Positions 1 to 64,000 of a stretch of 64,000 bases of DNA are shown piece after piece. Positions within the stretch are counted from its first letter, which is position 1, and each line of letters starts with the position of its first letter. A program made the translations under genes and the position numbers. Source of the DNA: a bacterium (lineage in GTDB: Bacteria; Bacillota; Bacilli; Lactobacillales; Streptococcaceae); assembly GCA_905221115.1 (NCBI GenBank), contig CAJNBX010000006.1, forward strand, positions 37,285 through 101,284, written 5' to 3'. Below the pieces are notes generated by a model. The model saw only the letters and a program-made list of their open reading frames with translations. It was not told the origin of the DNA and made no database searches.

Positions 1-163
1 GGGAAATCAGCATGGCTCCAATAATGACAGCCGTTGAATTCATATTTAGGCCGATAGAGGCAATAAAAATCGCACACATCAAAATCACTGTATCTCTTAA
101 TCGAACATGAAGATCATCATATAATTTCTCACGGTATTCACGTGTTGAATAGTTTCCGGTCAT
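1..163 (-). CDS. DUF389 family membrane protein (5' part only)
   Basis: Read from ATG at 163, the minus strand encodes MTGNYSTREYREKLYDDLH followed by a hydrophobic stretch containing IFIASIGLNMNSTAVIIGAM. This resembles the first membrane segment of DUF389 proteins, whose function is poorly defined. An AAAAGGAG ribosome-binding site lies just upstream (about 169-176). Only 54 codons are inside the window; the rest runs off the left edge. The family call rests on the short conserved membrane motif. Confidence 0.7.
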   Translation of the reverse strand, partial: MTGNYSTREYREKLYDDLHVRLRDTVILMCAIFIASIGLNMNSTAVIIGAMLIS

Positions 164-449
164 TGGTTACTCCTTTTATTTCATATAATCTTGTTTCTGC
201 ATGGATGATGGTAGAGAGACTTCTGTCCAGTCTTACATATTTTTCTTCTCACCTGTTATTCTTTTGAAAATTATCCTTTAAATATCCGTCAGTCTATCCT
301 TAACATTATATCAAAAATGTTACAGTCTTTCTCTGAAGAAATCTATCAATTAAACAGATAGAGAAAGCAAGCAATTTTTGTTTCCTTATCCGAAGAAGGA
401 AAAACGGTATCTCTCCTTAATACTATGCGTTTTATTCTTTATAATTTAG

Positions 450-1961
450 CTATTTCAAAATTACAAGTTCTCCATTCTTAATTTCCCAAACTTGGTCAAA
501 CTTACTTAATAATTCGTTTTGGCGATGTAAAGTAACAATGACGGCACTTGGTAGTTCCAGAACTCTTTCCAATTCCATTTTAAACTGATTAGTATCCAAG
601 GCAGAGAAAGGTTCGTCTAGGATAAGCAATGGATTTTTACGATTTTTCTCACGATTTAAATACATTCGTTGTTGCTGACCACCTGACAGGGATTGTGGTG
701 GAATTTTTTCAAAATCTTCTTCTCTGAATTTTTCATTGAAACTATTGAATAGCGTTACATTATTTTCATAACTCGAAATAAATGTATGTTCTTGTTGCAG
801 AATCATACCGAATCTTCCCCAAAGATGGTCCAAAACAAGCCCATCTAGCACAATTTGTCCTTCAAAATCTTCATCTGTTCCATTTAAAATGTTGAGAAGA
901 CTACTTTTTCCAGACCCATTCTTACCAATAAGCGCAATTTTATCCCCTTTTTGAATCGTAGCGGAAGTAATTATCAATTTTGATTCTCCCAGTTGTTTGG
1001 AAATGTTTTTCAAAGTAATCGTATCAAAAGAATGTTGAGGTGCTTGAACTGAAACGGGTCTCCCAACAATGTTTTGAAAACTCTTGATTACAGGCTTTAC
1101 GGACTCTAACATTTGTAAATCATAAAGGATTTCCTGTATTGGTTCAGAAAAAGCATTAATATATCCGAAACTCGCCACCACCTCAGGAATACCGAGTTGC
1201 TGGTGAGATAGAGAGTAGGCTAAATAAATAAACAGAACAAGACTAATGAATTCAAAAGAAACACCTGTCAATAAGATGCCTGTAATTTTTGTCAAACCAT
1301 ACTTAAAATACTTATCCTGCAAATTCTTTAGAGAACTCTTTTGTTGATTCAAAAAATGCGACATAGTTAGTTTATTTACCAAATGATGTCCCATGAGCAA
1401 ATCCTCCAAAGTTCGATAGTAATCTCCTTGTTTTTTCAAGTAAACCTGTCTACGATTAGCGGTCAACTTCCCAACGATTTTAGGAATTTGAATACTAATT
1501 CCAGTAGAAAAGATTAAAATCAGTGATACAATAGGATTAATTGTTCTGCTAATAATGAAAGCGTAAATGATGATACGTAAAATTTGTTTGATAAAACTCA
1601 TCAATGGAGGAAGGTAGTCCTTTTCCAACGAATCTAGGTCATTCGATTGATAGGAAATATACTCTGCTACTGTTTTCTGCTTGAAATCGTGGTGACTGAG
1701 TCCCAGAAGTGAACGAAACCACTCATTTTTCAAAGTAGTCGAAAAGATAATCCCCTGCTTCCAATCAAGTAGCATTTGGATATAGTTACAACTCAAATAG
1801 CCTGCCACTGACATAGAGTAACCATATAGAGCTACTTGATAATCCCCTTTGATTAATGCCTGCGTGAAATACGGTAACAAAGCTGTGCAGATATTCGATA
1901 CTACACCAAAAAGAAAATTAAAGAAGAGATACCATCTAATAGTTTTAAGATATGGTAGCAT
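450..1961 (-). CDS. ABC exporter, fused permease and ATPase, probably peptide export
   Basis: A 503-residue half-transporter. The N-terminal ~290 residues hold about six hydrophobic segments. The C-terminal nucleotide-binding domain shows Walker A GKNGSGKSS, signature LSGGQQQR and Walker B LLILDEPFSALD. No C39 peptidase domain is present at the N-terminus, and the protein is shorter than many MsbA-type exporters (about 570-600). It starts 16 bases after the stop of a radical-SAM remnant (1977-2222), with AAGGAG upstream of the ATG, so it was probably the last gene of a small peptide-maturation operon. The exporter looks intact while its neighbours are broken. Substrate unknown. Confidence 0.85.
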   Translation of the reverse strand: MLPYLKTIRWYLFFNFLFGVVSNICTALLPYFTQALIKGDYQVALYGYSMSVAGYLSCNYIQMLLDWKQGIIFSTTLKNEWFRSLLGLSHHDFKQKTVAEYISYQSNDLDSLEKDYLPPLMSFIKQILRIIIYAFIISRTINPIVSLILIFSTGISIQIPKIVGKLTANRRQVYLKKQGDYYRTLEDLLMGHHLVNKLTMSHFLNQQKSSLKNLQDKYFKYGLTKITGILLTGVSFEFISLVLFIYLAYSLSHQQLGIPEVVASFGYINAFSEPIQEILYDLQMLESVKPVIKSFQNIVGRPVSVQAPQHSFDTITLKNISKQLGESKLIITSATIQKGDKIALIGKNGSGKSSLLNILNGTDEDFEGQIVLDGLVLDHLWGRFGMILQQEHTFISSYENNVTLFNSFNEKFREEDFEKIPPQSLSGGQQQRMYLNREKNRKNPLLILDEPFSALDTNQFKMELERVLELPSAVIVTLHRQNELLSKFDQVWEIKNGELVILK

Positions 1962-1976
1962 ATACGATACTCCTTG

Positions 1977-2222
1977 CTAATGCGTTTTTTTACATATCGC
2001 AGAACAATCTCTACTATTCCCTATTTCAGATAGTGCGATACTCGGACATTGAGTGCAATAATTATAAATCACACAAGTACTGCCGTTTTTACTATCATTC
2101 AAAATATAATTTGCTATTTTGTAAAATATAGGTCTATCCCATGTTTCTTTGATAGATGTAAAATGAATATTTCCAATACTTCTATTGAAAGTAAGCTTTT
2201 TCAGTTTTTCTAACGGTTTAGG
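1977..2222 (-). pseudogene. C-terminal remnant of a radical-SAM/SPASM-type peptide-modifying enzyme
   Basis: An open frame of 81 codons without a start codon, preceded in frame by TAG at 2223-2225. It ends with a cysteine cluster, C-x5-C-x2-C-x13-C-x3-C, including YCTQCPSIALSEIG and RDCSAICKKTH. Such spacing resembles the auxiliary iron-sulfur (SPASM-like) tail of radical-SAM enzymes that modify ribosomal peptides. The radical-SAM core is absent. The stop lies 16 bases before the ABC exporter start, as expected for an old operon. The assignment is by cysteine pattern and context only. Confidence 0.5.
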
Positions 2223-2311
2223 CTATTTCGTGACACACCCACAATCCGTGAAAATTCTGGTTATATCAGATTATGTGATTTTCGTAAGAATTTTATATTG
2301 TCTCCAATCAT
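2213..2311 (-). pseudogene. N-terminal remnant of an Xre-type helix-turn-helix regulator
   Basis: ATG at 2311 follows AAAAGGAGACTGCC and encodes MIGDNIKFLRKSHNLI, then TAA (2261-2263). The same frame resumes as PEFSRIVGVSRNSLNR and meets TAG (2213-2215) where the family normally reads YEN. This is the start of an Xre-like HTH regulator with two nonsense changes, then an abrupt join to the radical-SAM remnant, which is read in another frame. Nothing of the regulator after about residue 33 remains. Confidence 0.6.
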
Positions 2312-2361
2312 GGCAGTCTCCTTTTACTTGATAAAACTATCATAACATTTAGAAATTAAAA

Positions 2362-2648
2362 ACTGGTTCAAAATCAATAGAATGTGTGTATTCGATACAT
2401 TCAATAAATTCTTGGAAACAGTTCTATACCAGTTACACAAATCTATATACACCTATCTCATTCAAAATAAAAAGAAAGCTGCAGTTCTTTTAATCCTGTA
2501 TCAACGATTCATTCTGAAATCGAATAGGAGACATTTCCCAAGTCTACAATTCACTTCATCTCAAATTAATTTTTGTAATTCACCCTTAGTTTATAGATTT
2601 TATACTCAACAAAAGTATAAAGCATACAAAACTTCACTTTGAACCAGT
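2362..2648. repeat. Segment bounded by an 11-bp perfect inverted repeat (possible small mobile element)
   Basis: ACTGGTTCAAA at 2362-2372 and its exact complement TTTGAACCAGT at 2638-2648 bound 287 bases of AT-rich sequence. The size and ends would suit a small non-autonomous element, but no target duplication is visible. An 86-codon frame inside (2382-2642, plus strand) has no ribosome-binding site and no recognisable domain, so I do not call it a gene. Together with its flanks this accounts for the 448-base gap between the regulator remnant and the kinase gene. Confidence 0.3.
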
Positions 2649-2725
2649 ATTTATACTATATTCCGTATTAAAAGTTCTATTATTGGTTTTGTAAAAAACA
2701 GTCTTCAAATATCCTGAAATATAGC

Positions 2726-2761
2726 AAAAAGAGATTGGGTAAAAACTCATTGTCTCTTCTC
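2726..2761 (-). terminator. Probable terminator of the two-component operon
   Basis: On the minus strand AAGAGA and TCTCTTTTT pair around a loop just after the kinase stop codon; the stem is short and imperfect. Confidence 0.45.
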
Positions 2762-3734
2762 ACTCAAGAACTAAGTTCACTTGAGCAAACTGAATCCGCA
2801 CTATCGTTCCTTTTCCAACCTCAGACTCGATGCGAATCTGGTGGCCTAGTTCTTCAGAAATTTTCTTAGATAGATACAGTCCAAGTCCAGATGACTGCTG
2901 GGTTAGACGTCCATTATATCCTGAGAAACCACGTTCAAAGACTCGGAGGACATCACTGTTTTTTATCCCGATTCCCGTATCCTTGATACAAAGCTCTTGC
3001 CCGTCCATATAAATCTCCAGACCACCTTCCTTGGTATACTTGAGACTGTTTGAGATAATTTGCTCAATAACCACTAGCAGCCACTTTTTATCCGTCACGA
3101 TTTCTTTATCAAGGTCATGTAGATTGACATTTAAGCCTTTTTGAATGAAGAAAAGAGCGTATTTACGAATTATTTCCTTGACCAAGTCCTCAATTTGAAC
3201 CTGCTTTAAGACCAAATCATCATGGAAACTTTCTAAACGCAGGTACTGTAAAACTAGATTGGTATAGGAGTCAATTTTGAAAATTTCCTGTTCTAATTGC
3301 TGCTTTAATTGGCGGTCATCTACTTCTGCAACTAAGAGTTGACTGGCTGCAATGGGGGTCTTTATCTGATGGACCCACAAGGTATAGTAATCCAGCAAAT
3401 CCGTCAGTTTTCTTTCTGAATCTGACCTCTGCTGATAAAGTTCCATCTCACGCGCTTCTAATTTTTCTGCTAAAGCTATTTCCAAAGGAGACTGAGCTTC
3501 CCTCTCCCCATAGAGAATTTCCTGACGATATACCTGCATTTCTACCAATATGTCCCAAGCGAAAAATAAAATGGTTACAAAGCAACACAGTAGGAAAAAG
3601 TAGAGAAAGTAAATTCCCAAACTGGCAAATAAAAACTGAAAGAGCAAAACCAGAAATGCCAAAGCAAGCAGATAAACCAAAAGACGACTACGGGAGCGCA
3701 GATAGGCTAGAAAAAATTGTTTCCAATCAAGCAT
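2760..3734 (-). CDS. Sensor histidine kinase, BceS-like
   Basis: 324 residues. Two closely spaced membrane helices (about residues 15-35 and 38-58) have almost no extracellular loop, the layout of intramembrane-sensing kinases of the BceS group that work with antimicrobial-peptide ABC transporters. The phospho-acceptor region is LWVHQIKTPIAASQLL. The ATPase domain has an N box (EQIISNSLKYT), G1 (IKDTGIGI) and G2 (SSGLGLYLSK). The start overlaps the regulator stop by 8 bases, so the two are co-translated. The position matches the pneumococcal TCS01 pair. The partner transporter is not in this window. Confidence 0.9.
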   Translation of the reverse strand: MLDWKQFFLAYLRSRSRLLVYLLALAFLVLLFQFLFASLGIYFLYFFLLCCFVTILFFAWDILVEMQVYRQEILYGEREAQSPLEIALAEKLEAREMELYQQRSDSERKLTDLLDYYTLWVHQIKTPIAASQLLVAEVDDRQLKQQLEQEIFKIDSYTNLVLQYLRLESFHDDLVLKQVQIEDLVKEIIRKYALFFIQKGLNVNLHDLDKEIVTDKKWLLVVIEQIISNSLKYTKEGGLEIYMDGQELCIKDTGIGIKNSDVLRVFERGFSGYNGRLTQQSSGLGLYLSKKISEELGHQIRIESEVGKGTIVRIQFAQVNLVLE

Positions 3735-4404
3735 GCTTTAATCCGTACCCTATTCCTTTCTTGGTCTCGATAAAACCTACCAAGCCCTGCTCTTCCAACT
3801 TTTTACGCAATCGAGCCACATTAACAGAGAGCGTATTATCATCAATAAAAAAGTCACTGTTCCAAAGTTCCCGCATCAGGTCATCACGCGCTACGATGTT
3901 GCCCGCATGCTCAAACAAAACTCGTAAAATCTGGAATTCGTTCTTGGTCAAATTTAAGACTTGGCCTTGATAATGTAAATCCATGGATTTGGTATTGAGG
4001 ATAACACCAGCATATTCCAGTAAACTCTCGTCACGCCCAAACTCATAGGAACGACGCAACAAGCCCTGAACCTTGGCTAAAAGAACCTGCTGGTCAAAAG
4101 GCTTGGTCACAAAGTCATCCGCCCCCATATTGATCGCCATGACGATATCCATAGCCTGGTCTCTGGAAGACAGAAACATGATGGGTACCTTGGAAATCTT
4201 GCGAATTTCCTGACACCAGTGATAACCATTAAACAAGGGCAAACCAATATCCATGAGGACCAGATGAGGTTCCGACTGAACAAATAGACTCAAAACTTCC
4301 ATAAAGTCTTCTACCAAGACCACTTCAAATCCCCATTCAGAGAGCATTTTCCCGACTTGTTGACGAATGACCTGATCATCTTCTACTAATAAAATCTTGT
4401 GCAT
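3727..4404 (-). CDS. OmpR-family response regulator, BceR-like
   Basis: I start this gene at 4404 (MHKILLVEDDQVIRQ, 225 residues) because AAAGGAG sits 6-12 bases upstream of that ATG. The 21 extra codons upstream in the longer frame have no such site. Receiver domain: acidic pair EDD, phospho-acceptor Asp in LVLMDIGLPLF, Lys in FVTKPF. A winged-helix DNA-binding domain fills the C-terminal half (LTKNEFQILRVLFEHAG; VNVARLRKKLEE). First gene of the operon with the kinase. By family it would control detoxifying ABC transporter genes for cell-wall-targeting peptides. Confidence 0.92.
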   Translation of the reverse strand: MHKILLVEDDQVIRQQVGKMLSEWGFEVVLVEDFMEVLSLFVQSEPHLVLMDIGLPLFNGYHWCQEIRKISKVPIMFLSSRDQAMDIVMAINMGADDFVTKPFDQQVLLAKVQGLLRRSYEFGRDESLLEYAGVILNTKSMDLHYQGQVLNLTKNEFQILRVLFEHAGNIVARDDLMRELWNSDFFIDDNTLSVNVARLRKKLEEQGLVGFIETKKGIGYGLKHA

Positions 4405-4735
4405 CTGATTCTCCTTTGCTAATTTTAGGAGTCTTAAATCCTTTAGTATAAATAGAGGGCTTAGCATCTAATACTTTTTTGACATTTCCTTGTCACAACA
4501 GCTCAAAAACAGATAGTGAATAACCCCATTGATATCATACCCTATTTTCAGACATAGTGCCAGCCCTACCCTTTTATTTTTAATTTTTTCAACCTTCATT
4601 TCAGTTCTTTTATCCATCCCCTTAACCAAAATTTATATCTATTCTTCCAAACCTTGAGTGTAGTTAAAACGACACTCTATACTCTTCTAACATTGAAAAG
4701 CTCCTTATCGAGTTGTATCCGTAAAAAGTTCTAGC
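4405..4735. other. Intergenic stretch with no gene seen
   Basis: About 330 AT-rich bases between the divergent regulator gene and tetR. I see no frame with a ribosome-binding site and no clear structured RNA. The tetR promoter elements begin at 4736. Confidence 0.5.
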
Positions 4736-4756
4736 TTTCAGATTGACAATCTGAAA
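4736..4756. promoter_or_regulatory. Perfect 9-bp inverted repeat over the tetR -35 box
   Basis: TTTCAGATT-GAC-AATCTGAAA is a perfect dyad with a 3-base spacer. It covers the -35 hexamer TTGACA (4743-4748) of the tetR promoter and differs in sequence from the TGAATGAA operators nearby, so it could bind a second regulator. Confidence 0.4.
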
Positions 4757-4771
4757 AAGATTTGTTAAGAT
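4743..4771 (+). promoter_or_regulatory. tetR promoter
   Basis: TTGACA (4743-4748), a 17-base spacer and TAAGAT (4766-4771) form a good sigma-A promoter 47 bases before the tetR start. Confidence 0.65.
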
Positions 4772-4772
4772 A

Positions 4773-4800
4773 TGAATGAACAAGATTTAATATTCATTCA
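4773..4800. promoter_or_regulatory. Operator, TGAATGAA-N12-TTCATTCA, upstream of tetR
   Basis: A perfect 8-bp inverted repeat directly downstream of the -10 box and 18 bases before the tetR start codon. The same half-sites recur at 5414-5440 before the next gene, which points to binding by the TetR protein encoded between them. Confidence 0.7.
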
Positions 4801-4818
4801 GAAAAGAGGTGAATCAAA

Positions 4819-5382
4819 TTGGACAAAAAACAGGCTTTGAAATCCGCAGCTTATGAAGTTTTTTCAAAAAAAGGATACAAGGCGACAGGAATTTCAGAAA
4901 TTGCTAGACAAGCTCATATGGCAGTCGGATCTTTTTATAACTATTACGAAAGTAAAGAAGCTATTTTTTTAGATATCTATATTGATGAAAACAACCGTGT
5001 TCGCCAAACTATGATCGAAGAACTGGATTGGGAAATTGATATGATTGATCTTATTAGTCAACTCTTTGCTCAATCCAGAGCACTCGTTTCTTCCAATAAA
5101 ATCCTTGCAGAATGGTACAATCCTGCCATAGCAGATGAGTTGCATAGCTACTATTCCTCAGAAGAAGGGAAAGTCACGAATCCATTTCATCAATTTCTCG
5201 TGAAAACCTTTACTCATCGTTTGCAGGCTGAAGGCCATTCTCCAGAAAAAATTCAAGATATTTTACAAGTTTACAACCTATTTTACTACATGGATATGCA
5301 TATCACAGAAAACGATTTTCCAGATATTAGCAAAACTGTAGAAATACTAGCAACCAACTTCATTAAAGGAATACTTAAATAA
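4819..5382 (+). CDS. TetR/AcrR-family transcriptional regulator
   Basis: 187 residues starting at TTG (4819) behind AAAGAGGTG. The N-terminal ~50 residues are the TetR DNA-binding helix-turn-helix (YKATGISEIARQAHMAVGSFYNYYESKEAIF). The remainder is the helical ligand and dimer domain, without recognisable sequence. Matching operators before this gene and before the reductase gene 88 bases downstream suggest autoregulation and control of that single target. The inducer cannot be told from sequence. Confidence 0.9.
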   Translation: MDKKQALKSAAYEVFSKKGYKATGISEIARQAHMAVGSFYNYYESKEAIFLDIYIDENNRVRQTMIEELDWEIDMIDLISQLFAQSRALVSSNKILAEWYNPAIADELHSYYSSEEGKVTNPFHQFLVKTFTHRLQAEGHSPEKIQDILQVYNLFYYMDMHITENDFPDISKTVEILATNFIKGILK

Positions 5383-5413
5383 AGAAATCTTTTCTTTATT
5401 TTTTGGAAATTAT

Positions 5414-5440
5414 TGAATGAAAAAAAATATTATTCATTCA
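5414..5440. promoter_or_regulatory. Second TetR operator, TGAATGAA-N11-TTCATTCA
   Basis: Identical half-sites to 4773-4800, placed between tetR and the reductase gene; spacer 11 rather than 12 bases. Confidence 0.65.
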
Positions 5441-5470
5441 TGAAAAATTACTACACTATAGGAGTTAAAA

Positions 5471-6247
5471 ATGAAACGAGGGAAAAAAATGTTCATAATT
5501 ATTCTAACTACACTTGGAGTGCTCGGCTTTATATCTTGGGGAATCATTACCTATCTTGGACGAAGTCAAACTTTATCGATAAAATCCATTGAAAATCCCA
5601 GCGGAGATTTGTATTTAGTTCACATCACAAAACCAAAAAATCAAACATGGAAAGCTGGCTCCTTTGCTCAGTTTAAGCTTCCTGACAGCACGTTTGGTCC
5701 AGACAAAAGTCCAGTAAAGGAGAATCAGGCTAGCCGATGGCTAACCCTTGCTTCCACTCCTGATGAGGATGAAATTCTTATTGTAACCCATAATAGTGGT
5801 AGCGTGTTTAAGGAAACCTTAACACATTTACCAGCTGGTAGTAAAATTGAGATGAGTTGGCTGGAGTCATCTTTATCTGTTGAAGACAATGACCAAGCAC
5901 TGGTTTGTTTTGCCTCTGATGTCGGCATTTCTACTCTACGTCCAGTTGTGAAAGAGTGGGCTGGTAAGCGCTCTATCATTCTTAATCATTTAGACAAAGG
6001 AGTAAGCATTTTTGATAATGAGTTAAGAGAGCTTAGTAAGAATAATCCGAATCTAACTTATAAAACTAGCGAAACCTTTTCTCAAAGCCAAGCATTTTTA
6101 AAAAATGCGGTTGTGAAATACGGTAACCAAGCTATTTATCTCTTGACCGGCCAACCTGATGATGTAAATGAGATGAAGAATTTTTTAAAGGAAAACGGGA
6201 TTGATAGCAAAAACATTCAAGCAAGTTCGTTTAGAGGTTTGAAATAA
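5471..6247 (+). CDS. Membrane-anchored ferredoxin-reductase-like flavoprotein
   Basis: 258 residues. One N-terminal membrane helix (about residues 7-29) is followed by an FNR-like fold: a flavin-binding segment RWLTLASTP (about 93-101), then GSKIEMSW, then a nucleotide-binding segment ASDVGISTLRPVV. It probably transfers electrons at the membrane using NAD(P)H and FAD, but its acceptor is unknown. There is no iron-sulfur cysteine motif. It sits alone downstream of tetR with a TetR-type operator in its leader and GGAG before the ATG. Confidence 0.7.
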   Translation: MKRGKKMFIIILTTLGVLGFISWGIITYLGRSQTLSIKSIENPSGDLYLVHITKPKNQTWKAGSFAQFKLPDSTFGPDKSPVKENQASRWLTLASTPDEDEILIVTHNSGSVFKETLTHLPAGSKIEMSWLESSLSVEDNDQALVCFASDVGISTLRPVVKEWAGKRSIILNHLDKGVSIFDNELRELSKNNPNLTYKTSETFSQSQAFLKNAVVKYGNQAIYLLTGQPDDVNEMKNFLKENGIDSKNIQASSFRGLK

Positions 6248-6370
6248 AAGCAAACTGTCTTCTATGTGTCTGAATCATACCATTATAGGTCGGTATGTAG
6301 AGAGCTCGTACAAACCAACTAGTAAATTCTATGTGATTGTGATAAGATAAATAAAAAGAAAGGAGCTCTT

Positions 6371-7444
6371 ATGGCCAATATTTTTGACTACCTGAAAGAT
6401 GTCGCACACGATTCCTTTTACGACCTACCTTTAAATGAATTAGACATTCTAGCCTTAACAGAAGTCACCTACCTCCCCTTTGATAATCTGGTCTCCACAA
6501 GTCCTCAGCGACTTTTAGATCTGGCACCTCAGGTTCCAAGGGAGCCTAACATGCTTACCAGTAAAAATCGCCTCCAGTTATTGGATGAACTGGCTCAACA
6601 CAAGCGCTTCAAAAATTGCAAACTCTCCTATTTTATCAACGAAATCGACCCTGAACTGCAAAAGCAATTTGCGGCTATGACCTACCGCCTCACTCTCGAT
6701 ACTTATCTGATTGTCTTTCGTGGGACTGATGACAGTATCATTGGCTGGAAGGAAGATTTCCACCTAACCTATATGAAGGAAATTCCTGCTCAAAAGCACG
6801 CCCTATGCTATTTAGAGAACTTTTTTGTCCACCACCCTAGGAAAAAAGTCATTCTAGCTGGGCATTCCAAGGGAGGAAATCTAGCCATCTATGCTGCTAG
6901 CCAAATTGAGCAAAATTTGCAAGATCAGATCACAGCAGTTTATACATTTGATGCACCTGGTCTCCACACAGAATTGACACAGACCGAAGGTTATCAAAGG
7001 ATAATGGATAGAACCAAGGTCTTCATTCCACAAGGTTCCATTATCGGTAGGATGCTGGAAATTCCTGCTCACCAAATCATCGTTCACAGTACTGCCTTAG
7101 GTGGCATCGCCCAGCACGATACCTTTAGTTGGCAAATTGAGAACAAGCACTTCGTCCAACTGGATAAGACCAACAGTGATAGTCAACAAGTAGACACAAC
7201 CTTCAAGGAGTGGGTAGCAACAGTCCCTGACGAGGAACTTCAGCTCTACTTCGACCTCTTCTTTGGCACCATTCTAGATGCTGGGATTAGCTCCATCAAT
7301 GACCTGTCTTCCTTCAAGGCTATTGAACACATTCATCATCTCTTTGTCCAAGCTCAAGCCCTCACTCCAGCAGAAAGGGAAACCATGGGACGCCTTACCC
7401 AATTATTGATTGATACCCGTTACCAAGCATGGAAGAATAGATAA
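6371..7444 (+). CDS. DUF2974 alpha/beta-hydrolase-like protein
   Basis: 357 residues with a lipase-type nucleophile elbow GHSKGGNLAIYAASQ (Ser near residue 166), preceded by LIVFRGTDDSIIGWKEDF as in class-3 lipases. It matches the DUF2974 (Mbeg1-like) group common in Firmicutes. No signal peptide, so it should be cytoplasmic. Substrate unknown. AAAGGAG upstream supports the start. Monocistronic, ending at a bidirectional terminator. Confidence 0.8.
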   Translation: MANIFDYLKDVAHDSFYDLPLNELDILALTEVTYLPFDNLVSTSPQRLLDLAPQVPREPNMLTSKNRLQLLDELAQHKRFKNCKLSYFINEIDPELQKQFAAMTYRLTLDTYLIVFRGTDDSIIGWKEDFHLTYMKEIPAQKHALCYLENFFVHHPRKKVILAGHSKGGNLAIYAASQIEQNLQDQITAVYTFDAPGLHTELTQTEGYQRIMDRTKVFIPQGSIIGRMLEIPAHQIIVHSTALGGIAQHDTFSWQIENKHFVQLDKTNSDSQQVDTTFKEWVATVPDEELQLYFDLFFGTILDAGISSINDLSSFKAIEHIHHLFVQAQALTPAERETMGRLTQLLIDTRYQAWKNR

Positions 7445-7474
7445 TACCTTTCAAAAATCAAATATATATAAAAC

Positions 7475-7518
7475 AAAAGACTTAGAATACAGACTTTCAT
7501 GTGCATTCTAAGTCTTTT
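7475..7518. terminator. Bidirectional terminator
   Basis: AAAAGACTTAGAAT (7475-7488) pairs perfectly with ATTCTAAGTCTTTT (7505-7518). It lies between two convergent genes and has A- and T-rich flanks for both directions. Confidence 0.9.
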
Positions 7519-7532
7519 TAAATAGAATCTGA

Positions 7533-8552
7533 CTACCAAAGAATCCCTTTATAGGCTACCAAAATGATGGCTAATAGCAGGACATAAAAGGCAAGGAAGA
7601 TCCATTTCATTTTGACACAGAGGGCCACGTACTCCCGAATAAAAGCAGATGGTATGTAGTAACCTGCCGTCCTACATCCGAGTCCATCTCCCTTCATATT
7701 TAGCTTACGTGCATAGGTACTAGTACGAAAGACATGATAGTCATTAGTAACAAAGAGGAATTGAGGTTTGTCTACCAGTTTCTCGCCAAGTTCCTTAGAA
7801 AAGAGAAGGTTCTCGTAGGTAGTCCTTGATTGATCCTCCAGAATAATCGCATCTTGGGGAACATCTGTCTCTTCAAGCAGATAGTTTGTAATTGCCTGCG
7901 CTTCAGAAATCTTCTCATCTCCTCCTTGACCACCACTGGCAATAATTTTTATGTTAGAATTCTTAGACTTGTGGTAAGCTTCTACCGCCTTATCAATTCT
8001 CCTCTTTAGCAAAGGTGTTACCTTTTCTCCGCCTAATAAACCAGCACCGTGAATGATAATAAAATCATAATGCTTCTTCTTAGGAATAAAGAGATACAAG
8101 ATAGAGTACAGCATAAAACCCGTAAAAGCAAAGCCAAAAATAAAATAAGAGTAGAAAATGAATACAAATAAAATGTTTAGAAAGTGATTGGTGTAAAATA
8201 ATTCATTTTGACCTCCCAATCGAAATGAAATCAAGGCAAAAAATACCAAAATGACTATTCCAAGGAGCATGGAGAGATAATTGGCCTTTGAACGTCCCTC
8301 TCGCTTCAACAAAATGACCCCATTATAGATTAAAAAGATACCACTCAGAAAAAGCAAAAAAGGAAGTAAAATAAAGGGAAATATAAAAAAAGCGAAATGA
8401 ATCTTCTCATACCCATTTTGATAAAAAAGGTAGCCTAGATAAAAATAACTGGAAATGAGGGATAATAAGAATAATACTGGATTCCACAAACTTCTATTAT
8501 CCTTCCAAAATGACACTATAAAGGCTAATACAATTCCTATAACGAGATACAT
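7533..8552 (-). CDS. YdcF/SanA-family membrane protein (DUF218)
   Basis: 339 residues. Several hydrophobic helices in the first ~165 residues are followed by the DUF218 domain: IIHGAGLLGGEKVTPLLKRR, IASGGQGGDEKISEAQA, EDQSRTTYENLLFS and FVTNDYHVFR. A final hydrophobic segment ends the protein. Relatives are linked to envelope integrity and vancomycin tolerance, but the reaction is unknown. Monocistronic. Confidence 0.85.
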   Translation of the reverse strand: MYLVIGIVLAFIVSFWKDNRSLWNPVLFLLSLISSYFYLGYLFYQNGYEKIHFAFFIFPFILLPFLLFLSGIFLIYNGVILLKREGRSKANYLSMLLGIVILVFFALISFRLGGQNELFYTNHFLNILFVFIFYSYFIFGFAFTGFMLYSILYLFIPKKKHYDFIIIHGAGLLGGEKVTPLLKRRIDKAVEAYHKSKNSNIKIIASGGQGGDEKISEAQAITNYLLEETDVPQDAIILEDQSRTTYENLLFSKELGEKLVDKPQFLFVTNDYHVFRTSTYARKLNMKGDGLGCRTAGYYIPSAFIREYVALCVKMKWIFLAFYVLLLAIILVAYKGILW

Positions 8553-8620
8553 TTCTTCCTCCTTTAATAACTACATTTTATCATAATTATCTAAAGAGAA
8601 AAAGAGGGCATCTACCCCTC

Positions 8621-9058
8621 TTAATCCTTCATCTGACTCTCTGCATCAGCCACGACCTGTTCTAAACTGGTCTGACCAAGTTCAGCCTCCATCGCCAGCT
8701 GGATTCTCTCCAATTTTTGATCCAAAACCTCATGAATATGAGCTCCGACTGGGCAATTTGGATTTGGATTGTCATGGAAACTGAAGAGTTGGCCTGTCTT
8801 ACCAAGACACTCAACCGCCTGATAAACATCTAAAAGACTAATGTCTTTGAGGTCCTTGACAATCTCTGTTCCCCCTGTTCCACGCGCTACTGAAATCAGC
8901 TCTGCCTTCTTCAACTGGGACAAGGTTTTTCTGATAATGACAGGATTAACCCCAACACTAGCAGCCAAAAAATCACTAGTCACCTTGCTTTCCTTCCCCT
9001 TGAGGGCAATAATTATCAGCATATGAGTCGCAATGGTAAATCTACTTGGAATTTGCAT
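8621..9058 (-). CDS. Rrf2-family transcriptional regulator
   Basis: 145 residues. The N-terminal winged helix (TSDFLAASVGVNPVIIRKTLSQLKKAELI) is followed by the glycine-rich wing ARGTGGTEI. Only two cysteines are present (in ECLGKTG and NPNCPVG), so the three-cysteine iron-sulfur site of IscR is not met. It looks more like the YwnA-type branch, which senses electrophiles or oxidants through cysteine. A single gene; targets unknown. Confidence 0.88.
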   Translation of the reverse strand: MQIPSRFTIATHMLIIIALKGKESKVTSDFLAASVGVNPVIIRKTLSQLKKAELISVARGTGGTEIVKDLKDISLLDVYQAVECLGKTGQLFSFHDNPNPNCPVGAHIHEVLDQKLERIQLAMEAELGQTSLEQVVADAESQMKD

Positions 9059-9133
9059 ACTCTTCTCCTTTTTACGAGGCTAGCCTACCTCTACTCTTCT
9101 TTTTCTTTTATTATACCCTTTTTAGTTGTAATG

Positions 9134-9976
9134 TCAATCATTACCACTTTTCAGCCAAGCATCTAATTCCTTATCATAGCCCTCTTTCTGGGCCAATTCT
9201 CTCAGAAATTCCTGATGATGAGTATGGTGGATACCATTGACCAGACTTTCATAGTAAACCTCAAAATAAGGGAGTTTGAGGTCTTTAGCTAGCTGCAATT
9301 CAGCTGCCACATCGTAGTCCACCCGACGGAAATCCATATCTACCAAGCCTTTGTCATCAAACTCCAAAATCATATACTGGGCCCGCAAGTCCTTCCGCAA
9401 CTGGGCATCCAAAAAGAAAGGTTGTCCAATTGAACCCGGATTGACAATCAATTGCCCACCAGTACCGTAACGAAGCAACTGCTGGTGAATATGACCATAA
9501 ACAGCAATATCACAAGGGGGATTGGTCACCAAGCGGTCAAAATCCTCTTGCGCTCCAGTATGAATCAACTCTCTCCCCCAATTCTTATCAGGCAGATGAT
9601 GACTAATTCCCACCGTCAAATCCCCAAACTGACGATGGAGCTGGAGAGGTTGATTGTGGAGCAGTTCAATTTCTTCTCGGGAAATTTCCTCTAAAACATA
9701 CTGACACTGGCGCAAGAGATAACGTTGGCTGGGACGAGTCTGATCCAATTCCTTGCGGACACCATGCCACAGACTGTCTTCCCAGTTTCCCAAAACTCTA
9801 GCCGTAATCGGTAGTTGATCCAACAAGTCCAAAATCCTTCTACGCCCTGTTCCCGGCATGAGAATATCTCCCAAAAGCCAGTATTCATCCACTCCTAACT
9901 GCCGAGCATCTGCCAAAACAGCCTCCAAGGCGGTGGTATTTCCATGAATATCTGAAAGAAGAGCTATTTTTGTCAT
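9134..9976 (-). CDS. Calcineurin-like metallophosphoesterase
   Basis: 280 residues with the metal-binding motifs in order: LLSDIHGNTTALEAVL (residues 6-21), LGDILMPG, GNWED, a histidine segment GISHHLPD, and YGHIHQQ. This is the YfcE-like set for a two-metal phosphodiesterase or phosphatase. Substrate unknown. No signal peptide. It is divergent from psaR, with the two starts about 110 bases apart. Confidence 0.88.
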   Translation of the reverse strand: MTKIALLSDIHGNTTALEAVLADARQLGVDEYWLLGDILMPGTGRRRILDLLDQLPITARVLGNWEDSLWHGVRKELDQTRPSQRYLLRQCQYVLEEISREEIELLHNQPLQLHRQFGDLTVGISHHLPDKNWGRELIHTGAQEDFDRLVTNPPCDIAVYGHIHQQLLRYGTGGQLIVNPGSIGQPFFLDAQLRKDLRAQYMILEFDDKGLVDMDFRRVDYDVAAELQLAKDLKLPYFEVYYESLVNGIHHTHHQEFLRELAQKEGYDKELDAWLKSGND

Positions 9977-10087
9977 ATTTATCTCCTCGTTTTTTCTCTT
10001 GCAATAAGTATAACATAAAAAGTCACAGCTAGAGAAATCTAGCTTTTTTTGATATACTAGATAAAGATATTAGACAAGAGGAAGCGA

Positions 10088-10738
10088 ATGACCCCTAATA
10101 AAGAAGATTATCTAAAATGTATTTATGAAATCGGCATAGACCTGCATAAAATCACCAACAAGGAAATTGCGGCCCGCATGCAAGTCTCTCCCCCTGCCGT
10201 AACTGAAATGATTAAACGGATGAAAAGTGAAAACCTCATCCTCAAGGACAAGGAATGTGGCTATCTACTGACAGACCTCGGGCTCAAACTGGTCTCTGAG
10301 CTCTATCGCAAACACCGTTTAATTGAAGTTTTTCTAGTCCATCATTTAGACTATACGAGTGACCAGATTCACGAGGAAGCTGAGGTCTTAGAGCATACTG
10401 TCTCGGACCTATTCGTGGAAAGACTGGATAAACTGCTCGGATTCCCCAAGACCTGCCCCCACGGAGGAACCATTCCAGCCAAGGGAGAACTTCTGGTTGA
10501 AATCAACAACCTACCACTAGCTGATATCAAGGAAGCTGGATCCTACCGTCTGACTCGGGTACACGATAGCTTTGACATTCTCCATTATCTGGACAAGCAC
10601 TCACTTCACATCGGAGATCCGCTCCAAGTCAAGCAGTTTGATGGCTTCAGCAATACCTTCACTATCCTCACTAAAAATGAAGATTTACAAGTGAATATGG
10701 ACATTGCCAAACAACTCTATGTCGAGAAAATCAACTAA
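10088..10738 (+). CDS. psaR: Manganese-dependent repressor PsaR (DtxR/MntR family)
   Basis: 216 residues. The N-terminal winged helix (KITNKEIAARMQVSPPAVTEMIKRMKSENL), the metal and dimer domain (HRLIEVFLVHHL, HEEAEVLEHTVSD, CPHGGTIP) and the C-terminal SH3-like domain are all present. In pneumococci this protein with Mn2+ represses psaBCA, pcpA and prtA, and Zn2+ relieves repression. A matching operator lies at 19007-19026 before psaB. It has its own terminator just downstream. Confidence 0.95.
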   Translation: MTPNKEDYLKCIYEIGIDLHKITNKEIAARMQVSPPAVTEMIKRMKSENLILKDKECGYLLTDLGLKLVSELYRKHRLIEVFLVHHLDYTSDQIHEEAEVLEHTVSDLFVERLDKLLGFPKTCPHGGTIPAKGELLVEINNLPLADIKEAGSYRLTRVHDSFDILHYLDKHSLHIGDPLQVKQFDGFSNTFTILTKNEDLQVNMDIAKQLYVEKIN

Positions 10739-10756
10739 TTTCTCAAGTCACCCACT

Positions 10757-10787
10757 AACCCTGAAAGTTTAATTTTCAGGGTTTTAT
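10757..10787 (+). terminator. psaR terminator
   Basis: AACCCTGAAA pairs with TTTTCAGGGTT, followed by TTATTTC. Confidence 0.85.
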
Positions 10788-10857
10788 TTCTATCATTTGA
10801 TTTTGCTTTCATTTTATTATAAAATCGATGTAAAAAACAAGAAAGATACCTTAACCT

Positions 10858-11568
10858 ATGAAAAAATCATTAAAAATTTTTGCGACATCTAAATGGTTTG
10901 ACCTCTTCGGAGTTGCTTTGGTCGTTGGAATTGCGATTGCATCTGGCTACCTCAACTCCCGTCTCGACAAATTCGTAAACTGGGGACCATGGACAGCTCT
11001 TGTTCCCTTTGGATTCATTTCCGTAACCAACGTTGGGATTTCCATGTTGTCCACTCGTTTCACGGGAAAATTAAGCAAATGGGGAAATTACTTTGGCATT
11101 GTCAATACGATTTTGTCTGGCACCATTGACTATATCCTTGGAAATAAGGCGGCCATTATCACCTATCCTGTCACCTTCCTCATTTATACCTTTGCTATTA
11201 AGAAATGGGAAGCTTCGCAAGAAGGCAGACCCAACCAAATGAGCCAAAAACAGCTAAAATTGGCGGCCATCATCATTTCCATCATCGCCTTCCTCTTTGC
11301 CTTTGCGACCAACTATATCGGCTATGGGGGCAAGATGAATCTCCTGGCCTACGTAACAACTATTGCCTTTGCACTGTCTCTCATTGCCAATGCTTTGAAT
11401 GCATTGAAACTGACAACTCAGTGGGGATTTTGGTTGATTTACAATTTCGTTCAGCTGACAAAGGCTGGCATTCAAGGAAACTTTGCCAATATCGGAAAAT
11501 ACATCTTTTATATCCTCAATGCAATCGGAGCTTTATTTGTATGGAATGATGAAGAAGTGGAACAATAA
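10858..11568 (+). CDS. PnuC-like nicotinamide (riboside) transporter
   Basis: 236 residues with about seven membrane segments and a short cytoplasmic loop near residue 118-135. The final part, WGFWLIYNFVQLTKAGIQGN, resembles the W-N-x signature region of PnuC transporters, which bring in nicotinamide riboside by facilitated diffusion. I recognise the family from topology and this segment, not from a full motif set. No second gene is obviously co-transcribed. Confidence 0.6.
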   Translation: MKKSLKIFATSKWFDLFGVALVVGIAIASGYLNSRLDKFVNWGPWTALVPFGFISVTNVGISMLSTRFTGKLSKWGNYFGIVNTILSGTIDYILGNKAAIITYPVTFLIYTFAIKKWEASQEGRPNQMSQKQLKLAAIIISIIAFLFAFATNYIGYGGKMNLLAYVTTIAFALSLIANALNALKLTTQWGFWLIYNFVQLTKAGIQGNFANIGKYIFYILNAIGALFVWNDEEVEQ

Positions 11569-11687
11569 GAGGGAAATAAAATAAAGAAATCTAATAGAAT
11601 CTCCTTGCTAAAATTTTTTATCATTTTACTTGTATCTCCCATTCTTTTGGAGTAAAATGAAGCTAGATAAAAGAGGGAGGTCATCTT

Positions 11688-12101
11688 ATGAAAAATCTCT
11701 TTAGAATCCATTTTACAGCAATTGCAGTTATCGATTTGCTACTATTTGCATTTTTCAACACTAGACCCGAGACAGCTTTAGAATGGCTCTTGCTCTCTGG
11801 CTTTATTTTCATCCTTGCTCAAGGACTCCTGCTATTTCGCTTGGTCAATCGACTCAAAAAACATTTCTCTGAGCTTGATCCTCAAATCAATAAAAAGATT
11901 CGCTTCTACTATTTGGGGGTTCTCACCATTGATTTTCTATTATTTATCCTCTTCGCCTTCATTAGTTCTCAGCGATTTTCCACTCTTATGCCAATCGTCA
12001 CTGCTTGTCATTCTACTTTATATTATAGGACAACTGACTACCTAAGAGAAAACTATCCTGACTTTTACAACAAACATATCTCTTTGTGGGAATGTCTCTA
12101 A
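11688..12101 (+). CDS. Small membrane protein, first of a tandem pair
   Basis: 137 residues with four hydrophobic segments and a basic, aromatic loop (RLVNRLKKHFSELDPQINKKIRFYY). I do not recognise a named family. The gene that follows after an 18-base gap encodes a protein of exactly the same length with the same layout. Shared features are a membrane pair, HFS-L--QI at mid-length, and a C-terminal P-x-x-x-x-x-I-S-x-W pattern. AGGGAGG upstream supports the start. Confidence 0.75.
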   Translation: MKNLFRIHFTAIAVIDLLLFAFFNTRPETALEWLLLSGFIFILAQGLLLFRLVNRLKKHFSELDPQINKKIRFYYLGVLTIDFLLFILFAFISSQRFSTLMPIVTACHSTLYYRTTDYLRENYPDFYNKHISLWECL

Positions 12102-12119
12102 GGAAAAGGAGGTTTTATC

Positions 12120-12533
12120 ATGAAAAAAATCATATCCATCAAAACCATTCAACTCCTTATCATCGATGGAATTATGCTGGCATTTTTGACATTTAAAGAG
12201 GGACTTACTTGGGATTGGATTTTGATTTATAGTGGTTGGCTCATTTTCTTTCATCCTGTGCTATTGACCTATCTTTCCAACCAACTTTGTGACCACTTTA
12301 GTCAACTCTATTCCCAGATTAGACCGAGATTCTGGCGTTTTGCTTTACAAATTCTCCTATGGGATAGCCTGATCATTCTCTCCTTGCTGTTTTTAAGTGG
12401 TGTCCCACTTTTCCTTCAGGGAAGTCTCCTCATCCTAGGACATCTCATCCTTTCCTATCGCATAAGCCAAAGACTGAAAAGAGACTTCCCCCAAGCCTAT
12501 CAAGAACCGATTTCTTTTTGGAATATTTTATGA
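12120..12533 (+). CDS. Small membrane protein, second of a tandem pair
   Basis: 137 residues, a divergent paralogue of the preceding gene. It has four hydrophobic segments, a mid-protein CDHFSQLYSQIRPRFWRF resembling KHFSELDPQINKKIRFYY, and an end EPISFWNIL resembling KHISLWECL. Strong AAAAGGAGG upstream; almost certainly in the same transcript. Such pairs may act as a heterodimer, but no function is known to me. Confidence 0.75.
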   Translation: MKKIISIKTIQLLIIDGIMLAFLTFKEGLTWDWILIYSGWLIFFHPVLLTYLSNQLCDHFSQLYSQIRPRFWRFALQILLWDSLIILSLLFLSGVPLFLQGSLLILGHLILSYRISQRLKRDFPQAYQEPISFWNIL

Positions 12534-12543
12534 TAGATGAGAA

Positions 12544-12570
12544 AACCAAGCCGGTTGGGCTTGGTCTTTC
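12544..12570. terminator. Bidirectional terminator
   Basis: AACCAAGCC-GGTT-GGGCTTGGT followed by CTTTCTT, between the membrane-protein pair and dtd, which converge. Confidence 0.85.
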
Positions 12571-13014
12571 TTATCTATTTTTCGTATCAAGGATAATGGT
12601 AACCGGTCCGTCATTGACCAGCTCAACCTGCATATCCGCTCCAAAGATGCCTGTCTGAACGGGCACTTCTTGCGCTAGTTTTTGATTGAAAGCGTCATAG
12701 AAGTCTGATGCCATATCAGGCTTGGCTGCCCCTGTAAAGGCTGGACGATTGCCTTTCTTAGTATCCGCAAAGAGGGTAAACTGAGAAATAGAGAGGATTT
12801 CTCCTTCAATATCCTTGACAGACAGGTTCATCTTGCCTTCTGCGTCTGAAAAAATCCGCATGTTGACCAGTTTTCTCACAGCATAGTCCAAATCTTCCTC
12901 TTGGTCCTCTGGTCCAACTCCAACCAGCAATAAGAGCCCCTGATTGATTTTTCCCTGAACCTGACTTTCGATACTCACTTGGGCTTTTGTAACCCGTTGG
13001 ATAATGATTTTCAT
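12571..13014 (-). CDS. dtd: D-aminoacyl-tRNA deacylase
   Basis: 147 residues, the usual length. Family segments are [15 protein letters not shown] at the start, [18 protein letters not shown] (catalytic region near residue 77-94) and [12 protein letters not shown] at the end with the GP cis-dipeptide of the partner subunit. It removes D-amino acids mischarged on tRNA. It follows relA by 29 bases, the common Gram-positive arrangement. Confidence 0.97.
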
Positions 13015-13043
13015 AATAGCCTTTCTAGTAGAAGCTCGGACAA

Positions 13044-15266
13044 TTAGCCATTGGTACGTTTAACAGAGTAAACTTCTGGCACACTCTTAATCTTGTCCAC
13101 AACCGTAGTCAGCGTAGAGAGATTAGCAATGCCAAAGGATACATGGATATTAGCAAATTTCATATCCTTAGTTGGTTGGGCGTTGACTGTTGAGATATTC
13201 TTGGTTGTGTTTGAAAGAACTTGCAGTACATCGTTCAACAGTCCTGTACGGTTGAGGCCATAAATATCGATATGGGCCATATACTCCTTATTTGAGCTAG
13301 AGTACTGGTCTTCCCATTCCACATCAAGGAGACGTTGCTCGTAGTTTTCTTGGGCACGCAGGTTCATACAGTCCACACGGTGAATAGCTACACCACGCCC
13401 CTTGGTAATGTAGCCGACAATATCGTCACCAGGCACTGGATTACAACACTTGGCAATCCGCACTAGGAGACCTGAGGCTCCCTCAATAACCACACCCCCC
13501 TCATGCTTGACCTTGAGGGTTTCTTTGTTCTCAACCTTGACCTCGCCACCTTTGACAAGTTCTTCTGCCTCAGCCTTGGCCTTGGCACGTTCTTCTTCAC
13601 GACGTTCCTTTTCAGTCAGACGATTAAAGACAGTAATAGCACCGATTTCGCCAAAACCAATGGCCGCAAAGAGAGATTCTTCTGTCTTGTAGCTGGTCTT
13701 TTGCAGGACTTGGTCCATATGACGCTTGTCCATGAATTTATTGGCCACATAGCCATTTTCTTGGAACTGGGCCATCAACATCTCACGACCCTTGTTGACA
13801 GACAATTCCTTATCTTGGTTTTTAAAGAACTGACGAATCTTGTTTCGCGCCTTACTGGTCTTGACCATATTGAGCCAATCACGGCTCGGTCCAAAGGAGT
13901 TGGGGTTGGTGACAATTTCAACCTGATCCCCTGTCTTGAGCTTGGTTGTCAGTGGAACCATGCGACCATTGACCTTGGCACCAGTCGCTTTTTCACCAAC
14001 TTTAGTATGGATTTCGTAGGCAAAGTCAATCGGTCCTGAGTCTTTTGGAAGAGAGCGGACAGCCCCATCTGGGGTAAAGACATAAATCTCCTCAGCCAGA
14101 TAGTTTTCCTTAACTGAATCCACAAATTCCTTGGCATCATCAGCCTGATCTTGGAGCTCCATCATCTCCTTGATCCAGTTCATCCCAATAGCTGATTCCT
14201 TGCTGTTGACCTGCCCCTTAACACCTTTCTTATATGCCCAGTGAGCCGCAACTCCGTACTCAGCCACCTCATGCATGGCCTTAGTTCGAATCTGGAATTC
14301 AATCGGCCCTTTTGGCCCATAAACAGTCGTATGGATAGACTGGTAACCATTGGCCTTGCGATTAGCGATATAGTCTTTAAAGCGACCTGGCATTGGTTTC
14401 CAAAGTTCATGCACATAACCAAGCATAGCATAAACATCACTTTGGGTATCTAAAATACAGCGAATGGCAATCAGGTCATAGATTTCCTCAAAACGTTTTC
14501 TCTTATCCTGCATTTTGCGGAAAATAGAGTAAATATGCTTGGGACGACCATAAATCTTTCCTCTCAAGTGATGATCCGTCGTATATTCCTCTAATTTTGT
14601 GACCACCTCATCCACCAAGGCCTCACGCTCCCTACGCTTTTCCTTCATCATATGGGTAATCTTGTAAAACTCCGTTGGATTGAGGTAACGGAAAGATAGG
14701 TCTTCCAATTCCCATTTGACACTGGAAATCCCCAAACGATGGGCAAGTGGGGCATAGATTTCCATGGTTTCTTTGGAAATACGCTCCTGCTTGTCTTTTC
14801 GAAGATGTTTCAGGGTCCGCATATTGTGCAAGCGGTCAGACAGTTTGACCAAGATAACACGGATATCCTCAGACATGGCCATGAGCATCTTGCGATGATT
14901 TTCTGCCAACTGCTCTTCGTGAGACTTGTATTTAACTTTACCAAGCTTGGTAACCCCATCTACGATTACCCGCACATCGGGGCCAAACTCTCTTTCCAAA
15001 TCGTCCAAAGTCGCATCTGTATCTTCTACCACATCATGCAAGAAACCACAAGCTACTGTTACAGCATCCAACTTGAGTTTGGCTAAAATACCTGCCACTT
15101 GGATAGGGTGAATGATATAAGGCTCACCTGATTTGCGATATTGACCACTATGGCATTCCACCGCGTAGACCAAGGCTTTATGGACAAAATGGACATCCTC
15201 TTCCGTTAAATATTCTTTGGTTAAGGCGACAACTTCTTCGCCTGTTAAATTCACTTCTTTTGGCAT
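13044..15266 (-). CDS. relA: Bifunctional (p)ppGpp synthetase/hydrolase (RSH)
   Basis: 740 residues. In order: an HD hydrolase domain ([21 protein letters not shown]), a synthetase domain ([26 protein letters not shown]), a TGS domain ([23 protein letters not shown]) and a C-terminal zinc-finger/ACT region ([31 protein letters not shown]). Full length, with the hydrolase residues intact, so it should both make and degrade the stringent-response alarmone. First gene of a probable relA-dtd operon. Confidence 0.97.
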
Positions 15267-15413
15267 CTCTACTCTCCAATTCTTCCTACCATTTTATCAC
15301 TTTTTTAAGAATATGAAAACTAGATTGGAACAGAATAAGAAAAAAATAATTCAGAATTGCTTGATAATTCTGAATTATTAGTATATAATATATTACGAAG
15401 TTAGATTTTAAAC

Positions 15414-15556
15414 TTAGGTGATAGAAGGAGAGATAGACCAACGGAAACCATATTGTAACCCAAAGACTTTCTGACTTCCCTCAATTTCCTTGAAGATACG
15501 AAAGCTAAACAGTGGAACTCGTGTCACATACACTGGTACCTTGACTGGATTTTGGA
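15414..15556 (-). pseudogene. Unassigned coding remnant next to a BOX element
   Basis: A minus-strand frame without a start codon reads FQNPVKVPVYVTRVPLFSF and continues to RWSISPSIT before TAA at 15414-15416. The frame is closed upstream by TAA right beside the BOX element at 15561. It looks like the C-terminal end of a gene lost through insertion or deletion. I do not recognise the family. The rest of the 488-base gap between relA and the next gene holds only the BOX element. Confidence 0.3.
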
Positions 15557-15560
15557 ATTA

Positions 15561-15702
15561 ATACTCAATAAAAATCAAAGAGCAAACTAGCCGCAGGTTG
15601 CTCAAAGCACCGCTTTGAGGTTGTAGTTAAGACTGACAAAGTCAGTCACATATATACGTCAAGGCGACGTTGACGCGGTTTGAAGAGATTTTCGAAGAGT
15701 AT
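15561..15702 (-). repeat. BOX element (boxC-boxB-boxA orientation)
   Basis: Begins ATACTCAATAAAAATCAAAG and ends TTTTCGAAGAGTAT, the two ends of the mitis-group BOX repeat, with one boxB-like segment (CACCGCTTTGAGGTTG...GACAAAGTCAGTC) between. Confidence 0.85.
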
Positions 15703-15754
15703 AAAAATCCTCAAGATACTTTCTTTTATCCTTTAGTTTATAAGGAGAACACCT

Positions 15755-16018
15755 ATGAAAAAAACTGCTATTTCTATCTTTGCTCTCCTAGTTTTAGGAG
15801 TTAGCTGTTTGTTCCTATTCAGCCAGCAAAGTTATAAAAAAACAGTCGTTCAATACTATGCTAACGACCAGAACCTGCCCAATAGGATAACTTATAGTGA
15901 ATATAGCGACAAACGAGAAGCCAACTACGGTGGCACTCTAAACATCACGTCTATCAAACAAGCTAATGACGGAGTTTATGCAACCTATGAAGGGCAATTG
16001 ACACCTCTCCAATATTGA
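15755..16018 (+). CDS. YxeA-family small secreted or lipid-free exported protein
   Basis: 87 residues. A hydrophobic N-terminal segment (residues 5-24) serves as signal peptide or anchor. A small extracellular domain follows with paired strands (YSEYSDKREANYGGTLNITS). Size and layout suit the YxeA (DUF1093) family of unknown function. AAGGAG precedes the ATG. It lies between two BOX elements. Confidence 0.65.
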   Translation: MKKTAISIFALLVLGVSCLFLFSQQSYKKTVVQYYANDQNLPNRITYSEYSDKREANYGGTLNITSIKQANDGVYATYEGQLTPLQY

Positions 16019-16114
16019 TAAATTGATAACCAGCCTGTCTTCATCTAGTCATGCTGGTTTTTAAGTTCATTCTAAATCCTTACCTATTCTTCCCAACTGT
16101 GCTATACTTAATTT

Positions 16115-16219
16115 ATACTCAATGAAAATCAAAGAGCAAACTAGGAAACTAGCCGCAGGCTGTACTTGAGTACGGCAAGGCGACGTTGACGCAGTTTGAA
16201 TTTGATTTTCGAAGAGTAT
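16115..16219 (-). repeat. BOX element lacking boxB (boxC-boxA)
   Basis: Begins ATACTCAATGAAAATCAAAG and ends TTTTCGAAGAGTAT; boxC (CTAGCCGCAGGCTG) and boxA (CAAGGCGACGTTGACGCAG) are directly joined. It lies about 28 bases before the metallo-hydrolase start and may affect its expression. Confidence 0.85.
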
Positions 16220-16247
16220 TAGTGCATTCTTTGAGATTGGAGCCAAT

Positions 16248-16877
16248 ATGAAAATCCATAAAACTGTGAATCCTGTTGCCTATGAAAACACCTATTACCT
16301 AGAAGGCGAAAAGCACCTTATCGTAGTAGATCCTGGCAGCCATTGGGAAGCCATTCGTCAGACAATCGAGAAGATCAATAAACCGATCTGCGCTATTCTC
16401 TTGACCCACGCCCATTATGACCATATCATGAGTCTGGACTTGGTTCGCGAAACTTTTGGCAATCCTCCTGTCTATATCGCAGAGAGTGAAGCCAGCTGGC
16501 TCTATACTCCTGTCGATAATCTCTCTGGTCTCCCTCGTCATGATGATATGGCAGATGTGGTCGCAAAACCTGCTGAACACACCTTTATCTTTCATAAGGA
16601 ATATCAACTGGAGGAATTTCGTTTCACTGTCTTGCCAACACCAGGGCACTCTATCGGCGGTGTTTCTATCGTCTTTCCTAATTCTCACCTAGTCTTGACG
16701 GGAGATGCTCTGTTCCGTGAAACAATCGGACGGACCGACCTTCCCACTGGTAGTATGGAACAACTTCTTCACAGTATCCAGACCCAACTCTTCACCCTAC
16801 CAAACTACGATGTCTATCCAGGACATGGTCCAGCTACTACTATCGCTCACGAAAAAACCTTCAATCCCTTTTTCTAG
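16248..16877 (+). CDS. Metallo-beta-lactamase-fold hydrolase, glyoxalase II-like
   Basis: 209 residues. Zinc ligands are visible as THAHYDH (about residues 46-52), GHSIGG, LTGDALF and a final GHGP. The size and the order PGH-S / GD-LF / YPGHGP match small glyoxalase II-like hydrolases; the pneumococcal orthologue sits in the same place. The true thioester substrate is not certain. A convergent terminator separates it from pepO. Confidence 0.88.
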   Translation: MKIHKTVNPVAYENTYYLEGEKHLIVVDPGSHWEAIRQTIEKINKPICAILLTHAHYDHIMSLDLVRETFGNPPVYIAESEASWLYTPVDNLSGLPRHDDMADVVAKPAEHTFIFHKEYQLEEFRFTVLPTPGHSIGGVSIVFPNSHLVLTGDALFRETIGRTDLPTGSMEQLLHSIQTQLFTLPNYDVYPGHGPATTIAHEKTFNPFF

Positions 16878-16931
16878 CAAGATGATGATAATCGAAATTT
16901 AAGTAAACTATCCAGTAAATCTTTCCATTAC

Positions 16932-16978
16932 AAAAGGCATCCTATCAAGGTTTTCACACCTGACAGGATGCCTTTTTC
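16932..16978. terminator. Bidirectional terminator
   Basis: AAAAGGCATCCTATCA pairs with TGACAGGATGCCTTTTT (one mismatch) between the hydrolase and pepO. Confidence 0.9.
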
Positions 16979-16998
16979 TGATGACTAGATTTTTTGCA

Positions 16999-18891
16999 TT
17001 ACCAAATAATCACGCGCTCCTCTGGCGAACGCCACATACCATCTCCTTCTTTGACATCATAGGTTGTAAAGAAATCATCGAAGTTTGGTACTTGTACATT
17101 GACACGGAGTTTGGCTGGCGCGTGCACATCTACGCTAGCCAAAAGTTTCATAAATTCTGGACGACCTTTCATGCGCCAGATGCGACCAAAGTTGTAGAAG
17201 AATTCTTCTGCTGAGAAGTCTGCTTCTCGTTTAGCTGCTTCAAGCGCTGCAGCGATTCCTCCCAAGTCAGCCACGTTTTCTGACACCGTCAATTTACCGT
17301 TGATAGTTGCACCATAAGAATCCTGTCCATCAAACTGGTCAATAACTTTTTGTGTTTTCTCCTTGAAGGCAGCATAGTCGCTCTCTGTCCACCAATCCTT
17401 AAGGCTACCATTTTCATCAAAGGAAGCTCCGTTGGTATCAAAAGCGTGAGAAATTTCATGGGCAATAACCGCCCCAATACCACCGTAGTTAGCAGAAGAT
17501 GACTGATGCAAGTCATAGAAAGGTACTTGCAAAATGGCCGCTGGGAAGACAATCAGGTTCTTCTGTGGATTGTAGTAGGCGTTGACCATATGAGCAGGCA
17601 TACCCCATTCCTTGTAGTCAACAGGTTGGTTCCACTTGCTCCAACTGTGTTTGATTTCCACACGCGCAAAGGCAAGAGCATTGTCAAAAAGACTAGCAGT
17701 CTCATCCACTACCTTGTCCTTGTAGCGTTCTGGCAATTCTTCTGGGTAACCAATATAAGGCTTGATGACATTAAGTTTGACAATGGCCTTGTCACGAGTT
17801 TCTGGAGTCAGCCAGTCATTCTTGGCCAAGCGTTCCTTATAGACATCAATCATGGTTGCCACTTTTTTCTCCACATCCGCCTTGGCTTCTGGGGAGAATT
17901 TTTCATGGGCATACCAGAGACCCAAGGCTTGTTTGAATGGACCTTGTGCTAGCTGGTAGGCTGCCTTAACCTTATCTTTAGCTTCTGGAACACCTGAAAG
18001 CGCACGGCTATAGGCACCTGACAAGACACGGATTTCTTCTGTTAAATAGCTGGTTGAGAGATTAACAACACTCAAAATCAAGGTAGCCTTGAGGAGAGGC
18101 CAGGCTTCTTCACTGTAGAATTGCTCTGCTGCTTGCCAGAAGCGTTCTTCATCTACAATAACCTTGTCTGGCACTTGTCCAAGAACGACTTGGAAGAAGT
18201 CATCCAAAGGTAGAGCAGGCGCGAATTTCTTGAAATCTTCGTAAGCATATGGATGGTAGAGTTTAGCATATTCTGAACTTTCTTCATTAGAGAGCACCAC
18301 TGCCGCAACTCGACGGTCTAATTCAAGTCGTTTCTCTAGCAAGTCTTCAATTTCTTCATCAGAGAAATCATAAGCCTTGAGAAGATTGACGCTAGATTCT
18401 TTCCAAAGAGTCAAGAGCTCCTCGCGTTGAGGATGGTCTTCAGCATAGTAGGTCGTATCGGGCAAGATTGTGCTTGGAGCACTTGCCCATAGAACATTGA
18501 TTCTAGCATCCATAAAGTCTGGTGATACACCAAAAGGAAGAAAGTTAGGTTTTCCAGCAAGTTCAAACTCTGCTAGTTTAGCTGTAAAATCTGCAAAAGT
18601 CTCCAATTCTTGGAATTCTTTAAGAAGAGGTAAGACAGGTGTGATACCGTCAGCTTCTCTCTTGTCAAAATCACGAACTAGGCGGTGGTATTTGACAAAG
18701 TTTGCCAAGATAGCATCCTCAGGCACTTCTTCACCTGCCAACCACTTGTCTGTTGTCGCCAGCATCAGGTCTTCAATTTCCTGGTCTAAATCAACAAAAC
18801 CTCCTGTTTGAGACTTATCTGCTGGGATTTCAGCTGTCTTCTGCCATTCTCCATTGATTGCATCATAAAAATCATCTTGATAACGTGTCAT
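16999..18891 (-). CDS. pepO: Endopeptidase O (M13 family metallopeptidase)
   Basis: 630 residues from MTRYQDDFYDAINGEW. I prefer this start at 18891 to the 20-codon longer frame, because the shorter form is the usual length and N-terminus. M13 motifs: NAYYNP, zinc site VIAHEISHAFD and ENVADLGG, and a C-terminal MWRSPEERVIIW. There is no signal peptide. In pneumococci PepO is found on the surface, binds host plasminogen and fibronectin, and cleaves peptides, despite lacking an export signal. It is transcribed divergently from psaB. Confidence 0.95.
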   Translation of the reverse strand: MTRYQDDFYDAINGEWQKTAEIPADKSQTGGFVDLDQEIEDLMLATTDKWLAGEEVPEDAILANFVKYHRLVRDFDKREADGITPVLPLLKEFQELETFADFTAKLAEFELAGKPNFLPFGVSPDFMDARINVLWASAPSTILPDTTYYAEDHPQREELLTLWKESSVNLLKAYDFSDEEIEDLLEKRLELDRRVAAVVLSNEESSEYAKLYHPYAYEDFKKFAPALPLDDFFQVVLGQVPDKVIVDEERFWQAAEQFYSEEAWPLLKATLILSVVNLSTSYLTEEIRVLSGAYSRALSGVPEAKDKVKAAYQLAQGPFKQALGLWYAHEKFSPEAKADVEKKVATMIDVYKERLAKNDWLTPETRDKAIVKLNVIKPYIGYPEELPERYKDKVVDETASLFDNALAFARVEIKHSWSKWNQPVDYKEWGMPAHMVNAYYNPQKNLIVFPAAILQVPFYDLHQSSSANYGGIGAVIAHEISHAFDTNGASFDENGSLKDWWTESDYAAFKEKTQKVIDQFDGQDSYGATINGKLTVSENVADLGGIAAALEAAKREADFSAEEFFYNFGRIWRMKGRPEFMKLLASVDVHAPAKLRVNVQVPNFDDFFTTYDVKEGDGMWRSPEERVIIW

Positions 18892-19006
18892 CTTGTTCTC
18901 GCTTTCATTTATACTTGTTTTTAGCTTAACAAAAATTACCTGGGAATGCAATTAAAAATGAACTGAGGTTTCCTAGTATTTTCAGTTATTATTTTAATTT
19001 TTTGAA

Positions 19007-19043
19007 AAATTAACTTGACTTAATTTTTTTTTTAATGTATATT
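19007..19043 (+). promoter_or_regulatory. psaBCA promoter with PsaR (Mn2+) operator
   Basis: A near-palindrome AAATTAA-CTTGAC-TTAATTT at 19007-19026 matches the pneumococcal PsaR operator. It contains the -35 TTGACT (19015-19020); 17 bases later comes the -10 TATATT (19038-19043). Binding would block the -35 box, giving manganese repression. Confidence 0.85.
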
Positions 19044-19067
19044 AAGAGGCAGGAGGAATACAAGTTT

Positions 19068-19790
19068 ATGATACGTATCGAAAACCTCAGTGTCTCCTAC
19101 AAAGAAACGTTGGCACTTAAGGATATTTCACTAGCGCTCCACGGACCAACAATTACCGGTATCATTGGTCCAAACGGTGCTGGGAAATCAACATTATTAA
19201 AAGGAATGCTGGGAATTATCCCACATCAAGGTCAGGCATTTCTCGATGACAAGGAAGTGAAAAAATCCTTACATCGAATCGCCTATGTCGAACAAAAAAT
19301 CAATATCGACTACAACTTTCCCATCAAGGTCAAGGAATGCGTCTCGTTAGGACTCTTTCCCTCTATCCCTCTCTTTCGAAGTTTAAATGCTAAACATTGG
19401 AAGAAAGTGCAAGAGGCCCTTGAAATTGTCGGTCTAGCTGACTACGCTGAACGTCAAATCAGTCAACTGTCTGGAGGTCAGTTCCAGCGAGTCTTGATTG
19501 CCAGATGTTTGGTGCAGGAAGCTGACTATATCCTCTTGGATGAACCCTTTGTTGGGATTGACTCTGTCAGTGAGGAAATCATCATGAATACGCTGAGAGA
19601 TTTGAAAAAAGCTGGGAAGACGGTTCTCATCGTCCACCACGACCTCAGCAAGGTTCCCCACTACTTCGATCAAGTCTTGCTTGTCAATCGAGAAGTGATT
19701 GCCTTTGGTCCAACCAAAGAAACCTTTACCGAAGCCAATCTTAAAGAAGCTTACGGTAATCGACTCTTTTTCAGTGGAGGTGACCTATGA
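19068..19790 (+). CDS. psaB: Manganese ABC importer, ATPase
   Basis: 240 residues from [15 protein letters not shown] at 19068, behind AGGAGG. An 11-codon longer frame begins inside the leader and lacks a site. Walker [10 protein letters not shown], signature LSGGQFQR and Walker [13 protein letters not shown] are present. It powers Mn2+ uptake with PsaC and PsaA. Its stop overlaps the psaC start by 4 bases. Confidence 0.96.
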
Positions 19791-20635
19791 TTGCAGAATT
19801 TATCGATGGATTGCAAAAATTCCATTTCTTACAAAATGCCTTGATAACAGCTATTGTCATCGGGGTCGTAGCTGGAGCTGTGGGATGTTTCATCATCCTA
19901 CGCGGGATGTCACTCATGGGAGATGCCATTTCACATGCTGTCTTGCCAGGTGTAGCCCTCTCCTTTATCTTGGGCCTTGACTTCTTTATCGGAGCCATTG
20001 TCTTTGGACTACTAGCTGCCATCATCATTACCTACATCAAGGGAAACTCGATTATCAAAAGCGATACCGCCATCGGCATTACCTTTTCTTCTTTCTTAGC
20101 CCTCGGTATCATCTTGATTAGTGTCGCTAAAAGTTCAACTGACCTTTTCCATATTCTTTTTGGTAATATCCTAGCCGTCCAAGATACAGATATGTTTATT
20201 ACTATGGGTGTAGGAGCAGCCATTCTCTTGTTAATCTGGATTTTCTTCAAGCAACTCTTGATAACTTCCTTTGATGAACTCTTGGCCAAAGCCATGGGAA
20301 TGCCTGTCAATTTCTATCACTACCTTCTCATGGTACTCTTGACTCTCGTGTCTGTGACAGCTATGCAAAGTGTCGGAACTATCCTGATTGTAGCCATGCT
20401 GATTACCCCAGCGGCAACTGCTTATCTCTATGCTAATAGCCTGAAAAGCATGATTTTCCTTTCCTCAACCTTTGGAGCGACAGCTTCAGTTTTGGGGCTC
20501 TTTATCGGCTATAGCTTTAACGTTGCGGCAGGTTCTAGTATCGTGCTCACAGCTGCTAGTTTCTTTCTCATTAGCTTCTTTATCGCTCCAAAACAACGAT
20601 ATTTGAAACTGAAAAATAAACATTTGTTAAAATAA
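19787..20635 (+). CDS. psaC: Manganese ABC importer, permease
   Basis: 282 residues with about eight membrane helices, typical of the ABC-3 (metal) permease family: [20 protein letters not shown] near residue 41 and [19 protein letters not shown]. Start overlaps psaB (ATGA). Confidence 0.96.
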
Positions 20636-20666
20636 GGGGCAAAACCCCAATAAATTGGAGGATCTA

Positions 20667-21596
20667 ATGAAAAAATTAGGTACATTACTTGTTCTCTTTC
20701 TTTCCGTCATTGCTCTTGTAGCATGTGCTAGCGGAAAAAAAGATGCAGCTTCTGGTCAAAAACTAAAAGTTGTTGCTACAAACTCAATCATCGCTGATAT
20801 TACTAAAAATATTGCTGGTGACAAGATTGATCTTCACAGTATCGTTCCTGTTGGTCAAGACCCACACGAATACGAACCACTTCCTGAAGACGTTAAGAAA
20901 ACTTCTCAAGCTGATTTGATTTTCTATAACGGTATCAACCTTGAAACAGGTGGCAATGCTTGGTTTACAAAATTAGTAGAAAATGCTAAGAAAACTGAAA
21001 ACAAAGACTACTTTGCAGTCAGCGAAGGCGTTGATGTTATCTACCTTGAAGGCCAAAACGAAAAAGGCAAAGAAGACCCACACGCTTGGCTTAACCTTGA
21101 AAACGGGATGATTTTTGCTAAAAACATCGCAAAACAATTGAGCGCTAAAGACCCTAGCAACAAGGAATTCTACGAAAAAAATCTCAAAGAATATACTGAA
21201 AAACTAGACAAGCTTGATAAGGAAGCAAAAGCTAAATTCAACAATATCCCTGCTGAGAAAAAACTCATCGTAACCAGCGAAGGATGCTTCAAATACTTCT
21301 CTAAAGCCTACGGTGTCCCAAGTGCCTACATCTGGGAAATCAATACTGAAGAAGAAGGAACACCTGACCAAATCAAGACCTTGGTTGAAAAACTTCGCCA
21401 AACAAAAACTCCTTCACTCTTTGTAGAATCAAGTGTGGATGACCGTCCAATGAAAACTGTATCTCAAGACACAAACATCCCAATCTACGCTCAAATCTTT
21501 ACTGACTCTATCGCAGAACAAGGTAAAGAAGGCGACAGCTACTACAACATGATGAAATACAACCTTGATAAGATTGCTGAAGGATTGGCAAAATAA
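20667..21596 (+). CDS. psaA: Manganese-binding lipoprotein PsaA
   Basis: 309 residues starting at ATG 20667, behind TTGGAGG; the four codons upstream in the longer frame are the ribosome-binding site itself. The lipobox is IALVAC (Cys about residue 20). Metal ligands of the TroA-like fold are visible: His in GQDPHEYEP, His in [11 protein letters not shown], a Glu in the EINTEEE region and the Asp in IFTDSIAEQ. Compared with the pneumococcal protein as I know it, about a dozen residues differ, including Cys for Ala in TSEGCFKYF. The last base of its stop codon is the first base of a BOX element. Confidence 0.97.
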
Positions 21597-21708
21597 TACT
21601 CTTCGAAAATCTCTTCAAACCACGTCAGCTTTATCTGCAACCTCAAAGCGATGCTTTGAGCAACCTGTGGCTAGCTTCCTAGTTTGCTCTTTGATTTTCA
21701 TTGAGTAT
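21596..21708 (+). repeat. BOX element (boxA-boxC orientation)
   Basis: Begins ATACTCTTCGAAAATCTCTT and ends TTTGATTTTCATTGAGTAT with a partial boxB (CAACCTCAAAGCGATGCTTTGAG). It starts at the third base of the psaA stop codon, so it sits inside the psa transcript between psaA and tpxD. Confidence 0.9.
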
Positions 21709-21832
21709 AAGCCTCTGAAAAACGTCATTCTCACATGAGCTGGCGTTTTTTCTATGCCCACATTTCCGGTCAAATCATTGGAAAATTCCGACTGTTTCAG
21801 CTAAAATGGAAGAAAAAAGATTGGAGTATCTT

Positions 21833-22324
21833 ATGGTAACTTTCCTCGGAAATCCTGTGAGCTTTACAGGTAAACAACTACAAGTCGGCGACAAGGCACT
21901 TGATTTTTCACTCACTACAACAGACCTTTCTAAAAAATCTCTGGCTGATTTTGATGGCAAGAAAAAAGTCTTGAGTGTCGTGCCTTCTATCGATACAGGT
22001 ATCTGCTCAACTCAAACACGTCGTTTTAATGAAGAACTGGCTGGACTGGATAATACAGTTGTCTTGACTGTTTCCATGGACCTCCCTTTTGCCCAAAAAC
22101 GTTGGTGTGGTGCTGAAGGTATTGAAAATGCCATCATGCTTTCAGACTATTTCGACCATTCCTTTGGACGTGATTATGCCCTCTTAATCAATGAGTGGCA
22201 TCTATTGGCACGCGCAGTCTTTGTCCTCGATACTGACAATACTATTCGCTACGTTGAATACGTGGACAATATCAACTCTGAACCAAACTTCGAAGCCGCA
22301 ATTGCAGCTGCTAAAGCCCTATAG
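21833..22324 (+). CDS. tpxD: Thiol peroxidase
   Basis: 163 residues from ATG 21833 ([13 protein letters not shown]), behind TTGGAG; the longer frame adds nine codons without a site. The peroxidatic cysteine is in [15 protein letters not shown]. Tpx family segments FCGAEG-like ([12 protein letters not shown]) and [16 protein letters not shown] are present. It reduces hydrogen peroxide in the cytoplasm. It is functionally linked to manganese uptake as a shared oxidative-stress defence. Confidence 0.96.
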
Positions 22325-22326
22325 AA

Positions 22327-22379
22327 AAAATCCTCTGTCACAAAGAGTTCCCTACTCTTTGAAACGGAGGATTTTTTGT
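22327..22379 (+). terminator. tpxD terminator
   Basis: AAAATCCTCTG... pairs with ...ACGGAGGATTTTTT around an inner AAGAGT/ACTCTT stem. Confidence 0.85.
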
Positions 22380-22420
22380 TTACGAGTAAATTCAAGTTCG
22401 ATCTAATAAAAACAACTAAA

Positions 22421-25129
22421 TTACTCTACAGATTTCAGAGCTTCAAGCATATCAACCTTTCTCAGATGATAATTGACAAAGAAACCAAGTACGGTCAAAA
22501 TGGTGCTTACTGCTACCACTGGAATTACATAGACTTCCCAGCCTACCTGCGGATAAAAGAGAATAGTCGCAGGCGAAATCATTTGAATCAAAAATTGGTG
22601 TAAATAGAAACCTGAGACCAGACCAAGTACGATTCCCACAAGAGACAAGACAATCGTCTCACGATAAATGTAGAGAGTGACTTCATTATTATGAAAACCG
22701 AGAACCTTGATTGTGGAGAGTTCACGGATTCTCTCAGCCACGTTGATATTGGTTAGATTGTAAAGGATAACAATAGCCAATAGAACCGATACGATGACCA
22801 AGATGGTCATGGTCTGATTGAGTGAGCTGGCGACGGAGTCAAAGAGTCGAATGGCTGAAGCATTCTGGACAACGCTGGACACCGCAGATTGATTCATAAG
22901 CAAGCCTGCCTGTCTTTCGATACTAGTAGCACTGGTATCCCTTAACGAGACCAGATAAGTGTTGGCTTGGGGTAGCTGGCCGTAAAGTTGCTTATAGCTA
23001 GCCTGACTCATATAAATAAAGTGACCAACGTAGTTCTCAGCAATAGCAACGACCTTTAGCTCCTTACCTTCAATTTCTAGAGTCTGTCCAACCTTGACAC
23101 CAGCTAGCTGGGCGAGTTTAGCTGTAATAACGACGCCATCTTTTAATGTCAACTCTTGCTGATGATGTTGCAGATGAATAAAGGGAGTCAAATCTTCCTT
23201 CTCTGTCATCATAAGGGTAATGGTTTGAAGACCAGCCTTACCTTTGAAATCCTTGTCTAGCGTTTGTGAATAGATTTTCTGATAGGCTCGGATATCTTGC
23301 CCTTTCAACACTTCTTCTAGATTTGCCTTGTCCTGATTGGTCGCACTAGGATTTTCAGAAACAATCATCTGATACTGTTGGATTTGTTGAAACTGTCTAG
23401 ACGGAACTCCTGCTACAGAGGATTGGATTCCCAAACCTGCATAGAGCAAAGCTACAGAACCTGCCACACCAAAGATCGTCATCAACATCCGCTGCTTATA
23501 ACGGAAGATATTGCGAGCAGTTACCTTATGAGTAAAACTGAGACGGCGCCAGATAAAACTGATGCGCTCTAGTAAGATTTTAGCTCCTTTAACAGGAGGT
23601 TTAGGCAGTAAAAGCTGGGCTGCTTCATCATGAAGTTCCCTACGAGCTACCAAGTAGGCTGGTAACACACTCGCCAACCAACTCAAGACAAGAGCCAGTA
23701 AGCTATAGGTCCAATAGAACTGAATCTGGGTTTCTCCCACCACCATGCCTTTTGTAATGACACTTGAAATCACACCGGCTAGCAAATAATGGCCAAGTAT
23801 ACTACCTAGAGCTGTTCCGACAGTCCCAGCTACTAGGCCGTAGAGGAGAAACTTGGCAATAATATCCTCACTGCGATAGCCCAAGGCCTTAAAAATCCCT
23901 GCATGTGTTCGCTCTTCATCCACAAAGCGAGTCATAGTTGTAAAGGTCACCATGGCTGCTACAGCATAAAGCACTACAGGAAAGATATTGCCCACTGCCC
24001 GAATACTGGCTGAAGCATTACTGTACATGAGGTAGCCTTGACCGCCAGGCATGGTCTGACGATTATAGACTTGATACTTGGGCTCAGCTAAATCATCCAA
24101 GACTTGCTGATGTTTTTCTAGTTTTTCCTTTTCTTGGGCTAGATTTTGTTCAGCCAGCTTTAGTTTTTCCTCTTCCTTGCCCAATTCCTGCTTGGCTTGG
24201 GTAAGTTGAGCACGGGCCTGCTCTCTCTGGGCTTGAGGAAGCAAGACTAGTTGACTTTCCTGAACCTGTAAACGAGCTTGAGCAGTTGCTAAACGACGCT
24301 TGCCTTCCTGCAGATTAGTTTCAGCCTTGTCAAGGGTCTCTTGACCTTTGTCTAGAGATTCTTGTCCTTCTTTTTTCAAGAGTTGCAGACGTGCCTTGCC
24401 ATTATCTGACAAAGCTTGTTCAAGGTCTTCCTGATGTTGCTTGGATTTTTCTTCATAAGCTGATGAAAAAGCATTTAAGCCTGCTAAATCTTGATATTTC
24501 AAGCGTGCTATATTATAGACTTTTTGATTAAACTGACTAGGTAAAATCACCCCATAGGCTGTCAGAGTCCCACTTCCACTTCCTGCGTAGCCCATATCTC
24601 GCTGGGAGAGGATTTCAGCTGAATCCACAAAACCAGTAATGGTATAAGCATGGTCTTTTAAAGAGGAATGACCCTCTTCTTTTTCTTTAAAACTAATCTC
24701 CTGTCCTAATCGATATTGCCCCTGCAGATGACTGGCCAAAGCAATTTCCTGGTCTGACTGCGGAAGTCGTCCCTCTCTTAGCTGAAAGGTTGAAATTCGC
24801 TCTGGTTTGGAGTACAGCCGAATAGCATCCTGCCCATTATCCATAGCCACATCTGTCAAATAGCCAAACTCAACCTCTGCGCCCTCTATCTGTTCTAATT
24901 CTTCTTGATCTGCTTGATCCAAACCATAGTTAGACATGACTGCCAAATCCAAGGTTTGAGCAGTTCTTAAATAAGCATTAGCTGTCGCCTCCATGTTGGG
25001 GCTAGTCACTTTAAGGCCTACTAGGGCTAGAGACCCTAACATCATCAAGGTTAAGATGGATAAAAAACGCCCCTTGGAGCCTGTGAAGGACTGAATTAAG
25101 TCCTTCCAATAGGTTTTTCGCTTGATCAT
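22421..25129 (-). CDS. ABC transporter permease, FtsX-type, with long coiled coil
   Basis: 902 residues with one N-terminal membrane helix, a large extracellular region, then three helices (from about residue 380), a second extracellular region and four final helices: the doubled FtsX/MacB-type layout. Between roughly residues 230 and 345 a heptad-rich Gln/Glu/Lys/Leu stretch (LDKGQETLDKAETNLQEGK) forms a coiled coil. Such permeases are mechanotransmitters or lipoprotein and peptide exporters; the cargo is unknown. It starts one base after its ATPase partner ends. Confidence 0.88.
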   Translation of the reverse strand: MIKRKTYWKDLIQSFTGSKGRFLSILTLMMLGSLALVGLKVTSPNMEATANAYLRTAQTLDLAVMSNYGLDQADQEELEQIEGAEVEFGYLTDVAMDNGQDAIRLYSKPERISTFQLREGRLPQSDQEIALASHLQGQYRLGQEISFKEKEEGHSSLKDHAYTITGFVDSAEILSQRDMGYAGSGSGTLTAYGVILPSQFNQKVYNIARLKYQDLAGLNAFSSAYEEKSKQHQEDLEQALSDNGKARLQLLKKEGQESLDKGQETLDKAETNLQEGKRRLATAQARLQVQESQLVLLPQAQREQARAQLTQAKQELGKEEEKLKLAEQNLAQEKEKLEKHQQVLDDLAEPKYQVYNRQTMPGGQGYLMYSNASASIRAVGNIFPVVLYAVAAMVTFTTMTRFVDEERTHAGIFKALGYRSEDIIAKFLLYGLVAGTVGTALGSILGHYLLAGVISSVITKGMVVGETQIQFYWTYSLLALVLSWLASVLPAYLVARRELHDEAAQLLLPKPPVKGAKILLERISFIWRRLSFTHKVTARNIFRYKQRMLMTIFGVAGSVALLYAGLGIQSSVAGVPSRQFQQIQQYQMIVSENPSATNQDKANLEEVLKGQDIRAYQKIYSQTLDKDFKGKAGLQTITLMMTEKEDLTPFIHLQHHQQELTLKDGVVITAKLAQLAGVKVGQTLEIEGKELKVVAIAENYVGHFIYMSQASYKQLYGQLPQANTYLVSLRDTSATSIERQAGLLMNQSAVSSVVQNASAIRLFDSVASSLNQTMTILVIVSVLLAIVILYNLTNINVAERIRELSTIKVLGFHNNEVTLYIYRETIVLSLVGIVLGLVSGFYLHQFLIQMISPATILFYPQVGWEVYVIPVVAVSTILTVLGFFVNYHLRKVDMLEALKSVE

Positions 25130-25130
25130 G

Positions 25131-25832
25131 CTAGTACTCCAAACTGTCGATATCCTGAGGATGCGGGTTCATCACCACATCCTTGACACTGGCATCGTGC
25201 ATATGAATCACGCGATCAGCAATGGGCGCCAAAGCTCCATTGTGAGTCACGATAATCACCGTCGCTCCCTTTTGACGAGACATGTCTTGGAGAATTTTCA
25301 AAACCTGCTTACCCGTCTGATAATCCAAGGCTCCAGTCGGTTCATCACAAAGGAGAATTTTAGGATTTTTGGCTACTGCGCGTGCAATGGATACTCGCTG
25401 TTGCTCCCCTCCAGAAAGCTGGGCTGGAAAGTTATTGAGACGATGAGCCAGACCTACATCTGTCAATACCTGCTCAGGATCCAAAGCATCTGTCACGATT
25501 TCAGAAGCCAGTTCCACATTTTCCTTAGCTGTCAGATTGGAAACTAGATTATAAAACTGAAAAACAAAACCGACATCATTTCTACGGTAATTGGTGCGCT
25601 GGTGGGAACTATAGTCTGCAATATTGACACCATCAATCCAGATTTCTCCTTCATCATTAGTGTCCATTCCCCCAAGAAGGTTAAGAACTGTTGACTTACC
25701 AGCACCTGACGCACCAAGGATAATCACTAGCTCCCCTTTTTCAATTTTAAAATTCACATCACAATTGGCCACAATCTCCGTGTCCCCAACTTGATAACGC
25801 TTGTAACAGTGTTTCATCTCAATATAAGCCAT
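25131..25832 (-). CDS. ABC transporter ATPase, MacB/LolD type
   Basis: 233 residues. Walker [10 protein letters not shown], signature LSGGEQQR, Walker [14 protein letters not shown]-loop VTHN. The EPTGALD form is typical of LolD/MacB ATPases that partner FtsX-type permeases, as here. Confidence 0.94.
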
Positions 25833-25926
25833 CAGACCTACCCTCTCTCAAACAATTTACTTCCTACTACCATTATAACGCTTTTTCAACTAGTTGGAAA
25901 CTGCTTACATTCTCAACCCCTTCAAA

Positions 25927-25954
25927 AAAGGCAGTCTCAAATCACTGCCTTCTA
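25927..25954 (-). terminator. Terminator after the fucosidase gene
   Basis: Minus strand AAGGCAGT...ACTGCCTTTTTT. Confidence 0.85.
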
Positions 25955-25962
25955 TTATCTTC

Positions 25963-28374
25963 TTAAAAATAAAACTGAACCAGATCGCCTTCTGCTGTCG
26001 CCACTGAAATACAATCTTTCTCTACGCATTTCGCTGTTACTTTTTCTTGATTCACTTCAATCACACTTTTTTCAATACCTGGATAAGAGACGCTCAAATC
26101 TCCTCCACTCCTTGATAAAATGGTCATCTGCAAGAGTTTTTTACCCTCCCACTGCATACTAACTTCAAAATGTCCACGTGCCATTAAACCTGAAACAGAA
26201 CCTGTTGACCAGGCATCAGGTAGGGCGGCTAGAGGCACCAGATAAGCTGTATGAGACTGGAGTAACATTTCTGCCATGCCACTAGTAGCACCAAAATTAC
26301 CATCTATCTGAAAAGGAGGATGACTACACCAAAGATTGGGTAAGGTGGATGTCTTTAACTGCTCTGCTAATAATTTATGGGCTCGATTGCCATCTCCCAA
26401 ACGGGCCCAGAGATTGATCTTATTAGCCTTGGACCAACCTGTACCCCCATCTCCACGATCATTGAGGCTAGCACGCGCCGCATCAAGATAGTCTTGTCCC
26501 TTATGACTAAAGAGAGTTCCAGGATAGAGTCCCACCAGATGAGAAGCATGCCGATGTTGGGCCTCCACTTTCTCATTTTGAAAATGCTGTTCTTCCTCCT
26601 CATACCACTCTCTGATTCGACCAGATTGAGTGATTTGCAGAGGATTTAGTAAATCAAATTTTTCTTTGACTTCCGTCAACAAGTCCTCATCCATCCCCAG
26701 TTCTTGAGCAGCCTGAATAAAATCATGGAATAATTGCCAAGTAAGAGATTGGTCATAGGTATTGCCAATCGAAATCGGACCATGTTCTGGTGAATAAGAG
26801 GGAGAAGACACCCAACGCTGGGCCAGCTGATCCTCATGTAAAAAATCATTCCAAAAACGAACCGTTTCCCTCAACATGGGATAAATTTTCTCCCTGAGAT
26901 AGTCTTGGTCCCTATAAAATGAATAGGCTTCATAAACAGTTTGCATCATCCACGCATTGGCAGCTGGTGACCAACCCCAATAGTAATCCCAACCAGGTGC
27001 CGTCCAGCCAAAAGGAGTCGCTTGAGTATGAACCAACCAACCATTCTCCTCCCCTTCCTGAGAGACGATTCCTGCATACCTTGCAGCTGCTAGACGACCA
27101 TAGACACGCAAATCATCGATATAGTTGATGACCGGAAAGGCCGTCTCTAGAAGATTAGTAACATAGGCTGGCCAATAATTCATCTGCAGATTGATATTCA
27201 AGTGATAGTCTGAGTTCCAAGGAGGATTGTCGATCGCATTCCATACCCCTTGCAAGTTAGCTGGTAGAGCATCTGGACAATCTCTGGAAGAACTAATCAA
27301 TAAATACCGCCCATACTGGAAGAACAACTCCTCCAAAGACTGCCCTTCTTGTGGCTTATAATTTTTTAACAAATCATCTGTAGTGGATGCGTCAACATCA
27401 GCTCCCAAATCCAATTGAACACGCTGAAATAAGGCTTGGTAGTCCTGAATATGCCTTGATTTCAATTGGGCATAGCCCTTTTCTTTAGCTGTCTCCACCA
27501 AGTCTTTTACCTGTTGCTCTAAATCTATTTTCTTGCGATAATTGATAGCAGGATTTTGAGCAAAATCCGTCTTAGCCGCCAAGAAGAGATTAGCATAACT
27601 AGCTCCTGATATCTGAATCTTATCCGACCAAACTCTAATATCCCCATCTGTTTGCCAAGCTAGACAGCCAGCAAACCGCAGATTATTGTCCTTAACTCTT
27701 CCCTTCAGCAAAATATGAGAATCAGTAATATTCAGCTGGCATTCCTTGTAATCAGACTTTTTATGCTCATACTTTCCATCAGAAGCTAAATCGCGGGTCA
27801 AGGACAGTTCTATAATAAAATCTAGAGTTTCCGCCCCTTCCTTAGTAAAACGCTGAACCAAGAGATCATCTGGAAAACTGGCAAAGGCTTCACGTTCAAA
27901 TTTCGTTCCCTTATAGACATAAGAAGTCGTCGCAAGCGCCTTACTGATATTCAGCTGTCTCTGGTAATCCGTCACCTGAGACAAAGTCTTGCCTTGATTA
28001 CTAAACACAATATGAATATCCCCAAAGGATAGATAGGTCCCATATTGACTCGTTTTTGGTCCGACCAAATGCTGCTCAGCCAGTTCTTTTGCCCGATTGT
28101 AATCTCTCTTTTCCAAAGCCTGTCGAATCTCAGCTAAAAAGCTATACTGATCCTGAAGATTTCCACCCTGATAATCGGAACTATCAGGAAGTGGACCACC
28201 AGACCAGAGACTTTTTTCATTAAATTGAATCCGTTCAGCCCCTATAAGGCCAAATACTTTTGCCCCTAAAGAACCATTGCCTATTGGTAAGGCCTCTTCT
28301 TCCCAACCCTTATATGTTGTTGATGCTGGTTGCTTGTAGGCCAATACATAATCTTGTTTTTTATTCCTTATCAT
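25963..28374 (-). CDS. Glycoside hydrolase family 95, probable alpha-L-fucosidase
   Basis: 803 residues. The N-terminal segment WEEEALPIGNGSLGAKVFG...FNEKSLWSGGP is characteristic of GH95. The catalytic (alpha/alpha)6 barrel includes LPANLQGVWN, WNSDYHLNINLQMNYWPA, GWTAPGWDYYWGWSPAANAWM and RHASHLVGLYPG, and a C-terminal beta domain follows. GH95 enzymes are inverting 1,2-alpha-L-fucosidases, with some acting on galactose. There is no signal peptide or anchor, so it would act on imported oligosaccharides in the cytoplasm. Single gene with its own terminator; no fucose uptake genes are adjacent. Confidence 0.9.
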   Translation of the reverse strand: MIRNKKQDYVLAYKQPASTTYKGWEEEALPIGNGSLGAKVFGLIGAERIQFNEKSLWSGGPLPDSSDYQGGNLQDQYSFLAEIRQALEKRDYNRAKELAEQHLVGPKTSQYGTYLSFGDIHIVFSNQGKTLSQVTDYQRQLNISKALATTSYVYKGTKFEREAFASFPDDLLVQRFTKEGAETLDFIIELSLTRDLASDGKYEHKKSDYKECQLNITDSHILLKGRVKDNNLRFAGCLAWQTDGDIRVWSDKIQISGASYANLFLAAKTDFAQNPAINYRKKIDLEQQVKDLVETAKEKGYAQLKSRHIQDYQALFQRVQLDLGADVDASTTDDLLKNYKPQEGQSLEELFFQYGRYLLISSSRDCPDALPANLQGVWNAIDNPPWNSDYHLNINLQMNYWPAYVTNLLETAFPVINYIDDLRVYGRLAAARYAGIVSQEGEENGWLVHTQATPFGWTAPGWDYYWGWSPAANAWMMQTVYEAYSFYRDQDYLREKIYPMLRETVRFWNDFLHEDQLAQRWVSSPSYSPEHGPISIGNTYDQSLTWQLFHDFIQAAQELGMDEDLLTEVKEKFDLLNPLQITQSGRIREWYEEEEQHFQNEKVEAQHRHASHLVGLYPGTLFSHKGQDYLDAARASLNDRGDGGTGWSKANKINLWARLGDGNRAHKLLAEQLKTSTLPNLWCSHPPFQIDGNFGATSGMAEMLLQSHTAYLVPLAALPDAWSTGSVSGLMARGHFEVSMQWEGKKLLQMTILSRSGGDLSVSYPGIEKSVIEVNQEKVTAKCVEKDCISVATAEGDLVQFYF

Positions 28375-28391
28375 ACTACCATACTAACATA

Positions 28392-28420
28392 AAAAGCCTA
28401 GAAATCAATTCTAGACTTAC
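28392..28420 (-). terminator. gpmA terminator
   Basis: Minus strand AGTCTAGAA...TTCTAGGCTTTTT, close after the gpmA stop. Confidence 0.75.
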
Positions 28421-28426
28421 AATTTT

Positions 28427-29119
28427 TTATTTTCCAAGGTAGTATTCAGAAACTACGTTCAATTTTTCGTCGAATTCGAATACCAATGGTGGGAAGTTAG
28501 GAATTTCCACGTCCATGATTTCGTCATCTGACAAACCTTTGATGTGTTTTACAAGGGCACGGATTGAGTTACCGTGAGCTCCTACGAATACGTTTTTACC
28601 ATCTTTAAGAGCTGGAGCGATTTTATCTTCCCAGAATGGAAGAGCACGTTCCAAAGTCACTTTCAAGTTTTCAGCATCTGGGATTACTGAGTCGTCAAGT
28701 GAAGCATAACGACGGTCTGTGTGGGCTGAGTGCTCATCATCACGGTCCATATTTGGAGGCAATACATCGTATGAACGACGCCAGATGTGAACTTGCTCAT
28801 CACCAAATTGTTCAGCTGCTTCAGCTTTGTTTTTACCAGTCAAACCACCGTAGTGACGTTCGTTCAAGCGCCATGATTTTTCAACTGGAACCCACAATTG
28901 GTCAGAAGCTTCGAGAGCCAAGTTAGTTGTTTTGATCGCACGTTTCAATACTGAAGTGTAAGCTTGGTCAAATTCGATACCAGCTTCTTTGATCAATTTA
29001 CCAGCGTCAATCGCTTGTTGTGTACCTTTTTCAGACAAATCAACATCAGCCCAACCAGTGAAAAGGTTAGCTTTGTTCCATTCAGACTCACCGTGGCGAG
29101 CAAAAACCAATTTTACCAT
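28427..29119 (-). CDS. gpmA: 2,3-bisphosphoglycerate-dependent phosphoglycerate mutase
   Basis: 230 residues. Catalytic RHGESEWN near the N-terminus, [14 protein letters not shown], and the second catalytic histidine in [11 protein letters not shown]. It interconverts 3- and 2-phosphoglycerate in glycolysis. AAAGGAG precedes the ATG. The codon bias looks like that of a highly expressed gene. Confidence 0.97.
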
Positions 29120-29296
29120 TAGATGGATTCTCCTTTAAATTTTCCGAGGTTTCCCCTCGTTTATCTATTCTATTTTACACAATTTTTCACAAAAAAGCTA
29201 GTCAAAACCAAAAAGGAAAGGACTGTTTGGCAATGTTTGGCAATCGCATTGTTTTTGATTGTTTCTATTCTATCATCATTATTTAATCTTTAAAAA

Positions 29297-29326
29297 ACAC
29301 CCCAATTTCTAACATTTGGGGTGTAA
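29297..29326 (-). terminator. Terminator after the lipoprotein gene
   Basis: Minus strand ACACCCCAA...TTGGGGTGTTTTTT. Confidence 0.85.
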
Positions 29327-29366
29327 TTTAACCAATTATTCTCAATTACTACAAAAAATTTCTATC

Positions 29367-29843
29367 TTACTGTAGTTGAGATGTCAAAGTTTTCAACTGT
29401 TTTTGCAAATTGTCTCTAAAGTCTTTCAATTGTTGAGACAATTTTGATTTATCATCTTCCTTAATCTCAGTTGACCCTAGCAAATCATATATTTTTTTCT
29501 GCGCATCGAATAATTTTTGAGTTGACTCTTTTAGCTTGGTAAACGACTCATTATTTTCCATAGCTGTGCCTTTGAAACTTTCCTCAGCTTTAGTAAAATA
29601 ATCATCAAAAATCTTTTTATAAAGATCTATATAATCTGCATAAGTACGTATTGATTCAATCGCATCGTCTGTTACAACCGGTGTATCAAGAGTGATTGTT
29701 TCTTTTGAGGTATTAGATGTTGCTACTGTCTTCTCATCACTACTTGTTGAAGTAGTCTTTGCATTTTGTGCTCCACATGCAGCGAGAAGAGAAACAGATA
29801 ATAGAACTGCTCCTAGACCGATAAACTTTTTTGTTCTTTTCAT
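29367..29843 (-). CDS. Small lipoprotein of unknown function
   Basis: 158 residues. A lipoprotein signal peptide ends in SLLAACGAQ. A Ser/Thr-rich linker (TTSTSSDEKTVATSNTS) leads to a helical, charged domain (about residues 60-158) with KLKESTQKLFDAQKKIYDLL. I do not recognise a family with known function. It follows the membrane-protein gene by 13 bases and shares its transcript. Confidence 0.8.
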   Translation of the reverse strand: MKRTKKFIGLGAVLLSVSLLAACGAQNAKTTSTSSDEKTVATSNTSKETITLDTPVVTDDAIESIRTYADYIDLYKKIFDDYFTKAEESFKGTAMENNESFTKLKESTQKLFDAQKKIYDLLGSTEIKEDDKSKLSQQLKDFRDNLQKQLKTLTSQLQ

Positions 29844-29856
29844 GCTAAAATACCTT

Positions 29857-30237
29857 TTATTCTTCTGATTTGAATTTCTTCAATGTTGCAAGGAATAGAG
29901 ATCCTCCAATAATAGCAAGAATCCCCCCAACCCATCCTAAGAATGGAATGAGACTAACTCCACCTGAAACAATCATTAGTACAGACGGAGCTGCACCTAC
30001 ACGATTATCTCCTTTATAGTAAACAATAGCAATGATACCAAGAACAAGATTTGCAATCTTCAAGGCATTTAAGAGTAAGGCAACACCTGAAACAGCCCCT
30101 GCAGTAGCTCCTCCATTAAGAGTTGTAGCAACTGTATTTACCGCTGTTCCCAACAAGACAAAAGGGCCAATAAGAAGTAAAATTCCTCCCACAAGACCGA
30201 CGATACCACTAATTAAAGCAAGTGTTTTTGATTTCAT
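29857..30237 (-). CDS. Small membrane protein (DUF4064-like)
   Basis: 126 residues with four hydrophobic segments and glycine-rich helices (SGIVGLVGGILLLIGPF; FLGWVGGILAIIGGSLF), ending in a short charged tail KKFKSEE. It resembles the DUF4064 type of four-helix protein that often accompanies exported small proteins. AAAGGAG precedes the ATG. It is the first gene of a pair with the lipoprotein. Confidence 0.75.
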   Translation of the reverse strand: MKSKTLALISGIVGLVGGILLLIGPFVLLGTAVNTVATTLNGGATAGAVSGVALLLNALKIANLVLGIIAIVYYKGDNRVGAAPSVLMIVSGGVSLIPFLGWVGGILAIIGGSLFLATLKKFKSEE

Positions 30238-30455
30238 AATAAAATCTCCTTTTTATTTTTTTCAAATAAAATTGTATCATATTTGCTAAAAAAAAAAGTA
30301 TTTTCTGATATTATAAAATAAAAATTTGTATAATATGAAATAAAATATAATACTTTTCAGAAATCAAAAGCAATTACACAAATTTATTATTGTAAAAATG
30401 TGACACAATTTACCAATCTTATCCGCAATATCAAATTCGCATTTTATCTTACTGC

Positions 30456-30495
30456 TGTCAGCTTGCTATGTTTCTCTTTGATTCTTGTTGAGTAT
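30456..30495 (+). repeat. Decayed BOX fragment (boxC end)
   Basis: GTTTCTCTTTGATTCTTGTTGAGTAT resembles the last part of boxC (GTTTGCTCTTTGATTTTCATTGAGTAT). The rest of the 400-base gap (30238-30638) is very AT-rich with no gene seen. Confidence 0.5.
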
Positions 30496-30531
30496 AAAAA
30501 GTCACACCTCGCAAATTTTCAAAATAAATAA

Positions 30532-30578
30532 AAAACGCATCGTATCAGGTGTTCAAAAACTTGATACAATGCGTTTTA
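30532..30578 (-). terminator. ileS terminator
   Basis: AAAACGCATCGTATCA... pairs with TTGATACAATGCGTTTT (one mismatch), downstream of ileS on the minus strand. Confidence 0.85.
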
Positions 30579-30638
30579 TAGTTTATAAGATTAGTTGTCT
30601 TTTCTTCTCAAATTGAATTTTAAATGGACTTTTCAACC

Positions 30639-33431
30639 TTATTTCTCTTCAAATCCTTCTGCGACTGCGTCTGCAAAGTTTTCTTCTACGATGCTTGCAC
30701 AGTGGTCACAGATGACTGCGTGGTAACTGCGTTCTGCTGTTGTTGGGTCGATACGACGGCAACGGTCACACACATCACCTGCAGCGCGTTCTACTGTGAA
30801 GGCTACATCTTCGAAGCTAACGGCAGCTTCTGGAACTGGTTCTTCTGCGATGGTCAAGTCTGACACGATTAAAAGTTGAGCAACATTGCTGTTTACTGCT
30901 TCGAGTAGAGTTTTCACCACTTCATTTGGGTAAACTGTCAAGTGTGCTTCAAGTGATTTACCGATAACTTTGGCATTACGAGCCTCTTCCAAGGCTTTTT
31001 GAGCTTGTCCACGGAAGTCCATGAAGGCTGCCCATGTATCCAAGATTTCCTCTTGATTAGCAAAAGTTTCTGCTTCTGGCAATTCTGACAATTGAACGAA
31101 GTCTTCAGCTTCAAACTCAAGATATGACCAAATTTCCTCTGCTGTGTGAGGAAGAATTGGTGTCAAGAGTTTCGTGATTTTCACAAGAATGTCATAGAAG
31201 ACAGTCTGCATTTGACGGCGTTCCAGTGATTTGGCACCTTCGATGTAAACAACATCTTTAGCAAAATCAAGGTAGAAGGCTGACAAATCAACGTTGATAA
31301 AGTTCACCAAGGCCTTGTAGATTGTCAAGAATTCAAAGTTTGCATAAGCATCACGAATGGTCTTAACAAGCTGGTTAAAGCGAATCGTCATGTACTTATC
31401 AACTGAGCGAAGCTCATCGTAAGCTACTGCATCTTGAGACGGGTTAAAGTCAGATGTGTTAGCAATCAAGAATCGAAGGGTGTTACGGATTTTACGGTAA
31501 GTTTCAGAGACTTGGCTCAAGATATCCATAGAGATACGCACGTCGTTGCTTGAATCAACACTTGTTACCCAGAGACGCAAGATTTCTGCACCAAATTGTT
31601 TTTCAACATCGCTTGGAGCAATGGTATTTCCAAGAGATTTAGACATTTTCTCACCTTTACCATCAAGGGCAAATCCTTGTGACAGAATTTGTTTGTAAGG
31701 TGCTACACCATGGTTGGCAACAGATGTGATGAGTGATGAGTTGAACCAACCACGGTATTGGTCAGAACCTTCTAGGTAAAGGTCTGCTGGGTAAGTCAAC
31801 TCAGGCCGGTTTACCACAACTCCATTCCATGATGAACCTGAGTCAAACCAAACGTCCATGATATCTGTTTCTTTCTTGAACTCGCCATTTGGTGAACCTG
31901 GATGAGTAAATCCTTCTGGCAAGAGATCCTTAGCATCACGTTCCCACCAAATGCTTGAACCATGTTCTTCAAAAAGTTGAGCTACGTGTTCAATAGTTTC
32001 AGCTGTCATGATAGCTGTACCATCTTCAGCGTAGAAGATAGGAAGTGGAACACCCCAAGCACGTTGACGAGAGATGACCCAGTCACCACGGTCACGAATC
32101 ATATTGTAAAGACGGACTTTACCCCATTCTGAGTGGAATTTCACTTTTTCAATTTCATCCAAGATTTCTTGGCGGAATTTAGAAACTGAGGCAAACCATT
32201 GTGGTACTGCACGCCAGATGATTGGTTTCTTAGTACGCCAGTCAAATGGGTATGAGTGAGAGATTTCTTCTTGGGCAAGAAGGAGGTTACCAAGTTTCTC
32301 GATAACAGTTGGAACTACCTTTTCATAGAATTGACCTTCAAACTCAGGACCAGCATTCTTCATCATGATACCACGTTCGTCAACAGTCACTGCGACTTCA
32401 AGACCATTAGCAATACCAACATTGTAGTCATCCTCACCAAAACCAGGGGCTGTATGGACAATACCAGTACCAGAGTCAGTTGTAACGTGGTCACCAAGGA
32501 TAACCAATTCATCTACAGCTGTATCCCATGGGTGTTCTGTAACGATGTGGTTGAGTTCTTGACCACGATAAGTTGCCAAAACTTGAACATCAGCCCAGCC
32601 AAATTTCTCAGACAAGCTAGTCAACAATTCTGCAGCAACGACAAACTTACGAGTTTCACCAGCAGGTTGAACCAAAACGTAATCAATATCTGCACCAACA
32701 GTTAAACCACGAGAAGCTGTGATGGTGAATGGTGTAGTTGTCCAGACAACGATATAAGTATCTGTATCTAGAATTCCTTTGCCATCTTTTACCTTATTGG
32801 CATAGTAAAGGGAAGTTGAAACCAAGTCATGGTATTCAATCTCTGCTTCAGCAAGGGCTGACTCAGATGACCATGACCAGTAAACTGGCTTGGCACCACG
32901 GTAGATATAACCTTTATTAGCCATCTCACCGAAGACACGGATTTGGGCTGCTTCATAGTCAGGAGTCAAAGTCACATATGGATTTTCCCAGTCACCAGAA
33001 ACACCCAAACGTTTAAAATCTTCACGTTGTTTATCTACTTGAGAAAGTGCGTATTCACGGCAAAGTTTCAAGTACTCAACCAAGTCCATTTCTTTACGTT
33101 TGATACCTTGTTTTGCCAAAACTTGCTCGATTGGCAGACCATGTGTATCCCAACCTGGAATATAAGGAGCATAAAATCCTGACATTGATTTCGAGCGAAC
33201 AATGATATCTTTGGAAATCTTGTTCATAGCGTGTCCAACGTGAATATTTCCGTTCGCGTATGGAGGGCCATCATGCAAGGTGAAATGAGGTTTTCCTTGG
33301 TTCAATTCTTGACGACGTTGATAAAGTTTTGCATCTTCCCATTCCTTTTGCCAAACTGGCTCTTTGGTCGGAAGGCCTGCACGCATTGGGAAAGCTGTTT
33401 TCCCAAGATTAAGGGTATCTTTGAGTTTCAT
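30639..33431 (-). CDS. ileS: Isoleucyl-tRNA synthetase
   Basis: 930 residues. Class I HIGH motif in [16 protein letters not shown] (about 57-72), editing domain ([15 protein letters not shown]), KMSKS in [10 protein letters not shown], anticodon-binding domain, and a C-terminal zinc finger CDRCRRI...CDHC. Full length for the bacterial enzyme. It is controlled by the isoleucine T-box leader upstream. Confidence 0.98.
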
Positions 33432-33436
33432 GGTAT

Positions 33437-33680
33437 CTCCTTTATAAATAATAACAAATTAAAAACCACGACTGCCAAAAAGGACGAAAATCGTGGTACC
33501 ACCTTTATTCGGAAAAAGATCTAGTCTTTCTCCCTCTTATCCCGTAACGTGGGGAACGTCAAATCCTACTAACTTCAGACTTGAGTTTTTGAGAGGATAA
33601 TCTTATCATTAGGGAATGCAGGACTCACACCATCTCCTGCTCGCTGGAAATATAAGGATAAGATATTGTTCTCATATCAT
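33437..33680 (-). promoter_or_regulatory. T-box leader, isoleucine specifier, controlling ileS
   Basis: Read on the minus strand, the conserved T-box TGGTACCACG (complement of 33492-33501) follows a long stem I. The base of stem I pairs GAGA...TATCTTATC with GATAAGATTATCCTCTC, and the loop on its 3' side presents AUC (complement of 33596-33598), an isoleucine codon. A competing terminator hairpin ACCACGA...TCGTGGTTTTT lies at about 33461-33500. Uncharged tRNA-Ile would pair with the specifier and stabilise the antiterminator, raising ileS expression. Confidence 0.92.
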
Positions 33681-33683
33681 TTC

Positions 33684-34565
33684 TTATAAAATTGTAACGG
33701 ATTCTTGCGGTGCTTCAAATCCTGGTGCTGAATCAAACGTTTCTGTAGCTGGTGTTGGAGCCGAAGGATGTACTGGAGCTACTTCTGGTTCTTCGTACAT
33801 TGGACCAACTGGATGAGCAGGCTCTTCTTCCATTTGAGGACTCACTACAGGAGTTGGATTTTCCACTTCCTGTTTAGCTTGAGCTTCAAATTCAGCCAAT
33901 TCTTTATTGGCTGCCTCAATACGAGCCTGTAACTCTGTCATTTCTGCTTGAGAGAACTGACGTGTCATATCAATTGGTTCTTCCTCAATTGGAGCTGGAA
34001 TCGGTTCTCCAAGTACTTCGCTAACAACTTCTTTAAAGGCTTCATCACTTGTCTGAAGATAAGTAGCTGTTGGACGAAGAATATCTTCCCAATCTGAAGA
34101 TTCAACAATAGCCAACTGACTCTCAATTGTAGATTTGAGACGTTGGTGGAAGACACGACTCTTGTTCTTCAATTCTTCGGTTTCAACAGCAACTTTCTTA
34201 GCATTATCAGCTGCCTGACGAAGAATTTCATTTGCCTTGTATTTTGCTTCTTCCAATAATCGATGTGCATCCTGTTCAGCTTGATGAATAATATTATTTG
34301 AACGATCGTGTGCTGTTTGTTTCACTCTCTCAGCTGTATCTTGGGCAATCAATACAGACTGGCTCAACGAATCTTTCATCTCATCAAAGTAAGACAAACG
34401 CTCTTCCAAATTTTTAATATGTAAATCCTTATCATGATTAGAACGAACTAAATCTTCATAATCACGAACTACAATATCTAAAAATTCATCTACTTCTTCT
34501 GGATCAAAACCTCTAAAACGTGTGCTAAAGGTTTTATCTTTGATTTCTAACGATGTAATTGGCAT
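33684..34565 (-). CDS. divIVA: Cell-division protein DivIVA
   Basis: 293 residues from MPITSLEIKDKTFSTRF at 34565, behind GTGAGG; four upstream codons in the longer frame are discounted. The N-terminal membrane-targeting domain includes the RFRGFDPEEVDEFLD motif. Long coiled coils extend to about residue 170, and an acidic, proline-rich tail (VENPTPVVSPQMEEEPAHPV) ends the protein. That tail seems longer than in the pneumococcal protein (about 262 residues as I recall). It marks poles and septum and helps organise division. Last gene of the division cluster. Confidence 0.95.
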   Translation of the reverse strand: MPITSLEIKDKTFSTRFRGFDPEEVDEFLDIVVRDYEDLVRSNHDKDLHIKNLEERLSYFDEMKDSLSQSVLIAQDTAERVKQTAHDRSNNIIHQAEQDAHRLLEEAKYKANEILRQAADNAKKVAVETEELKNKSRVFHQRLKSTIESQLAIVESSDWEDILRPTATYLQTSDEAFKEVVSEVLGEPIPAPIEEEPIDMTRQFSQAEMTELQARIEAANKELAEFEAQAKQEVENPTPVVSPQMEEEPAHPVGPMYEEPEVAPVHPSAPTPATETFDSAPGFEAPQESVTIL

Positions 34566-34573
34566 ATTTTTCC

Positions 34574-35359
34574 TCACTTACTTAATAATAACTGGACTGT
34601 TATTTTTTTCTTCTCTTTTTTAGTTTGTCCCTTATCTTGAAGCAACCTCAAACGCCCAAATTTTCTCACACTAATCAAGTCTCCGACTTGAACAGTATAA
34701 TCTGATTTGTCTACCACATGATAATTTACTTGGACAAGTTTCTTTTCAATCAACTGGTTTGCTTGATTCCTAGATAGTTTCAAAACATTTGATAAAAGAA
34801 CATCTAATCTAAAACTAGACACACATAAATCCAGCTCTCGATACTGTTCTAGCTTATCTATTTTCTCGGTGAAAGGACGTTCCTCCAGCGAAACGGGTAT
34901 ACGGCCAATTTTCTTTAATCCATCTTGAAAGAGAAGAAGAAACTGCTGATTAATCATAATCTGCGCCCGTTCTTCATCTACTAGGATATCTCCAAAAAGT
35001 TTCCGTTCAATCCCTAATTGATTGATGACTGTCCCTAAAATCTTAGCATGCGTTAAGTGTTCAAATTTATTAGAATACACAATTTCCTGGAGAGATATTT
35101 CAAAATCTGAAAACTCTGGTTGAAAATAATCTGGGTATAATAAAATTCGGACATACTCACTCGAGACGAATTCCCCACTACTGCTACAAGCAAGACCATA
35201 GGTTTTGGCTAAAATTTTTAATAGTTTCTCCTGATGAGGATTGATAAAAGGAGTTAAAAAAGGAGCATAGCTATCTTCTACCTTCTTTATCCATTCCATT
35301 CCCTTATCAAGAAATGGACGATCTTCTATGGAGAAATGCTGGTAAATCCCTTTATTCAT
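34574..35359 (-). CDS. ylmH: YlmH, S4-domain RNA-binding protein
   Basis: 261 residues from MNKGIYQHF at 35359, whose ATG overlaps the ylmG stop (ATGA). The longer frame reads back into ylmG and is not used. The C-terminal S4 domain (RLDVLLSNVLKLSRNQANQLIEKKLVQVNY) binds RNA. It is implicated in ribosome rescue and tied to division genes by position. Confidence 0.94.
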   Translation of the reverse strand: MNKGIYQHFSIEDRPFLDKGMEWIKKVEDSYAPFLTPFINPHQEKLLKILAKTYGLACSSSGEFVSSEYVRILLYPDYFQPEFSDFEISLQEIVYSNKFEHLTHAKILGTVINQLGIERKLFGDILVDEERAQIMINQQFLLLFQDGLKKIGRIPVSLEERPFTEKIDKLEQYRELDLCVSSFRLDVLLSNVLKLSRNQANQLIEKKLVQVNYHVVDKSDYTVQVGDLISVRKFGRLRLLQDKGQTKKEKKKITVQLLLSK

Positions 35360-35622
35360 CCTATCATCGCCAGAAAACGGACTAGGTTTTCTCCTAAAAA
35401 TCGAATCAAAACAATCGCAACCCAAACAGATAAATCAAGACCTGCTATCTGTAAAGGCAGGCGTTGCAAAGGAGCAAGCACTGGTTTTACCAATGCTACA
35501 ATCCAACGACCCAAACTTGATTCATAGGCACCTGGAAACCAAGACATGACAGCAAAGGCTACCAAAATCAGGGAGTAAATATCCACTGCATTATAAATCA
35601 GACGAATTAAAAAAATCATCAT
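35356..35622 (-). CDS. ylmG: YggT-family membrane protein YlmG
   Basis: 88 residues with two membrane regions flanking [19 protein letters not shown], the YggT family layout. Start overlaps the sepF stop and stop overlaps ylmH (ATGA at both ends), showing tight translational coupling. Confidence 0.94.
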
Positions 35623-36158
35623 CGTACTCTATTTCGTCTCATATCAAAATCAAACTCACCCTGTTGATCTTCATCTGGTAAACGAATATCTTCAACATTT
35701 ACAATAACATTCACTGGTGTCAACAGGTACATGGTAGAAGCTACCTTTTTCAAATTTCCAGCTAGAACATGGCAAGCTCCATCCAGATAATCTAAACAAC
35801 GACGAGCTTGCACTTCAGTCATATATTGAAAATCAATCAAAATACTTTCGTTTCCTGCTAATAAATCAACAATTTCTATCGCATCTTCATATTTTCTAGG
35901 ATAACGAACATCAATTGTTACTTTTTCAGTAGAATGCTGATTTTGCTTTGCTAACTCTTGTTGACGTGCATGCAGTCTAGTAATATTATTTTCTTTTGTA
36001 CTACTTGTGCTTGGTGTTTGATTCGTTGAGAGAGCCTTTTCCTGTGTAGAATTTACTGGAGTTAAAATGGGCTCATCTCGTTTTTCATTAGGGAGACTTA
36101 AATCCTCATCCTCCGTAAAATAATCTATAAATCTATCGAATCTATCTTTTAAAGACAT
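35619..36158 (-). CDS. sepF: Cell-division protein SepF
   Basis: 179 residues. An N-terminal amphipathic membrane-binding helix ([14 protein letters not shown]), a Ser/Thr-rich linker, and the SepF fold from about residue 85 ([21 protein letters not shown]...[28 protein letters not shown]). It tethers FtsZ to the membrane together with FtsA. Confidence 0.95.
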
Positions 36159-36167
36159 GGTTCTCTC

Positions 36168-36839
36168 CTACTTAAAAAATGCTGTACCTATGCGAACAAA
36201 GGTGGAACCGAATTGAATCGCTTCTTTATAATCACGACTCATTCCCATACTTAACTCGGTCATAGGCATATTTGGAATTTGTTTTTCTTGGATTTCTTTT
36301 TGTAAATCTTGGGTCGCCTTGAAAATTTCTTTCAACTGCTCACTGCTAGCCTCAAAAGGTGCCATCGTCATTAAACCAACATATTCAATCTTATCTAGTC
36401 GGGCTAGTTCTGGCAAGACTTCCAATAATTCTTCTCTCGAAAAGCCGTGTTTACTTTCTTCTTTAGAAATATTTACTTGAAGGAAACACTTGATGACTCG
36501 GTCACTTCTTTTTTGGATTTCCTCTGCTAGCTTTACTGAATCCAATGCATGGAAATAATCAACGTATTGAATGACATCTTTCACCTTACGTCTTTGCAAG
36601 GTACCAATCAAATGCCAAGTCACATCTCGATCTTTTAAAGCTTGATATTTCTCTAGAAACTTATCTACACGATTTTCACCGATATGATGAACCCCTAGCG
36701 GAAGCAAGGCTTCCGCTGTCGGTACATCTACATACTTGGTAACTGCAATGACAGAGACTGAGCCACTCTCGCGATGAGCACTCAGACTTGCTTCTGCGAC
36801 TTCTCGAAAAACACGTTCTGTATTTTCTTTTACATTCAT
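36168..36839 (-). CDS. ylmE: YggS-family pyridoxal-phosphate homeostasis protein
   Basis: 223 residues. The PLP-binding lysine lies in VIAVTKYVDV (Lys about 35). HHIGENRVDKFLEKY, WHLIGTLQRRK and LSMGMSRDYKEAIQFGSTFVRIG are the family's conserved segments. It is in the division operon, between ftsZ (4 bases) and sepF. Confidence 0.95.
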   Translation of the reverse strand: MNVKENTERVFREVAEASLSAHRESGSVSVIAVTKYVDVPTAEALLPLGVHHIGENRVDKFLEKYQALKDRDVTWHLIGTLQRRKVKDVIQYVDYFHALDSVKLAEEIQKRSDRVIKCFLQVNISKEESKHGFSREELLEVLPELARLDKIEYVGLMTMAPFEASSEQLKEIFKATQDLQKEIQEKQIPNMPMTELSMGMSRDYKEAIQFGSTFVRIGTAFFK

Positions 36840-36843
36840 TTAC

Positions 36844-38106
<1,263 letters not shown>

Positions 38107-38120
38107 TTATTTTTCCTCTT

Positions 38121-39494
38121 TTATTCATCAAACATGCTTCCGATTAAGCCACGGAAACGATCTGCTAATTTCGGTTTATTTTGTGAAGCTTGTTGGAAAT
38201 CCGCCATTGGTTCTGTAGGCGCCACCGGCTCTACTTCTGGGGTAGGGGCTGGTTGAACAGGCGTTGATTGTACAAACTGAGCTGTTTTCTGAATCATGCC
38301 CCCAAAACTAAGCGGTTGTTGGAATAATCCTTCATCACCCTTGACTGCTCTTTGAGCCAAGAGATGCACTTCTGTCAATTGTCCCGCGAATTCTGATAGA
38401 CTAATCACATGCGCAAAGGCTGGATTACGAATTCCAACTTGGTTTGGAACATAGAGTTTCACACGAACACCAAAAACTTCTTGAGCAAGCTCCACAATAC
38501 CCGGTAAAATAGCCGTTCCACCAATCAAAACAATGCCACCAGGAAGATCCAATAAATGTCTTCTGTCTAAGTCTTGTTTGATTTGTTCAAAAATATGCTT
38601 AATTCGTGCAGAAATAATCTCTGACAAGTAATTTTCTGTTACTTCAACAGGTTCTACTTCCCCGATCACTTCGACTTGGAATGTTTCTTTACTTGCGAGA
38701 GGAGGATAAGCCTCTCCATAGTTTAATTTCAAACCTTCGGCTAGTTTCTGTGACGTCTTCAAGACTTTAGAAATATCCTTAGTTACATAATCTCCGCCTT
38801 CTTGGAGAATATTGGTAAACTGGAGTTCTTGGTTACGAATTGTAGCGACAGTCGTTTGACCTGCCCCCATATCAATCACTGTAGCACCAAATTCACGTTC
38901 ACCTTCATTCAAAATAGATTGAACCATTGCTAGTGGTGAAATAATAATATTTTCAACCTGAACACCTGCACGTTCAACTGTCTTACGTAGGTTATGTAAA
39001 ATAGTGCGAGGACCTGTATAAAGTAAACCACGCATTTCAAGGCGAACCCCCATCATACCACGTGGGTCACGAATCCCTTGAAAACCATCCACAATAAATT
39101 CCTCAGGAATGAATGTGATAACTTCACGATCAGGTGTCATACTCTTTGTCAAAGCTGATTTGACAACATTTTCGACATCTTGATCCATAATTTCCTTGGT
39201 ATCAGATGTTACTGGAATCATTCCTTGAGTTGGTTCTACCTGTAAGAGATTAGCTGGTAAACCAACATTCACTGATTTAATTGAGATGCCTGCTTTTTCT
39301 TCTGCTTGGGAAATTGCTGATTTGATAGCAGTTGCTGCTGCATCAATATCAACAATAATTCCATCCTTTACACCTTTACTTTTGGCATTACTCACGCCAA
39401 TTACATTTAATTCACCATTTCTCTGCTCGGCTACAAGCACCTTGACAGAGCTTGTTCCAATATCTAGACCTGTAAAAAAGCCTTCTCTAGCCAT
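38121..39494 (-). CDS. ftsA: Actin-like division protein FtsA
   Basis: 457 residues. Actin-type phosphate loops GLDIGTSSVKVLV and VIDMGAGQTTVA, adenosine segment PGGIVLIGGTAILPG, a Pro-rich linker and a C-terminal amphipathic helix LADRFRGLIGSMFDE for membrane attachment. First gene of the ftsAZ transcript. Confidence 0.98.
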   Translation of the reverse strand: MAREGFFTGLDIGTSSVKVLVAEQRNGELNVIGVSNAKSKGVKDGIIVDIDAAATAIKSAISQAEEKAGISIKSVNVGLPANLLQVEPTQGMIPVTSDTKEIMDQDVENVVKSALTKSMTPDREVITFIPEEFIVDGFQGIRDPRGMMGVRLEMRGLLYTGPRTILHNLRKTVERAGVQVENIIISPLAMVQSILNEGEREFGATVIDMGAGQTTVATIRNQELQFTNILQEGGDYVTKDISKVLKTSQKLAEGLKLNYGEAYPPLASKETFQVEVIGEVEPVEVTENYLSEIISARIKHIFEQIKQDLDRRHLLDLPGGIVLIGGTAILPGIVELAQEVFGVRVKLYVPNQVGIRNPAFAHVISLSEFAGQLTEVHLLAQRAVKGDEGLFQQPLSFGGMIQKTAQFVQSTPVQPAPTPEVEPVAPTEPMADFQQASQNKPKLADRFRGLIGSMFDE

Positions 39495-39696
39495 TACATC
39501 GCATCCTCTCTATCTTCCAAGTTTCTAACTTCGTAATATTCAATAGCTAAACGTAGGCATAGCTATTCACAGAATATTATAACACAAAAAATCTCATCGT
39601 GCTCAGTTTTTTCCTAAATTTACCAGCCAATTTTTTAGTTTTTCTGTTCAGAAATTCATTCACTGTAAACTTTGTCAACAATCTGTCTATTCTACA

Positions 39697-39727
39697 AAAA
39701 AGAAAGCTCATTTCTAAGCTTTCTTTG
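39697..39727 (-). terminator. Terminator overlapping the end of the next membrane-protein gene
   Basis: Minus strand AAAGAAAGCT...AGCTTTCTTTTTTG; the upstream arm contains the last codons of the gene ending at 39714. Confidence 0.8.
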
Positions 39728-40418
39728 CAATCATTTTTTCTGCTTCTTGTTCTAAAAATAGTTCCAAAATTTTCTTTGTCAAAGTAATGGCTGCCGACAA
39801 GGCCAGAGAAACGATTAAATAATTAGCTACTAAGCCGTGATCTCCAACCAATGGCGGTTTTGTCAAGAATCCGTAATCACCACCTGTTACTAAATTGACC
39901 ACAAAAATCAAGGCATTTAGGGCAAAGGTCATGAGAAAAATTCCCTTCACATCCAGCAATCGCGCATTATACTGTCTCAATAGATAAACTAGAGAGTTCC
40001 CCAAGAGAGCTAAGTGCCCAAAGATAAAGGACAAAATGGCAATATGTGGGAAAGGATAGGGATCTGGCACTGGATAAACAAAGGCAGCTAATGTCCCAAA
40101 TGTTCCTAGTAATGCAAAATACTGCCTATATTTAGACTGACCAGGAAGCAAGAGCACCACAAACATAGCCATACGGCAATGGTAAAAGGGTAAACTTTCT
40201 GACAGTGGCATATGATTAACCCCATACCAACCATAAAGAAGGATTAACTGAACAGCTTGCAAGATTTGGAAAAATCGTTGGTAAACCTTCTTTTCACGAT
40301 AACGATAGGCTGTATAAAAGGTCAAGGCTAAGAGTGTAAATATACTCACGTACCAAAAAATGTCAAATTTGGGTGGTTCTGTTGCTTGGGTCGTAAAGAA
40401 AATATCCCATAAATTCAT
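39714..40418 (-). CDS. YwaF-family membrane protein
   Basis: 234 residues with about seven membrane helices. HMPLSESLPFYHCRMAMF and YPVPDPYPFPHIAILSFIFGH match the TIGR02206/YwaF family of unknown function. Its terminator is embedded in its 3' end. Monocistronic. Confidence 0.8.
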   Translation of the reverse strand: MNLWDIFFTTQATEPPKFDIFWYVSIFTLLALTFYTAYRYREKKVYQRFFQILQAVQLILLYGWYGVNHMPLSESLPFYHCRMAMFVVLLLPGQSKYRQYFALLGTFGTLAAFVYPVPDPYPFPHIAILSFIFGHLALLGNSLVYLLRQYNARLLDVKGIFLMTFALNALIFVVNLVTGGDYGFLTKPPLVGDHGLVANYLIVSLALSAAITLTKKILELFLEQEAEKMIAKKA

Positions 40419-40508
40419 CTAGTATTCCTCATGATTCAAAATTTTCCTGAATATTATTATACCATGCTATTTGAGAAAAATGAATTTAGAAATACGATAA
40501 TCATCTTC

Positions 40509-41120
40509 TTAGTCAAGATATTGCTCCCTCTGACCTTGATAAACCTGCCAAAGAATCTCTATTTGCTCCTTGGTAATGCGTTTTTCAGATAAGGCTGGCA
40601 GTTGGTCAATGGCAAAAAATTGAAGGTCAGCAATTTCTTGATTTTTTTGGAATTGTCCATCAAGAAGCTTACATTCAAAAACAAACTTTGCATATTGCTT
40701 GCTCTGTAGTTGGAAACGATTTGTATCAAAAACAGCTAGTAGTCTTTCTACTTTAGCTTCAAAACCGGTTTCTTCTTCAATTTCCTTGAGAATATTTTCT
40801 GTTGGAGAATAGCCGACTTCACCAAAGCCACCTGGCAAAGCCCAATCATTCTCTCCTTGTCCCCTAACCAGACAAATCTTTTCGTCCTCAACAATCCAAG
40901 CACGGACGTCCATTAAAGGAGTCGCATAAGCGGAAGTCGGTTTCAAGAGTTCTGCCACTTCGTCTGCATCAAGGTCTGATACCTGATTCAACATTTCAGA
41001 TAACAGACTTCGCAAGTCTTCGTAGCGCTCACGGTCAAAAGGATCCTTTGTAAAGGTTAGTCCAGTATCTGTAAGAGCAATCATTCTTTGAAGATACTTA
41101 GCAAAATCACTTGCATTCAT
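40509..41120 (-). CDS. NUDIX hydrolase
   Basis: 203 residues. An N-terminal helical domain (about 1-65) of the type found before some NUDIX hydrolases is followed by the NUDIX domain. The box reads GGFGEVGYSPTENILKEIEEETGFEA, an intact G-x5-E-x7-REVxEExG-like pattern with KEIEEE. It cleaves a nucleoside-diphosphate-linked compound; the substrate is unknown. It overlaps murF by 14 bases. Confidence 0.9.
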   Translation of the reverse strand: MNASDFAKYLQRMIALTDTGLTFTKDPFDRERYEDLRSLLSEMLNQVSDLDADEVAELLKPTSAYATPLMDVRAWIVEDEKICLVRGQGENDWALPGGFGEVGYSPTENILKEIEEETGFEAKVERLLAVFDTNRFQLQSKQYAKFVFECKLLDGQFQKNQEIADLQFFAIDQLPALSEKRITKEQIEILWQVYQGQREQYLD

Positions 41121-42480
41121 TTTCTAAACTTTCTACCAACTTGGCTAGATTCATAGAGTTAGAGCCTTTGAGCAGGATTTGGTCATGAGCCCCAAGACGT
41201 TCCTTGACTTGCTTGATTAGATCTTCAAATTGGTCCTCATCAGCTGTTTTTTTGAAGTAGTAAACATGGCCGATTGGAAACATTTGACTGGCAAGTTGGG
41301 CCAATTCTGCGATATCTTCTCCATAGAAAATCACGGTATCAATCACATCTGGCGAGAGACTCAAAATCATCTGGTTATGAAGTTGAACAGACTGGTCACC
41401 AAGTTCCTTCATATCCGCCAAGACAGCGATTTTTTTGCCACCTTCATTGGCTGGAATGGCAGAGAAAGTCTCTAAAATCAGCTTCATAGCAGTTGGATTG
41501 GCATTATACACATCTGATAGAATATCTGCACCATTGGCTGCTTTCTTCCACTCAGTACGGTTACGCGTCAATTCAAGATTTTGGAAGGCCTGACAAATCT
41601 GCTCCTCTGAAACTCCTTCTTGTAGGGCAACATAAGACGCAATCATAGCATTGGTGGCATTGTACTTACCAGTCACTGGCAAATCGAGGACTTGTTCCAA
41701 GAAATTAGCCTTAAAGGTCAGACTATCCTTGCGCTCAACCAAGTCTGTAATTTCTAGCTCTGCTCCTTGCCCAAAACGGACCACCTTTTTATCAGTTGGC
41801 AAGTAGTCCTCTACAATCGGGTCAGCTGGCGCTAAAAGCAAGGAACCAGATGCCATCCCGTCTGCAATTTGCATTTTTCCTTTAGCGATTTCCGAACGAT
41901 CTTTGAAAAAGGCCAAATGAGCTTCTCCAACCAAGGTTACGATGGCTGTCTTTGGATGAGCCAATTCAGACAAGAGATGAATATCTCCCAAGTGATCCTG
42001 CCCCATCTCCAAGACTAACTTTTCTGTTCCTTCAGGCATATGGAGAACTGTGTAGGGAAGGCCAATCTCGTTATTGTAGTTGCCTTGTGTTTTGTAAGTT
42101 TTGTAGGTTGTTGATAGCAAGTGTGCTAACATATCCTTGGTCGTTGTTTTACCATTTGAACCCGTAACCGCAAAGACATCAACAGTCGTTTTTTCAAGAT
42201 AGTAGGCTGCTAGTTGCTGAAAGGCAGTCAGAACATCATCTACTAGAATGTAAGGATGATTTGCAACCTCTTTCTCAGACAGGGTTGCAGCAGCGCCATT
42301 TTCAAAAGCTCTTTCGATAAAGTCATGACCGTCACGCGCACCTTTGAGGGGCACAAATAAATCTCCTGTCGCAATCAAACGACTGTCAAACTCAGCTTTC
42401 TCTAACTGGGTGTCCTCAAAGATACTGACATCATTTTTAGCTCCTACAACTTGAGCCACTTCATGGATTGTTAATTTCAT
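41107..42480 (-). CDS. murF: UDP-MurNAc-tripeptide:D-Ala-D-Ala ligase
   Basis: 457 residues. ATP loop TGSNGKTTT (residues 106-114), ALVLEMGQDHLGDI-like carbamyl-lysine region, and DVYNANPTAMK of the Mur ligase C-terminal domain. It adds D-Ala-D-Ala to the peptidoglycan precursor made with ddl, its upstream neighbour. Confidence 0.97.
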   Translation of the reverse strand: MKLTIHEVAQVVGAKNDVSIFEDTQLEKAEFDSRLIATGDLFVPLKGARDGHDFIERAFENGAAATLSEKEVANHPYILVDDVLTAFQQLAAYYLEKTTVDVFAVTGSNGKTTTKDMLAHLLSTTYKTYKTQGNYNNEIGLPYTVLHMPEGTEKLVLEMGQDHLGDIHLLSELAHPKTAIVTLVGEAHLAFFKDRSEIAKGKMQIADGMASGSLLLAPADPIVEDYLPTDKKVVRFGQGAELEITDLVERKDSLTFKANFLEQVLDLPVTGKYNATNAMIASYVALQEGVSEEQICQAFQNLELTRNRTEWKKAANGADILSDVYNANPTAMKLILETFSAIPANEGGKKIAVLADMKELGDQSVQLHNQMILSLSPDVIDTVIFYGEDIAELAQLASQMFPIGHVYYFKKTADEDQFEDLIKQVKERLGAHDQILLKGSNSMNLAKLVESLENECK

Positions 42481-42564
42481 TTCTACTCCTTTAAAAAGGG
42501 TCGAAGCTCGAGAACTCTAGTCACCTTGCAGTGATGGTTCTGGCTCCTACCCTCTCTTTCATTT

Positions 42565-43608
42565 TTATAGCAAATGCGCTTCGCGCTTGTCAAAACTTTC
42601 CTTGGCAAGGTCAACCAGACGCTCGATTAGTTCTGGGTAGCTGATTCCCATATTGTCCCAAAGCAGTGGATACATTGACCACTGGGTGAAACCTGGCATG
42701 GTATTGAGCTCATTTAGGAAAATCTCTCCCTTATCTGTATAGAAGAAATCGCAACGAGATAGACCGAGGCCACCAATCGCACGGAAGGCTGTTTCAGCAT
42801 TTCGACGCATGACAGCTATCACATCATCACTGATTTTAGCCGGAATATCCATGGTAATCTTGTTGTCTATATACTTAGCATCGTAGTCATAAAAGTCAAC
42901 ATCCTTGACAACTTCTCCTGGCAACGTGCTTTTGACATCGTAGTTGCCCAGTAGACCAACCTCGATTTCACGGGCGTTCACCCCTTGCTCAACCAAGACA
43001 CGGCTGTCATATTGGAAGGCAAGTTTCAAGGCTTGACGGAGTTCTTCTTGATTTTCAGACTTAGAAATACCGACACTTGAACCCATGTTTGATGGTTTGG
43101 TGAAGACTGGATAAGCCAATTTTTCTTCCACTTCAGCGATTTTAGAAGTCACATCATCACCTTCAACGATGGCCACATAAGGAACTTGGGCAATGCCTGC
43201 AGATTCTAAAACACGCTTGGTCGTGATTTTATCCATGGCAAGACTAGATGACAAGATGTTGCAACCAACATAAGGCATTTTCAAAACTTCAAGGAAGCCT
43301 TGAACAGAGCCGTCTTCTCCCATCGGACCATGAAGAACTGGAAAGACCACTGCCCCTTCTTTGTAGATGGCACTTGGTGCAACTTTCTTATCCCAATCAA
43401 TGGTTTCATTGGTCATGAGACGGTCTTCTTGCCCCGGAGTCTGACTAAATTCTTGCGTTTTGATAAAGTCACCTGACTGGCTGATGAAGAAAGTCTTGAC
43501 TGTGAAACGGTCATAATTGACCGCACGCATAACACTTTCAGCTGAAAGGACAGAGACTTCGCGTTCCGCACTCCGTCCACCATATAAAAGAATAATCGTT
43601 TGTTTCAT
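42565..43608 (-). CDS. ddl: D-alanine--D-alanine ligase
   Basis: 347 residues from [19 protein letters not shown] at 43608; the 27 extra codons of the longer frame lack a ribosome-binding site. ATP-grasp motifs: [42 protein letters not shown]. It supplies D-Ala-D-Ala to MurF. Confidence 0.97.
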
Positions 43609-43706
43609 ATTATTTGTCCTAATTCTACTAGAATACTCGCTCTTTAGTATATCATATTTGCTTGTTTTTTTAAAACTTGAACCTGACACTACTCATCACA
43701 CTATAC

Positions 43707-43750
43707 AAAAAGAGGCCGATATCAACAATTTTCAGCCTCCTTGATTTTTT
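43707..43750 (-). terminator. recR terminator
   Basis: Minus strand AAGGAGGC...GCCTCTTTTTG, a loop of about 19 bases. Confidence 0.6.
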
Positions 43751-43783
43751 ATAAATGGATGAAGTTCGTAAATTTGTCTACAC

Positions 43784-44380
43784 TTACAACTCTGTCCGAT
43801 TTTCAATGGCTCGTAAGAGTGTGACTTCGTCCGCATACTCGATATCTGCTCCCACAGCGAGCCCTCGTGCCAGACGAGTAACCTTTATCCCAGCTGGCTT
43901 GAGCAGACGCGAAAGATACATCGAAGTCGCTTCCCCATCTGCTGTGGCATTGGTCGCCACAATCACTTCTGAAACCTCACTATCCATAAGACGAGTCATG
44001 AGGCTCTTGAGATTGATATCGTCTGGACTGATGCCATTCATGGGAGAAATGAGTCCATGCAAGACATGATAGAGTCCGTGGTATTCTTGGATATTTTCCA
44101 TAGCCGCCACATCACGACTATCCTCAAGAACTAAAATCGTTGTCTGGTCACGAGTCGGATCGGTACAGATAGAACAAGGATCGTCGTCTGTCAAACGTCC
44201 ACAAATAGAACAGTAGGTCAATTCTCTCTTAGCAGAAAGGAGATTTTTGGCAAATTCATTGACGTCGTCATCAGACATGCCAATGGTATAAAAGGCCAGA
44301 CGCGTAGCCGTCTTAATCCCGATACCCGGTAACTTAGAATAACTGTCAATCAGCTTGGCAATGGGTGTTGGATAAAGCAT
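43784..44380 (-). CDS. recR: Recombination mediator RecR
   Basis: 198 residues. Helix-hairpin-helix near the N-terminus ([16 protein letters not shown]), a four-cysteine zinc finger ([16 protein letters not shown]) and a Toprim domain ([15 protein letters not shown]). It acts with RecF and RecO to load RecA. It starts 10 bases after pbp2B. Confidence 0.97.
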
Positions 44381-44390
44381 AAATTCCTTT

Positions 44391-46448
44391 CTAGTTCATT
44401 GGATGGTATTTTTGATACAGATTGATAATGTCACGCGCAATGGAAGGTCCTACACCATTTGTTAGATTGGTATTATGCGGAAAGACCACTGCCACAGCGA
44501 TTTGGGGATTATCAGATGGGGCATAGGCCACCGCATTGGTATTGATTGCTTGCTGACCATCTGCCACATAGCTTTCGGCTGTACCCGTTTTTCCGCTAAT
44601 AGATACCAAGGCACCATTTGAAAAGGCACGTCCAGTTGTCAATCCACTAGTCCCATGAGCAACCTGATAAAAACCTTGATGCAAGACACTCATATCGGAG
44701 TCGGATATATTGACCTTATTCATCTCTGTCGGTTGCAGTTGCTGAATCAAGTCGCCTAGGCCTCCCTTATCATTATTACCATAAATGCCTTCAACAATAC
44801 GAGGAGCCACACGAACACCATCATTTGCAATAGTTGCTACATACTGAGCCAACTGCATCGGCGTATAGTTATCAAACTGCCCAAAGGCATTGGTAATGAA
44901 ATTGGCAAAGTTATACTCTTTGGGAATAAATCCAGTAGATTCATCTGGTAGGTCAATCCCGGTCGCAGACCCCAAGCCATATTCGCCAAAGGTTGAACGC
45001 AATTTACCCATAGCAGACTCTAGATTGCTGGTGACGACAAACATATTTGGTTGATAGGTTTGCCCCATAAGACCTAAGGCTGTTTGGACCATATAAGCAT
45101 TGGATGAATACTCCAGAGCTTGAACCGCTGTAATCGGCATTGGCACAGAAAAGGCAGTATACCAAGAATTAATTGGAGCTGAACCTTGAAAGACAATAGA
45201 CTGGTCTGTCAAGGTCTGATTTCCTGACAAGACTCCATTTTCCCAACCTGAGCTGATGGTCGCCGCCTTGACAACCGAACCTGGAACAAAGACATTGGTT
45301 ACCGTTCCCAAGGAATCCTGCGTCAACTCTCCCGTTTTCAAGTCATGTTTAATCCCTGACATAGACAAAACAGCACCTGTTTTTGGATTAAGGGCGACTG
45401 CATAGACACCTTCAGAATACTTGGCTCCACCATTCCCCAACTCTGAATTGAAATAACTTTTCAGCAAATCATCCACGCTATCTTGGAAGGCCAAATCAAT
45501 GGTCAGTTTAATATTATTCCCTTTGGTACCATCTTCGATATTTTCAACACTTTCCATGTTACCGTACTTATCTAGATGAATTTCCTTCACTGAGCGTTTA
45601 CCTTGCAAGGTTTCCTCGTATTGCTTTTCTAGATAAGAAGTCCCCACACGGTCATTTAGAGAATAACCTTTTTTAAGATAGGCATCTGCTTCTTCCGCTG
45701 GGAGACCAGCTTTTTCACTGGATACACTTCCTACTATAGAAGAAAGGGAAGTCTCTAAAACTTTTCGATCCCATGAAGTTGAGATGCTGACGCCGGGTAA
45801 TTGTTTCGAAGCAGAGGCAATCAGAGCAATCTGGGTATCTGTCAGAGCATCTGTCACAATGGTTCCTGTCGCAAAGTTTCCAACGGCATTTAACTGACTA
45901 AAAAGATAGATTTCTTTCTTTTCATCCTCTGTATAGTTTAGTTGACTCGTTTGGACACTATCGACCGCATTGTTATACAGTTCTGATTCGGATAGGCGAT
46001 TGCCATCTGAATCCAAGCGTTTCTCACTTGGGAGAGCCTCCACTGTTTTTTTATAGATTTCAGGATCAGCCAAATAGTAATCAGCCAACTGGCGTTCTGT
46101 CAAATTTGGCGAACTGATGCTCACATATCCCAGCAACTGACTAGCGATTTCTTTCAGATCTTTAGCCGTCATTTTATTACTACGCGTAAAGGAAACAACC
46201 TGCTTTAACGTATTTTCTACCAAAGGTTTTCCACTAGCATCATAGATTTCCCCACGGGCAGAACTGGTTGTGACCTTGGTCTGACTAGCTGAGGCTAGCT
46301 TTTTTTCGTAAAAATCCTTGTTCAAAACCTGCATATACAACAAACGACCAATAATGGTCATAAAGAGTAAAATGACGATTGAAAACAATAAATTAAGCCG
46401 AATCGGAATCGAATGGCTGTTAAATTTTCTCATACAAATCAGTCTCAT
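44391..46448 (-). CDS. pbp2B: Penicillin-binding protein 2B, with altered active-site region
   Basis: 685 residues (5 more than R6 numbering, which begins at MRKFNSHS). One membrane anchor is followed by a dimerisation domain and the transpeptidase domain with SVVK (Ser391 here, 386 in R6), SSN and KTGTAES. Essential class B PBP for side-wall and septal synthesis. From memory of R6, most of the protein matches, but the block around residues 430-520 differs. SSNT has become SSNA (T446A in R6 numbering), LESAMEKL has become LESAMGKL (E476G), and the stretch before it reads [11 protein letters not shown] instead of YTQAYGSFPIT. The first two changes are common in low-affinity PBP2B. Confidence 0.96.
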
Positions 46449-46640
46449 TTCTAACTTAAAGTCTTACTCTTAATTGTACCACAATTTGAGCAGAAAATTA
46501 TGGAAAAGTAAGAAGCTTTTTTCGTTTTTACAGTAAGATACGTTTTTATTTATTCATCCTTATATTATATGTTATAATAAATGTAAAAGTTCAATAGTCT
46601 AGTCTTTTTCCAACACGACTCATTTAAAGGAGCCTTCCCT

Positions 46641-47492
46641 ATGGACAAACCAGATATCGCAACTGTCATTGATTCACATTTTGAAGAAATGACAGACCTA
46701 GAGCAAGAAATCGCTCGCTATTTTTTGCAAGCTGAAACGATTACAGATGATTTATCTTCCCAACAGGTCACTCAAAAATTACATATCTCTCAGGCTGCAC
46801 TAACTCGCTTTGCTAAAAAATGTGGCTTTACTGGCTACCGAGAATTCATTTTCCAATACCAACACCAAGCAGAGAAACAAGACACCTATTCTCACAAACA
46901 CAGTCCACTGACCAAACGAGTCCTCAGAAGCTATAGCAATATGAGGGAACAAACGCAAGACTTGATTGACGAAGTCCAACTAGAACGAATTGCCCAATTA
47001 ATCGAAGATGCTGAGCGTGTCTACTTCTTCGGAACAGGGAGTTCTGGCCTTGTTGCTCGTGAAATGAAATTACGCTTCATGCGTCTAGGTGTGGTCTGCG
47101 AGGCTTTGACAGACCAAGACGGCTTTGCTTGGACAACCAGCATTATGGATGAGAATTGTCTAGTACTCGGTTTCTCACTTTCTGGTACAACTCCCTCTAT
47201 TTTAGACAGTTTATTAGACGCCAAGGAGATGGGGGCAAAGACGGTACTCTTTTCAAGTGTTCCCAATAAAGATAGCCAGACCTATACAGAGACCGTTCTC
47301 GTTGCTAGCCACAGCCAACCTTCCTATATCCAACGAATATCCGCTCAACTCCCTATGCTTTTCTTTATCGATTTGATTTATGCCTACTTTTTAGAAATCA
47401 ATCGTGAGAGCAAGGAAAAAATCTTTAATAGCTATTGGGAAAATAAGAAACTCAACGGCTATCGTAGACAAAAACGTATCAGAAAATCCTAG
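46641..47492 (+). CDS. nanR: RpiR-family regulator of the sialic-acid genes
   Basis: 283 residues. N-terminal RpiR helix-turn-helix (SSQQVTQKLHISQAALTRFAKKCGFTGYREF) and a SIS sugar-phosphate-binding domain (VYFFGTGSSGLVAREMKLRF; VLGFSLSGTTPSILDSL). It corresponds in position to the pneumococcal NanR, an activator of the nan cluster that responds to sialic-acid catabolites. In this genome the nan genes begin only after a 7.4-kb island. AAAGGAG precedes the ATG. Confidence 0.88.
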   Translation: MDKPDIATVIDSHFEEMTDLEQEIARYFLQAETITDDLSSQQVTQKLHISQAALTRFAKKCGFTGYREFIFQYQHQAEKQDTYSHKHSPLTKRVLRSYSNMREQTQDLIDEVQLERIAQLIEDAERVYFFGTGSSGLVAREMKLRFMRLGVVCEALTDQDGFAWTTSIMDENCLVLGFSLSGTTPSILDSLLDAKEMGAKTVLFSSVPNKDSQTYTETVLVASHSQPSYIQRISAQLPMLFFIDLIYAYFLEINRESKEKIFNSYWENKKLNGYRRQKRIRKS

Positions 47493-47518
47493 TTTGGCTA
47501 AGCCAAACTAGGATTTTT
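47481..47518 (+). terminator. nanR terminator (left copy of a duplicated palindrome)
   Basis: AATCCTAGTTTGG-CTAAG-CCAAACTAGGATTTTTAT; the nanR stop codon TAG lies inside the left arm. An almost identical palindrome at 54915-54947 ends nanK. Confidence 0.9.
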
Positions 47519-47553
47519 ATTCATCACCAAACATACCTCTTCTAGATTATGAA

Positions 47554-47904
47554 TTAGTCGTATCTTGACTTAGTCTTAAATAATTTCATGTAATCACTTT
47601 TTGAAGGGAGTAAATAAGCAAGTCTGACAGTATCCTCAACAATTGTATATAATACGATGTAATCCTTACTCAAGGTCAACCCTCGCGTTTGGTAGTGAGG
47701 ATCTAATTTCTTACCAAATTTTTCATCGGCATCAAATCCAGCTTGGGGGAAAATTTCTAGCCGATTAATATCCTTTCTAATATTGGCTACTTTTCGTCTC
47801 GCAGCCTCTACAGAACCAATTTCCTCTGCTATATACTGATATATTTTATCCAGACTATCAATCACTCTAGGAGAATACAAAATCCTATATCTTTTATAAT
47901 TCAT
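47554..47904 (-). CDS. RelE/ParE-family toxin
   Basis: 116 residues. RelE/ParE fold segments are YSPRVIDSLDKIYQYI, AARRKVANIRKDINRLEIFPQAG, and a C-terminal YIVLYTIVEDTVRLAYLLPSKSDY. By family it is an mRNA-cleaving or gyrase-targeting toxin; which of these cannot be told here. It overlaps the antitoxin gene by 11 bases. It is the leftmost gene of the accessory island and may stabilise it. Confidence 0.85.
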   Translation of the reverse strand: MNYKRYRILYSPRVIDSLDKIYQYIAEEIGSVEAARRKVANIRKDINRLEIFPQAGFDADEKFGKKLDPHYQTRGLTLSKDYIVLYTIVEDTVRLAYLLPSKSDYMKLFKTKSRYD

Positions 47905-48181
47905 AGCGTGTCACGACATCCTCATCTGTCAAGTAATTTCCAGCCTCAATCTTGGCATAACTTTCTTGAACTTCTGCTTGTAATTGTCTAAACAAGTACT
48001 CCTTCTCCAATTCCTCTTCACTCAGTAAATCTACTTCATTTGTTACGGCAACATTCTTTAAAAATAATCTGAGTGCCGATGAAAGAGAAAGATTTTTTTC
48101 TTTTAACACTTCCATTGCATCATTTACTAATTCTCTATTAGCTTGGAAGGTCACAACTTTACTTGAATTTGCTATAGTCAT
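47894..48181 (-). CDS. RelB/DinJ-family antitoxin
   Basis: 95 residues. An N-terminal ribbon-helix-helix (VVTFQANRELVNDAMEVLKEKNLSLSSALRLFLKNV) binds DNA and represses the operon; an acidic C-terminal tail (LLSEEELEKEYLF...) would neutralise the toxin. AAAGGAATTATATAA precedes the ATG. Confidence 0.88.
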   Translation of the reverse strand: MTIANSSKVVTFQANRELVNDAMEVLKEKNLSLSSALRLFLKNVAVTNEVDLLSEEELEKEYLFRQLQAEVQESYAKIEAGNYLTDEDVVTRYEL

Positions 48182-48210
48182 TTTATATAATTCCTTTATA
48201 TATTTTATTT

Positions 48211-48238
48211 ATTATCTCACAATTATAAAGAAAGTCAA
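48211..48238 (-). promoter_or_regulatory. Promoter of the toxin-antitoxin operon
   Basis: Minus strand TTGACT (complement of 48233-48238), 16-base spacer, GATAAT (complement of 48211-48216). Confidence 0.6.
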
Positions 48239-48297
48239 GGGGCTTTGATTTGAAAGATGCTGGAAAAAATTTTTGTGTCACATATCTAATATACAAA

Positions 48298-48960
48298 CTA
48301 ACTTCTAAAGAAAGCCAAATGATATTCTCCATTCAATTTAACTGCTACTTTCTCGTGGATAGACTGATTTTTTAAAGAACAAATTTCTCCATATTTCCAA
48401 CTTTCGTGCTCCCCTGATAATCTAGTGACTGACTTCACTTGATTATCTAAGTTAGCAACTGTAGCACTAAGCTCTTCTTTTGGAATAATTTCTTCAGTAA
48501 TTGTAAATAATTGTTCCCCTATCTTCAACTCTCTGGCTTCTTGCTCATTGATAGCAAATTCTCCTACTAAGCAAACATTAAATAAGTCAGAAACTTTTAT
48601 AAGTTCTTCTTTAGAAATATTATCAAGTAGTTTACATTTATAGAAAGTACTATCAATTTTTATGGCAAATTCTCTATTCTTGGTTTGATATAAGTCACCA
48701 ATCTCCAACAAATCATTCTTTATTTCATCATTGGAATCATCGTAAGATATTTCATAAATATCATAATGATTGCTTACTTTACTTTCAATATCTTCATATA
48801 AAATTAATTGATTAGTTACACCATAATGCTCTCCTTTATAATCAAATCGATTATAACTTGAGTCGAGAAATTTAACATCATACTTCTCATATGTGCATCC
48901 AGTCAATCCAAGTAAACTTAAGAAAAAAATTACGGAAAGATAGATCTTTTTGAATTTCAT
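48298..48960 (-). CDS. Lantibiotic immunity lipoprotein, NisI-like
   Basis: 220 residues. The lipoprotein signal peptide ends LLGLTGCTYEK. The mature part shows the NisI layout of two similar domains: RFDYKGEHYGVTNQ early, and WKYGEICSLKNQSIHEKVAVKLNGEYHLAF at the end. The latter matches NisI (WDYGEIHSIRGKSLTEAFAVEINDDFKLA) closely as I recall it. NisI-type proteins bind the lantibiotic at the membrane and protect the producer. It follows a lanC stub, the same lanC-lanI order as in nisin loci. AGGAGG precedes the ATG. Confidence 0.75.
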   Translation of the reverse strand: MKFKKIYLSVIFFLSLLGLTGCTYEKYDVKFLDSSYNRFDYKGEHYGVTNQLILYEDIESKVSNHYDIYEISYDDSNDEIKNDLLEIGDLYQTKNREFAIKIDSTFYKCKLLDNISKEELIKVSDLFNVCLVGEFAINEQEARELKIGEQLFTITEEIIPKEELSATVANLDNQVKSVTRLSGEHESWKYGEICSLKNQSIHEKVAVKLNGEYHLAFFRS

Positions 48961-48970
48961 AGTTCTCCTC

Positions 48971-49123
48971 CTAATTTTCTATAGTTAAATTATCAAAAAT
49001 CAATAACGCCTCTCTCCAATATGTCTTTACAAACCTATTTTGGATATGAAGTAAAGTCAAAACAATTCCCAAACTTCCATCCAAAAATTTAACACTCCAT
49101 TCATTTCCATCAGAATATATAAT
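48971..49123 (-). pseudogene. C-terminal stub of a lantibiotic cyclase (LanC)
   Basis: Between the lanG stop and lanI, an open frame ending at TAG 48971-48973 reads SDGNEWSVKFLDGSLGIVLT, then LLHIQNRFVKTYWREALLIF. Such a -LDGSLGIVLTL--- helix followed by W-x-x-ALLI is how LanC/NisC cyclases end. The zinc-binding Cys-His part is missing and there is no start codon. Supported by its place directly before lanI. Confidence 0.5.
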
Positions 49124-49785
49124 TAAACACCTTTTCTGCTTACAACTACTAAATTAGCAACAAACAATAATACAACATAAAAAGTTAAAGCTAATAAATT
49201 AGTTGTGCTTCTAAAATTATTTTCTAAAATTATATTAACTGGTAAAATTACTGGAATCCAAAAAATATTAAGAAAAACTTTATTTGTTGCAAATAATATA
49301 AATAAACTTTCTACAACAGCAATAAGTAAATTGCCACCTTTCGCAATAAACAATGTCAATAGCATGTGGAAATGATTTAGCAATATTAGTAATAACCAAC
49401 TAACTATTCCTACGTAAAAATAATATGAAAAGTGTTCTAACTCTATACCTACAACTACCCATAAAGGAATAGTAAGTAAAGATAATAGTAAATCTAACAC
49501 AAAAATTTTCGCTCCCCATATACTGGCTGTATTTCTCGAGCCTTTAATATTCTGATAATTATTAGCATTGATTTCTTGTTCAGATACTAATAAAGTGATT
49601 ATCGTAGTTATCATACAATAGCCTAACATGGGTAAAAAGATAATATTTTCCAATACAATTGTGTTATTTACAGATAATATGTAAATTGGAATTGTCAATA
49701 GTTGTATAGTAGACAAAATCAAAATAATGTATAGTTGATACGAACCTTTAAATTTAATCATTTCACTTTTTAGCAATTGGATCAT
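49123..49785 (-). CDS. Lantibiotic immunity ABC permease, LanG/NisG-like
   Basis: 220 residues, six hydrophobic segments, and an N-terminal MIQLLKSEMIKFKGSYQLYI typical of lantibiotic-immunity permeases. It overlaps the upstream permease by 23 bases. I keep the first start because GGAGG lies 11 bases before it. With LanF and LanE it expels the lantibiotic from the membrane. Confidence 0.78.
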   Translation of the reverse strand: MIQLLKSEMIKFKGSYQLYIILILSTIQLLTIPIYILSVNNTIVLENIIFLPMLGYCMITTIITLLVSEQEINANNYQNIKGSRNTASIWGAKIFVLDLLLSLLTIPLWVVVGIELEHFSYYFYVGIVSWLLLILLNHFHMLLTLFIAKGGNLLIAVVESLFILFATNKVFLNIFWIPVILPVNIILENNFRSTTNLLALTFYVVLLFVANLVVVSRKGV

Positions 49786-50503
49786 TACTTAACCTCCAAT
49801 TTAACATTAACAAAGAAACAATAAATAGAATCAATGATAGAAATACGGTAAATACTACCATTTTAACGTCTGTTACATGATTTGTTAAATCTAAATCTCC
49901 TGACGGTTTTATATACATAAGACTATAAGCAATTTTATAATGATATGTAAAAGGAAAGAAGAACCAAAAGCTACTTTGAGCGATAAAAGGTGCAACCAAA
50001 AAACAAATCAAGGAGTTAATAGATACTAAGATATAGGGGTTGATCCGTTTCGAAAATAGATACAAGAGTGGCAATACCCATATGGATGTTATCGAAATAA
50101 GTACTAAACAAATTAAGTCACCAATTATATTCAATGATATTAAGTCGCCATACAAAAAATTACTTGTAAATAATAATATAGCTAAAAACCATACGTTCGA
50201 AATGAGTAAATCTTTTAATTTTAAAAGTATCTTTACGATATATATTTTTATGCTATCATTTCGAAAGTATATATTCTGGAAGTTTCCTGCAGCTTCTTCT
50301 GCTTCATAATCATATAAAAATAACAATCCAATAAGCGTGTACAAAAAGACGGCTTCCCACCAATATATTGAAAAACTTTCTAGAATACTCGGTCCAACAA
50401 GTAATACAGCTATTAAAATCGACAATCCAGGAGCTATTATCAAGAATTTTTTGGATGTATTTTTTCGCTGTTTTAACCATTCTGATTTAAATATTTTTAT
50501 CAT
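49763..50503 (-). CDS. Lantibiotic immunity ABC permease, LanE/NisE-like
   Basis: 246 residues, six hydrophobic segments, starting MIKIFKSEWLKQRKNTSKKF, the pattern seen at the N-terminus of MutE/EpiE/NisE immunity permeases. ATGA overlap with the ATPase gene upstream. Strongly AT-rich compared with the chromosome around it. Confidence 0.8.
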   Translation of the reverse strand: MIKIFKSEWLKQRKNTSKKFLIIAPGLSILIAVLLVGPSILESFSIYWWEAVFLYTLIGLLFLYDYEAEEAAGNFQNIYFRNDSIKIYIVKILLKLKDLLISNVWFLAILLFTSNFLYGDLISLNIIGDLICLVLISITSIWVLPLLYLFSKRINPYILVSINSLICFLVAPFIAQSSFWFFFPFTYHYKIAYSLMYIKPSGDLDLTNHVTDVKMVVFTVFLSLILFIVSLLMLNWRLSNDPIAKK

Positions 50504-51186
50504 ATTGCGTCACCTCCATGAACAATTCTTATAAATAAAGATTCTAAATCATCACTTTGAACATTCGAACCATCGTAAAAAATTTGACCATCATGTAAAA
50601 TAACAACTTTATCTGCCACTTTACTAACTTCATACAGTTGATGGCTAGATAAAAGAATTGTCATTCCTGATTTCTTTAAAGAAATCATTAAATTCAATAA
50701 TTCCTTTATACCATCTGGATCCAATCCATTGGTAGGTTCATCTAAAATGAGCAAATCTGGACTAGTAATTATTGCCATACCTAATCCCAAACGTTGTTTC
50801 ATACCTAAAGAAAAGCTCCCTGCTTTTTTCTTTCCCGTATTAGATAGCCCAATCAAGTTTAATACTTCATTAATTCGTTCGTCAGAAATGTCATATAACA
50901 ATGCTCTTGTTTTTAAGTTATCATAAGCAGATAAGTTCATGTAGATAGCTGGAGTTTCAATAAGCGCTCCAATCTCATATATACCCGCATTTTTTTTCCC
51001 ATTAAAAATAACCGTACCACTATCAGCATTTTCAAGACCAAAAATAATCTTCATAATTGTTGATTTTCCTGCACCATTAATACCTAATAATCCACAAATA
51101 CTCCCCTCTTTTATTTCAAAAGAAATATTTTTCAGTACTTCTCTATCCTTATATGATTTTCTAAGTTTTTGAACTTGTATATTCAT
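50500..51186 (-). CDS. Lantibiotic immunity ABC ATPase, LanF/NisF-like
   Basis: 228 residues. Walker A GINGAGKST, signature FSLGMKQRLGLGMAI, Walker B LLILDEPTNGLDPDGI, H-loop SSHQL. The E-loop variant and SLGMKQR signature are typical of the BcrA/NisF immunity ATPases. First gene of lanFEG; a LanR-type operator and promoter lie just upstream. AAAGGAGG precedes the ATG. Confidence 0.88.
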   Translation of the reverse strand: MNIQVQKLRKSYKDREVLKNISFEIKEGSICGLLGINGAGKSTIMKIIFGLENADSGTVIFNGKKNAGIYEIGALIETPAIYMNLSAYDNLKTRALLYDISDERINEVLNLIGLSNTGKKKAGSFSLGMKQRLGLGMAIITSPDLLILDEPTNGLDPDGIKELLNLMISLKKSGMTILLSSHQLYEVSKVADKVVILHDGQIFYDGSNVQSDDLESLFIRIVHGGDAI

Positions 51187-51218
51187 AACTATAATTCCTC
51201 CTTTATTTATACTTGTAT

Positions 51219-51250
51219 GTTATACTTTATTTTTCAAAATTTGTTCAGAA
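51219..51250 (-). promoter_or_regulatory. lanFEG promoter with degenerate LanR operator
   Basis: Minus strand TCTGAACAAATTTTGAAAAAT upstream of TATAAC (complement of 51219-51224). Aligned without gaps it matches the three-TCT operator at 54055-54087 at 16 of 21 positions, keeping TCT-N8-T(C/T)T. Confidence 0.6.
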
Positions 51251-51269
51251 TTTCCAATTTTACAAAATT

Positions 51270-51311
51270 AAAAAAATAGACAGTCCTCAATTTAGAAAAC
51301 CATCTATTTTT
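51270..51311 (-). terminator. Terminator between lanK and lanFEG
   Basis: Minus strand AAAATAGA...TCTATTTTTTT, so lanRK and lanFEG form separate transcripts. Confidence 0.7.
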
Positions 51312-51356
51312 ATACATAACTATTATATGGAAGCTATCTAATATATCCTTACAGAA

Positions 51357-52697
51357 TTATTTTTTAATAAGCAACGTCACTTGAGCGCCACCTCTATCTG
51401 GATTTGATAAAAACAATTCTCCTAAATGTCTAGTTGCAACTTGTTTAGCAAATGCTAACCCTAAACCATAGTGCTTATTATTCCTACCTTTATTCTCAGT
51501 ATAAAATAACTTATCTGCATTTAATAAGGACTGTTCAGTAAAAGGCAGACCATTATTCCACACTACAAAATTAATATACTCTGTTTCCTCAATGATAGTA
51601 AGCGTAACTTTTTTTTCTCCAGAACTATATCTTGCTGCATTTGCTAAAATGTTAATTAATGCCCGATTTAAATTAAAGCGATTTCCCTTAAAAAATATTA
51701 ATTTTGTAGTATTAATAATTTTGAAATCAACCTTTGCATTATTCATTACAGATTTTGCTTCTACTGACAGCTCACTTAAAAATTCGGATAAATGTATCTG
51801 TTCTCCATAATCTTTATCTTCAATTAGTAATCTTGAATAATCAATCATTGAACTAAAGTATCTTTCAAAAACTACTATACTGTTATTCATTGACTGAGTG
51901 TATTCCTTCTGTTGAACAGTCAAGTTAGTTAATTCAAGCAACTCTAAATTTCCCTTTAGTACTGTTAAAGGAGTTTTTACATCATGAGCTAATGCACCAA
52001 CTTGAAAAGATAAATCTTCCTTCTCCCTTCTCTCTGATTTGAGTAAATTAGTTAACTCGTCGTCCTTTTGATATAATACAGAAAGAATTTCATCGAACTC
52101 TTGTATTTGAGCAGGAATGTTTTTATCTTTAAATGTTAACTGTCCCATGTTTAAAGTCTTTTTTTGTATGAGGAGAAAATTATTTGAAAATTCTTTTATT
52201 AATCTTGTAAGTGACCAAATGAGTAAAATTGTTTCGATAACGAAGAAAAATAAATAAGAAAATAGATTAAATGAAAAGTGACGCAAATTCGGATTAACAA
52301 ACTCAGGTATCATGGGTTGCCTGACAGTAAGTACAATCTCTGAATTAGCGTAATACCCATAATACACTGCATCATTACTTATGGATTCATTTTTAGCAAA
52401 AACTTCTCGATAGGCTGGCAAATCCTTTTTTTGATAGTTACCCTCTTCAATTGTACCCGTCTTGCGATTAAATACAACATAGTCAAATATAGAGTTATTC
52501 ATTGCTTGGACTACATCACTTAAATTGCTGCTATCACTCACTGAAATTTCCATTTTAGAGCCGTATACATTTAATTGTCCAGTAAAAACAAGTAAATAAG
52601 TAAATATAAAAAATAAAAGTATACTCAGTAACGTACCTGTTACTAGTTCTAAAACAGTCCTTATTATGCGCCCTCTAATTGTACTCTTCTTACTCAT
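51357..52697 (-). CDS. Lantibiotic-sensing histidine kinase, NisK/SpaK-like
   Basis: 446 residues. Two membrane helices (about 12-38 and 140-165) frame an extracellular domain of about 100 residues, as in NisK and SpaK, which bind the lantibiotic outside the cell. Phospho-acceptor VGALAHDVKTPLTVLKGN; N box LINILANAARYSS; G2 HYGLGLAFAKQ. It overlaps the regulator gene by 8 bases. Confidence 0.85.
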   Translation of the reverse strand: MSKKSTIRGRIIRTVLELVTGTLLSILLFFIFTYLLVFTGQLNVYGSKMEISVSDSSNLSDVVQAMNNSIFDYVVFNRKTGTIEEGNYQKKDLPAYREVFAKNESISNDAVYYGYYANSEIVLTVRQPMIPEFVNPNLRHFSFNLFSYLFFFVIETILLIWSLTRLIKEFSNNFLLIQKKTLNMGQLTFKDKNIPAQIQEFDEILSVLYQKDDELTNLLKSERREKEDLSFQVGALAHDVKTPLTVLKGNLELLELTNLTVQQKEYTQSMNNSIVVFERYFSSMIDYSRLLIEDKDYGEQIHLSEFLSELSVEAKSVMNNAKVDFKIINTTKLIFFKGNRFNLNRALINILANAARYSSGEKKVTLTIIEETEYINFVVWNNGLPFTEQSLLNADKLFYTENKGRNNKHYGLGLAFAKQVATRHLGELFLSNPDRGGAQVTLLIKK

Positions 52698-53373
52698 GCC
52701 ACTTGTATCCCATACCTCTAACTGTTTTTATAGGATTAATTCCATACGATGAGAATTTTAATCTTATTTGATAGATATACTCAGATATTGAACGAAAGAG
52801 GGTTTCAGCATCATCATCATAAACATTTTCATATATATCTTGTACAGTAAAAATTTTTCTTGGATTGCTAGATAATAGCTCTATGATATCATATTCCCTA
52901 CTTGTAAAAGCAAGACTATCTCCATTAATACAAACAATTTTTTCTTGTAAATAAATCGTTATTGGGGATAATTCTCGAACAATTTGATTACTTAATTCAC
53001 CTTGTTTGTATCGTTCTTCTCGTTTGAGATTTGCAGCAACTTTGGCAATTAATTGATTGATGCTGAAAGGTTTTGTAATATAGTCATCTCCTCCTAAATT
53101 CAACCCTGATACTATATCATCTTCGGTATCTTTTGCACTAACAAAAATAATAGGAGATCTTACTTTATTTCTAATCTGCTTACAAATTTGCATACCATCT
53201 ATATTAGGCATCATTACATCTAATAAAATCAAATCAAATCCTTTGAAATTATTAATATTGATTGGTACGGTGACTTCTTGATACGTCGTTACCTGATAGT
53301 TTTTCATCTCTAAAATAGTTCGCATCAGTTTCAAAATTTCAAAATCGTCATCTACAACTAATATCTTATACAT
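52690..53373 (-). CDS. Lantibiotic response regulator, NisR/SpaR-like
   Basis: 227 residues. Receiver domain with DDD, Asp in LILLDVMMPNIDG and Lys in YITKPFS; OmpR-type winged helix (LAFTSREYDIIELLSSNP; EYIYQIRLKFSSYGINPIKTVRGMGYKW). Paired with the kinase. NisR-type regulators bind direct TCT repeats with 11-base periodicity, which are present at 54055-54087 and 51228-51250. AGGTG precedes the ATG. Confidence 0.87.
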   Translation of the reverse strand: MYKILVVDDDFEILKLMRTILEMKNYQVTTYQEVTVPININNFKGFDLILLDVMMPNIDGMQICKQIRNKVRSPIIFVSAKDTEDDIVSGLNLGGDDYITKPFSINQLIAKVAANLKREERYKQGELSNQIVRELSPITIYLQEKIVCINGDSLAFTSREYDIIELLSSNPRKIFTVQDIYENVYDDDAETLFRSISEYIYQIRLKFSSYGINPIKTVRGMGYKWHE

Positions 53374-53502
53374 TCTATCACCTCAAAATATTTTAGAGAA
53401 CTATCTGCAAAGCTCCGTATTCTTGACAAAGAATAGTCTCAATACATCAATTTGTAATTGTTCTTTATTTTTTAAATTATATTTTTAAAAAATAGTACAA
53501 AT

Positions 53503-54045
53503 CTATTTTACACTATCTTGAACAAAATTCGTAATATTTAATAATCTAATTTGAGTGCCGTCAATGTCATTACCTATACAGCAATTATCATACAATAATT
53601 TAATTACCTCATCTGGTTGATCTTTCAAATGATATTTCTCAATGATTAACCCAAGTGCTGCTGAAACCTTTGGTGTTGAAATGGATGTCCCATAAGCATA
53701 AGTATATTTCCCTTCAAGTGTCGGTACAATAACCCATTCTTTTTCAAATGTTTTATCATTTGCCCACTGTTCATATCCAACTGTTGCTAGTTTATGACTT
53801 CCTCCTCCTGTTGCATATATATCTATTACATTATTTCCTTTATTTGAAAAACTAGATACAAAATCGTTATCATTTACTGACCCTACTGTTACAACATTGT
53901 CTAATCCCGCAGGAATATCCATAACTTTTCCATCTATATGTGAATAATCCTTCCCCTTAAGTTCTCCAAGGTAATGTTTCAATGATTCTTGATTATTTTA
54001 ATCTAGACCCTCATCACCTAATGAAGAAACAATTATTGAACATTG
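53503..54045 (-). pseudogene. Truncated lantibiotic leader peptidase (LanP/NisP-like subtilisin)
   Basis: The remaining 159-codon frame (53503-53982) contains the subtilisin C-terminal catalytic part: GLDNVVTVGSVNDND, then GTSISTPKVSAALGLI with the active-site serine. The homologous reading continues upstream as SIIVSSLGDEGLD, interrupted by TAA at 53998-54000. The Asp and His of the triad and the signal peptide are gone. It could not cleave a leader. It precedes lanR, as nisP precedes nisR. Confidence 0.75.
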
Positions 54046-54054
54046 ACATTTGAG

Positions 54055-54087
54055 ATTATATCAGAGAAAATTCAGATTTTATTCAGA
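54055..54087 (-). promoter_or_regulatory. Nisin-type LanR operator and promoter (TCT-N8-TCT-N8-TCT)
   Basis: On the minus strand three TCT triplets (87-85, 76-74 and 65-63 of 540xx) are each separated by exactly 8 bases, followed by GA and a consensus TATAAT (54060-54055). This is the architecture of the nisA promoter. It now points directly into the broken lanP, with no precursor gene between, so the lanA gene that it probably served has been deleted. Confidence 0.65.
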
Positions 54088-54238
54088 GAAAAGATTGTCT
54101 ATACAATAAAAACAGTAAGAATAGTTACTGTTGGAGTTTAAATTTAACAAAAATTATCTTTTAAAATTTTTATATTAATACTAGATTTGTTCGGCATCTT
54201 ATTGAATTTTTAACCAGCTAATCTTACTTCAAATAGTA

Positions 54239-54697
54239 TCGAACAAGTCTATTGACGAAACGGGAATCGGCCGCTATCTCTATCATCCTTATGCACGGAC
54301 TCCTAGAGGCAAGAAAGTCTATGAAAAGATTAGAGGACGGCGTTTTGAGCGGAGTTCAATTGTTGTAGGACAAGTAGATGGAGAGTTTATAGCTCCCATG
54401 ATTTACAAAGAAAGTATGACGAGCGACTTCTTTGTGAAATGGTTCAAAACGCAACTCCTACCTGCTTTGAAGACACCTCATATCATTGTCATGGGCAATG
54501 CTAGTTTTCATCCCAAGAACATTTTGGATGAACTCTGCATCCAAGATAGACACTTTTTCTTACCTCTACCACCTTATTCACCAGATTTGAATCCTATTGA
54601 GCAAGCTTGGGCTATCTTAAAAAAGAAATTAACGGATTTATTAAGGGAAGTCCCAAATATTTTTGAATGTTTAGATTGCTTTTTTAAAACTAAATGA
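54239..54697 (+). pseudogene. IS630-family transposase, C-terminal half
   Basis: An open frame with DETGIGRYLYHPYARTPRGK, IIVMGNASFHPKN and LPPYSPDLNPIEQAWAILKKKL: the DDE_3 catalytic core of IS630 transposases, of the type found as IS630-Spn1 in pneumococci. The N-terminal helix-turn-helix half is missing and the DNASFH-type motif reads GNASFH. A defective remnant at the right end of the lantibiotic locus. Confidence 0.85.
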
Positions 54698-54699
54698 CT

Positions 54700-54910
54700 A
54701 TACTATCACGTTCCTGTTCGTATAAACACGATTTCGCTATTCCTTCCTCTTCCGATTCTTATTTCCAGAATCAGACTTAAAACGGTTTATCCCCAAACCG
54801 TTTTAATCCGCTACCTCACGATAGTCAGGATTGGAAATTGTTATTGGCTTCACTGGTAGCCGGTGCCCAAGAAGGACTTACACCTCAGATGAACTACATG
54901 CCCGTCGTAC
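54700..54910 (-). other. Probable 5' fragment of a group II intron (class C-like)
   Basis: Read on the minus strand from 54910 the sequence starts GTACGACGGGCATG (group II introns begin GUGCG). Soon after comes GAGGTGTAAGTCC, a conserved domain I segment, and then several strong helices including AAAACGGTTT-GGGGAT-AAACCGTTTT (54779-54804). It abuts the tail of the nanK terminator, the favoured insertion position of class C introns. It has no reverse transcriptase and is cut off at the IS630 remnant. Confidence 0.5.
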
Positions 54911-54912
54911 CT

Positions 54913-54948
54913 AGAAAATCCTAGTTTGGTTAAACCAAACTAGGATTG
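54913..54948 (-). terminator. nanK terminator (right copy of a duplicated palindrome)
   Basis: Minus strand CAATCCTAGTTTGG-TTTAA-CCAAACTAGGATTTTCTAG; the nanK stop lies in the first arm. It differs from the copy at 47481 only in the loop and tails. Confidence 0.9.
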
Positions 54949-55824
54949 TTTTGTTTTAAAGTGATAATAAGCACCCAACATACCTGCTGTATTTTGGTGA
55001 TGGGCAAATTCTAATCGTGTTTTTTCAGCTAGGCTTGGCACCAAAGCCTCTTTCAAGGCTTTGCGGATCTTGGGTTTGAGGATAGCCTCTTGTCCCATGA
55101 TACCGCCACCGAGAATGACCACCTCTGGATTGGCCACATAGCAAATATTAGCCAGACCTTTCCCAAGGTAATCTACCATCCGATCAATACCAGCCATGCA
55201 AATCTTGTTTCCTTCAGTTGCTTCCTTAAAGATGCGTCGGCCATTCCACTGATCAACATCTTCTCCATGTGCTTCAGCTACATATTTCACTAAAGCTGTT
55301 GTAGAAGCCAAATCTTGGAACGCTCCATCCTGCATATGCATATAACCAACTTCACAGGCCGAATTGCTAAATCCATGGAAGACTTTCCCATCCATAATCA
55401 AGCAACCACCGATACCGGTTCCAATAGTCAAGCAAAGAGTAACACTCGCTCCCTTGCCTGAACCAGATACTGCCTCAGCAAGACCTGCACAGTTGACATC
55501 ATTTTCAATCTCACAAGGAATATTAAAGCTAGTCTCGATTTCCTTCTTGAACTGAGTTCCTGCATAATTTGGAATCTGAGGCCCAGCATAGAAAATCTCA
55601 CCCTTGTCTGGATCCACCATTCCTGCAGAAGAAATGGCAACACCTGCTACTGGGCCTTTTTCTAAATAGCTGGCTACAATATCTTTGGTCTTTTGTAAGA
55701 TATGAGGTCCACCTTTATGCGCCTCTGTTGGCATTTCATGCGATTCAACAAGTTGGCCTTCTTGGTCGATCAAACCATATTTGATGTTGGTTCCACCGAT
55801 ATCAATTGCAACGTAGTGTGTCAT
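54940..55824 (-). CDS. nanK: ROK-family N-acetylmannosamine kinase
   Basis: 294 residues. ATP loops AIDIGGTNIKYGLID and LTIGTGIGGCLI; ENDVNCAGLAEA of the ROK family. The zinc-binding cysteine cluster of many ROK proteins is reduced here (SACEVGYMHM). Position next to the lyase and nanE suggests ManNAc as substrate, giving ManNAc-6-P. AAGGAGG precedes the ATG; last gene of the nan transcript. Confidence 0.9.
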   Translation of the reverse strand: MTHYVAIDIGGTNIKYGLIDQEGQLVESHEMPTEAHKGGPHILQKTKDIVASYLEKGPVAGVAISSAGMVDPDKGEIFYAGPQIPNYAGTQFKKEIETSFNIPCEIENDVNCAGLAEAVSGSGKGASVTLCLTIGTGIGGCLIMDGKVFHGFSNSACEVGYMHMQDGAFQDLASTTALVKYVAEAHGEDVDQWNGRRIFKEATEGNKICMAGIDRMVDYLGKGLANICYVANPEVVILGGGIMGQEAILKPKIRKALKEALVPSLAEKTRLEFAHHQNTAGMLGAYYHFKTKQS

Positions 55825-55841
55825 AAATACCTCCTTATGGA

Positions 55842-56759
55842 TTAGAGGAAGCGCTCCTTGGTTTCACGAATCAAGGCTGCAGCTGCTTCTACGACTGGGC
55901 GATCTTCTTCAGTCACTGGTGTCAATGGTGAACGAACAGAACCAATATTCAAACCTTCATTGATCTTCAAGACTTCCTTAATCACACCATACATATTTCC
56001 ATGTGCAGCAGTCAATTTGCCAATGATTGCATTGATAGCGTATTGCAATTCACGCGCTGTTTCCAAGTCTTTATCAGCAATCAACTGATTGAGTTTCAAG
56101 AAGAGTTCTGGCATAGCACCATAAGTACCACCGATACCAGCTTTAGCTCCCATGAGACGACCACCTAAGAACTGCTCATCTGGACCGTTAAAGACGATGT
56201 GGTCTTCGCCACCAAGGCTGACAAAGGTTTGGATATCTTGAACTGGCATAGAAGAGTTCTTAACACCGATAACACGTGGATTCTTCAACATTTCAGTGTA
56301 AAGACTTGGAGTCAAAGCAACCCCTGCCAATTGAGGAATGTTATAAATCACGTAGTCTGTATTTGGAGCTGCAGAACTGATATCGTTCCAATATTTAGCA
56401 ACTGAGTATTCTGGCAAGCGGAAGTAAATTGGTGGAATCGTTGCAATAGCATCTACTCCCAAGCTTTCAGCATGGCGAGCAAGTTCCATACTATCTTTAG
56501 TATTGTTGCAAGCAACGTGAGCGATAATAGTCAATTTTCCTTTGGCAACTGCCATGACTTCTTCCAAGATTAACTTGCGGTCTTCAACGCTTTGGTAGAT
56601 ACATTCACCAGAAGAACCATTGACATAAAGACCTTGAACACCTTTATCAATGAAGTATCCCACCAAGGCACGCGTACGCTCTGGACTTACTTCTCCTTGA
56701 TCATCATAACATGCGTAGAAGGCTGGAATGACACCTTCGTATTTTTTTAAATCTGACAT
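55842..56759 (-). CDS. nanA: N-acetylneuraminate lyase
   Basis: 305 residues, DHDPS/NAL superfamily. Substrate loop GSSGE (48-52), catalytic Tyr139 in VIYNIPQLAG and Schiff-base Lys167 in RVIGVKNSS. It splits sialic acid to ManNAc and pyruvate. Not to be confused with the sialidase also called NanA in pneumococci. A promoter with a cre-like -35 and a conserved palindrome lies upstream. Confidence 0.93.
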   Translation of the reverse strand: MSDLKKYEGVIPAFYACYDDQGEVSPERTRALVGYFIDKGVQGLYVNGSSGECIYQSVEDRKLILEEVMAVAKGKLTIIAHVACNNTKDSMELARHAESLGVDAIATIPPIYFRLPEYSVAKYWNDISSAAPNTDYVIYNIPQLAGVALTPSLYTEMLKNPRVIGVKNSSMPVQDIQTFVSLGGEDHIVFNGPDEQFLGGRLMGAKAGIGGTYGAMPELFLKLNQLIADKDLETARELQYAINAIIGKLTAAHGNMYGVIKEVLKINEGLNIGSVRSPLTPVTEEDRPVVEAAAALIRETKERFL

Positions 56760-56819
56760 AGATTTTCTCCTAAGATTTCTTTTTTTCTGCTAAAAGCAAG
56801 ATTTATTCTTTACGTGTTT

Positions 56820-56918
56820 AGTATACACCTTGTGAAAAACGCTTTCAATATCTTGTGTACACTTAGATTTTAGTTTCGATATGAATTTTGAAATGTTTAT
56901 GGCTTGAAAGTAGTTTCA
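56820..56918 (-). promoter_or_regulatory. Promoter of nanA-nanK with palindrome and cre-like site
   Basis: Minus strand TTGAAA (complement of 56843-56848), 17-base spacer, TATACT (complement of 56820-56825). The -35 lies in a near-cre sequence TTGAAAGCGTTTTTCAC. Upstream, at 56905-56918, is the perfect palindrome TGAAAGTAGTTTCA. The same module occurs before nanE. Confidence 0.7.
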
Positions 56919-56931
56919 TAGACAAGCCATC

Positions 56932-57576
56932 CTATTGGTATTTTGCGAAAATTTTCTCCATCAATCCAGTCTGGATAAAAACTAATAAGCCAAACCCAAA
57001 GAGTAGGAAGGCTGAGCCACCTAAAAGTAAACTGAAGGCGGACAGATAAAGAACCATCACAATAAGAAAGAGAATAGCTAACATGAGGAAGAACCAAGGA
57101 AAGTTAAAACTTGCCAAGATAAGTCCTTTTTGCAGCACTTCTTTCCAAGTTAAATTATAGCGCGCAGCGATGGGATAGCTAGCCAACATCACGATAGTGA
57201 GGAAGATAAGAACGCCTAGACAAATAGCTTTCACCATTTGAAAAGGCATAGCTGTCTGACCCCAGAAGAGATAGAGGTCTAAAAGACTCAACAAAACAAT
57301 GCCCAACTCAAGCAGACCTAACTGAAGACCTAGTTTCAGATTTTGCTTGAAAGCTCTTAGATAGATTTTAAAGACAGGCACACGTCTGCTCTTCTTAATC
57401 TCAAACATAGTCTCATAAAGGCTAATTTTAGCCACTCCAATCGTCACGATGGGCAAACAAGAGACGACAAAAAGAAGATTGGCTGTCACGATATCCAAGA
57501 CCTTCTCACTAAAACGCATGAGAAAGTTATCTGTATCAAATGCAGCCTTGATGAGACTTCTTCCTTTTTGTGACAT
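56932..57576 (-). CDS. YesL-family membrane protein (DUF624)
   Basis: 214 residues, five membrane segments, with FVVSCLPIVTIGVAKISLYETMF as in the YesL/DUF624 family that accompanies sugar ABC importers and glycan-use genes. Function unknown. Same strand and order as in the pneumococcal nan locus. Confidence 0.82.
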   Translation of the reverse strand: MSQKGRSLIKAAFDTDNFLMRFSEKVLDIVTANLLFVVSCLPIVTIGVAKISLYETMFEIKKSRRVPVFKIYLRAFKQNLKLGLQLGLLELGIVLLSLLDLYLFWGQTAMPFQMVKAICLGVLIFLTIVMLASYPIAARYNLTWKEVLQKGLILASFNFPWFFLMLAILFLIVMVLYLSAFSLLLGGSAFLLFGFGLLVFIQTGLMEKIFAKYQ

Positions 57577-57710
57577 GTTTGCTCCCCCTATAATTTAATT
57601 TATATCACTTGCTAAATCATTCCGATTTATCAATTGATAAGATTCAACTCTTAAACTCAATTTTCAAAAGTGCTTAATAAGATAGTCATCAGCTATCTCT
57701 GCTGATCATT

Positions 57711-58163
57711 CTAATCAATTAAAATTTTAAACAAATACTTGCGAACTTGATCTTCCATACCTGCATAGCCATTTGGCTGGTGTGGTTCCCCTGGGAAGAA
57801 AATCGCAAAATTGTGATAACCCAACAAGAGTGGGTAGTGTTCATGACAATGAACAAAGCCAATGTCACTCGCTTCGTCGAATGCTACTGCCTCGTCTTTG
57901 ATACGTGAACCGTAGCTCGAATATTCATGTCCTTCTACCAGCAAATGCAAATCTGCATAGTTCTTATGATGCTCAAACTGGTCATTTTCAGCTTGATTGA
58001 GGACATTTTCCTGCACAACTAGAAAGACTTTATCTCCGTCAATCTCATACTTACCGAGTTCAAAAGAATCCTTACGATGTTGATAGAGATAGTCGATAGC
58101 CTTGTCTAAATTGGGATGAATTCCTTTGTAAAAGGTGATGTTTTTCAAATCGTCAAAAATCAT
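57711..58163 (-). CDS. YhcH/YjgK/YiaL-family protein
   Basis: 150 residues of the cupin-like YhcH family (KYEIDGDKVFLVVQEN; FEHHKNYADLHLLVEGHEY; FAIFFPGEPHQPNGY). Members sit in sialic-acid operons and are thought to process sugar anomers or related intermediates. Histidines in HKNYADLH and PGEPHQPN could bind metal. Confidence 0.88.
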   Translation of the reverse strand: MIFDDLKNITFYKGIHPNLDKAIDYLYQHRKDSFELGKYEIDGDKVFLVVQENVLNQAENDQFEHHKNYADLHLLVEGHEYSSYGSRIKDEAVAFDEASDIGFVHCHEHYPLLLGYHNFAIFFPGEPHQPNGYAGMEDQVRKYLFKILID

Positions 58164-58210
58164 ACTCTTTCCTTCGTTTCTGATAGTTAACTAAAATCAT
58201 TCTTAAGTTG

Positions 58211-58269
58211 ATAAGTGTCTAACAAAATATCTAAGGTAAGCAAATACCCAACATTTTGTAGACACTTAT
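58211..58269 (-). other. Long intergenic hairpin between the importer and yhcH-like gene
   Basis: ATAAGTGTCTAACAAAAT pairs with ATTTTGTAGACACTTAT (one bulged base), with an inner GGTA/TACC stem. No T-run follows, so it is more likely a transcript-processing or stability element than an efficient terminator. Confidence 0.5.
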
Positions 58270-58334
58270 AACATCTATATTTCCATAGCATGTCAAGACC
58301 ACTTCCGCAATCTTGACAAACCAGTTTACTTTTC

Positions 58335-59174
58335 TTAACCTTTGACCGCTCCCATAGTAATACCCTGAGTGAAGGATTTTTGGAAGACTAGGAAGACTGT
58401 TACAATTGGCACAGCTGCAAGAGCTGCACCCGCCATGATCAAACCATAGTTGGTTGCCATTTCAGCTTGCATAGTTGCAACCCCAAGTGAGATGGTCAAG
58501 TTTTGACGTGAAGTCAACATAACCAACTGCATGAAGTAGTCGTTCCATGTATTGATGAAGGTAAAGATTGCAAGGGCTGCAAATCCTGGTTTCACAATTG
58601 GGAAGGCTACGCTCCAGAAAGTACGAATCTCACCACAACCATCGATTTTAGCTGATTCAAGCAACTCTGTTGGGATGTTTTCGCTGAATTGTTTCATGAG
58701 GAAGACCCCAAATGGCCATCCAATCAAAGGCAAGATAACTGCCCAAAGAGTGTCATGAATTCCCATGAAGTTGACGATACGTACCAATGGCACAAGGACA
58801 ACTTGTTTTGGAAGAGCCATAGCAGCGATGAAGATGGCAAATAGGATACGTTGACCATAGAAACGTTTTTTAGCCAATACATAACCTGCTAGAGAAGAGG
58901 TTGCACAGACTAGGAACATGGTTACCAATGAGATAAACACAGAGTTCCACATCCACTGCATAGCAGGGTTTTGCACCATAAGTTGTTGGAAGTTTTCCAT
59001 GGTTGGCATTTTAGGGAACCACTGAGGTGGAATAACGATTGTATCAGGTTGTGATTTGAATGCCCCTGTCAAAATCCAGTAGAATGGAAAGATAAACAGC
59101 ACGGTCAACAAGAGCAAGATAATAGTTGAAATAACAGTGAAAGCTGTTAAAGGTTTCTTTTGTGTAGATTGCAT
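58335..59174 (-). CDS. satC: Sialic-acid ABC importer, permease 2
   Basis: 279 residues, six membrane helices, MalG-type with the ATPase-contact motif ESAKIDGCGEIRTFWSVAFPIVKPG. It works with the other permease and the binding protein. No ATPase gene is present, as is usual for this importer type, which relies on a shared MsmK-like ATPase encoded elsewhere. Confidence 0.9.
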   Translation of the reverse strand: MQSTQKKPLTAFTVISTIILLLLTVLFIFPFYWILTGAFKSQPDTIVIPPQWFPKMPTMENFQQLMVQNPAMQWMWNSVFISLVTMFLVCATSSLAGYVLAKKRFYGQRILFAIFIAAMALPKQVVLVPLVRIVNFMGIHDTLWAVILPLIGWPFGVFLMKQFSENIPTELLESAKIDGCGEIRTFWSVAFPIVKPGFAALAIFTFINTWNDYFMQLVMLTSRQNLTISLGVATMQAEMATNYGLIMAGAALAAVPIVTVFLVFQKSFTQGITMGAVKG

Positions 59175-59189
59175 AGCCGTCTCCTTTCT

Positions 59190-60086
59190 TTAATATTCTA
59201 CGTCGTTTCCGAGTGCTTTAAATTGAACAAAACTTACGATCGCAATCATGACTGCCAAGAAGACACCAATTGTGTTGGCATAGCCGTATTCTGTCAATTG
59301 GAAGGCTTTTTCGTACAGGTAGTACATCAAGGTACTTGTTGAGTAGTTTGGCCCACCAGATGTCAAAAGCTGAATCAAGGCGAAAACTTGGAATGAGTTG
59401 ATTGTTGTGATGATTGCGATATAAAGAGTTGTTGGAAGAAGGCTTGGCCATTTAATCTTCCAGAAAACTTGAAATTCAGTTGCACCGTCTACACGAGCCG
59501 CTTCAACCAGTGAATTGTCAATATTCCCCATAGCAGCGATATAAAGGATAATCGGCTGACCAACTGAAGTTGTCAAGAGGATAATCATAATTGCCAGTAA
59601 TGCCCAGTGTTTATCTCCCAACCAAGAAATATTCTGGCTGATGATATGACTTGATTTAAGGACAAAGTTTAGAATCCCTGATAGTGGGTCATAAATCCAT
59701 TTCCAAACAACTGTTACGGCAACACTACCTGTTACAACAGGAAGGAAGAAGACGAAACGGTAGAAAGATCTGGCAATAGCATTTTGATGGTAGGTTTGCG
59801 ACGCCACAAAGAGCGAAAAGAGAACAACAATCGGTACAGATCCAACAACCAAAATAACTGTGTTAATCAAAGATTTTGTAAAAACAGGATCTTTAAACAT
59901 ACGGATATAGTTATCTAAGCCCACAAATTCAAAACTAGTCATAGAGTAGTTAAAGAAACTTGTGATGAAGCCCATAATCATTGGTACTAAAACGAAGACA
60001 ACGAAGAAGAATAAAACTGGCGCTAGGAAAGCATAAGAAATAATAGTTTCTCTCATACGAATTTTATTAACTTTCACTGTCGGCAC
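59190..60086 (-). CDS. satB: Sialic-acid ABC importer, permease 1
   Basis: 298 residues, six membrane helices, MalF-type with EAARVDGATEFQVFWKIKWPSLLP. It starts after a 190-base gap containing two hairpins downstream of the binding-protein gene; 15 bases before the second permease gene. Confidence 0.9.
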   Translation of the reverse strand: MPTVKVNKIRMRETIISYAFLAPVLFFFVVFVLVPMIMGFITSFFNYSMTSFEFVGLDNYIRMFKDPVFTKSLINTVILVVGSVPIVVLFSLFVASQTYHQNAIARSFYRFVFFLPVVTGSVAVTVVWKWIYDPLSGILNFVLKSSHIISQNISWLGDKHWALLAIMIILLTTSVGQPIILYIAAMGNIDNSLVEAARVDGATEFQVFWKIKWPSLLPTTLYIAIITTINSFQVFALIQLLTSGGPNYSTSTLMYYLYEKAFQLTEYGYANTIGVFLAVMIAIVSFVQFKALGNDVEY

Positions 60087-60163
60087 CTCTCTTTCAAATA
60101 GAATAATTTTTTGACTTTATTGAACTGTTTTAAAATCAAAATGAAATTTTTTAAGATTCGCTT

Positions 60164-60258
60164 ATGTAAGAACTTCATTTTAATTTCGTGACAGTTCCTT
60201 ACATTTCAAACAAAATCCTCCCTTTTCTTACATAAACTATGCACAGGGAAAAGGGAGG
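60164..60258 (-). terminator. Two hairpins between the binding-protein and permease genes (attenuator)
   Basis: First hairpin: CCTCCCTTTTC (60217-60227) with GAAAAGGGAGG (60248-60258), a perfect 11-bp stem followed on the minus strand by ATTTTGTTT. Second: ATGTAAGGAACT with AGTTCTTACAT (60164-60204). Partial termination here would give more binding protein than permease. Confidence 0.65.
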
Positions 60259-60277
60259 GATCAATCTGATTTAGTGC

Positions 60278-61672
<1,395 letters not shown>

Positions 61673-61719
61673 TCATTTCCTCCTACGCATCCACCACTCT
61701 CCTCTGTTTTTAAATTGTG

Positions 61720-62418
61720 TTATTTAAGACCAGCAACGAATCGTTCTGTAATCTCTTTTGGTCTAGTAATAGCGCCACCTACAACGATGCCTCGCACTCC
61801 ATATCCCAGGATTTGTTTGGCTTGTTCTGGTGTATGAATTTTCCCTTCTGCAATGACATCCACGCCAGCATCACAGAGTTTTTTGATTAATTCAAAATCG
61901 GGGCCATCCACTTTTGGACTGTAAGATGTGTATCCTGATAAGGTTGTTCCGACAAAGTCAATTCCTGCTTCAACAGCTGCTAGTCCTTCTTCAAAAGTAC
62001 TTGTATCAGCCATTAAGAGCTGGTTAGGATATTTCTCCTTAACCTGACGAATGAACTCTTGGATCTCCAAACCATCATAACGTTCACGCTTGGTACAATC
62101 CAGAGCAATCACCTCGATGTCCAGTTCTGCCAATTCATCAACTTCTTTCATAGTAGCTGTGATGAAAGGTTCTTGCGGTGGATAATCTCGTTTAATTATC
62201 CCAATGATTGGAAGGTTGGTAACCTCCTTGATTTCCTTGATATCGCGAACACTGTTTGCTCGGATACCGACTGCTCCACCTTGCTCAGCCGCTTTGACCA
62301 GCAAGGGAATGACTCCTCCCGCTTCTGTATAAAGCGGTTCGTGAGGAAGGGCCTGACAAGAAACGATGATTCCATCTTTGATTTGTGCAATCAAGGCTTC
62401 TTTAGTAATCTGTGGCAT
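61720..62418 (-). CDS. nanE: N-acetylmannosamine-6-phosphate 2-epimerase
   Basis: 232 residues, TIM barrel. [32 protein letters not shown] (catalytic Lys region), [24 protein letters not shown] and [13 protein letters not shown] are the family's segments. It converts ManNAc-6-P from NanK into GlcNAc-6-P. First gene after the locus promoter at 62453-62481; the binding-protein gene follows 113 bases later. Confidence 0.95.
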
Positions 62419-62452
62419 CCTCTTTCCTCCTTTTCTTTGTTCTTATGGGTTT

Positions 62453-62551
62453 ATTATATATCATTTATAAAGCGCTTTCAATACTTTGTAGTAGGATAGA
62501 TTACAGTTTCAAAAGTATTTTATAGAACAGCTGTTTCTGAAAGTAGTTTCA
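62453..62551 (-). promoter_or_regulatory. nanE promoter with cre site and conserved palindrome
   Basis: Minus strand TTGAAA (complement of 62476-62481), 17-base spacer, TATAAT (complement of 62453-62458). The -35 is inside TTGAAAGCGCTTTATAA, close to the CcpA cre consensus. The palindrome TGAAAGTAGTTTCA lies at 62538-62551, the same distance from the cre core (65 bases) as before nanA. Confidence 0.75.
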
Positions 62552-62595
62552 GGTAACATAAACGTATCTATTACTCACAATTACAAATCTTATTA

Positions 62596-62647
62596 TAAAA
62601 CCAGTCTAGAATTCTCATCTTTTTACAGGATTCTAGACTGGTTTATT
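62596..62647 (-). terminator. Terminator of the LPXTG surface-protein gene
   Basis: AAACCAGTCTAGAAT pairs with ATTCTAGACTGGTTT; T-rich on the minus-strand exit side. Confidence 0.85.
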
Positions 62648-62687
62648 TTATATGAACCTAAAAGTTCAACGAACAACTGTAGACAAA

Positions 62688-64000
62688 TTAACTGTCTTTT
62701 CGCTTATAAGAAATCATTGCCCCAAGGAACATTCCTACAAAACCAAATAAGATTGTTAGTGATGAAGCAGACTCACCTGTATTTGGTAACATAGTTTGTT
62801 CATTGTTACTTACTTTATTCTCTGATTGGTTTGATTCTGAGTTTCCATTTGTAGATAACAATTTAGGTGAGGGGGAAATCTCCTCCTCTTTTTTATCTTT
62901 TGTAGCATTATCAAGTGCTAGATTATTGACAGAGAGTCGGAAAGTCATAGCATAGATACTAAAGTGGTTGGTTTCAAAAATGACCTTTCCATCTTTTTGT
63001 ACGAACTCGAGAGAATGTAAGTTTCCTTCTGAATCAACATAATAAACATGTTCAACAGATTGATCCGTAGCAAAAGTAACAAGGACTTTCCCCTTAGGTT
63101 GAACATATCGGCCATTTGCATCCTTCAATTGGATATCATATGCTTTATAGTTCAATGAACTTAAAGCACTGACTCTAACTTCTTGAATCTGAACATCTTT
63201 AACATTCTTTAATACTTCTTCTGAAGCTTGAATCTGAACACTTCCTACTCCATTTTTGAAAATACGTTGGGAACTAGTAAGATGTGGTATAACTTGGGTA
63301 GAGTTTGCTTCATTTTCACTTTCTCTATTATCTACTTGTTTATCAGTAGATTTTACTACTGAATCTCCTGCTGTAGCTAATGGTCCTGTATAATCTACTA
63401 TATCATGAACAGCACTAGCTACTGCATTTACTCCACCACGATAGTCCTCTTTTTCCTCAAAAAGAGCAAGTGCATAATTGACTCCACCTGTAAACTCAGG
63501 GTGTTCTACTTTTGATACTGATTCTTCACCTACTGTTGATAGAAGACCTTGGTATTCTGGAACTTCTGCAACAAGTGATGCGCCATTTACTCCGCCTCTA
63601 AACTCAGAGTGCTCTACTTTTGGCGCTGCCTCTTCACCTACTGTTAATAGAAGACCTTGATATTCCGGAATTTCTGTAACAAGAGGCTCGCCATTTACTC
63701 CTCCTGTGAAGTCAGAGTTCTCTACTGTCTCAGCTGGTTTTTCACCTACTGTTGATAGAGCACCTTTGTATTCCGGAATTTCTGTAACAAGGGGCTCGCC
63801 ATTTACTCCTCCTGTGAAGTCAGAGTTCTCTACTGTCTAAGCTGGTTCTTCACCTACTGTTGATAGAGCACCTTTGTATTCCGGAATTTCTGTAACAAGG
63901 GGCTCGCCATTTACTCCTCCTGTGAAGTCAGAGTTCTCTACTGTCTCAGCTGGTTCTTCACCTACTGTTGATAGAGCACCTTTGTATTCCGGAATTTCTG
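62688..64000 (-). pseudogene. LPXTG wall-anchored surface protein, 3' part, with internal stop
   Basis: The minus frame is open from the right edge to 63840, broken by TAG at 63837-63839, then open again to 62688. Downstream order: 36-residue repeats (TGGVNGEPLVTEIPEYKG...), a linker, a beta-rich domain (KGKVLVTFATDQSVEHVYYV ... NHFSIYAMTF), a Ser/Asn-rich wall spacer, sorting signal LPNTGE, membrane helix and KRKDS tail. Such repeats flank sialidases and other glycosidases of this group, and the gene lies just beyond nanE, so a sialidase is a fair guess. The catalytic part is outside the window. The stop would release a protein without anchor. Confidence 0.8.
63461..64000 (-). repeat. Tandem 108-bp repeats in the surface-protein gene
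   Basis: The marker TTCCGGAATT or its variant recurs at 63555, 63663, 63771, 63879 and 63987, exactly 108 bases apart (36 codons). The three right-hand units are nearly identical; the left ones have diverged. The array continues past the right edge. Confidence 0.92.

Follow-up and report, generated by a model that had tools for sequence, protein, structure and literature searches.

Nisin-type immunity modules without the genes for peptide production have been described in other streptococci and in lactococci. In Streptococcus equinus, nseRKFEG without production genes is reported for 20 of 44 genomes, with alleles near those of a complete nisin E cluster; the same article tells of 59 of 710 Lactococcus lactis strains that carry nisRKFEG, the other biosynthetic genes being absent, and survive in nisin (PMC9958725). 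A pldFEKR fragment of the pneumolancidin locus, with precursor genes broken by stops, is described in S. mitis (PMC5729180), and partial pneumococcal clusters which keep immunity and transport genes without the bacteriocin gene gave rise to the idea of "cheater" strains (PMC6120550). In S. suis, sstFEG is described as a NisFEG-like pump under BceSR control (PMC6819616).

The locus analysed here lies in a stretch of 64 kb, called the window in what follows, and has intact R, K, F, E, and G, near the alleles of biosynthetic clusters, with no production genes alongside. As in nseRKFEG, a regulator and kinase of nisin type and LanFEG are present while production genes are missing. It differs in that NisI is reported in S. 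equinus only for complete clusters, whereas the window keeps NisI behind lanFEG, and in that remnants of lanP and lanC reveal how the locus arose. The L. lactis strains that retain nisRKFEG, or else nisI together with nisP, have likewise lost biosynthesis and kept immunity, and for some of them survival in nisin was measured; their nisI, however, is beside nisP, whereas lanI of the window derives from the distal end of the cluster and came to lie next to lanFEG by deletion. The pldFEKR fragment, from the same bacterial group, also keeps immunity and regulator genes, but it belongs to another lantibiotic system and no NisI lipoprotein is named in its account. The pneumococcal loci are comparable in having immunity and transport genes without the bacteriocin gene, although the "cheater" proposal was drawn from lactococcin 972-like streptococcins, unlike the window. 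Stripped nisin RKFEG modules are, then, known already from other streptococci, and what is new here is the co-retention of NisI by deletion.

The limits of the locus were obtained by comparing nanR loci from 20 genomes with the window by blastn, which gave an inserted island at 48256 to 54911. Island-free genomes join position 48255 to 54912 or 54913 (clear in G001, G148, G298, G138, and G149), and G139 has the same insertion as the window. An earlier note on this DNA had placed the system at 47554 to 54100; the locus is there, but that start takes in a relE/relB pair, which we excluded because it is found in genomes without the island, namely, in the empty sites of the five mentioned above.

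Whole lanR, lanK, lanF, lanE, lanG, and lanI and the remnants of lanP and lanC are all on the minus strand; open reading frames and tblastn agree with the earlier note on this inventory. The lanP remnant (53506 to 54048) covers codons 275–455 of a 455-codon relative and has one in-frame stop. By reading frame and domains, lanR (52690 to 53373) encodes an OmpR-type response regulator of 227 aa and lanK (51357 to 52697) a NisK-type histidine kinase of 446 aa with two membrane spans and the H-box AHDVKTPL. The gap between lanK and lanF has a terminator-like hairpin on the same strand (51272 to 51311), in a region with 3 hairpins against 1.8 expected by chance. The ATPase of the immunity ABC transporter is encoded by lanF (50500 to 51186) and its permeases by lanE (49763 to 50503) and lanG (49123 to 49785). 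Behind them are the lanC remnant (48974 to 49117), the last 48 of 425 codons with a tblastn match of 94% to codons 378–425 in LanC of L043, and lanI (48298 to 48960), whose product is an immunity lipoprotein of NisI/SpaI type, 220 aa long, with the lipobox LTGC. On the plus strand, an IS630-family transposase remnant (54236 to 54697, the left end being approximate) was delimited with DDE_3, NF033545, and an upstream part in frame; its reading frame at 54398 to 54697 matched Pfam DDE_3 at 2e-16 and NF033545 at 54.6 bits, below the cut-off of 100. Rfam at gathering scores gave no matches in the whole window, and sigma-70 promoter prediction was uninformative (48 sites against 43 expected).

By profile, sequence, and predicted fold, LanI is a NisI, with two domains and a lipobox. 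The NisI/SpaI profile NF033433 scored 90 bits in two stretches (cut-off 35), and PDB 5xhb was matched with an E value of 1.2e-5 by sequence and of 4e-14 by Foldseek; in the model (pLDDT 76) each NisI domain superimposed with a TM score of about 0.7, and the whole chain with 0.42–0.46. The scores of LanF with TIGR03740 (271 bits, cut-off 310) and of LanE with TIGR03732 (92 bits, cut-off 145) are both under the curated cut-offs, and LanG had no Pfam or NCBIfam match. The predicted membership in LanFEG rests on position and on identity to the LanFEG of complete loci, which for LanG is 54–60% to the nisin P-like ones. In the LanF of LanFEG exporters an E-loop replaces the Q-loop; LanF of the window has Walker A, Walker B, the motif FSLGMKQR, and the E-loop IETP within GALIETPAIY.

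The absence of precursor, LanB, and LanT claimed in the earlier note was borne out for the 64-kb window by motif scan and tblastn. LanB of a relative found no match at E 1e-3, and LanT matched only 4 generic ABC transporters with 25–28% identity. No plausible small frame of the window has a leader or core motif of lanA; the sole small frame with such a motif, of 29 codons at 41527, was discarded as chance.

S. pseudopneumoniae 75_SPSE retains most of a nisin-type cluster in the order P-R-K-F-E-G-A-B-T-C-I, with LanB (987 aa), LanT (591 aa), LanC (425 aa), and LanI, and with pieces of a nisin-like precursor whose nisin-type leader and core are on two contig ends. R, K, F, E, and G of the window are 96–100% identical to those of this strain. 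Complete nisin P-type clusters (G012, G014, and G095) share gene order and operator type with the window, with 75% identity in R and 54–55% in K, and have the precursor, LanB, LanT, LanC, and LanP that it is without; two more loci of this type are cut by a contig edge (G113) or have 18 kb between lanF and lanK (G280). These comparisons support the view, already put forward in the earlier note, that the island is the remnant of a nisin-type cluster.

The deletion runs from just behind lanG to codon 378 of lanC, and lanI is now about 160 bp behind lanG. This junction is common to six copies, the window and five relatives, which occupy different chromosomal sites. S. xiaochunlingii and two relatives of the complete nisin P-type loci have different junctions, the latter two having lost the hairpin behind lanG with the deletion, and every junction type sets lanI behind the lanF promoter. 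Every close copy keeps the six reading frames open, apart from SK564, where lanK is frameshifted, and S. xiaochunlingii, where FEG are lacking. The tree of R and K requires 7 changes of the LanB label, of which 6 or more fall on starred branches, and LanB-free forms appear to have arisen several times. At 10 of the 22 other LanB-free loci in this tree lanI is missing (G302, G093, G264, G069, G090, G307, G134, G092, G130, and G212), and in G296 it is frameshifted; therefore NisI is often lost. From the order of the genes by itself, a locus that loses its biosynthetic part is likely to end up with lanI fused to FEG. Phage records offered no close source, with only a 23%-identical NisI-like frame in 3 Streptococcus phages, and plasmid records have relatives of LanK only below 60% identity (8 records). 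The largest database clusters have 2507 members for LanK, 1739 for LanI, and 284 for LanB; these sizes would suggest that sensor and immunity genes outnumber LanB, but they are not relied on because each member is a distinct sequence and LanB is the longer protein.

The NisRK regulon has operators of the type TCT-N8-TCT before lanF and before lanP or lanA. Putative operators of this type are present in the window before lanF and before the lanP stub, and they resemble those of the complete nisin P-like loci. The first, TCTGAACAAATTTTGA, of nisin-box type, is at 51234 to 51249 on the minus strand; the second belongs to the former lanP promoter, where three TCTGA repeats with 11 bp spacing (54061 to 54087, minus strand) now precede the lanP stub and lanR-lanK. 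The exact pattern TCTGANNNNNWTYTGA has two copies in the 64 kb, at 51234–51249 and 54072–54087, where 0.43 are expected; two or more appeared in 6 of 100 shuffles, and the count is weak evidence because the pattern was drawn from those very sites. With one mismatch allowed, the search gave 11 sites where 11.4 are expected by chance. Conservation across genomes is the better evidence: all 9 of the 9 close genomes have the lanF operator without any difference, and in S. xiaochunlingii it sits directly before lanI.

Taking these results together, we regard it as likely that a nisin-type cluster was reduced to an inducible immunity operon that stands by itself. The chief competing view, that the island is a recent, undecayed leftover brought by recombination and with no effect on fitness, seems rather unlikely to us. 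Its spread was indeed recent, since the island is far more alike than its flanks (window against G139: 99.8% in FEG, 99.0% in the IS part, and 83–95% in the flanks), and its alleles have probably been exchanged by recombination. The broken lanK of SK564 and lanI of G296, together with the absence of lanI from ten other loci, also speak for a relic. Against this, six genomes share the reduced form, only one gene among them is not open and the operator has stayed the same, and the repeated origin of LanB-free forms does not agree with a relic either. Across the same-junction copies, omega for R-K-F-E-G-I is about 0.3; the changes private to single copies are 46 nonsynonymous and 57 synonymous (omega 0.31), and 103 such changes without a stop have a chance of about 1% when the frameshifted lanK of SK564 is left out of the count. 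The private changes of the window (7 nonsynonymous, 4 synonymous) alone give no sign of constraint. The contrast in dN/dS between lanRKFEGI and lanP, which the earlier note had suggested, did not appear: the lanP stub has 1 nonsynonymous to 3 synonymous changes over 171 codons, and the lanC stub has about equal numbers, in a ratio like that of the kept genes. Even these dead stubs show no relaxation, a point in favor of the relic view, and dN/dS thus fails to separate kept from lost genes.

It is also conceivable, although improbable, that bacitracin, host peptides, or some other envelope stress has replaced nisin-like lantibiotics as the signal to which the module responds. Deletion of sstFEG in S. 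suis is reported to cut the bacitracin MIC four-fold (PMC6819616), the sal locus of S. pyogenes is thought to have gained other roles (PMC4162386), and the outer part of LanK varies at 18 of 112 positions against 2 of 60 in HisKA, though the N-terminal segment varies most (8 of 35). Nevertheless, the bacitracin module named in the earlier note as the contrary case was not found, there being no BceAB-type permease, that is, none of FtsX type, among the island frames or the seven flanking genes scanned; NisFEG with NisI is reported to give no bacitracin tolerance in L. lactis, in an assay with no added zinc (PMC12506125); and the window keeps both a lipoprotein of NisI fold and operators like those of complete loci. 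As for G082, its identity with the published Sst bacitracin locus found no support, its two downstream neighbours being a Sua5-type protein and a sodium:alanine symporter. That the strain is a producer, with precursor and modification genes elsewhere in its genome, is the least credible reading. A LanB-LanT-LanC set does exist in a near relative, but nothing of the kind is present elsewhere in the window, and genome-wide LanB was found in none of the seven close relatives lacking a biosynthetic set. A LanC-family match was absent in six of these seven and in four of five more distant reduced genomes tested; the exception among the close ones, M334 (G236), retains part of lanC at the locus and encodes a further LanC-type protein at another place.

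On the reading that we favor, the immunity operon arose when a deletion removed the biosynthetic genes and brought lanI next to lanFEG; most of lanP was lost, and its nisin-box promoter region still precedes lanR-lanK. LanK would sense the nisin-like peptide of another strain, LanR would bind the nisin boxes, and lanF-E-G, the lanC stub, and lanI would form one transcript, whereby the exporter and the lipoprotein would jointly protect a cell which produces nothing. By homology, the carrier, an oral streptococcus, probably detects and resists the nisin-like peptides of its neighbours without making any, and protection in mixed oral communities may be what has kept the module. A broader proposal, which we put forward only tentatively, is that repeated internal deletions turn such clusters into inducible R-K-F-E-G-I or R-K-I operons, because each carries the distal lanI under the LanRK-controlled lanF promoter; these operons would have several origins in Streptococcus, be commoner than LanB clusters among the sampled genomes, and move between strains, swapping sensor-kinase alleles. 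The "cheater" idea gains in this way a concrete series, from complete locus through split-precursor locus, half-deleted locus, and sensing-plus-immunity operon to bare R-K-I. If the operon works, non-producers among human oral bacteria are able to perceive nisin-like peptides and withstand them, a matter of importance for the persistence of producers and for plans to use nisin variants against streptococci.

The window belongs to the S. mitis/S. pneumoniae group, and its close loci come from S. pseudopneumoniae, S. mitis, Streptococcus sp. M334, SK643, and S. xiaochunlingii. By ORF calling, lanI, lanG, lanE, lanF, lanK, and lanR were all intact on the minus strand (48298–53373), in the single direction that the earlier note had described. 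The truncated lanP and the lanC stub were also confirmed, the former as codons 275–455 with one stop inside and the latter as the last 48 codons, and no precursor, LanB, or LanT was found within the 64-kb window, as had been claimed. LanI matched NF033433 (NisI/SpaI family, 90 bits, split over two stretches) and, by sequence search, the nisin immunity protein 5xhb of the PDB (E 1.2e-5). The top Foldseek match of its AlphaFold model (pTM 0.48, mean pLDDT 76) was full-length NisI (E 4e-14), with a TM over the whole chain of only 0.42–0.46, followed by individual NisI domains, with a TM near 0.7 when scaled to target length, and by SpaI. LanF and LanE matched lantibiotic protection transporter families with scores under the curated cut-offs, and LanG had no family match in the same profile search. 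The Streptococcus phage records MN270259, MN270258, and MN270279 encode a hypothetical protein that shares 23% identity with LanI across 97% of the length.

The window has exactly two matches to the pattern TCTGANNNNNWTYTGA, one ahead of lanF and one ahead of the lanP remnant; 0.43 occurrences are expected by chance and 6 of 100 shuffles reached at least two, the pattern being derived from the very two sites it counts. The lanF operator TCTGAACAAATTTTGA was identical in 9/9 copies (window and eight close genomes), and the stretch separating lanK from lanF contains a terminator-like hairpin. Nisin P-like loci have similar repeats ahead of lanF and lanP, their lanF boxes ending in ACTGA and being missed by the strict pattern.

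In G001, G148, G298, G138, and G149 the nanR-nanK interval contains relE/relB and joins window 48255 to 54912 or 54913; since this interval carries the pair without the island, the latter can be placed, by this comparison, at 48256–54911. The lantibiotic genes of the locus proposed earlier (47554..54100) stand, and its start does not: 47554–48181 encodes a toxin of the RelE/ParE type and an antitoxin of the RelB/ParD type, a pair that is also found here in genomes lacking the lantibiotic island. In G029, G207, G236, G238, and G146 relBE is missing from the site too. Among 20 genomes the slot was empty in some, held relE/relB in others, and in G139 held relE/relB plus the island, inserted at the same place as in the window. 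A near-identical palindromic, terminator-like pair (47481–47518 and 54913–54950; 92% over 38 bp) brackets the slot. Identity between the window and the G139 island (L048) was 99.8% in FEG, 99.0% in the IS part, 98.0% in lanR, 97.4% in lanI, and 95.8% in lanK, against 83–95% in the flanking genes. Considering that the island is far more alike than its flanks, its spread is recent, and the lower identity of lanK (51357–52697) relative to FEG and the IS part at the same site makes an exchange of kinase alleles between islands probable. The M334 locus is close to rplJ/rplL and precedes genes that we take to be of conjugative-element and PezAT type, which suggests an integrative element as the carrier there. 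Elsewhere in the window, short repeats (about 15558–16223 and 21591–21716), perhaps BOX-type elements, recur at several places in related genomes.

A LanK search of the genus (284 genomes) gave eight close genomes at 93–98% identity. The complete relative that the earlier note proposed to look for was approached in G206, taken as S. pseudopneumoniae 75_SPSE; one of its contigs carries full LanP, R, K, F, E, and G, and a second carries LanB (987 aa), LanT (591), LanC (425), and LanI. One contig of this pair (L042/L043) terminates in a nisin-type leader, MSNDDFNLDLVKVTKDNSGASPRI, and the other opens with a nisin-like core (TSVSLCTPGCVTG onward) just 5′ of lanB. Since leader and core lie on separate contig ends, and the leader-side end matches the IS630 remnant of the window (95% over 61 bp), lanA was probably split by an IS630 element in what is otherwise a complete gene set, the alternative being an assembly gap. 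Complete, more distant loci with the order P-R-K-F-E-G-A-B-T-C-I and nisin P-like precursors were found in G012, G014, and G095; G113 shows this order too, except that the contig ends within lanP, and in G280 all genes are present with 18 kb separating lanF and lanK.

The LanB-free loci differ in their junctions. In the window, G148, G146, SK643 (G238), SK564 (G150), and G139 (type a), lanG is followed by lanC from codon 378 and lanI, and the 21 bp at the joint are identical in 6/6 copies. M334 (G236, type b) retains lanP in full, followed by R-K-F-E-G, a further two ORFs, codons 226–425 of lanC, and lanI. Two extra ORFs 3′ of lanG, before the remaining biosynthetic genes, are seen in M334 (L045 13623–14652) and 75_SPSE (L042 1424–2452), the first with no Pfam match. 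S. xiaochunlingii (G305, type c) has only R, K, and lanI, the lanF promoter directly preceding lanI, with the joint, read by eye, within alike Shine-Dalgarno stretches of lanF and lanI. In G289 and G104 (type d) lanI follows P-R-K-F-E-G, and their left ends differ. The hairpin 3′ of lanG in the complete G014 locus (−24 kcal/mol, z −2.8) has one arm left in G289 and none in G104; their R+K proteins are identical or nearly identical to those of LanB-bearing loci (G104 equals G280; G289 lies beside G014). In G082 and G010 (type e) the order is R-K-F-E-G-I, the lanI ribosome site adjoining the lanG stop. The G082 operon (L058 7969–12991) is clean, with no biosynthetic remnant and unrelated genes on either side, and may represent a terminal stage of this reduction.

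Frequencies were taken from G001 and the best 32 of 122 genomes with a LanK match at E 1e-30 (n = 33, the other 90 left out), so that LanK presence itself carries no information. A NisI family match above the cut-off was present in 21/33, 13 without LanB (including G296, and G180 with kinase and NisI on separate contigs) and 8 with LanB (including G283, its NisI match distant from the locus). Across all 284 genomes, LanB occurs in 16 and the NisI family in 53, many single-domain. No LanB was found in 7/7 reduced close genomes; a LanC-family match was lacking in G148, G146, G238, G139, G305, G150, G289, G104, G082, and G010 and present in G236, G206, and G296. On the R+K tree (32 rows, 9 of them LanB-bearing) the label for LanB requires 7 changes, each of which may be a gain or a loss; starred branches force at least 6 of them. 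The label is not more clustered than in shuffles (111 and 115 of 500 as low).

Taking these observations together, the best explanation, which we hold to be probable, is a nisin-type cluster cut down to a stand-alone inducible immunity operon that produces nothing. The kept genes might instead be the undecayed leftover of a passive relic, which we regard as improbable. lanI is missing from another ten LanB-free loci (G302, G093, G264, G069, G090, G307, G134, G092, G130, and G212), some with R-K-F-E-G and others with scarcely more than R-K, and because of them the relic was given more weight, and the immunity operon and its origin by repeated deletion less. Counter-cases are also G296, with lanC kept from codon 54 and lanI frameshifted, and SK564, with a frameshifted lanK. 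Among five shared-junction copies there were 95.5 nonsynonymous versus 112.5 synonymous changes (omega 0.32), with 0.10 for lanR, 0.14 for lanF, 0.40 for lanK, 0.41 for lanG, 0.44 for lanE (not significant), and 0.45 for lanI, significance being lost for lanG and lanI at a transition weight of 6. Changes private to one of six same-junction copies, which are likelier post-deletion, were 46 nonsynonymous and 57 synonymous (omega 0.31), although recombination may carry in changes that arose in complete loci; these 103 included no stop (probability about 0.011 without constraint, the frameshifted SK564 lanK left out). Selection for the immunity part, as suggested earlier, is favored by an omega of about 0.3, and against it stand the window's own private changes (7 nonsynonymous, 4 synonymous) and the lanP and lanC stubs, where no relaxation was visible, so that dN/dS of lanRKFEGI versus lanP offers no contrast. 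Weighing all counts, constraint on R, K, F, E, G, and I is likely, not proven.

In PMC9958725, nseRKFEG without production genes is described in 20/44 S. equinus genomes with NisI confined to complete clusters, as are L. lactis strains carrying nisRKFEG, or nisI plus nisP, without biosynthesis. The paper also remarks that the nisin E cluster has nisI at one end and nisP at the other, a placement that would impede joint retention. In contrast to S. equinus as described there, the window island retains the distal lanI alongside lanFEG, via deletion. A pldFEKR remnant is reported for S. mitis in PMC5729180; the words mitis and pseudopneumoniae are absent from the main text of PMC12506125, and the literature searched, mostly outside subscription journals and with supplements excluded, gave no description of a nisin-type remnant of this kind in the S. 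mitis group.

NisRK controls the nisABTCI and nisFEG promoters of the nisin A locus, nisI and nisRK being transcribed from constitutive promoters as well (PMC9958725). Deletion of A-B-T-C places lanI behind lanG, under the lanF promoter. In the window lanI may also have a promoter of its own within the lanC remnant, but this cannot apply to S. xiaochunlingii, because no lanC is left there. It is tentatively proposed, at close to even chances, that repeated deletions have made inducible R-K-F-E-G-I or R-K-I operons in Streptococcus by bringing lanI under the lanF promoter. With lanI so placed and co-transcribed, an external peptide sensed by the cell would induce both protections, lanFEG and lanI, and may thus protect it.
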